Of a stretch of 21,125 nucleotides of DNA, positions 1 through 21,125 are shown piece by piece. The position numbers and the translations under genes are program-made. Position 1 is the first letter of the stretch; each line of letters starts with the position of its first letter. The stretch is from positions 1 to 21,125 of the IMG/VR virus record IMGVR_UViG_3300001970_000067. One strand, 5' to 3'. This DNA is from a virus. The notes beneath the pieces are model-generated. The model was not told where the DNA came from. It saw only the letters and a program-made list of their open reading frames with translations, and searched no databases.

Positions 1-50
1 GTCCGGCCGAAATCCCGGCCATGTTCAAAAACGCCATGCGTGGGCCGTAA
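1..50 (+). CDS. C-terminal end of an upstream gene (partial)
   Basis: An open frame enters from the left edge and ends at the TAA at 48-50. The readable residues from position 3 are PAEIPAMFKNAMRGP. Too little remains to identify it. Its place directly before tail-tube-like genes suggests a head-completion or tail-completion protein, but that is inferred from position only. A 66-base gap follows, holding the ribosome binding site of the next gene. Confidence 0.55.
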   Translation, partial: PAEIPAMFKNAMRGP

Positions 51-116
51 CCACACCCCCTGCTGACAGCCGCCGGCGGCGGCGACATTAACACCACCCG
101 CACGGAGAACAAACAC

Positions 117-461
117 ATGGCAGGCGAAACCATCGTCCTCGGCAAGGACGTCAGCTACACGGGCATTTTGAACGTCCGTGAAGGCACCATTACCACCACC
201 TACGGCGAGGCCGACGTCACCAAAAAGGGCGACACCAGCCGCAAGTTCCGCAAGACCTGGGCCGAGCAGACGCTCGAGGTTACCTGCGTGGACTATCCCG
301 GCTGCGACGCCGGCGATTCGATCAGCGTCAGCGTGACCAGCGGCAACGGCCACGCCCTGTCGAGCGTCGAGTTCCTCGTCACCAACGTCACGCAGGACGA
401 GCCGCTCGACGACATCATCACCTACACCGTCAGCGCCACCCGTGGCGTGCAGACTGCCTAA
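117..461 (+). CDS. Tail-tube-like protein, copy 1 of 3
   Basis: A 114-residue protein rich in beta-forming residues (Thr, Val, Ser), with no signal peptide or membrane segment. It starts at ATG 117 behind GGAG near 104-108. It lies upstream of a tail chaperone and a tape measure gene, where siphophages keep the major tail protein, and its size and composition suit a small tail-tube subunit. Its C-terminus has the pattern VTNVTQDEPLDD...TYTV, which recurs in the next two genes (ENQPLDG and DGQPLDG). I infer that the three are diverged tandem relatives. It could instead be a tail terminator or decoration protein; there is no direct motif for function. Confidence 0.7.
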   Translation: MAGETIVLGKDVSYTGILNVREGTITTTYGEADVTKKGDTSRKFRKTWAEQTLEVTCVDYPGCDAGDSISVSVTSGNGHALSSVEFLVTNVTQDEPLDDIITYTVSATRGVQTA

Positions 462-470
462 GGAGCAACC

Positions 471-818
471 ATGCCAAACCTTGCCTACACCAGTCCCAGT
501 GTCAGCGGCCCGGGTGCAGCTGGCGTTGATGCCCTCTCGGTCGGCGTGACCGGCGTGATCTCGGTGAACTGGACCGATGAAGTCGAAGCCGTTGACATCA
601 CCCACCGGGGCAGCGCCACCGGCGTCGGAACTGCCTTCCGGGTGGCGACCGGCGGATTCCTCGCCAGCACCATCGAAATCGAGTGCCTCGACGCCACGGC
701 GGTGATGACGGCCCTGGCTACCGGCCCGAATGGCAGCGGCTACCAGGTCATGAGCGTCACCGAAAATCAGCCGCTGGACGGCCCGGTCACCTACAACGTC
801 ACGGTGCGTGAGGGCTAA
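471..818 (+). CDS. Tail-tube-like protein, copy 2 of 3
   Basis: A 115-residue beta-rich protein beginning 9 bases after the previous stop, with AAGGAG at the junction acting as the ribosome binding site. Near its C-terminus VMSVTENQPLDGPVTYNV matches the layout of copy 1 (VTNVTQDEPLDDIITYTV). The mid-protein IEIECLDA also resembles LEVTCVDY of copy 1. These alignments were made by eye. With copies 1 and 3 it probably forms the tail tube or a tube-associated ring. Which copy is the main tube subunit cannot be told from the sequence. Confidence 0.65.
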   Translation: MPNLAYTSPSVSGPGAAGVDALSVGVTGVISVNWTDEVEAVDITHRGSATGVGTAFRVATGGFLASTIEIECLDATAVMTALATGPNGSGYQVMSVTENQPLDGPVTYNVTVREG

Positions 819-821
819 GGT

Positions 822-1223
822 GTGGCGATCAGTCTCGGCCGAGAGTTCACGCTGAGCATCGCCGGCAGCGAGGTTGCCGGCGTGCGTGACACTACGGTCA
901 ACGAGACGGCCAACGAGATCACCTTCCAGCCATACGGCAGCCGCCAAGTCTTTACCTACACGACCGGCTACTCGCTCGATCTGTCGTTCGAGACAATCGA
1001 CTCGGCGTGGTTTGCCGCCGGCGGTGCTCTCCTTGAAAGCGGCGAGCAGACGCCGGTGATCATCACCGACACCGCCAGCAGCACGGTCTGGTCGTTCAAT
1101 GCCGTGGTCACAAGCATCAGCGACGGCCAGCCGTTGGACGGTGTGCGGTCGGTGCAGACCACGCTGAAACTGTATTTCTACGACGCCGGCTCGCCATTGA
1201 GGGCGGGTGATACCAACCCGTGA
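822..1223 (+). CDS. Tail-tube-like protein, copy 3 of 3
   Basis: A 133-residue beta-rich protein with a GTG start at 822, three bases after the previous stop, and GAGGG around 810-814 upstream. The C-terminal segment VVTSISDGQPLDGVRSVQTTLKLYFY carries the same PLD-containing motif as copies 1 and 2, followed by alternating hydrophobic residues typical of a final beta strand. It lies directly upstream of the tail assembly chaperone, the usual position of the major tail protein. It is longer than the other two copies by a short C-terminal extension. Confidence 0.65.
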   Translation: MAISLGREFTLSIAGSEVAGVRDTTVNETANEITFQPYGSRQVFTYTTGYSLDLSFETIDSAWFAAGGALLESGEQTPVIITDTASSTVWSFNAVVTSISDGQPLDGVRSVQTTLKLYFYDAGSPLRAGDTNP

Positions 1224-1230
1224 GGTAGCA

Positions 1231-1821
1231 GTGAGAGAGTTCAGGGATGACCAGGGACGGCCGTGGCAGCTAGCGCTGACTGTTGCCGCAGCGCTGCGAG
1301 TGAAGGACAACGTCAAAATCGAGGTCGAAGGGAAAGAGCAGCCTTTCGACATCGTGGACGTCTCAAGCATTGCCCAGACCATGCAGGTGATGCGGGGGCA
1401 ATACACCACGCTGGCCGAGGCCTTGTATTTCATTCTGCTGCCGCAAACAGAAAGCAAAGCTGTCAGCAAAGACTCTTTTCTCGACGGCATGCGAGGCGAT
1501 GCTCTTGACGAGGCTGCCAAGTGCCTCGAGCAGGAACTCGTCGATTTTTTCCCGAAGCGGCTGCGAGGGCTCGTCGCTCTGATCGCAGCCAAGATGGACA
1601 CGACGAGCGACGAGGCGATTCAGCAGTTTCAGACGCAGCTGGAGAAGGCAACCACCGAAGATCTGTTGGCGCAGTCTGGCGTGCAGTTTGGGAGTGTGCC
1701 GGAATCCTCGGCGTCTACCCCGGAGATTGGACCCTTCGCCAACTCGTCGCCGCCCGAGACGCCCGCCTCGAAGCCGACTGGTGGCACACGGCGCAAATCC
1801 TTTGCCAAACCTTCAACCTAA
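1231..1821 (+). CDS. Tail assembly chaperone, gpG-like product
   Basis: A 196-residue, mostly helical acidic protein (VREFRDDQGRPWQLALTVAAALRV...). In siphophages the gene between the tail tube and the tape measure makes a chaperone (lambda gpG) that coats the tape measure during tail assembly, and a frameshifted longer form (gpGT) that recruits tube subunits. I chose the GTG at 1231, 6 bases after GAGG, over the in-frame GTG at 1207, which overlaps the previous gene. The last 40 or so residues are rich in Ser, Pro and Thr and lie over the T-like frame, so the zero-frame tail may be functionally unimportant. See the T-like extension entry. Confidence 0.8.
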   Translation: MREFRDDQGRPWQLALTVAAALRVKDNVKIEVEGKEQPFDIVDVSSIAQTMQVMRGQYTTLAEALYFILLPQTESKAVSKDSFLDGMRGDALDEAAKCLEQELVDFFPKRLRGLVALIAAKMDTTSDEAIQQFQTQLEKATTEDLLAQSGVQFGSVPESSASTPEIGPFANSSPPETPASKPTGGTRRKSFAKPST

Positions 1822-1946
1822 ACCGAGGCAAGGGGCAACCGAGCCGAGACGCCTACAAGTTCCACCCGTTCGCCAAGAAACCAAAGTCGGCCGCCAGGCC
1901 AGCATCCCGATCTGACCTCGCCCGCCTGTTTGGAGGCAAGACATAA
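1689..1946 (+). CDS. Tail assembly chaperone, T-like extension reached by -1 frameshift
   Basis: This frame, -1 relative to the chaperone gene, has no start codon nearby. From about 1690 it encodes a credible protein: GILGVYPGDWTLRQLV, then ARDARLEADWWHTAQILCQTFNLN, then DAYKFHPF. It resembles the T domain of phage GT chaperones (a TLREL-like helix, a WxHTA segment and a final FHPF-like motif). It ends with TAA at 1944-1946, directly before the tape measure ATG, as expected. Upstream, this frame is Arg-rich shadow sequence, so the switch probably occurs between about 1684 and 1705, around TTTGGGAG. I see no classical slippery heptamer there, so the start given is approximate. Confidence 0.65.
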   Translation, partial: WECAGILGVYPGDWTLRQLVAARDARLEADWWHTAQILCQTFNLNRGKGQPSRDAYKFHPFAKKPKSAARPASRSDLARLFGGKT

Positions 1947-4235
1947 ATGGCAGCCGCCGGCATCAGGATGGGCAAGGTCTTCGTCGAGATCGGCGCAGAC
2001 TCTAAGAAGTTTTTCCGGGCAATCAACCGGGTGAACAAACGCATTGGCCAGCTGGGCCAGTCAATGACAGCGCTCGGCGGAAAAATGGCCGGCGTTGGGG
2101 CGGCGTTGTCGGTGCCGCTCGGCCTAGTTTCTCGGCAGTTCGCTGGCTTTGACGACGCCATTCGGGCGACAGCGGCGGTGACCGGCAACCTCGGAGCAGA
2201 GGGTGCCGCCTCACTGCAGCTGCTAACCGACAAGGCCCGCCAGCTAGGTGCCTCGACGTCCTTTACGGCGGTGGAGGTGGCCAACCTAATGACCGAGCTC
2301 GGCCGGGCTGGTTTTAGTGCCACCGAAATCAACGACATGACCGAGTCGGTGCTTGCCCTTGCCCGGGCTACCGGCACCGACGCCAGCCTGTCGGCCGGCA
2401 TCCTGGCGGCGACGCTGCGGCAGTTCAGCCTTGAGGCTGGCGATGCGGCCAAGGTGGCCGACATTCTGACCAAGGCGGCCAACGGCACGTTCAACACCGT
2501 CGAGGGGTTGGGCGAGTCGCTCAAATACGCTGGCCCGGTCGCCAAGAGCCTTGGCATGAGCCTGGAAGACACGGTGGCCGTGCTCGGCGTGCTAGGCAAT
2601 GTCGGCATTCAAGGCAGCGAGGCCGGCACTGCCCTACGACGGCTTTCCACCATCGCTGCCGGCAGCGGCGAGCAGCTGCAAAACCTGTTCGGCGTGCAAA
2701 ACACCGACGCCACCGGCGAGCTCAAGCCGCTGGTGCAGATCCTCGACGACATTAACACCGCCACGGCCGACATGCCGGTGGCCGAGCGGACCGCCAAGAT
2801 GGCCAAGGCCTTCGGCCTTCTTGGCATCACCTCAGCCAATGTGCTGTCGCAAAGTGCTGGTGGCGTGACAGATTTGGCTAACAAGCTCCGCAACGCCGAC
2901 GGGGCGGCAACCTCTACCGCTCAGGCAATGGACGCAGGCCTTGGCGGGGCAATGCGAAAGGCGATGTCGGCAATTGAAGGCACGGCGTTGGCAATCGGCG
3001 AGGCCTTGGCCCCGATGCTGCAAAGCCTCATTAAAACAATCACCAACGTGGCGGGCGGTCTCACTGCCTTTGTTAAAGACAACCAAGAGCTCATCGTCTC
3101 GATCGCCAAAGGCGTGGGCATCTTTACGGCGGCCGGTGCAGCGATCCTAACCACCGGCTTTGCTCTTTCGTCGTTATCGACAGCCGCTGGCCTCGCCCTG
3201 ACGGCAAGTGCCAGCATTGTCGTAGGTTTTGCATCTATTGTCACCGGTGCAGTCGGCGTGTTGTTTTCTATGGCTGCGATCATCGTAAAGATGTTCGCCG
3301 TCAAAGTTGCCAGCGTCGGGGCGGCTTTGGCGACGCAGGCCGCCTGGATTGCTGCCAGCTGGCCAATCCTTGCCGCTATCGGTGTGATCGGCATATTCAT
3401 TAAGGAAACGATTCAGTCAGAAAAGGCGGCTGACCTCCTCGGCAGCGCCATTGGCGGCGTGACCAGCGAGGCCAAAACGCTGTACGACGAGCTGAGCAAA
3501 GCCAAGGACATTGGTGTTTCCACCTTTGGCGAGATCTTCCAGTCGATCAAAGAGAATGATCTTGAGGGTGCGATCAGCGTAGCAATGAAAGGCCTGACAG
3601 CGGCTTTCACCGTCGCTGGCAATGGCTTTCTCAATGCCGTGGATCGCTGGGGCGTCAATCTGCTGAATGCGTTCGACTTCTACATCTCGTCGATTCCTTT
3701 CCTGCGGTTCTTTGGGCCAGACAAATACAAGTTCAGCCTGTTAGGCGACTCCACAGAAGAAACGAACGCCGACCAGCGGGCCGATAACCGGTTTGCAAAG
3801 CTCGATGAGCGATTAGCGCAGCGGCGACAGCAAAGCGGCCAGGTGCAGCAGGATTTCAGCCGGTTCATGATTCGCCGCCAAGCTGACCGGCAGTTCAACC
3901 AAGAGGTGGCCCAAAAACCCGGGGCGGTCAACACGCTGGCCATGACGCCGGCAGAGCAAGCCCGCGCCGACGCATTCACCAATATGCTGAAAGGCTTTAC
4001 GGCCCAGCAAATTGCCGCCAGAGAAGCACAGGCGGCCGCCCGCCCGCAAGACGAGGAGCGGCAACGCATGCTGCAGCAGGCAGTTGAGCAGGCCGAAGTC
4101 ACCGGCACCTTCTCGTCGGTCGGAATCGGCGGCATGGGCTTCGGCGGCAGCCTGCAACAGCAGCAGCTGGACGAAACCAAGAAGACCAACAAGCTGCTGA
4201 CCGAGCGTCTTGAGCCCGCAGCCATAGGCCCGTAA
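1947..4235 (+). CDS. Phage tail tape measure protein
   Basis: A 762-residue protein starting directly after the T-frame stop, behind TGGAGGC at about 1930. The N-terminal 330 residues match the TP901-type tape measure family: a helical start (GKVFVEIGADSKKFFRAINRVNKRIGQ), then FAGFDDAIRATAAVTG, STSFTAVEVANLMTELGRAGFSATEI, and a GSEAGTALRRL block. Residues about 370-490 are strongly hydrophobic, as in tape measures that insert into the host membrane. The C-terminus is a Gln-rich and Arg-rich helical region. It sets tail length and helps DNA cross the envelope. By the lambda rule of roughly 1.5 angstrom per residue it predicts a tail of about 115 nm. Confidence 0.93.
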   Translation: MAAAGIRMGKVFVEIGADSKKFFRAINRVNKRIGQLGQSMTALGGKMAGVGAALSVPLGLVSRQFAGFDDAIRATAAVTGNLGAEGAASLQLLTDKARQLGASTSFTAVEVANLMTELGRAGFSATEINDMTESVLALARATGTDASLSAGILAATLRQFSLEAGDAAKVADILTKAANGTFNTVEGLGESLKYAGPVAKSLGMSLEDTVAVLGVLGNVGIQGSEAGTALRRLSTIAAGSGEQLQNLFGVQNTDATGELKPLVQILDDINTATADMPVAERTAKMAKAFGLLGITSANVLSQSAGGVTDLANKLRNADGAATSTAQAMDAGLGGAMRKAMSAIEGTALAIGEALAPMLQSLIKTITNVAGGLTAFVKDNQELIVSIAKGVGIFTAAGAAILTTGFALSSLSTAAGLALTASASIVVGFASIVTGAVGVLFSMAAIIVKMFAVKVASVGAALATQAAWIAASWPILAAIGVIGIFIKETIQSEKAADLLGSAIGGVTSEAKTLYDELSKAKDIGVSTFGEIFQSIKENDLEGAISVAMKGLTAAFTVAGNGFLNAVDRWGVNLLNAFDFYISSIPFLRFFGPDKYKFSLLGDSTEETNADQRADNRFAKLDERLAQRRQQSGQVQQDFSRFMIRRQADRQFNQEVAQKPGAVNTLAMTPAEQARADAFTNMLKGFTAQQIAAREAQAAARPQDEERQRMLQQAVEQAEVTGTFSSVGIGGMGFGGSLQQQQLDETKKTNKLLTERLEPAAIGP

Positions 4236-5195
4236 ATGCCAGTCACCCGCTTTATCGAGACCAGCGAATCACGCTCAGCCACGCTGCAGCGGATCGGCAA
4301 GCGTGCGGCCAGCACCATCAGTCTGGAGTTCATGTCCTTCGGCACCTCGATCGACACTGAGGTGCACGCCTACTGCAACACCTTTTTTGCCGCCAACCGG
4401 TTCTACACCATCGCTCCCTACCGGTTCATGGTGGAGAGCTACTCGGTCGAGTACCTCGGCGACGAGGCCTTCCGGGTCACGGCCAACTACACGCTGGACG
4501 GCCAGGACGCCGCCAACGACGGCACCAACAACAACCCGCTACGCCGCACCCGCAGTTTTGACACCGCAGGCGGTACGCAGCACATCACGCAGGCCGAAAA
4601 CGAGCGGGTCTACTCGGCAAGTGGCCCGACCGGGCCTGCTCAGTTCAATGCCATCGGCGTGGACGGAGACAGCGTCGCCGGCGTTGATGTCGTCACGCCG
4701 TCCCTGCAGTGGACCGAGACCTACGACGTGCCGAGTTGGTACGTCACGGCCGGCTATATCAAGACCGTGGCCGACCTCACCGGCACAGTAAACGCTGGCT
4801 ATTTCAGAACTTTCCGCCCGGGCGAGGTGCTCTTTGTTGGATGCAACGGCAATCAGCAGTGGGATGCCGAGAAGGGCGACGGGCCTTGGACCTTGCAATA
4901 CAAGTTTATCGCCAGCCCTAACCGCGGCCTGCCGACCGGCGCTACCGGCACCACTGGCACCTACCTGCCGCCGCTGTCGGTCGGCTCAATCAGCAACATC
5001 GTGAAGAAGGGACACGAGTACCTGTGGGTGCGGTACGAGGACAACGTTGACGACAGCACGCTGCTGAAAAAGCCCAAGCACGTCTACGTCAACCAGGTCT
5101 ACCGGGAGGCCGACTTCGCCGGCCTTGGCATTGGCGGGGCTACGCCCAGCGATCCGGCCGTCGTAGCCGGCGGCAACTACACGCAACCGAGCTAA
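4236..5195 (+). CDS. Tail protein downstream of the tape measure, unassigned
   Basis: A 319-residue protein whose ATG directly follows the tape measure stop, with no clear Shine-Dalgarno sequence, so it is probably translated by coupling. It is rich in Tyr, Thr and Gly with many predicted beta strands. The N-terminal part (TSESRSATLQRIGKRAAST, then FMSFGTSIDTEVHAYCNTFFAANRFYTIAPYRFMVESYSVEYLGDEAFRVTANYTL) looks like a compact structural domain. A short Gly/Thr/Pro linker near residues 230-245 precedes a C-terminal segment. The slot after the tape measure usually holds the distal tail protein or first baseplate component. I recognise no specific family. Confidence 0.75.
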   Translation: MPVTRFIETSESRSATLQRIGKRAASTISLEFMSFGTSIDTEVHAYCNTFFAANRFYTIAPYRFMVESYSVEYLGDEAFRVTANYTLDGQDAANDGTNNNPLRRTRSFDTAGGTQHITQAENERVYSASGPTGPAQFNAIGVDGDSVAGVDVVTPSLQWTETYDVPSWYVTAGYIKTVADLTGTVNAGYFRTFRPGEVLFVGCNGNQQWDAEKGDGPWTLQYKFIASPNRGLPTGATGTTGTYLPPLSVGSISNIVKKGHEYLWVRYEDNVDDSTLLKKPKHVYVNQVYREADFAGLGIGGATPSDPAVVAGGNYTQPS

Positions 5196-5779
5196 TGGCA
5201 AAACCTGACGGCAGAGTCGAGGCGGGACAGTCGCTTAAGCGTGCCATCTCGGCACAGCGGTGGAACGATCTGTGCGATGCGGCGGACATTGTGCACGGGC
5301 GGCGGGGCGGCATTCTTAAGGCTGCACAAAAATCAGGCAACCTGCTAGTAGGCAAAACCCAAAGCGACTGGCAGGTGGGAGAGTCACAGAATATTCGTCT
5401 TTACGGACCTCCATTAGTAGAGCCATCTCAAGGAAAGCCAAAAGAACTGCAAGAACTTTCGGGGATAGTCCAGGCATGGAATGTCCTGCATTTTGTGCCA
5501 GCTGACGAATACGTTTTTCTCTCAAAGGTTGGCGAAACTTGGTTGCTGGCATCTGCAAGACAAGAGACCACCTTGATCGGTAAGCCCGGTGCAGAGTGGG
5601 TCAAGGGTGAAACTACGTTTGTCTACATTTGGGAGCAAGACGAGCTTGGCGGCGAGTTTACTCTCACGAATCCTACCCGTTACGTAACTGCCTACAATCC
5701 TTTTGCTGAGTCCGTCAGCGGGTTTGTCGCCGTCACGTTAGTCAATGGTTTTTGGTACTTGACAGCAGCGGAGTGCTAA
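5195..5779 (+). CDS. Tail-tip-associated protein, unassigned
   Basis: A 194-residue protein whose ATG overlaps the previous stop by one base (TAATG). The N-terminal helix with RAISAQRWNDLCDAADIVHGRRGG is followed by beta-rich sequence with many Trp, Tyr and Val residues, similar in plan to phage adaptor or fibre-stem proteins. Base use changes inside this gene: the first 130 bases look like the GC-rich neighbours, and from about 5330 codons become AT-richer. This may mark a recombination boundary. It probably joins fibres to the tail tip; no family is recognised. Confidence 0.65.
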   Translation: MAKPDGRVEAGQSLKRAISAQRWNDLCDAADIVHGRRGGILKAAQKSGNLLVGKTQSDWQVGESQNIRLYGPPLVEPSQGKPKELQELSGIVQAWNVLHFVPADEYVFLSKVGETWLLASARQETTLIGKPGAEWVKGETTFVYIWEQDELGGEFTLTNPTRYVTAYNPFAESVSGFVAVTLVNGFWYLTAAEC

Positions 5780-5780
5780 G

Positions 5781-7118
5781 ATGGCAGACATACCTATGCC
5801 ATTAGCGTTAATACCGTGGCTACCGCTCTTTGTGTCGCTGCTTCTTGTTCCGGTAGGCTTGCTTTTTCCTGGGTGTCCATGCTGCGAGGACTGCGGCCAA
5901 GACGTATACGACGAAGTTTATGTGACTTACAGCGCAAGCCACCAGGTGGCAAATCAGCTGAGCTTTGGCACCGTCAGATATTTCGACCAACCTTTTCCGG
6001 GGCACTGGTACAAACCAATTTTTCAGCAATATCCATCTTACAGCGTCGCCGACGGCTTCTTTTTTTTATCGCCTATTCCCGAACTAGAAATTGGACAAAG
6101 CGGCTTCACGAATACTGCACAGGTTTATTCTGGGTCTGGAACTGGATACAGCATTGCCACCTCTGGCAGCGTTGCGTGCATAAACGTTGGCCGAACGCAA
6201 AACGCTGTCTACCCAGACAAGCCGCCAGGTGTAGTGGGAAACAGCTGGCGCTACGTGTTTAATGCAAACTACAGCGGGCTGGGCTGTGAATCAAATGGTG
6301 TCGATGTCGTAGTCACACCAACCTGCCCAGACCTAAGCCGACTTGGGGACAGATGGACTGTCGATTGCTACTGGTGCGCAGGAACAAGCAGCCAGCTGTT
6401 TTCACATGGCAACAGTTCCGCGCCGACTGCTCCTAGAATACCGAGCACAGGGCAAAGAACTCAGGAAAGGGCTTTGGTTGTCACTCCAGTAGAATTTCCG
6501 TCTTTGTTTGGAAACCCTGACCAAATCGACCCAACAGCGGCAGCGATTCGGAAATCTGCGTTTAGTTCTCAAGGTTCTGGTAACAGCTCTGGATCCGCAA
6601 GCGGACTTGTGCCTGAATTTCCTTCGCCGCACGAGCTTCCAACAGAGGAGACAATCGGCAATGTTTTTAGGCTAGGTGCTGTAATCACTACCACATTCAA
6701 TTTCAACAGTCAGCCCAAGCAAACGACGACACTTAATGCAGCTATTAGGTTTCCACGCCCAGACTATTTAGTAGACGCAGCGGCAACCATCGCAGCTGGC
6801 GGCAGCACGCTAGTAAACAAGCTTAACCCATGCAGCGGCACTTCTTGTCCGACACAAAGCTTTCATCCCGAAATAACCACCAACTTTTTTTGGAACTCTT
6901 CTTGGAAGGCTTATGCTGCCAACCCACTTGATGGCGTTGGTCCTGCGTTTTTTGAAATTGTCGGAGAAGCTTCAGCAAGAACCGGCCCTGACTCTACGTC
7001 CGAAGATTGGTACATCCTTAAAAAACTAATTTCAAATGTGCAGCCAAGTTTTGTTTTTGGCGCATTCACGCCTGCTTCCACAACAAGCAGCGCTCAAATA
7101 ACATTGGATTTACCATGA
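5781..7118 (+). CDS. Large tail fibre or receptor-binding candidate with hydrophobic N-terminus
   Basis: A 445-residue protein starting one base after the previous stop, with GCGGAG upstream. Residues 8-30 form a hydrophobic segment, followed at once by a Cys cluster, CPCCEDC (about residues 31-37). The rest is Ser/Thr/Asn/Tyr-rich, beta-predicted and low in charge, with scattered Cys, like exported or fibre proteins. Codon use is clearly AT-richer than in the flanking genes. A membrane segment plus Cys cluster is odd for a plain tail fibre; it could be a membrane- or lipid-anchored surface protein, though the FPGC motif is not a good lipobox. Function is inferred from position only. Confidence 0.6.
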   Translation: MADIPMPLALIPWLPLFVSLLLVPVGLLFPGCPCCEDCGQDVYDEVYVTYSASHQVANQLSFGTVRYFDQPFPGHWYKPIFQQYPSYSVADGFFFLSPIPELEIGQSGFTNTAQVYSGSGTGYSIATSGSVACINVGRTQNAVYPDKPPGVVGNSWRYVFNANYSGLGCESNGVDVVVTPTCPDLSRLGDRWTVDCYWCAGTSSQLFSHGNSSAPTAPRIPSTGQRTQERALVVTPVEFPSLFGNPDQIDPTAAAIRKSAFSSQGSGNSSGSASGLVPEFPSPHELPTEETIGNVFRLGAVITTTFNFNSQPKQTTTLNAAIRFPRPDYLVDAAATIAAGGSTLVNKLNPCSGTSCPTQSFHPEITTNFFWNSSWKAYAANPLDGVGPAFFEIVGEASARTGPDSTSEDWYILKKLISNVQPSFVFGAFTPASTTSSAQITLDLP

Positions 7119-7423
7119 GCCTATCTGGTCCGTTCTGCGAATATGACCAAACTCGCTGCATAATCTGTGGGCTCGAAACAAAGCGGCCAGATTTGCGGCG
7201 GAATTGCTATGTCAAAATGAACTTTATTGCAGCCGGTGATGCAGTCAGTGGCATCCTGAGCCGGGCCGGAATTACAGAGTCAAGAATCACAAAGTTGCTT
7301 GGTTCTCCGTGCGGCTGCGGTAAACGGAGGGCCGCCTTAAATAAGCTGGGATATATCGTGCAAGAGCGGGTTGCAAGGGCTGCGGCGAAAACAAGAAAGG
7401 CATTGTTAGGTGGAAACTGGTAA
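7115..7423 (+). CDS. Small Cys-rich protein of a tail-linked orphan type
   Basis: A 102-residue protein whose ATG overlaps the previous stop (ATGA). Cys residues at 8, 15, 18, 31, 66 and 68, including CIIC and CGCGKRR, suggest metal binding. The C-terminal block GDAVSGILSRAGI...SPCGCGKRRAALNKLGY resembles small phage proteins near tail genes with a GD(A/R)V...CGCxKR(R/Q)xxLN pattern; their role is unknown to me. The C-terminus is basic and may bind nucleic acid. It belongs by codon use to the AT-richer island and overlaps the next gene by 14 bases. Confidence 0.65.
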   Translation: MSLSGPFCEYDQTRCIICGLETKRPDLRRNCYVKMNFIAAGDAVSGILSRAGITESRITKLLGSPCGCGKRRAALNKLGYIVQERVARAAAKTRKALLGGNW

Positions 7424-8357
7424 GGACTTCCGAGAGGCCCTCGCCGAGCGTCTGACGCAGCTGCCGCACCTGATGCCGGCGGTGACAGACCTGCGTGGCA
7501 TCGTGATCCCGGCCGGCGGTCCGTACAACCGCTGTGCCTATCACTTGGTCTACGCTCTGCGGCAGCTGGGCTGCCGGCTGCCGATCCAAGTCTGGCACCT
7601 GCCGCAGGAGGCCGACATCACCTGGGCGAAGATCTGGCAGGCCGAGGGCGTGGCGGTTGTCAACGCCGGCGAGGTGGCCGAGCGAGAAGGCGTGCCTGTG
7701 CCCGAGGGCGGCTGGCAACTGAAACCGTTTGCCCTGCGGTGGTGCACCTTCGCCAAGGCCCTGCTGCTCGATGCCGACAACTGCCCGGTGCGAAACCCGG
7801 GCTATCTGTTCAGCGACATTTACTACGAAAAGCGGCACGCCATGTTTTGGCCGGATCTGCCGCCGGACCGCACCCGCCGCAACTGGGTGCAGCCGGCTGT
7901 CTGGCGGGAGGTCGGCCTGACGCAGGACTACGAGGCCATGCCCCTGGAGTCGGGCCAGGTGCTCGTCAACCGCCGCCGCTGCATGGCCGAGCTCGACCTG
8001 ACCGTGTTCCTCAACGAGTGGCACGAGCACGTCTACCAGTTCGTCTACGGCGACAAAGACACATTCCTACTTGCGTGGCACTTGCTGGGCAGCAAGTACC
8101 ACCGGCCCAGACTGCCGAGCTACCGCTTTCCCGCCATCTGCCAGCACGATAGCAACGGCTACTTGGTTTTTCAGCACTGCACGCAGGGCAAGGCCGACAT
8201 CGCCGCCGGCACGCCGATCGAGTCGCTGATCAACCGGCGGTTCATCCCTGACGCTGCTACTGCTCTCGAAAAACGCATGAAACAAGTGTTGACCATTCAC
8301 CGGCACCGTGGACAACAGACGGCGGAGGCCACGGATGGCACGCAGGCGACGGCGTAG
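7410..8357 (+). CDS. Mannosyltransferase-like glycosyltransferase
   Basis: A 315-residue protein with a GTG start at 7410 behind AAAGG at 7396-7400, overlapping the previous gene. LLLDADNCPVRNP contains the DxD-like metal and sugar-nucleotide site (DAD near residues 121-123). ESGQVLVNRR and YGDKDTFLLAW follow in the order seen in the MNN1/alpha-mannosyltransferase family (putative GT71 type). It probably transfers a sugar to a phage or host acceptor in the cytoplasm, for instance tail fibre glycosylation or lysogenic conversion of surface glycans. GC-rich codon use resumes here. No membrane segment is seen. The acceptor cannot be inferred. Confidence 0.8.
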   Translation: METGKDFREALAERLTQLPHLMPAVTDLRGIVIPAGGPYNRCAYHLVYALRQLGCRLPIQVWHLPQEADITWAKIWQAEGVAVVNAGEVAEREGVPVPEGGWQLKPFALRWCTFAKALLLDADNCPVRNPGYLFSDIYYEKRHAMFWPDLPPDRTRRNWVQPAVWREVGLTQDYEAMPLESGQVLVNRRRCMAELDLTVFLNEWHEHVYQFVYGDKDTFLLAWHLLGSKYHRPRLPSYRFPAICQHDSNGYLVFQHCTQGKADIAAGTPIESLINRRFIPDAATALEKRMKQVLTIHRHRGQQTAEATDGTQATA

Positions 8358-8607
8358 CACGCTCTACATCGGCGACAAACGGTGGAAGGTACGGCGGGAG
8401 CGGATCAGCACGCACCGAGGCGACTGTGACATCACCCAGCGAGTCATCCGGGCCGACGAGCGACTGCATGGCGAAGAACTGCTCGAGGTGCTGGCCCACG
8501 AGATCATCCACGCGCGGCTGTGGGACATCGACGAACAGGCGGTGCTCGAACTCGGGCAGGCGATCGCACGGGCGGCCGCCAACGAAGGGCTGATCAGGGA
8601 GGACTGA
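8335..8607 (+). CDS. Small HEIIH zinc metallopeptidase-like protein
   Basis: A 90-residue protein. ATG 8335 has GGAGG six bases upstream and is preferred over GTG 8308. It begins with a run of Arg, followed by a beta-rich half and then ELLEVLAHEIIHARLWDIDEQAVLELGQ. The HExxH helix, with acidic residues after it, is the zinc site pattern of minimal metallopeptidases such as SprT-like or ImmA-like proteins. The short length suggests either a minimal protease domain or a non-catalytic metal-binding protein. It overlaps the glycosyltransferase gene by 23 bases and abuts the next gene in a TGATG junction. Confidence 0.7.
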   Translation: MARRRRRSTLYIGDKRWKVRRERISTHRGDCDITQRVIRADERLHGEELLEVLAHEIIHARLWDIDEQAVLELGQAIARAAANEGLIRED

Positions 8608-9599
8608 TGCCAGGCGACGCAATCACCAAAATGGCGGCCGACCTGTGCAGTCGGCACCCGGACCACCCGAGCCGCTCGCTCGCTCGCCGGCTGGTGGAGC
8701 AGACTAACGGGGCGATCACGCTGGAGGCAGCCCGAGGCCGCATCCGTTGGCAGTTTGGCGTTCGTGGCGACCGCCGCACCAAGCCAACGATGAAGCGGGC
8801 AAAACGCAAGCCGGGCGACGGCGTCGAAATGCCAAAGAGTCAAGCCGAGCCGTGGCTGCCGGCCGAGCTCGACGTCACCGGCCTGGTCGGCATCATCAGC
8901 GACGTGCACGTGCCGTATCACAGCGAGCAGGCCCTCGCCGCAGCGGTCGGCCACCTGCAACGCAGCGAGATCGACTACCTGCTGATTAACGGCGATCTCT
9001 GCGACTTCTACTCGATCAGCCGCTGGACGAAAAACCCGGCCGACCGCAACTTCTCGGCCGAGCTCAAGGTCTGCCGGCAGACGCTCGCCTGGCTGCGGGA
9101 CCAGTTCCCAGACATTCCGATCGTGCTGAAATGCGGCAATCATGAGGAGCGGTGGGAGCATTGGCTCTGGCAGCACGCACCCGAGATCAGCGACGAGCCC
9201 GAGATGGGCTATGCCACGTGGCTGCACCTCGACAAGTACGGCATCGAACTGATCAAGGATCAGCGGATCGTCAAGCTCGGCGACTTGGCTGTCTGCCACG
9301 GGCATGAGTTGCCTAAGGGCCTGGCAGCCCCGGTCAACGTCGCCCGTGGTGCCTTCCTGCGGACGCTCTCGACGGTGCTGGTCGGGCACAGTCACCGCAC
9401 CAGCGGCCACGCCGAGACCGATCTTTGGCACGACGAGATCTTCTGCTGGTCGACGGGCTGCCTCTGCGACATGCGGCCCGAGTACGCTCGGGTCAACAAG
9501 TGGAACTGGGGCTTTGCCACGGTCGAGGTGCAGCCCGGCGGCAGCTTCAACGTCGAGAACTACCGCATCAGCAAAAAAGGAGAAATCCGGTCGTCATGA
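8607..9599 (+). CDS. Calcineurin-like metallophosphoesterase with N-terminal helical domain
   Basis: A 330-residue protein starting at ATG 8607 (GGGAGG upstream). All metallophosphoesterase motifs are visible: SDVHVP (D99, H101), NGDLCD (GD at 129-130, D133), GNHEER (177-180), CHGHEL and GHSHR. It should be a two-metal phosphatase, phosphodiesterase or nuclease. Residues 1-60 (AADLCSRHPDHPSRSLARRLVEQTNGAITLEAARGRIRWQFG) look like a small helical, possibly DNA-binding domain. Phage members of this family are usually found among accessory or replication genes, but here it sits in the late region. The substrate is unknown. Confidence 0.85.
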   Translation: MPGDAITKMAADLCSRHPDHPSRSLARRLVEQTNGAITLEAARGRIRWQFGVRGDRRTKPTMKRAKRKPGDGVEMPKSQAEPWLPAELDVTGLVGIISDVHVPYHSEQALAAAVGHLQRSEIDYLLINGDLCDFYSISRWTKNPADRNFSAELKVCRQTLAWLRDQFPDIPIVLKCGNHEERWEHWLWQHAPEISDEPEMGYATWLHLDKYGIELIKDQRIVKLGDLAVCHGHELPKGLAAPVNVARGAFLRTLSTVLVGHSHRTSGHAETDLWHDEIFCWSTGCLCDMRPEYARVNKWNWGFATVEVQPGGSFNVENYRISKKGEIRSS

Positions 9600-9817
9600 G
9601 AGCCATTCTGCAATTCGATTTGCCCGAAGAGGCCAACGAGCACAAGCGTGCCGTGCAGGCTGCGGACGTGCTGACGGTTGTCTACGACTTGGACCGCTGG
9701 CTGCGAAATGAAATCAAGTACGCCGAAAGGCCGGAAATTGAGGAGCGTGCCCTGCAACGCTGCCGAGACAAACTGTGGGATCTGATTGACGATACCGGTG
9801 TAGATATTGACCTTTGA
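9596..9817 (+). CDS. Short helical protein of unknown function
   Basis: A 73-residue acidic, helical protein (MRAILQFDLPEEANEHKRAVQAAD...). It starts at ATG 9596 within the stop of the phosphoesterase gene, with AAAGGAGA at about 9576. The segment VYDLDRWLRNEIKYAER is typical of small phage proteins often found near nucleotide or DNA metabolism genes; I recall similar sequences in many siphophages but not a function. It has no membrane segment and is cytoplasmic by prediction. Confidence 0.7.
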   Translation: MRAILQFDLPEEANEHKRAVQAADVLTVVYDLDRWLRNEIKYAERPEIEERALQRCRDKLWDLIDDTGVDIDL

Positions 9818-9831
9818 ATTTTGGAGAGCGA

Positions 9832-10311
9832 ATGAGCACGACGGCAGAACTTCAGGCGGCGAATGAACAACTACGATCGGCAGTCGAGGGCCGGCATGTG
9901 CAGGCAGCCGAGGCGGCCTGCTGCGAAGAGACGACGATTCCGCCCGACTGGATTCTGCGTGGCGAGCAAGAGCTCAAGCAGCGTGAGCTGCCGCCGGTCT
10001 ATCTGATTGGCGACAGCCTGCTGAAGGACGAGACCTCGCCGGCCGAGCAGCTGCTCGACAAGGCTATGCAGACAGTGGCCCAGCGGCGACAGACTTACGG
10101 GCCTCCGACCGAGCACTTTCGCAAAACGGTAGGCATGATCAACGCCGCCTTTTCTGAGGTGCTCAAGCGGCCGCTGACCGAAGGCGACTGGGCCATCATC
10201 ATGATGCTTGACAAGATCGCCCGAGACCAAGGGCCGACGCCGACCGACGACACGCCGATCGACATGGCCGGCTACGCCGCCTGCCTCGCCGAGTGCCGCC
10301 ACACCGCCTAA
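9832..10311 (+). CDS. DUF6378-like phage protein
   Basis: A 159-residue protein. ATG 9832 with GGAG at 9823-9826 is preferred over the in-frame TTG at 9814. Residues about 72-155 carry the pattern YGPPTEHFRKTV...LTEGDWAIIMMLDKIARDQG...DDTPIDMAGYAACLAEC, which matches the domain I know as DUF6378, common in phage proteins and resembling nucleotide-binding folds (inference). The first 70 residues are variable and contain CC. It may take part in nucleotide metabolism or DNA modification; no activity can be assigned from the sequence. Confidence 0.75.
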   Translation: MSTTAELQAANEQLRSAVEGRHVQAAEAACCEETTIPPDWILRGEQELKQRELPPVYLIGDSLLKDETSPAEQLLDKAMQTVAQRRQTYGPPTEHFRKTVGMINAAFSEVLKRPLTEGDWAIIMMLDKIARDQGPTPTDDTPIDMAGYAACLAECRHTA

Positions 10312-10344
10312 CGGGTGTGGTAGCAGCCCTGCGAAATTTGCAGT

Positions 10345-10872
10345 ATGGCAGAAACAGTCACCGATATCGTCACCGGGCAGTGGTCGAGCTCGCTGGCGTT
10401 CGTTCGCACCGACACGCAGCAGATCGGCACAGTCCGTAACTCGGCGTCGAGCTCGTCTACGTACACGTTCTCGGACGGCAGCGGCACCGGGCAGGCCGAC
10501 CTAGCATTTGGTGACACCCGCACGATCGCCGCCAACACGGTCGAGGAGATCGACCTACTCAACCTCGACCGCTCGCACCTGGGAGTCACCGTGCCGATGG
10601 TGTTTCGGCAGTTGGTGGCCGTGCGGATCGTCAACAAAGAGACGGCCGCCGGCAAAAAGCTGCTCGTCGGTGTCGATCCCGGCTCGCCAACCACGTCTTA
10701 CGCCTTCGAGGTCGGGCCGGGCATGGAAGTGGCGTCCGCCAACACGACCGACGGCTGGGTTGTCACGAACACCAACAGCACGCTGCGGCTGGCCAACCCG
10801 AACAACACCGAGCTCGAGTACGAGATCTTCCTGCTGGGCAACAGCACGGCGGTGGGAGGTAGCGGACTATGA
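10345..10872 (+). CDS. Beta-rich probable virion surface protein, copy A
   Basis: A 175-residue protein, Ser/Thr/Gly/Val-rich and low in Lys, with no membrane segment. The arrangement (FGDTRTIAANTVEEIDLLNL, then VRIVNKETAAGKKLLVGV, FEVGPGMEVASANTTDGWVVTNTNSTLRLANPNN, EYEIFLLGN) matches a common type of small phage structural protein with a jelly-roll-like order of strands. The next gene has the same arrangement, so the two are probably related. It lacks a good ribosome binding site; a near-palindromic CTGCGAAATTTGCAG just precedes the ATG. Likely a decoration or tail-surface protein. Confidence 0.7.
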   Translation: MAETVTDIVTGQWSSSLAFVRTDTQQIGTVRNSASSSSTYTFSDGSGTGQADLAFGDTRTIAANTVEEIDLLNLDRSHLGVTVPMVFRQLVAVRIVNKETAAGKKLLVGVDPGSPTTSYAFEVGPGMEVASANTTDGWVVTNTNSTLRLANPNNTELEYEIFLLGNSTAVGGSGL

Positions 10873-11372
10873 GCCTGTCGTTTTCTGTCACCGGCCTCGT
10901 GAGTTTTGCCCCGGCGTGGACCGACACCGACGAAGCCAATTTTGTCAACGTGCTCGACAGCTCCTCGGTGTCGATCCAGACAGCGTTGACCAACGGCACC
11001 GGCGACGACCAGGCCAACGGCTACTGGCGGGACGTGGTGACGATTGCCGCCTCCGGCACCTACTCGGCCGACCTGAAAGCCCTGCCTCGGCAGGTGATGG
11101 GCGGGACCGCCGACACTGACTTCGCCAAGGTCAAACTGCTGGCCGTCCGCAACCTGAGCGACTCGGCGACGCTGGACGTGGGCGACACGATCAGCGACCG
11201 ATGGACTGCCCTCTCCGCCTCGCCAATCACGGTCGGCCCGGATGCCGTGCTGTACGTCGTCCACCCGAATGCCGGCTACACGGTCGGCGCCAGCGACAAG
11301 GTGCTGGCCATTACCAACAACGGCGGCAGCGCTGCTGACGTCGAAATTTACGTTGTAGGAGTCCTGGCATGA
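10869..11372 (+). CDS. Beta-rich probable virion surface protein, copy B
   Basis: A 167-residue protein whose ATG overlaps the stop of copy A (ATGA). Blocks VVTIAASGTYSADLKALP, VKLLAVRNLSDSATLDVG, ITVGPDAVLYVVHPNAGYTV and KVLAITNNGGSAADVEIYVVG parallel those of copy A in order and spacing. This indicates an old duplication or two subunits of a hetero-oligomer. Such proteins typically decorate capsids or tails. There is no signal peptide. Assignment is by family resemblance and tandem position only. Confidence 0.72.
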   Translation: MSLSFSVTGLVSFAPAWTDTDEANFVNVLDSSSVSIQTALTNGTGDDQANGYWRDVVTIAASGTYSADLKALPRQVMGGTADTDFAKVKLLAVRNLSDSATLDVGDTISDRWTALSASPITVGPDAVLYVVHPNAGYTVGASDKVLAITNNGGSAADVEIYVVGVLA

Positions 11373-11740
11373 TCAGTAGCAAGCCGCTCGCCCGAGCACA
11401 GGATCTGCTCGACATCCGAGACAAGATCAAAGCGTTTGTTGTCACCGCCAAAGGCTTGGCCGCTGACGGCCTGACCGTCAGCGAGTTTGCCGAGCTCGCC
11501 GTCGCTCTGCTGCGGGTGTGCATTGAGACGCTCGACAGCATCCCAACCGAGGGTGCCGAGAAGAAGACCTGGACGGTCGAGGCCATCGGCATGCTCTACG
11601 ACGAGCTCGCCGACAAGATCGTGCCCGTCTGGGCGTGGCCCTTCTGGATGGCCGTGCGGGCACCCGTTCGCCAGCTGGTGCTGCTCGCTGCCGCCGGCGC
11701 CATTGAACAACTGTTACCACTCGTGAGGCTTGCAAAATGA
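11369..11740 (+). CDS. Small protein with C-terminal hydrophobic helix, holin candidate
   Basis: A 123-residue helical protein, translationally coupled to its neighbours by ATGA overlaps on both sides. The N-terminal two thirds are amphipathic helices. Residues about 86-115 (IVPVWAWPFWMAVRAPVRQLVLLAAAGAIEQLL) are hydrophobic and could insert in the membrane. As first gene of a run of small membrane or exported proteins before a peptidase, it may be a holin or holin partner. One weak membrane segment makes that assignment tentative. Confidence 0.6.
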   Translation: MISSKPLARAQDLLDIRDKIKAFVVTAKGLAADGLTVSEFAELAVALLRVCIETLDSIPTEGAEKKTWTVEAIGMLYDELADKIVPVWAWPFWMAVRAPVRQLVLLAAAGAIEQLLPLVRLAK

Positions 11741-12009
11741 CCTACCTGTTGATGCTGGCTGCCGCTGCCGGCGTGCTGCTGTGGCCCAGCCAGAAGAAGG
11801 CCAAAAAGATTCTGGACGACATCAAGCTGCCGGAAGACCTGGCCGAGCCCAAGCCAATGGGACCGCCACCGCCGCCGACCTACCAGACGGCCATGCAGCA
11901 CCTGTCGGCTGTGCGGCAGCGGCTGGTACACACCGGCGAGCTCAACGCCGACGTTCGCTCGGCGTTCGAGGTGCTGACGCTCGAACTGCTCAACGGGAGC
12001 GACCGATGA
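11737..12009 (+). CDS. Small single-span membrane protein with proline linker
   Basis: A 90-residue protein. Residues 1-17 are a membrane helix (MTYLLMLAAAAGVLLWP), followed by a basic stretch (SQKKAKK), a linker with PPPPP, and a helical C-terminus. A short hydrophobic anchor plus proline-rich linker and helix resembles spanin or antiholin-like accessory lysis proteins, but no family is recognised. It starts within the stop of the preceding gene and ends within the start of the next. Confidence 0.6.
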   Translation: MTYLLMLAAAAGVLLWPSQKKAKKILDDIKLPEDLAEPKPMGPPPPPTYQTAMQHLSAVRQRLVHTGELNADVRSAFEVLTLELLNGSDR

Positions 12010-12455
12010 CCCGCTATTTTCTTGCCGCCCTGCTTGCTGCAATCGCCCTGTTGGCCATGACAGTGGACGGCAAGCCCGGGCCGAAGCCGCCGCCAGATCC
12101 CGAGGGCCGGCTGCAGCTGCGTGGCCTGTTCGTCGGGCCGACGGCCGGCGACGACGCCATCACGATCGCCTGCCTCTGTGCCGAGCTCGCCGACGTGATT
12201 GCCTGGGACGGCAAGCTCGACAAGCCCCGCCTCGCCACCGGCGTAGCGTTTGACGATCTGCGGATCGCCGCCCGGGAGTCTCGCATGCGAGGCGTCAGCA
12301 TCGGCGAGCGGCAGCCGCACGTCCGTGATGCCATCCACGAGTTCTTGGACGAGCAGGTCGGCGTGAGCGGTGGCCCGGTGAGCGACGAGGATCGCAAGGC
12401 CTGGGTGGCCGCCTACCGTGAGATTGCGAGGGCCGCGAATGCAGCGACTCGGTGA
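12006..12455 (+). CDS. Exported or membrane-anchored protein of the lysis-like cassette
   Basis: A 149-residue protein. The first 17 residues (MTRYFLAALLAAIALLA) form a signal peptide or anchor, followed by a Pro-rich stretch and a helical domain (GDDAITIACLCAELADVIAWDG...). The chosen ATG 12006 overlaps the previous stop. No catalytic motif is recognised. It should act outside the cytoplasmic membrane, next to the peptidase encoded by the following overlapping gene, so it could be a partner or inhibitor of that enzyme (inference from position). Confidence 0.6.
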   Translation: MTRYFLAALLAAIALLAMTVDGKPGPKPPPDPEGRLQLRGLFVGPTAGDDAITIACLCAELADVIAWDGKLDKPRLATGVAFDDLRIAARESRMRGVSIGERQPHVRDAIHEFLDEQVGVSGGPVSDEDRKAWVAAYREIARAANAATR

Positions 12456-13470
12456 TTATTGGCGGCTGTTTGTCGCCGGCCTGCTGCTTGCCCTTGGCAC
12501 CTACATGGCCATGCAGCGGCCGGCCAAAGACGAGAACTACGGATACACGCCTGATCCGGCCGGCGTCGAGGAGTTCCTCGCCGAGCTCGACCAGCCGCTG
12601 TTTGCCCAAGCCGGTGCCGAGGCGATCCGTGAGGCCCGCGGTGTCGATACGTTTCTGTACCGGCAACTCTACAAAGCCCACCTGGAGCGGTACGGCACGC
12701 CGTGGGTGGTCGGCCGGCAGGGGATCGGCGACTGCGTTAGCTGGGGCTGGATGCACGGCGTCTACATCTCGCAGGCGATCGACTGGGATCTGGGCCGGCT
12801 GCCCGAGCCGCCAGTCGAGCCGGCCACCGAGAGCATCTACGGCGGCAGCCGGGTCGAGGCCCGAGGCAAACGAGAGGGAACCGGCGGCTACTCCGACGGC
12901 AGTTACGGTGCCGCTGCCGCCAAGTGGTGCCGGGACTGGGGCATCATCTACCGTGAGGGCGAGCTCGAGCAGTATTCAAGCAAGCGAGCCAAGGCGTGGG
13001 GCAACTGGGGCAACGGCGGCAAGGGCGACGAGGGCAAGCTCGACCGGGTGGCCAAACAGCACCCGGCCAAACATGTGGCCCTCGTCCGCAGCTGGGACGA
13101 GGCGGCCGCCGCAATCGAGTCGGGCTACCCGGTCGTCGTCTGCAGTATGCAGGGCTTTACCAGCCGGCGAGACGACCAGGGATTCTGCCAAGCCTCAGGC
13201 CGCTGGGCACATTGCATGTGCTTTATTGCGGTGCGGTACGACCGCCCGGGCCTGCTCTGCCTGAACAGCTGGGGACCAACCGCCAGCGGCGGCCCGAAGT
13301 GGCCGGCCGACATGCCAGACGGCTCGTTTTGGGTCGAAAAGGCCACTGCCGACCGCATGCTTTCTGCCGGCGACAGCTTTGCCGTCGGCTCGATCTCTGG
13401 TTTTGAGTTCCGAGACCTTCACCACGGTGGCTGGCTCATGCCAGCACCGGAAACAATTTCTGGAAAATGA
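12439..13470 (+). CDS. Membrane-anchored papain-like cysteine peptidase
   Basis: A 343-residue protein. ATG 12439 follows GAGGG and is preferred over GTG 12418. Residues 9-25 are a hydrophobic N-terminal segment, so the enzyme is exported or anchored. RQGIGDCVSWGW gives the oxyanion Gln94 and catalytic Cys99; RWAHCMCFIAV gives His258; LCLNSWGP gives Asn276. The order and spacing fit the papain (C1) fold. It is central in a cassette of small membrane proteins where an endolysin would be expected. I infer a role in breaking a protein or peptide layer of the envelope, or in virion protein maturation. No known endolysin domain is present. Confidence 0.82.
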   Translation: MQRLGDYWRLFVAGLLLALGTYMAMQRPAKDENYGYTPDPAGVEEFLAELDQPLFAQAGAEAIREARGVDTFLYRQLYKAHLERYGTPWVVGRQGIGDCVSWGWMHGVYISQAIDWDLGRLPEPPVEPATESIYGGSRVEARGKREGTGGYSDGSYGAAAAKWCRDWGIIYREGELEQYSSKRAKAWGNWGNGGKGDEGKLDRVAKQHPAKHVALVRSWDEAAAAIESGYPVVVCSMQGFTSRRDDQGFCQASGRWAHCMCFIAVRYDRPGLLCLNSWGPTASGGPKWPADMPDGSFWVEKATADRMLSAGDSFAVGSISGFEFRDLHHGGWLMPAPETISGK

Positions 13471-13730
13471 AACGCACCACCATCGCCGCAGTCATCATCG
13501 CCCTGGCGGCCGGGCTCTACCTGAACTCAGGCGGCCAGCCTGACCCGTTTGTGCCAACGCCGCCCAAGCCCGACCGGCCTGTCGTGTCGTGGATCGCGAA
13601 GATTGCGAAGACGTTGCTTTGGCTGGCTCTGCTGGGCGAGCCGACCGACGATCAGGAAAGCGTGCAGGTAGTCAACGCCCGCTGTGACGAAAACGGCCAA
13701 CCGCTGCTCGATCACGGCCGCGGCTGGTGA
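13467..13730 (+). CDS. Small exported or membrane protein
   Basis: An 87-residue protein overlapping the peptidase stop (ATGA). Residues 5-18 form a signal-like hydrophobic segment (TIAAVIIALAAGLYLN). It is followed by a Pro-rich stretch and a second hydrophobic segment, IAKIAKTLLWLALLGEP, so it may span the membrane twice or be a short exported peptide with an amphipathic helix. A short acidic to neutral C-terminus ends it. Holin-like topology is possible; no family is recognised. Confidence 0.55.
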   Translation: MKRTTIAAVIIALAAGLYLNSGGQPDPFVPTPPKPDRPVVSWIAKIAKTLLWLALLGEPTDDQESVQVVNARCDENGQPLLDHGRGW

Positions 13731-13745
13731 GGAGGAACAAACGCC

Positions 13746-14126
13746 ATGTGGCACAGACTGCTCGCTCTGCTCGCAAGCCTCGCCGCCGACCCGGCAGCCC
13801 TGGACCGAGAACCGCCACGGGCCGCAGCCGCCGTGGCCGTGGCCTACGCCGCTCAGGCAAAGACCGCACCGACGCCAGCACCGCAACCAGATCCACCACA
13901 GGAGTGCTGCAAGGCGTGCAACGGGACGGGCAAGATCGTCCACCCGGACGGCCATGTGACCGACTGTCCCTGTCCACCGACGTGCGAGTGCCAGAAAAAA
14001 AAGGCGGCAGTTTCCGTCTTAAAGTCTTCGGCGGCGCCGGCAGCAAAGGCCGCCGACCGACTGGTGCAGCCGGGCGGGACAGCCGTCTGCCCTGATGGCA
14101 AATGCAACGTTCGGCGGGTGAGGTAG
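13746..14126 (+). CDS. Exported Cys-rich protein with DnaJ-type zinc-finger motif
   Basis: A 126-residue protein with a strong ribosome binding site (GAGGAGG, about 13730). An N-terminal hydrophobic segment (LLALLASLAADP) and an Ala-rich stretch point to export. Residues about 57-80 (CCKACNGTGKIVHPDGHVTDCPCPPTCEC) carry a CxxCxGxG-type motif like the DnaJ zinc finger, with more paired Cys. A Lys-rich and Ala-rich linker and a short Cys-containing tail follow. A zinc finger in an exported protein is unusual; it could bind metal or form disulfides. Its TAG stop begins a long inverted repeat that reaches into the next gene. Confidence 0.6.
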   Translation: MWHRLLALLASLAADPAALDREPPRAAAAVAVAYAAQAKTAPTPAPQPDPPQECCKACNGTGKIVHPDGHVTDCPCPPTCECQKKKAAVSVLKSSAAPAAKAADRLVQPGGTAVCPDGKCNVRRVR

Positions 14127-14192
14127 AGGCGTCGCCCTCGCCGTGTTCGTCCCTTTGAAACTGCGGAGTTCACCTTGGGCGACGCCTCCACC
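14122..14192 (+). promoter_or_regulatory. Long inverted repeat enclosing a start region
   Basis: GGTAGAGGCGTCGCCC (14122-14137) pairs with GGGCGACGCCTCCACC (14177-14192), 15 of 16 positions complementary, with a 39-base loop. The left arm contains the stop codon of the upstream gene. The loop contains the GGAG-like ribosome binding site (about 14164) and the first two bases of the TTG start at 14175. The fold would place the initiation region in a loop closed by a strong stem, so it may control translation or act as an mRNA processing or attenuation site. No T-run follows, so it is not a simple terminator. Confidence 0.55.
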
Positions 14193-14564
14193 ACACCTGA
14201 CCTCGACCAGCTGCGGGCCATGCTGCGGGAGAACGTCGGCGAAAAGGCCGAGGGCATGCCCGAAGCTGCCAACGCCATTATCGACACGATTCTGACCTGG
14301 TGGCCCAACGCTGCGATGACGCAGCTGGCCAAGCGGGCCGACGACCTGGCGGCTCATGACAGCATCAACGCTCTGGACGTGCTGAAGGCCAAGGTGCGGG
14401 AGGATTTGGAGTACCACTGGGGCACGCACAGAAACGTCAGCCTAGCCGTCGATCTGCTGGCCGAAGATCTGGCGATGAGCCTGCTGGAGTATTGGTGGGA
14501 GGACGTCAAGAACCGCAACGCCGTGCGGGCCTGCATTGCCGAGCTCAAGGCGAGGCGGCGGTGA
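14175..14564 (+). CDS. Helical acidic protein of unknown function
   Basis: A 129-residue, mostly helical protein with many Asp, Glu, Leu and Ala residues and no membrane segment (DLDQLRAMLRENVGEKAEGMPEAANAIIDTILTWWPNAAMTQLAKRADD...). The TTG start at 14175 is the only candidate in frame near a Shine-Dalgarno-like sequence (CGGAG). It is the last sizeable gene of the rightward late block. Start context and codon use support a real gene, but the function is unknown; the inverted repeat around its start suggests controlled expression. Confidence 0.6.
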   Translation: MGDASTTPDLDQLRAMLRENVGEKAEGMPEAANAIIDTILTWWPNAAMTQLAKRADDLAAHDSINALDVLKAKVREDLEYHWGTHRNVSLAVDLLAEDLAMSLLEYWWEDVKNRNAVRACIAELKARRR

Positions 14565-14626
14565 CAAAAACTATCGACAAGCTGGGGCGATTTCTGGAAA
14601 AGGTGGACGCTGCGATCATGTCGTGA
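14561..14626 (+). CDS. Possible coupled 21-codon micro-ORF
   Basis: GTG at 14561 overlaps the previous stop (GTGA) and opens a 21-codon frame, MTKTIDKLGRFLEKVDAAIM plus a final Ser. It would form an amphipathic helix. The same GTGA/ATGA overlap links most real genes in this operon, which is the main support. It ends seven bases before the 3' end of the oppositely transcribed membrane gene. It could equally be chance. Confidence 0.25.
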   Translation: MTKTIDKLGRFLEKVDAAIMS

Positions 14627-14632
14627 GCCTTG

Positions 14633-14797
14633 CTAAGTACCAAGCAATGCCAGAGCCTGAGCAACAGGCGGTCGTTGCTCGAATTGCTGAGCCAGGCCGC
14701 ACAGGATGCCAATTGCAGTCAGGCCGCTCCCGCCAATAACGACAATTTCCCACACACTGTCTGGCACGTTCTCAACAAAGTCAAGAAAATCTTTCAT
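14633..14797 (-). CDS. Small membrane protein downstream of the integrase
   Basis: A 54-codon frame on the minus strand beginning at the complement of 14797, 18 bases after the integrase stop in the same direction. It reads MKDFLDFVENVPDSVWEIVV, continuing through a Gly-rich hydrophobic helix (IGGSGLTAIGILCGLA) to QQFEQRPPVAQALALLGT. That is an acidic amphipathic N-terminus, one membrane span and a short cytoplasmic or periplasmic tail. No strong Shine-Dalgarno precedes it, so coupling to integrase translation is likely. A lysogen-expressed small membrane protein could serve superinfection exclusion, but that is inference only. Confidence 0.6.
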   Translation of the reverse strand: MKDFLDFVENVPDSVWEIVVIGGSGLTAIGILCGLAQQFEQRPPVAQALALLGT

Positions 14798-14815
14798 TAT
14801 GTCGTCGCCAGCAAC

Positions 14816-15703
14816 TCAAGCCGCCGGCTTGTCGCCTAAACCGAAATCGGGCAACACTTCCGCCGCCGACACCCGCCGGCCGACGATCCGGTTGTCGAGG
14901 TAGTGCTTCTCCGAGGTGCTCGACCGGTCGTGGTCAAGCAGCTGCTGGGCATTGCCACCGCCGGCAGCCACGTAGCTGGCCGCTGTTTTGCGGAACGCAT
15001 GCCACGCCCGGTACTGCACGCCGGCCATCTTGCAGAGCTTCTTCAGCCGCAGCCACCGCACCTGCTCGCATTTGGTCCAGGGCCAGACCGGATCGTCGGG
15101 CTCTCCTCGCTGCTGCTCAAGCATCGCCGCCAGATCAGCCGAGATGCCACGCTCGACGTCGCGGGTGCGGCCCTTGCGGGTTTCGGCGAGGAACGTGACG
15201 CACCGCCTGCTAGGATCGACGCATTGCCACGTGACGGCCTGCACCTCGCCAACCCGGCCGGCGGTCTGCACCATGCAAGCCACAAACGTCTGCCAGTACC
15301 AGGCCGCTGGCTTGCCCGACTCGGTGCCATTGAGCTGGCCGGCAGCCCGGACGATCGCCTGCACTTCCTCGACAAGGTATGCCTGCGGCAGCCTCGGGGC
15401 CGCCCGCATCGGGGCCAGCGTGAGAAACTCCGATATTATACGTTTTTTCGCACAGTATGCGGCTATTGCACACAGCTGGACCCGATCCTTCAGCACGGTC
15501 GTCCGCCTCACTGGCCGCTTTGGATCGCTCAGCCGGTGGGCGAGGAACTTGCTAACGACGATGTCGTCGAGATCCTCGAGCACGGGCTCACGCCCAAGGT
15601 ACTCAGCGAACCTGTCGAGGGTGTGCCCGTAGAGCACGATCGTCCTGGGGGCCAACTGGTAGAGCGGGGCGTACCGCTCAAGCAAAACTTCACGCAGCAA
15701 CAT
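14816..15703 (-). CDS. int: Tyrosine recombinase, phage integrase
   Basis: A 295-residue protein starting at the complement of 15703 behind AGGAG (15712-15717 region). Residues 1-95 form the SAM-like core-binding domain (LAPRTIVLYGHTLDRFAEYLG). The catalytic domain shows the expected residues: Arg150 (TAGRVGEV), Lys177 (ETRKGRT), His235 and Arg238 (WHAFRKT), His258 (LLDHD) and the nucleophile Tyr268 (KHYLDN). It would integrate and, with an excisionase, excise the phage. There is no obvious N-terminal arm-binding domain, so it is of the simpler type. It is transcribed against the late genes and divergently from the switch region. Confidence 0.95.
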   Translation of the reverse strand: MLLREVLLERYAPLYQLAPRTIVLYGHTLDRFAEYLGREPVLEDLDDIVVSKFLAHRLSDPKRPVRRTTVLKDRVQLCAIAAYCAKKRIISEFLTLAPMRAAPRLPQAYLVEEVQAIVRAAGQLNGTESGKPAAWYWQTFVACMVQTAGRVGEVQAVTWQCVDPSRRCVTFLAETRKGRTRDVERGISADLAAMLEQQRGEPDDPVWPWTKCEQVRWLRLKKLCKMAGVQYRAWHAFRKTAASYVAAGGGNAQQLLDHDRSSTSEKHYLDNRIVGRRVSAAEVLPDFGLGDKPAA

Positions 15704-15818
15704 GGTGGGGTTCTCCTAGGTAACGCCCCTCCGTGAGCTGGTTTCCTTTCTCCTCCGTCCGGGGCAGTCGCCCATCTTAGCGACTAGTGAACGGGTGTGC
15801 AGTCCCTTGCCCTCCGCC

Positions 15819-15874
15819 TAAACGCCCCGGCCGTGCAGGCATCATACGCAATGTTGCACGGCCGGGGCTGTTTA
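15819..15874. other. Long near-perfect hairpin upstream of the integrase
   Basis: GCCCCGGCCGTGCA (15824-15837) is perfectly complementary to TGCACGGCCGGGGC (15855-15868), with a 17-base loop. The flanks TAAAC and TGTTTA extend the pairing past a single bulged base. It sits between the divergent integrase and Xis-like genes. Possible roles are a bidirectional transcription barrier between integrase and early promoters, a recombinase or regulator binding site, or part of attP. No T-run follows directly. Confidence 0.6.
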
Positions 15875-15883
15875 GTCCCCACG
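15871..15883 (+). repeat. 13-bp direct repeat, left copy
   Basis: TTTAGTCCCCACG at 15871-15883 recurs exactly at 16690-16702. Both copies are preceded by CT. The two copies bracket the Xis-like, HTH and micro-ORF genes with their promoters and operators. They could be a regulator site or the trace of an insertion or duplication of the switch block. Confidence 0.5.
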
Positions 15884-15896
15884 GATTTGGTGGCAT

Positions 15897-15925
15897 TTGC
15901 TTTCTTGTGTTGATAGCGTTACTAT
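15897..15925 (+). promoter_or_regulatory. Sigma70-like promoter of the Xis-like gene, predicted leaderless
   Basis: TTGCTT (15897-15902) is followed after 17 bases by TACTAT (15920-15925). The ATG at 15932 lies six bases beyond the -10 box, so the expected transcription start coincides with the A of the ATG. No Shine-Dalgarno sequence is present. The -10 box is overlapped by the operator-like palindrome at 15912-15926. Confidence 0.55.
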
Positions 15926-15926
15926 C
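15912..15926. promoter_or_regulatory. Operator-like site A
   Basis: GATAGCGTTACTATC is palindromic in its outer five bases (GATAG...CTATC) and contains TAGCGTTACTA. That motif matches, at 10 of 11 bases and on the opposite strand, the two TAGTGACGCTA sites at 16625 and 16654. It overlaps the -10 box of the promoter above, so binding would repress it. Confidence 0.5.
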
Positions 15927-15931
15927 GGGTC

Positions 15932-16186
15932 ATGTTGACAATGGCATCACCAGACGAAACGTGGATCACGGTGGCCGAGGCGGTAGAGCTTTCAGGCTGC
16001 ACTGAGGGCTATATTCGCCGGCTGCTCGGGGCCGGCGATTCTCGCCTGTCCGGCTGGAAGGCTGGCGAGCGAGCCTGGTTGGTGAAGCGGGCCGACGTGC
16101 TGCAACTGAAAAAAGAGTTGACGACACGCTCGAACCTTCGCCGCCACGAGCGGACGGCCAAGAAGGGCAAACGCAAAAAGGCCTAG
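15932..16186 (+). CDS. Excisionase or MerR-type HTH protein
   Basis: An 84-residue protein. Residues about 8-55 (WITVAEAVELSGCTEGYIRRLLGAGDSRLSGWKAGERAWLVKRADVLQL) match the small winged helix of the HTH_17/excisionase group: an EAVE-LSG recognition start, YIRRLL, and an RxWLV wing. A strongly basic C-terminus (ERTAKKGKRKKA) follows. The role is probably excision with the integrase or repression at the switch. ATG 15932 is used without a Shine-Dalgarno; a second ATG at 15941 also lacks one. It is the first gene transcribed rightward from the switch. Confidence 0.75.
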   Translation: MLTMASPDETWITVAEAVELSGCTEGYIRRLLGAGDSRLSGWKAGERAWLVKRADVLQLKKELTTRSNLRRHERTAKKGKRKKA

Positions 16187-16215
16187 TTTTCTAGGGCCGA
16201 ACGCCGCCTAGAAAA
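16187..16215. other. Palindrome just after the Xis-like stop
   Basis: TTTTCTAGG (16187-16195) and CCTAGAAAA (16207-16215) are perfectly complementary around an 11-base loop. The element begins at the base after the stop codon. The 3' side is A-rich on the plus strand, so a rightward intrinsic terminator is unlikely; read leftward it resembles a weak hairpin. It could reduce readthrough or bind a regulator. Confidence 0.45.
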
Positions 16216-16242
16216 AAATCCCAAAAAATTCCCTCAACCCTG

Positions 16243-16271
16243 TTGACAGCAAGTAACGATAACGCTACTAT
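16243..16271 (+). promoter_or_regulatory. Strong sigma70-like promoter of the small HTH gene with operator B
   Basis: TTGACA (16243-16248), 17 bases, then TACTAT (16266-16271) is the best promoter in the window. TAACGCTA (16260-16267), the reverse complement of TAGCGTTA from operator A, touches the -10 box. An ATG lies at 16278, at the expected transcription start, opening a nine-codon frame (MTRQGAAIH, 16278-16307). That frame ends just before the ribosome binding site of the next gene and could be a leaderless leader peptide. The layout TACTATnnGGnCATG is shared with the promoter at 15920. Confidence 0.7.
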
Positions 16272-16322
16272 GAGGGCATGACGCGGCAAGGAGCCGCAAT
16301 CCACTAACCAGGAGAAATGAAA

Positions 16323-16487
16323 ATGGGTGCCATTCGGATTCGCCAGAAAATGCGTCGCTACAAAGTGACCATCCGCGAGCTGGCTGCTCGCCTGCAGATG
16401 CCGATGACCAAGGTTCGCTACGCCTTGAAGCATGGCGTCAGCAGCGACAACGCTCTTCGGGATTGGCTTGAGGCAATCGCAAAGTAG
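16323..16487 (+). CDS. Small HTH regulator, Cro-like candidate
   Basis: A 54-residue basic protein. AGGAG at 16310-16314 is eight bases before ATG 16323; ATG 16317 in the same frame is too close. VTIRELAARLQMPMTKVRYALKHGVSSDNALRDWLEAIAK fits a helix-turn-helix (ELAARLQMPMTKVRYAL) with a final helix. Small phage regulators of this kind act as Cro or repressor at nearby operators. It follows the strongest promoter of the switch, and the repeated TAGCGTNACTA motif is the natural candidate for its binding site (inference). DNA-binding family assignment is by eye. Confidence 0.65.
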   Translation: MGAIRIRQKMRRYKVTIRELAARLQMPMTKVRYALKHGVSSDNALRDWLEAIAK

Positions 16488-16496
16488 CAACCACCC

Positions 16497-16522
16497 GCCC
16501 GGCGGCACTGAGGCCGCCGGGC
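16497..16522. other. GC-rich hairpin between HTH gene and micro-ORF
   Basis: GCCCGGCGGC (16497-16506) and GCCGCCGGGC (16513-16522) form a perfect 10-base-pair stem with a six-base loop, ten bases after the HTH stop. No T-run follows, so it may be an mRNA-stability element or a Rho-type attenuator rather than a standard terminator. Confidence 0.55.
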
Positions 16523-16549
16523 AACACCAACGCCAAGGAGGGCACCACC

Positions 16550-16621
16550 ATGAACATCGCAGTCGTAATCGAAATCCTGATCGCCATCGCCAAAATCCTC
16601 GCTGCCGGAAATTGGTGTTGA
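16550..16621 (+). CDS. 23-codon hydrophobic micro-ORF
   Basis: ATG 16550 is preceded by AAGGAGGG at about 16534-16541, a strong ribosome binding site with somewhat long spacing. The peptide begins MNIAVVIEILIAIAKILAAG and ends NWC. It is almost entirely hydrophobic with a single Glu and Lys, like small membrane peptides or type I toxin-like products. The strong ribosome binding site and the position directly before an operator-bearing promoter argue that it is real, but its small size keeps doubt. Confidence 0.4.
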   Translation: MNIAVVIEILIAIAKILAAGNWC

Positions 16622-16647
16622 CCGTAGTGACGCTACAGGCACAAAAT
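16618..16647 (+). promoter_or_regulatory. Putative operator-covered promoter
   Basis: TTGACC (16618-16623) and CAAAAT (16642-16647) are 18 bases apart. The spacer contains operator motif TAGTGACGCTA at 16625-16635. The -10 box matches consensus at only four positions, so strength is uncertain; a regulator bound in the spacer would block it. Confidence 0.35.
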
Positions 16648-16671
16648 TGCACGTAGTGACGCTAGCGTCAC
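16625..16671. promoter_or_regulatory. Operator-like sites C1 and C2
   Basis: TAGTGACGCTA occurs at 16625-16635 and again at 16654-16664, 29 bases apart. The second copy is part of a perfect 16-bp palindrome, GTGACGCTAGCGTCAC (16656-16671). Both copies are preceded by CG and followed at some distance by CAGG. The reverse complement TAGCGTCACTA differs by one base from operator A. The cluster looks like a phage operator array. Confidence 0.6.
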
Positions 16672-16689
16672 AGGATCGGCAGCAAGGCT

Positions 16690-16702
16690 TTTAGTCCCCA
16701 CG
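16690..16702 (+). repeat. 13-bp direct repeat, right copy
   Basis: TTTAGTCCCCACG, identical to 15871-15883 and 819 bases away. It ends nine bases before the TTGACC box of the promoter at 16711. Confidence 0.5.
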
Positions 16703-16710
16703 CTTTTCTT

Positions 16711-16738
16711 TTGACCAAGCACGGAACAGGGATATACC
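16711..16738 (+). promoter_or_regulatory. Sigma70-like promoter of the early operon
   Basis: TTGACC (16711-16716), 16 bases, TATACC (16733-16738), 44 bases before the ATG of the first early gene at 16782, which has its own ribosome binding site. No TAGCGTNACTA copy overlaps it; the nearest is at 16654-16671. It is a plausible start of the rightward early transcript. Confidence 0.5.
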
Positions 16739-16781
16739 AATCAACAGCGGCATGGACGCCGGTACACCAAGGAGCAAGAAA

Positions 16782-17138
16782 ATGCGAACGCCCACACCTT
16801 CTGAGATCAGGCAGCGATGCGTCGCCGAGCGCAAAAACTGGACGACAGCCGAAAGGCTGCGGCGGGACGTCGGCCAAGCCGACCAGTGGCGGGCAACCGC
16901 CGTACCCGAATTGGTGATCACGTCGGCGCTCAACTACGAGGCTGGCTGCAGCGAGTCACCCGAGCCCACGCCACCCTCTGCCACGTCGTGCGTGTCTACG
17001 GCGCACCAGAGCGAGCAGGCGGGGCATCAAACGCCGGCAACGTCTACGTCGAGCGGGCTGCCAGCGGCGATCCGACGCTACTGCACGACGCCCTCGGCGC
17101 AGCAATCGACACGCTCGCAGGGATCAGAGCAGAGGTGA
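16782..17138 (+). CDS. First early-operon protein, orphan
   Basis: A 118-codon frame with AAGGAG before ATG 16782. The N-terminal 45 residues (MRTPTPSEIRQRCVAERKNW, then TTAERLRRDVGQADQWRATAVPELV) look like a family of short planctomycete and phage orphans with PxEIxxRC...W(T/S)xxExxRR. After about residue 50 the frame turns Ser/Thr/Pro-rich and low in complexity, while another frame over the same bases becomes more protein-like. The real gene may be shorter, or there may be a frameshift near 16920. Function unknown. Confidence 0.55.
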   Translation: MRTPTPSEIRQRCVAERKNWTTAERLRRDVGQADQWRATAVPELVITSALNYEAGCSESPEPTPPSATSCVSTAHQSEQAGHQTPATSTSSGLPAAIRRYCTTPSAQQSTRSQGSEQR

Positions 17139-17146
17139 GCGACCAC

Positions 17147-17266
17147 ATGGACAAGACCAAACCATGCCGGGGCAAGCCCGGCTCGGCGGCAAAAGTGCAA
17201 GAAATGGCCCGCAGGGCCGCAGCAGGGCAAAGCATTTTTCATCGGGACGATCGAGTGCGGTCATAG
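17147..17266 (+). CDS. Short basic orphan protein
   Basis: A 39-residue protein from ATG 17147 with GAGGTGAG upstream (17132-17139). The sequence MDKTKPCRGKPGSAAKVQEM followed by ARRAAAGQSIFHRDD resembles short planctomycete and phage orphans of the pattern GxPGSAAKVExxRxRxxAGxxLFHxxD. The same frame stays open to the left as far as the 16817 region and reads as credible protein from about 16988 (GNVYVERAASGDPTLLHDAL, then GAAIDTLAGIRAEVSDH). A GTG start at 16988 or fusion with the previous gene by frameshift is therefore possible. Confidence 0.5.
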   Translation: MDKTKPCRGKPGSAAKVQEMARRAAAGQSIFHRDDRVRS

Positions 17267-17278
17267 GACGACCGCTTG

Positions 17279-17340
17279 GCCAAGGATGGCTTGACCGGTG
17301 CGGCGGGCGATGGATCGCCAGCCGGCCGGATTTCACGGAG
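17279..17340 (+). promoter_or_regulatory. CsrA-site-like leader of the csrA gene
   Basis: GCCAAGGATGGC (17279-17290) folds with AAGGAT as a six-base loop. GGCGATGGATCGCC (17306-17319) is a perfect five-base-pair stem with TGGA as loop. A further GGA lies at 17328-17330, and the Shine-Dalgarno GGAG (17337-17340) carries another. Loop-exposed GGA motifs repeated up to the ribosome binding site are the known hallmark of CsrA targets; the first also matches the CAAGGATG core. This suggests repression of csrA by its own product or by host CsrA. Confidence 0.55.
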
Positions 17341-17345
17341 CACAC

Positions 17346-17576
17346 ATGCTGCATCTAAGCAGGAAAGAAGGCGAGTCAATCGTCTTACCCGGCCGCTCGC
17401 TTCGGCCGCTCGACGACGACCAGATCGAGATCGTCGTGCTCGACATCATCGGAGACAAGGTCCGGCTGGGCATCGACGCCCCGGACGAAATCGAAGTTTA
17501 CCGCCACGAGGTGTGGCGGGGCATCAGGAGGGACGAACGCAAGGAGCGTGACAATGGGATTCAAGAGAGCTACTAA
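17346..17576 (+). CDS. csrA: CsrA-family translational regulator
   Basis: A 76-residue protein from ATG 17346. MLHLSRKEGESIVL matches the CsrA N-terminus (MLxLTRKxGExIxI). VLDIIGDKVRLGIDAPDEIEVYRHEVWRGI matches the core strands, the GxVRLGIxAP loop and the RNA-contact Arg in the V(H/Y)R motif. The usual E-E after that Arg is H-E here. A few extra residues (LPGRSLRPLDDD) sit between strands 1 and 2, and the C-terminal tail is charged and helical. CsrA dimers bind GGA loops in mRNA leaders and block translation. This phage copy may regulate phage or host mRNAs. It overlaps the next gene by 23 bases. Confidence 0.9.
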   Translation: MLHLSRKEGESIVLPGRSLRPLDDDQIEIVVLDIIGDKVRLGIDAPDEIEVYRHEVWRGIRRDERKERDNGIQESY

Positions 17577-18477
17577 AAGTCAGGCCAAGCTACGGGCTGC
17601 TGTTTTCGGTCCGAGCGGTGCTGGCAAGACCTACAGCAGTTTGCGAATTGCGAAGGGGCTGGCAGGCGACAAGCCGGTGGCGTTTATCGACACCGAGCGA
17701 GGATCGGCCAGCAAATACAGCGACCGCTTTGAGTTCGACGTCCTAGAACTCGACGACAAGACGGTCGATGGCTACGTCGCAGCGATCAAGCTGGCTGCCG
17801 CCGAGGGCTATGGCGTGCTGGTTATCGACAGCCTCAGCCATGCGTGGCAGCAGCTGCTCGAAGAGATCGACAAGCTGGCCAAGGCCAAATACAGAGGCAA
17901 CACGTGGTCGGCCTGGTCAGAGGGCACGCCGCTGCAGCGTCGCCTGATCGACGCCATCCTGAATTTTCCGGGCCACATCATCGCCACGATGCGGTCGAAG
18001 ACTGAGTGGCAGACGACGCAGGACAACGGCAAGAGCCGCCCGGTGCGGGTTGGGCTGGCACCGGAACAGGGCAAGGGCGTCGAGTACGAGTTTGACCTGC
18101 TGCTCGAAATCAGCACCGAGCACATCGCCAACGTGATCAAGGATCGCACCGGCAAGTGGCAGGACAAGCTAATCGAAAAGCCCGGCGAGGATTTCGGTGC
18201 CGAGCTGGCTGCGTGGCTGAGCGACGGCGCGCCCGCAAAAACACCCCCCCCGGCACCAAAACCGGCCGAGGCACCGACCGATCCGCTGGTGGAGAAGATC
18301 CGCGAGACGATCGCCAAGGCCGAGACGGTCAAGCGGCTGAGTGCCATCGTCGATCGCCTCGACACGCTGCTGTCGGAGGGTGCGATCGAGACCGAGGACT
18401 GGTCCGCTCTGACAGAGTTGGTCAATGAGCGACACAACGAGATTGAGCCACAGGAGGTGCCAGATGCCGTGGCCTGA
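17554..18477 (+). CDS. Sak4-like RecA-fold recombination ATPase
   Basis: A 307-residue protein. ATG 17554 with AAGGAG seven bases upstream is preferred over GTG 17548. Walker A is GPSGAGKT (residues 19-26) and Walker B is GVLVIDSLSHAW (Asp92). The segment GHIIATMRSKTEWQ...GKSRPVRVGLAPEQGKGVEYEFDLLLEI is typical of phage nucleotide-binding proteins of the Sak4 (short RecA-like) group. A Pro-rich linker (about residues 227-245) leads to a C-terminal helical region. Sak4 proteins promote single-strand annealing together with an SSB, and an SSB-like gene follows two genes downstream. Acts on phage DNA in the cytoplasm. Confidence 0.87.
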   Translation: MGFKRATKSQAKLRAAVFGPSGAGKTYSSLRIAKGLAGDKPVAFIDTERGSASKYSDRFEFDVLELDDKTVDGYVAAIKLAAAEGYGVLVIDSLSHAWQQLLEEIDKLAKAKYRGNTWSAWSEGTPLQRRLIDAILNFPGHIIATMRSKTEWQTTQDNGKSRPVRVGLAPEQGKGVEYEFDLLLEISTEHIANVIKDRTGKWQDKLIEKPGEDFGAELAAWLSDGAPAKTPPPAPKPAEAPTDPLVEKIRETIAKAETVKRLSAIVDRLDTLLSEGAIETEDWSALTELVNERHNEIEPQEVPDAVA

Positions 18478-18643
18478 CCGAGCGACCGAGCAGGAGCTTC
18501 TATGGCGCTGCCAGCGGCTGCTTGACAAATGGCAGGAGGGCGAGCTGTCACCAGACGAGGCCCTCGACGACATCGGAAACCTCTGCAGCACGGTGCGGCA
18601 CGAGGTGATCGGAGACGACCAAGACCCGGAGGTGCAGACATGA
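18464..18643 (+). CDS. Small helical protein between Sak4-like and SSB-like genes
   Basis: A 59-residue acidic helical protein. ATG 18464 with AGGAGG six bases upstream is preferred over the in-frame upstream ATG at 18425. MPWPDRATEQELLWRCQRLL then DKWQEGELSPDEALDDIGNL. It overlaps the end of the Sak4-like gene and the start of the SSB-like gene, which implies tight co-translation with the recombination pair. It may be a mediator or loader, or an unrelated small orphan. No family is recognised. Confidence 0.65.
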   Translation: MPWPDRATEQELLWRCQRLLDKWQEGELSPDEALDDIGNLCSTVRHEVIGDDQDPEVQT

Positions 18644-19131
18644 GATGGGACGATTTTATTGACGGCGACGACGGCCAGGTGGCCACCCAGGCACCCGAGC
18701 AGCTGCTGCCCGATGGGACGCACGTCGGCAAGATCGGCTGGGTGCAGATCGGCAGCAAGGACTGGGCGAAGAAGGACGAGCAAAACCCGGACGGGCTGTG
18801 CATAACCGTCCGGGTAGACGTCGCCAAATACAAGTCGGTGTTCCAAAGCATCCCATGCCACTGGCGTGGTGCCATTGAAGAGCTTTGCCGCTCGGCTCGG
18901 GTTGATCCGCCGGTCAGAGGCGAGGACTGGGACGAGGACCAGCTGCTCGACCAGGTGGTGAGCATCGAGACGCTGCTGAGCGTCAGCACCAAGGGCAACG
19001 AGTTCGTCAAGGTCGTGCGATTCAAGCCGACCAGCGAATCGAACACGCCTAAGCCCAAGCCGGTGAAGCAGACGGCGGCTCAGAAGATCGACGCCGAGAC
19101 CAAGGCGGACCTGGACGACATCCCCTTTTAA
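18640..19131 (+). CDS. SSB-like single-strand DNA-binding protein
   Basis: A 163-residue protein whose ATG 18640 overlaps the previous stop, with GGAGG upstream. The first 120 residues form a beta-rich domain (LPDGTHVGKIGWVQIGSKDW...GLCITVRVDVAKYKSVFQSIP), similar in style to the DUF669/phage SSB-like group. The C-terminus has a flexible Pro/Lys linker and ends in DLDDIPF, nearly identical to the acidic SSB tail (DDDIPF) that recruits replication and repair partners. With the Sak4-like ATPase it should form a recombination module. The tail motif is seen directly; the fold assignment is inference. Confidence 0.75.
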   Translation: MRWDDFIDGDDGQVATQAPEQLLPDGTHVGKIGWVQIGSKDWAKKDEQNPDGLCITVRVDVAKYKSVFQSIPCHWRGAIEELCRSARVDPPVRGEDWDEDQLLDQVVSIETLLSVSTKGNEFVKVVRFKPTSESNTPKPKPVKQTAAQKIDAETKADLDDIPF

Positions 19132-19140
19132 GGAGAGACC

Positions 19141-19392
19141 ATGAGGCTTAGACGACTTGACGGATACCGAGAGCCAGAGCAGATCACTGACCGCAGCGTA
19201 ATCAGGTTTCTCGAAGAGTACGGGCTGGATGGCATGGTCGAGCACGTGAAACGGCTGTCGCAGGCCGCTGCGAGCATGGCAGACCAGCGAGCCCGTGCCG
19301 ACCGGCTGGCGCGGCGACTGCAGCAGTACGAGCGGCCTGCGGTGGCGGAAACGATGAGAAGCCACCGGGCCGGTCCTGAGAGTGACGGTTGA
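19141..19392 (+). CDS. Small coiled-coil-like orphan protein
   Basis: An 83-residue protein with AAGGAG before ATG 19141. After a basic N-terminus (MRLRRLDGYREPEQITDRSV) it is strongly helical (VIRFLEEYGLDGMVEHVKRLSQAAASMADQRARADRLARRLQQYER), with heptad-like spacing that suggests a coiled coil. It follows the recombination genes in the same direction. No family is recognised. Confidence 0.6.
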   Translation: MRLRRLDGYREPEQITDRSVIRFLEEYGLDGMVEHVKRLSQAAASMADQRARADRLARRLQQYERPAVAETMRSHRAGPESDG

Positions 19393-19416
19393 CACAACGC
19401 AGCCCTGCGACGCTGT

Positions 19417-19530
19417 ACGGTAAAGCGTGACGGGCAGCCAAGCGGTCGAGTGGCTTTGTAACACCGCTGTCGCAGCTGATGTAGCAAACTCCCATCGGTA
19501 AAGTGGCCGCCGGCCCGGCGTGACAGGGCA
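19417..19530 (+). repeat. Short two-part direct repeat and tRNA-like hairpin in a gene gap
   Basis: The 162-base gap between 19392 and 19555 contains CGGTAAAG twice (starting near 19418 and 19495), each followed by a CGTGAC(G/A)GG(G)CA segment. Between them, AGCGGT (about 19452) and ACCGCT pair around a 16-base loop. The stretch AGCCAAGCGGT...TTTGTAACACCGC...GTCGC resembles the D and anticodon regions of a tRNA lacking the 5' half of its anticodon stem, and no TTCGA T-loop follows. A 24-codon frame (GTG 19427 to TAA 19501) also crosses it. It may be a tRNA remnant or a regulatory hairpin. Confidence 0.35.
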
Positions 19531-19554
19531 AATACAACGAAAGGAGCGACAAGG

Positions 19555-19872
19555 ATGTCAGATTACTTCTCCACCAACACCGCCATGCTGCCGCTGTTCG
19601 CACCGGCGGCACGGAAGCAACACCCGGCAACGTCACATGCCGCAGCGGCAAAAGCAAAGTCGTTTCAACGAGGCCATGCGGCGAAGATCCTGGCGGCCCT
19701 CGAGCACGGGCCGGCCGGGCAGAGCGAGATCGGCCGGCGGGCCGGGCTGCAGCCGCACCAGGTCAACAAGCGGCTAAACGAGCTGGCGATCGCTGGGGCG
19801 ATTGAGCTGACAGGGCTGCTGTGCGAAAGCAGCAGCGGGGGCAAAGAGAGGCAGTGGAGGAGGTGCTCCTAA
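19555..19872 (+). CDS. Winged-helix DNA-binding protein
   Basis: A 105-residue protein with AAGGAGCGACAAGG before ATG 19555. Residues about 43-90 (AAKILAALEHGPAGQSEIGRRAGLQPHQVNKRLNELAIAGAIELTG) read as a MarR/ArsR-like winged helix: SEIGRRAGLQPHQVNKRLNEL is the HTH and the following strands form the wing. The N-terminus is Ala/His-rich and probably flexible. Similar proteins in phages are often replication- or switch-linked regulators; the target is unknown. Its stop lies inside the first copy of the 42-bp repeat. Confidence 0.7.
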   Translation: MSDYFSTNTAMLPLFAPAARKQHPATSHAAAAKAKSFQRGHAAKILAALEHGPAGQSEIGRRAGLQPHQVNKRLNELAIAGAIELTGLLCESSSGGKERQWRRCS

Positions 19873-19912
19873 TCGTATCTGCGGCGTGGCGTTTACGTGC
19901 GGCAGTGGTTGA
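19871..19912 (+). repeat. 42-bp direct repeat, copy 1
   Basis: The 42 bases starting AATCGTATCTGCGGCGTGGC and ending in TGA recur at 20508-20549 with one difference (T at 19893, C in copy 2). In the frame ending at TGA both encode NRICGVAFTCGSG, and the difference is synonymous (Phe). In copy 1 that frame has no ATG, GTG or TTG between an upstream TGA (19808) and the repeat. The repeat ends 26 bases before the ATG of the next gene (19939), exactly as copy 2 does. Confidence 0.85.
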
Positions 19913-19938
19913 GAGCAGAGGAAGCAAAGGAGAGAGCA

Positions 19939-20430
19939 ATGGGTGTTTGTCTGAAGAACGTCGACATGGATTGGTTTAAGGATGAGTCACAGGCCCCAAT
20001 TGGATATGCCTGCATTTCGGCTCTTTACCCCTCGCCAGAAAGGTCGCGAGATCGTGAGCGAGTGCGGCGTGGCATTAGCATGGGAATGGTGACTGCAGCG
20101 CGGCTGGTTAAACGAGCGAAAGATGCCGACAACGGACCCATTTACATCAACGTCAGAGAAGCTGTCGATTGGTTGCAGTCGGAGTATTACGCCGAGCAAG
20201 CCTGCATTCATCATGAGAAATCGCAAAGTAACAACCGCATAGCGTCTGAAGAAAACACGACCTGCGATTTGGAGCAGGCGACGAACGTGCCCCAAGTAGT
20301 TTGCGACCGTCTGGCGGCGGCCTTGGAGCGGATCGCGGAGGCCTTGGAGACGATTGCCACCGACCCGCCCAAAAATTACCACACCTCTTCCGGCCCACTT
20401 TTGCACGCATCTACAGACGGTAACGAATGA
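19939..20430 (+). CDS. Orphan early protein downstream of the repeat
   Basis: A 163-residue protein. ATG 19939 behind AAAGGAGAGA is chosen over the in-frame GTG 19897, which lies inside the repeat. The mid-part (RVRRGISMGMVTAARLVKRAKDADNGPIYINVREAVDWLQSEYYAEQ) could be a helix-turn-helix-like segment. A Ser/Asn-rich linker leads to a helical region (CDRLAAALERIAEALETIA) with heptad-like spacing and a low-complexity tail. AT content is a little higher than in the neighbours. No family is recognised. Confidence 0.6.
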   Translation: MGVCLKNVDMDWFKDESQAPIGYACISALYPSPERSRDRERVRRGISMGMVTAARLVKRAKDADNGPIYINVREAVDWLQSEYYAEQACIHHEKSQSNNRIASEENTTCDLEQATNVPQVVCDRLAAALERIAEALETIATDPPKNYHTSSGPLLHASTDGNE

Positions 20431-20437
20431 ACCAACG

Positions 20438-20466
20438 GTGACGCTGCCGGATGTCGCACGTGACGC
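20438..20466. promoter_or_regulatory. Possible operator half-sites
   Basis: GTGACGCT (20438-20445) and GTGACGC (20460-20466) lie 22 bases apart just upstream of the 19-codon micro-ORF. They match the core of the TAGTGACGCTA motif in the switch region. The match is short and GC-rich, so chance is possible. Confidence 0.25.
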
Positions 20467-20489
20467 GGCCAATACACAAGGGAGGTGAG

Positions 20490-20549
20490 ATGGCAACCAA
20501 GCAACAAAATCGTATCTGCGGCGTGGCGTTCACGTGCGGCAGTGGTTGA
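20490..20549 (+). CDS. 19-codon micro-ORF built on the 42-bp repeat
   Basis: ATG 20490 with GGGAGGTGAG directly upstream opens MATKQQNRICGVAFTCGSG and stops at the TGA of repeat copy 2. The strong ribosome binding site and the synonymous-only difference from copy 1 support translation. It ends 26 bases before the next gene. Possible roles are a leader peptide coupling translation to the next gene, or a small Cys-containing peptide. The function is unknown. Confidence 0.45.
   Translation: MATKQQNRICGVAFTCGSG
20508..20549 (+). repeat. 42-bp direct repeat, copy 2
   Basis: Second copy of the repeat at 19871-19912, 41 of 42 bases identical. Here it forms the 3' part of a micro-ORF with its own ATG and ribosome binding site. 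The flanking sequences of the two copies are unrelated. Confidence 0.85.
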
Positions 20550-20575
20550 TTTGAAAGAAAGATAGGAGGCCAACA

Positions 20576-20977
20576 ATGGCTGGAATGATTATTGAGCTGC
20601 GGCGAAAAGCGAACGGAAGACGAGACGGCAGCTACACGTCTGACGTCCGTGTGTTTAGGACGTTGCCAAAAACAAAAGGCGCATCGCCGTCTCTTCGGGT
20701 TCGCATTGCTGACAGGGTACTAACTCAATGCGGCTGGAATCGTGGCGATTTTGTAACGCTTGACTACGACGTCGTTGAGGGTCTTTTTAGCATGCGTCCG
20801 GCCGACAAGAAATCGGGCAATAAACTGAGCGTTGACAAGAAAAAACGCGCTCCCTCTGGCGTCAGGTTCGTGGTTGAAATGTCTCATTTGGTGCTGTTTG
20901 GGCTCAAAGAAGATATCGGCTACGACTGTTCAGTCGTTATCGCATCACAAGATCTTCTTACCTTCAAGAGGTCGTAA
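20576..20977 (+). CDS. Orphan basic protein, AbrB-like fold possible
   Basis: A 133-residue basic protein with AGGAGG before ATG 20576. The middle part (SLRVRIADRVLTQCGWNRGDFVTLDYDVVEGLFSMRPADKK) has the order of a swapped-hairpin AbrB-type segment: strand, helix, CGWxRGDxVxLxxD turn, strand. A Lys-rich linker and a second beta-rich segment (VRFVVEMSHLVLFGLKEDI) follow. It could be a DNA-binding regulator, but similarity is by eye only. It is the second gene preceded by the 42-bp repeat at a 26-base distance. Confidence 0.6.
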   Translation: MAGMIIELRRKANGRRDGSYTSDVRVFRTLPKTKGASPSLRVRIADRVLTQCGWNRGDFVTLDYDVVEGLFSMRPADKKSGNKLSVDKKKRAPSGVRFVVEMSHLVLFGLKEDIGYDCSVVIASQDLLTFKRS

Positions 20978-21060
20978 ACAACATTGCCCACGTGATAGGC
21001 ACTTTGCCCGGTCAACGCGGGCTGGGTGGAATAAAAATCGCACCACGCAAGGAGGGTTCC

Positions 21061-21125
21061 GTGGACGCCGATGACATGAAGACGCTGCAGCACATGGAAT
21101 ACAAGGTGTATGCCTTGGTTAAGGC
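21061..21125 (+). CDS. Start of the next early gene (partial)
   Basis: GTG 21061 follows AAGGAGGG (21049-21056) and opens a frame that runs to the window edge. It reads MDADDMKTLQHMEYKVYALV then Lys (ending mid-codon). The helical, charged start gives no family. The gap 20978-21060 before it shows only a weak AT-rich stretch near 21031 and no clear promoter. Confidence 0.5.
   Translation, partial: MDADDMKTLQHMEYKVYALVK

Follow-up and report, generated by a model that had tools for sequence, protein, structure and literature searches.

The 42-base repeat found ahead of two different genes in this phage genome is probably a conserved gene-junction element of phages that is present here in duplicate, a boundary sequence that would act as a seam for the exchange of gene modules and that is likely to have a role in the expression of whichever gene follows it. 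Comparison with related phage sequences points to this reading through the conservation of the element, its presence as a single copy in other genomes, the unrelated genes that flank it, the ending of homology within it, and a pair of relatives with a filled and an empty site. The window, by which we mean the whole stretch of DNA that was analyzed, is a virus record of 21,125 bases, in which the two copies (R1 and R2) are set among the following features:

17548..18477, plus strand: Sak4-like/RecA-like AAA ATPase, a candidate recombinase for short homologies
19555..19872, plus strand: winged-helix DNA-binding gene, 105 aa (Pfam DprA_WH, 4e-5; PHROG 1123)
19871..20507, plus strand: 637-base unit (R1, ORF163 and spacer), a putative inserted or duplicated segment
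19871..19912, plus strand: R1, copy 1 of the junction element, with its 21-base core at 19883-19903 and a stem-loop/dyad at 19879-19905
19913..19938, plus strand: leader and ribosome-binding site (RBS) of R1, AAGCAAAGGAGA, near the leader consensus of relatives (GAAAGCAAAGGAGACGAG-ATG)
19939..20430, plus strand: ORF163, a 163-aa ORF between R1 and R2, for which viral contigs gave no homologue except in an identical record
20490..20549, plus strand: 19-codon ORF, MATKQQNRICGVAFTCGSG, which ends in R2 and is judged probably incidental
20508..20549, plus strand: R2, copy 2 of the junction element, with its core at 20520-20540 and a stem-loop/dyad at 20516-20542
20550..20575, plus strand: leader and RBS of R2, ATAGGAGG, further from the consensus than the leader of R1
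20576..20977, plus strand: ORF133, a 133-aa ORF with a homologue in the phage contig L165 (35% identity over 127 aa)

The repeat is real and not a product of chance: the copies agree at 41 of 42 bases and stand 637 bases apart, and the number of such pairs expected from base composition is about 1e-14. As the preliminary description had reported, their only difference is a T/C change (19894/20531) that leaves NRICGVAFTCGSG-stop as the reading of both copies in one frame, and the TGA closing this frame ends 26 bases ahead of an ATG in each case (19939 for R1, 20576 for R2). Its account of R2 as the end of a 19-codon ORF with a ribosome-binding site (GGGAGG), and of R1 as lacking a standard start in the corresponding frame (no ATG, GTG or TTG), was likewise confirmed; a slippery site that would support the frameshift by which the R1 frame was proposed to be entered from the winged-helix gene was not seen. 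Both of the next genes had been taken for orphans; this holds for ORF163, for which no homologue was found in viral contigs beyond an identical record, but not for ORF133, whose homologue lies directly 3' of L165's own copy of the element. The ATG-proximal leaders of R1 and R2 are alike only in part. Both copies occur in just one further record, L003, which matches the window at 100% identity over their overlap and continues for 3.9 kb past the window; it is thus not independent evidence.

Two further observations concern the surroundings of the copies. The leader before the winged-helix gene (19513-19554, CGTGACAGGGCAAATACAACGAAAGGAG) resembles the segment before the 19-codon ORF (20455-20489, CGTGACGCGGCCAATACACAAGGGAGG), and R2 may have been brought in along with the remains of a winged-helix leader. 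In L003, positions 10336-10560, 3' of ORF133, hold two more winged-helix-like gene starts (MSDYYPDVAEVLPLF... and VSDYWPDVDSL...) that look truncated or joined to an HNH-type gene, and these are apparently further debris of the same hypervariable slot as the element junction.

A search with the winged-helix protein gave as the first relative the sister phage L016, whose protein is 85% identical and which has an orthologous element right after the winged-helix stop, matching R2 at 26 of 27 bases in the core region; the next gene after it is unrelated and starts at a different distance. In 80 relatives the sequence behind the winged-helix gene was inspected, and many of them had the core, GCGGCGTNNCGTTNACGTGCGGC: it matched at 17 or more of 20 bases in 13 places, all of them on the gene strand, and the reversed pattern gave none at this threshold. 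The element was first encountered pattern-free, via winged-helix or Sak4 homology. One pattern scan returned 84 contigs, from which five (L132, L136, L151, L156 and L179) were removed as chance matches in unrelated coding sequence. The pattern fixes 18 core bases plus one S, so that a set selected with it cannot show variation there; what is concluded on variation draws on the positions left free, on the flanks and on those elements that were met independently of the pattern (L006, L016, L019, L020, L022, L042, L044, L060, L073, L075, L077, L078, L084 and L107). The contigs are fragments of uncultured phages, partly redundant and related, and the element is present in more than 60 of them.

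Nearly all of the non-chance matches share one anatomy, in which an upstream gene ending in AASR-TGA is followed by about 12 strongly conserved bases and then by a leader that ends in the RBS of the next gene; in many relatives the consensus of this leader is GAGGNTGGTGAAAGGNAACGCGAAAGCAAAGGAGACGAG, after which comes the next ATG. In relatives without an insert the final codons of the winged-helix gene, AASR-stop, thus belong to the element. This coding part has been lost in both R1 and R2, a point against the reading favored here, and because of this loss the two copies may be relics kept by their recency. With a covariance model, each relative that was searched yielded a single element per contig, and only the window genome yielded two. 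Searches of isolate phages and plasmids gave short chance matches only, and no near-exact core was found in GTDB genomes. A degenerate peptide pattern picked out a 33-base stretch of L027 (5135-5167, minus strand) with 28 matches to the L016 element, its flanks matching beyond the pattern; it is antisense to the place where an apparently unrelated gene ends, just ahead of the next start. The covariance model misses this stretch, and we treat it as probably a chance resemblance.

Phage genomes are mosaics, and the genes on both sides of the element proved to be interchangeable. The upstream proteins comprise the main winged-helix family (41), a diverged winged-helix group of 4 (28-33% identity), 3 members of an unrelated family, found on contigs that lack any winged-helix gene, and one singleton ORF; the downstream proteins fall in 17 clusters. 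The sequence is hence kept while both flanks differ (4 upstream by 17 downstream clusters), as is expected of a boundary sequence. This is illustrated by L125 and L122, which have no neighbor family in common: their upstream coding sequences are 38% identical, which is the chance level, their cores are 100% identical, and the similarity continues at about 92% over the 39 bases 3' of the core. Among pairs of contigs with at least 85% identity over at least 250 bases, 15 of the 18 left-homologous cases lose their similarity within 49 bases on the right side of the core, and 4 of the 7 right-homologous ones within 40 bases on its left side, which places the breakpoints of close relatives at the element, albeit in a small sample. 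In mosaic phages it is common for homology to run out where a gene ends, so that the clustering of breakpoints partly reflects gene boundaries. Only the near-identical pairs count as strong evidence: L123 and L182 are 97% identical for 1.5 kb and diverge 43 bases past the core, L139 and L187, again 97% identical for 1.5 kb, diverge 24 bases past it, and L084 and L150, 95% identical on the right side, diverge 14 bases to the left of it.

Insertions at the junction were also detected. L084 has the empty arrangement, and L078 has the same with an insert of about 200 bases carrying a 64-aa ORF (ORF64) between the winged-helix gene and the element; the two are homologous up to the element and 95.5% identical from the core onward after the insert. 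The element is displaced from the winged-helix gene in L042, L073, L160 and L170 as well, and the inserts and neighbors include HNH and T5orf172 nuclease-like genes. In L016 a 34-base, 91% identical duplicate of the winged-helix 3' end stands after the next ORF, which gives a second example, independent of the window, of duplicated junction sequence enclosing an ORF. The native order in L165 is winged-helix gene, element and ORF133 homologue; since this homologue directly follows the element there, R2-ORF133 looks like the ancestral type of junction in the window phage, with R1 and ORF163 as the insertion.

Boundary sequences are not findable at most mosaic boundaries (PMC3029335). The closest precedent for the window element is gene 68 of Island3, one of the cluster I mycobacteriophages, an inserted orphan that is bracketed by an approximately 50-bp duplicate of the 3' end of the upstream gene, an arrangement attributed to recombination between duplicated sequences (PMC3029335). 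The likeness lies in a short conserved sequence at a gene boundary with module exchange, and R1-ORF163-R2 repeats the arrangement of a gene between direct junction repeats for which relatives with an empty site exist. The window element differs from it in having been traced through more than 60 contigs with many neighbors, in its dyad around the stop codon and in reaching the next RBS, and it is an additional, well-documented boundary sequence.

About half of the winged-helix relatives (among them L043, L050, L078 and L097) have a second conserved type of junction, in which the next gene overlaps the stop as TGGAGG(GTGGCG/TGCGTG)TGATG, or might also begin in frame from the ATG inside GAATGG (ME[G/V]..V M); it holds inserted genes, many of them nucleases. 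In the junction region of L017 and L047 long runs of 5-base units of the kind (N)GGCN/AAGGC form two blocks, one after the winged-helix gene and one about 1 kb further on.

The foremost alternative, to which we would give slightly less than an even chance, is that the element is primarily cis-regulatory, either as an RNA hairpin with a coupling or limiting effect on translation of the gene behind it or as the operator of a phage regulator, with the seam a side effect of its conservation. The conservation is undiminished for about 10-12 bases after the stop, on par with the codons before it, and because it continues past the stop, coding by the upstream gene cannot explain these bases. Around the stop codon lies a dyad, CGTC-KCGKT-GACG, with CGTG-GCGTT-YACG as the window form. 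Across 60 sequences pairing in its ten-pair stem is kept at 96%, as against at most 51% when the partner is slid, and 13 cells are changed on both sides as against 2.8 in shuffles (0/500), three pairs having double changes. The loop-closing pair is C-G in other phages, G-C in R2 and L016, and G.U in R1; both sides of this pair have thus changed relative to the other phages, and the T/C difference between R1 and R2 keeps it paired (G·U/G-C). The outer G-C pair has become U-A in nine sequences, and on folding, the element of L016 forms a 9-bp stem (z about -2). All 57 carriers have TGA as the upstream stop, compared with 38 of the 54 winged-helix genes that lack the element (p 3e-6), which fits a need for its G to pair. 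For the most part the next ATG lies 39-42 bases away. On the other side, while the ten-pair stem stands above both controls, the independent double changes are few and RNAalifold gives a covariation term of only -0.1, the folding energy of most native elements does not surpass that of shuffled sequences, and the distance from core to ATG ranges from 14 to 71 bases around its mode, being 25 in L016, which also does away with the fixed spacing that had been proposed. No Rfam family matched the element at the gathering score or at E up to 5, and known RNA families as well as a tRNA-like structure were searched for and rejected. The idea of an RNA element put forward in the preliminary description thus finds some covariation in its favor, but no excess folding stability.

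The window phage also encodes a CsrA homologue (17298-17576; Pfam CsrA, 1e-18), which is shared by its sister phage L016 but missing from 18 further records that carry the element. As a general ligand of the element CsrA was rejected, the csrA gene being found only in these two among 20 records tested.

Short repeats before start codons have been described in cluster K mycobacteriophages, where the start-associated sequences (SAS) and their extended forms (ESAS) stand in one orientation ahead of genes of different families; the ESAS contain imperfect inverted repeats upstream of the RBS, upstream stop codons can lie within, and the SAS occur many times per genome and include the RBS, 3-7 bases before the ATG (PMC3203893). 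The window element resembles them in orientation and in position before start codons, but it normally occurs once per contig, lies mostly 39-42 bases from the ATG, and shares no sequence with the SAS consensus; it accordingly falls outside this family.

We consider it improbable that the element is an integron-like or homing-type site, at which a dedicated recombinase or homing endonuclease would recognize it and insert cassettes. The integron attC cassettes offer a likeness only, an imperfect hairpin beside exchangeable small ORFs: on reading the sequence, the element shows no attC-type boxes (GTTRRRY/RYYYAAC), there is no integron integrase, and the integrase of the window, which matches generic phage integrase families only, is of the temperate-phage type and lies 4 kb away on the other strand. 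A homing-type site would be consistent with the frequency of HNH or GIY-YIG-type genes beside the winged-helix gene, with HNH or T5orf172 genes directly 3' of it in several relatives, with an HNH gene directly 3' of the element in L107 and L149, and with the inserts between winged-helix gene and element in L078, L073, L042, L160 and L170; yet most inserts lack element copies on both sides, and no recombinase gene is consistently adjacent.

That the repeat reflects a conserved short leader peptide, whether a coupling peptide or one containing a cysteine, as the preliminary description had also envisaged, is very unlikely. Besides the 19-codon ORF of R2 with its good RBS, an ATG in the peptide frame is present in some relatives, such as L084 (MESNGGVSLTCGRGW), L073 (MIANNGGVSLTCCT) and L078, where the stop overlaps the next ATG; nevertheless 44 of the 60 aligned elements have no ATG in this frame, like R1 which has no start codon in it. 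The frame reads GV[S/A/T/L][L/V/F]TC across relatives, with replacements at two residues, and in L022 it is broken by a one-base insertion in the loop. Neither start codon, frame nor residues are therefore conserved in the manner of a leader peptide, and the frameshifts, non-synonymous changes and variable distances seen in relatives are the very findings that had been named in advance as speaking against it. The coding frame that is conserved is a different one, that of the upstream gene, whose AASR-stop is kept in 56 of 60 sequences, two of these having it as PASR-stop, though it is partly fixed by the search pattern. The element probably marks a place of gene swapping rather than encoding a peptide. 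A simple tandem duplication or assembly artefact of no wider meaning, which two copies in one genome and a non-independent second record might suggest, is scarcely credible, given the one-base difference between the copies and the distinct leaders and genes behind them, and it is refuted by the independent occurrence of the element in the other contigs.

The description of the repeat as a mobile or duplicated leader cassette was thus essentially right, in that the element precedes many unrelated genes elsewhere and is duplicated around an inserted gene here. In the gene-junction reading that we favor, the native element would link the 3' end of the winged-helix gene (AASR-TGA) with the next gene's RBS, and the downstream module, sometimes also the upstream gene, would be exchanged between phages by recombination with breakpoints in the element. 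The phage's own Sak4-like annealing/RecA-type ATPase might plausibly drive such exchange: its gene lies about 1.4 kb upstream of the element in the window phage, and a homologue is found upstream of the element in 17 of 59 element contigs. In the window lineage one exchange would have put ORF163 behind the winged-helix gene and ahead of the original element, with a copy left on either side of it, so that R1 and R2 may each serve as the leader of the next gene, with the dyad possibly acting in its expression; the element would in this way supply a ready leader to whichever gene lands behind it. A stronger version, which we advance only as a speculation with the likelihood against it, is that of a dedicated exchange site, in which a portable module of about 55-75 bases (terminal codons, dyad and RBS leader) would be under selection in this group of uncultured phages by letting an annealing recombinase swap downstream modules with their expression signals intact. 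An element that recurs in dozens of phages beside different neighbors, with internal breakpoints and with both filled and empty sites, makes the boundary-sequence idea testable, and together with the nearby Sak4-like gene it offers a handle for a direct recombination assay.
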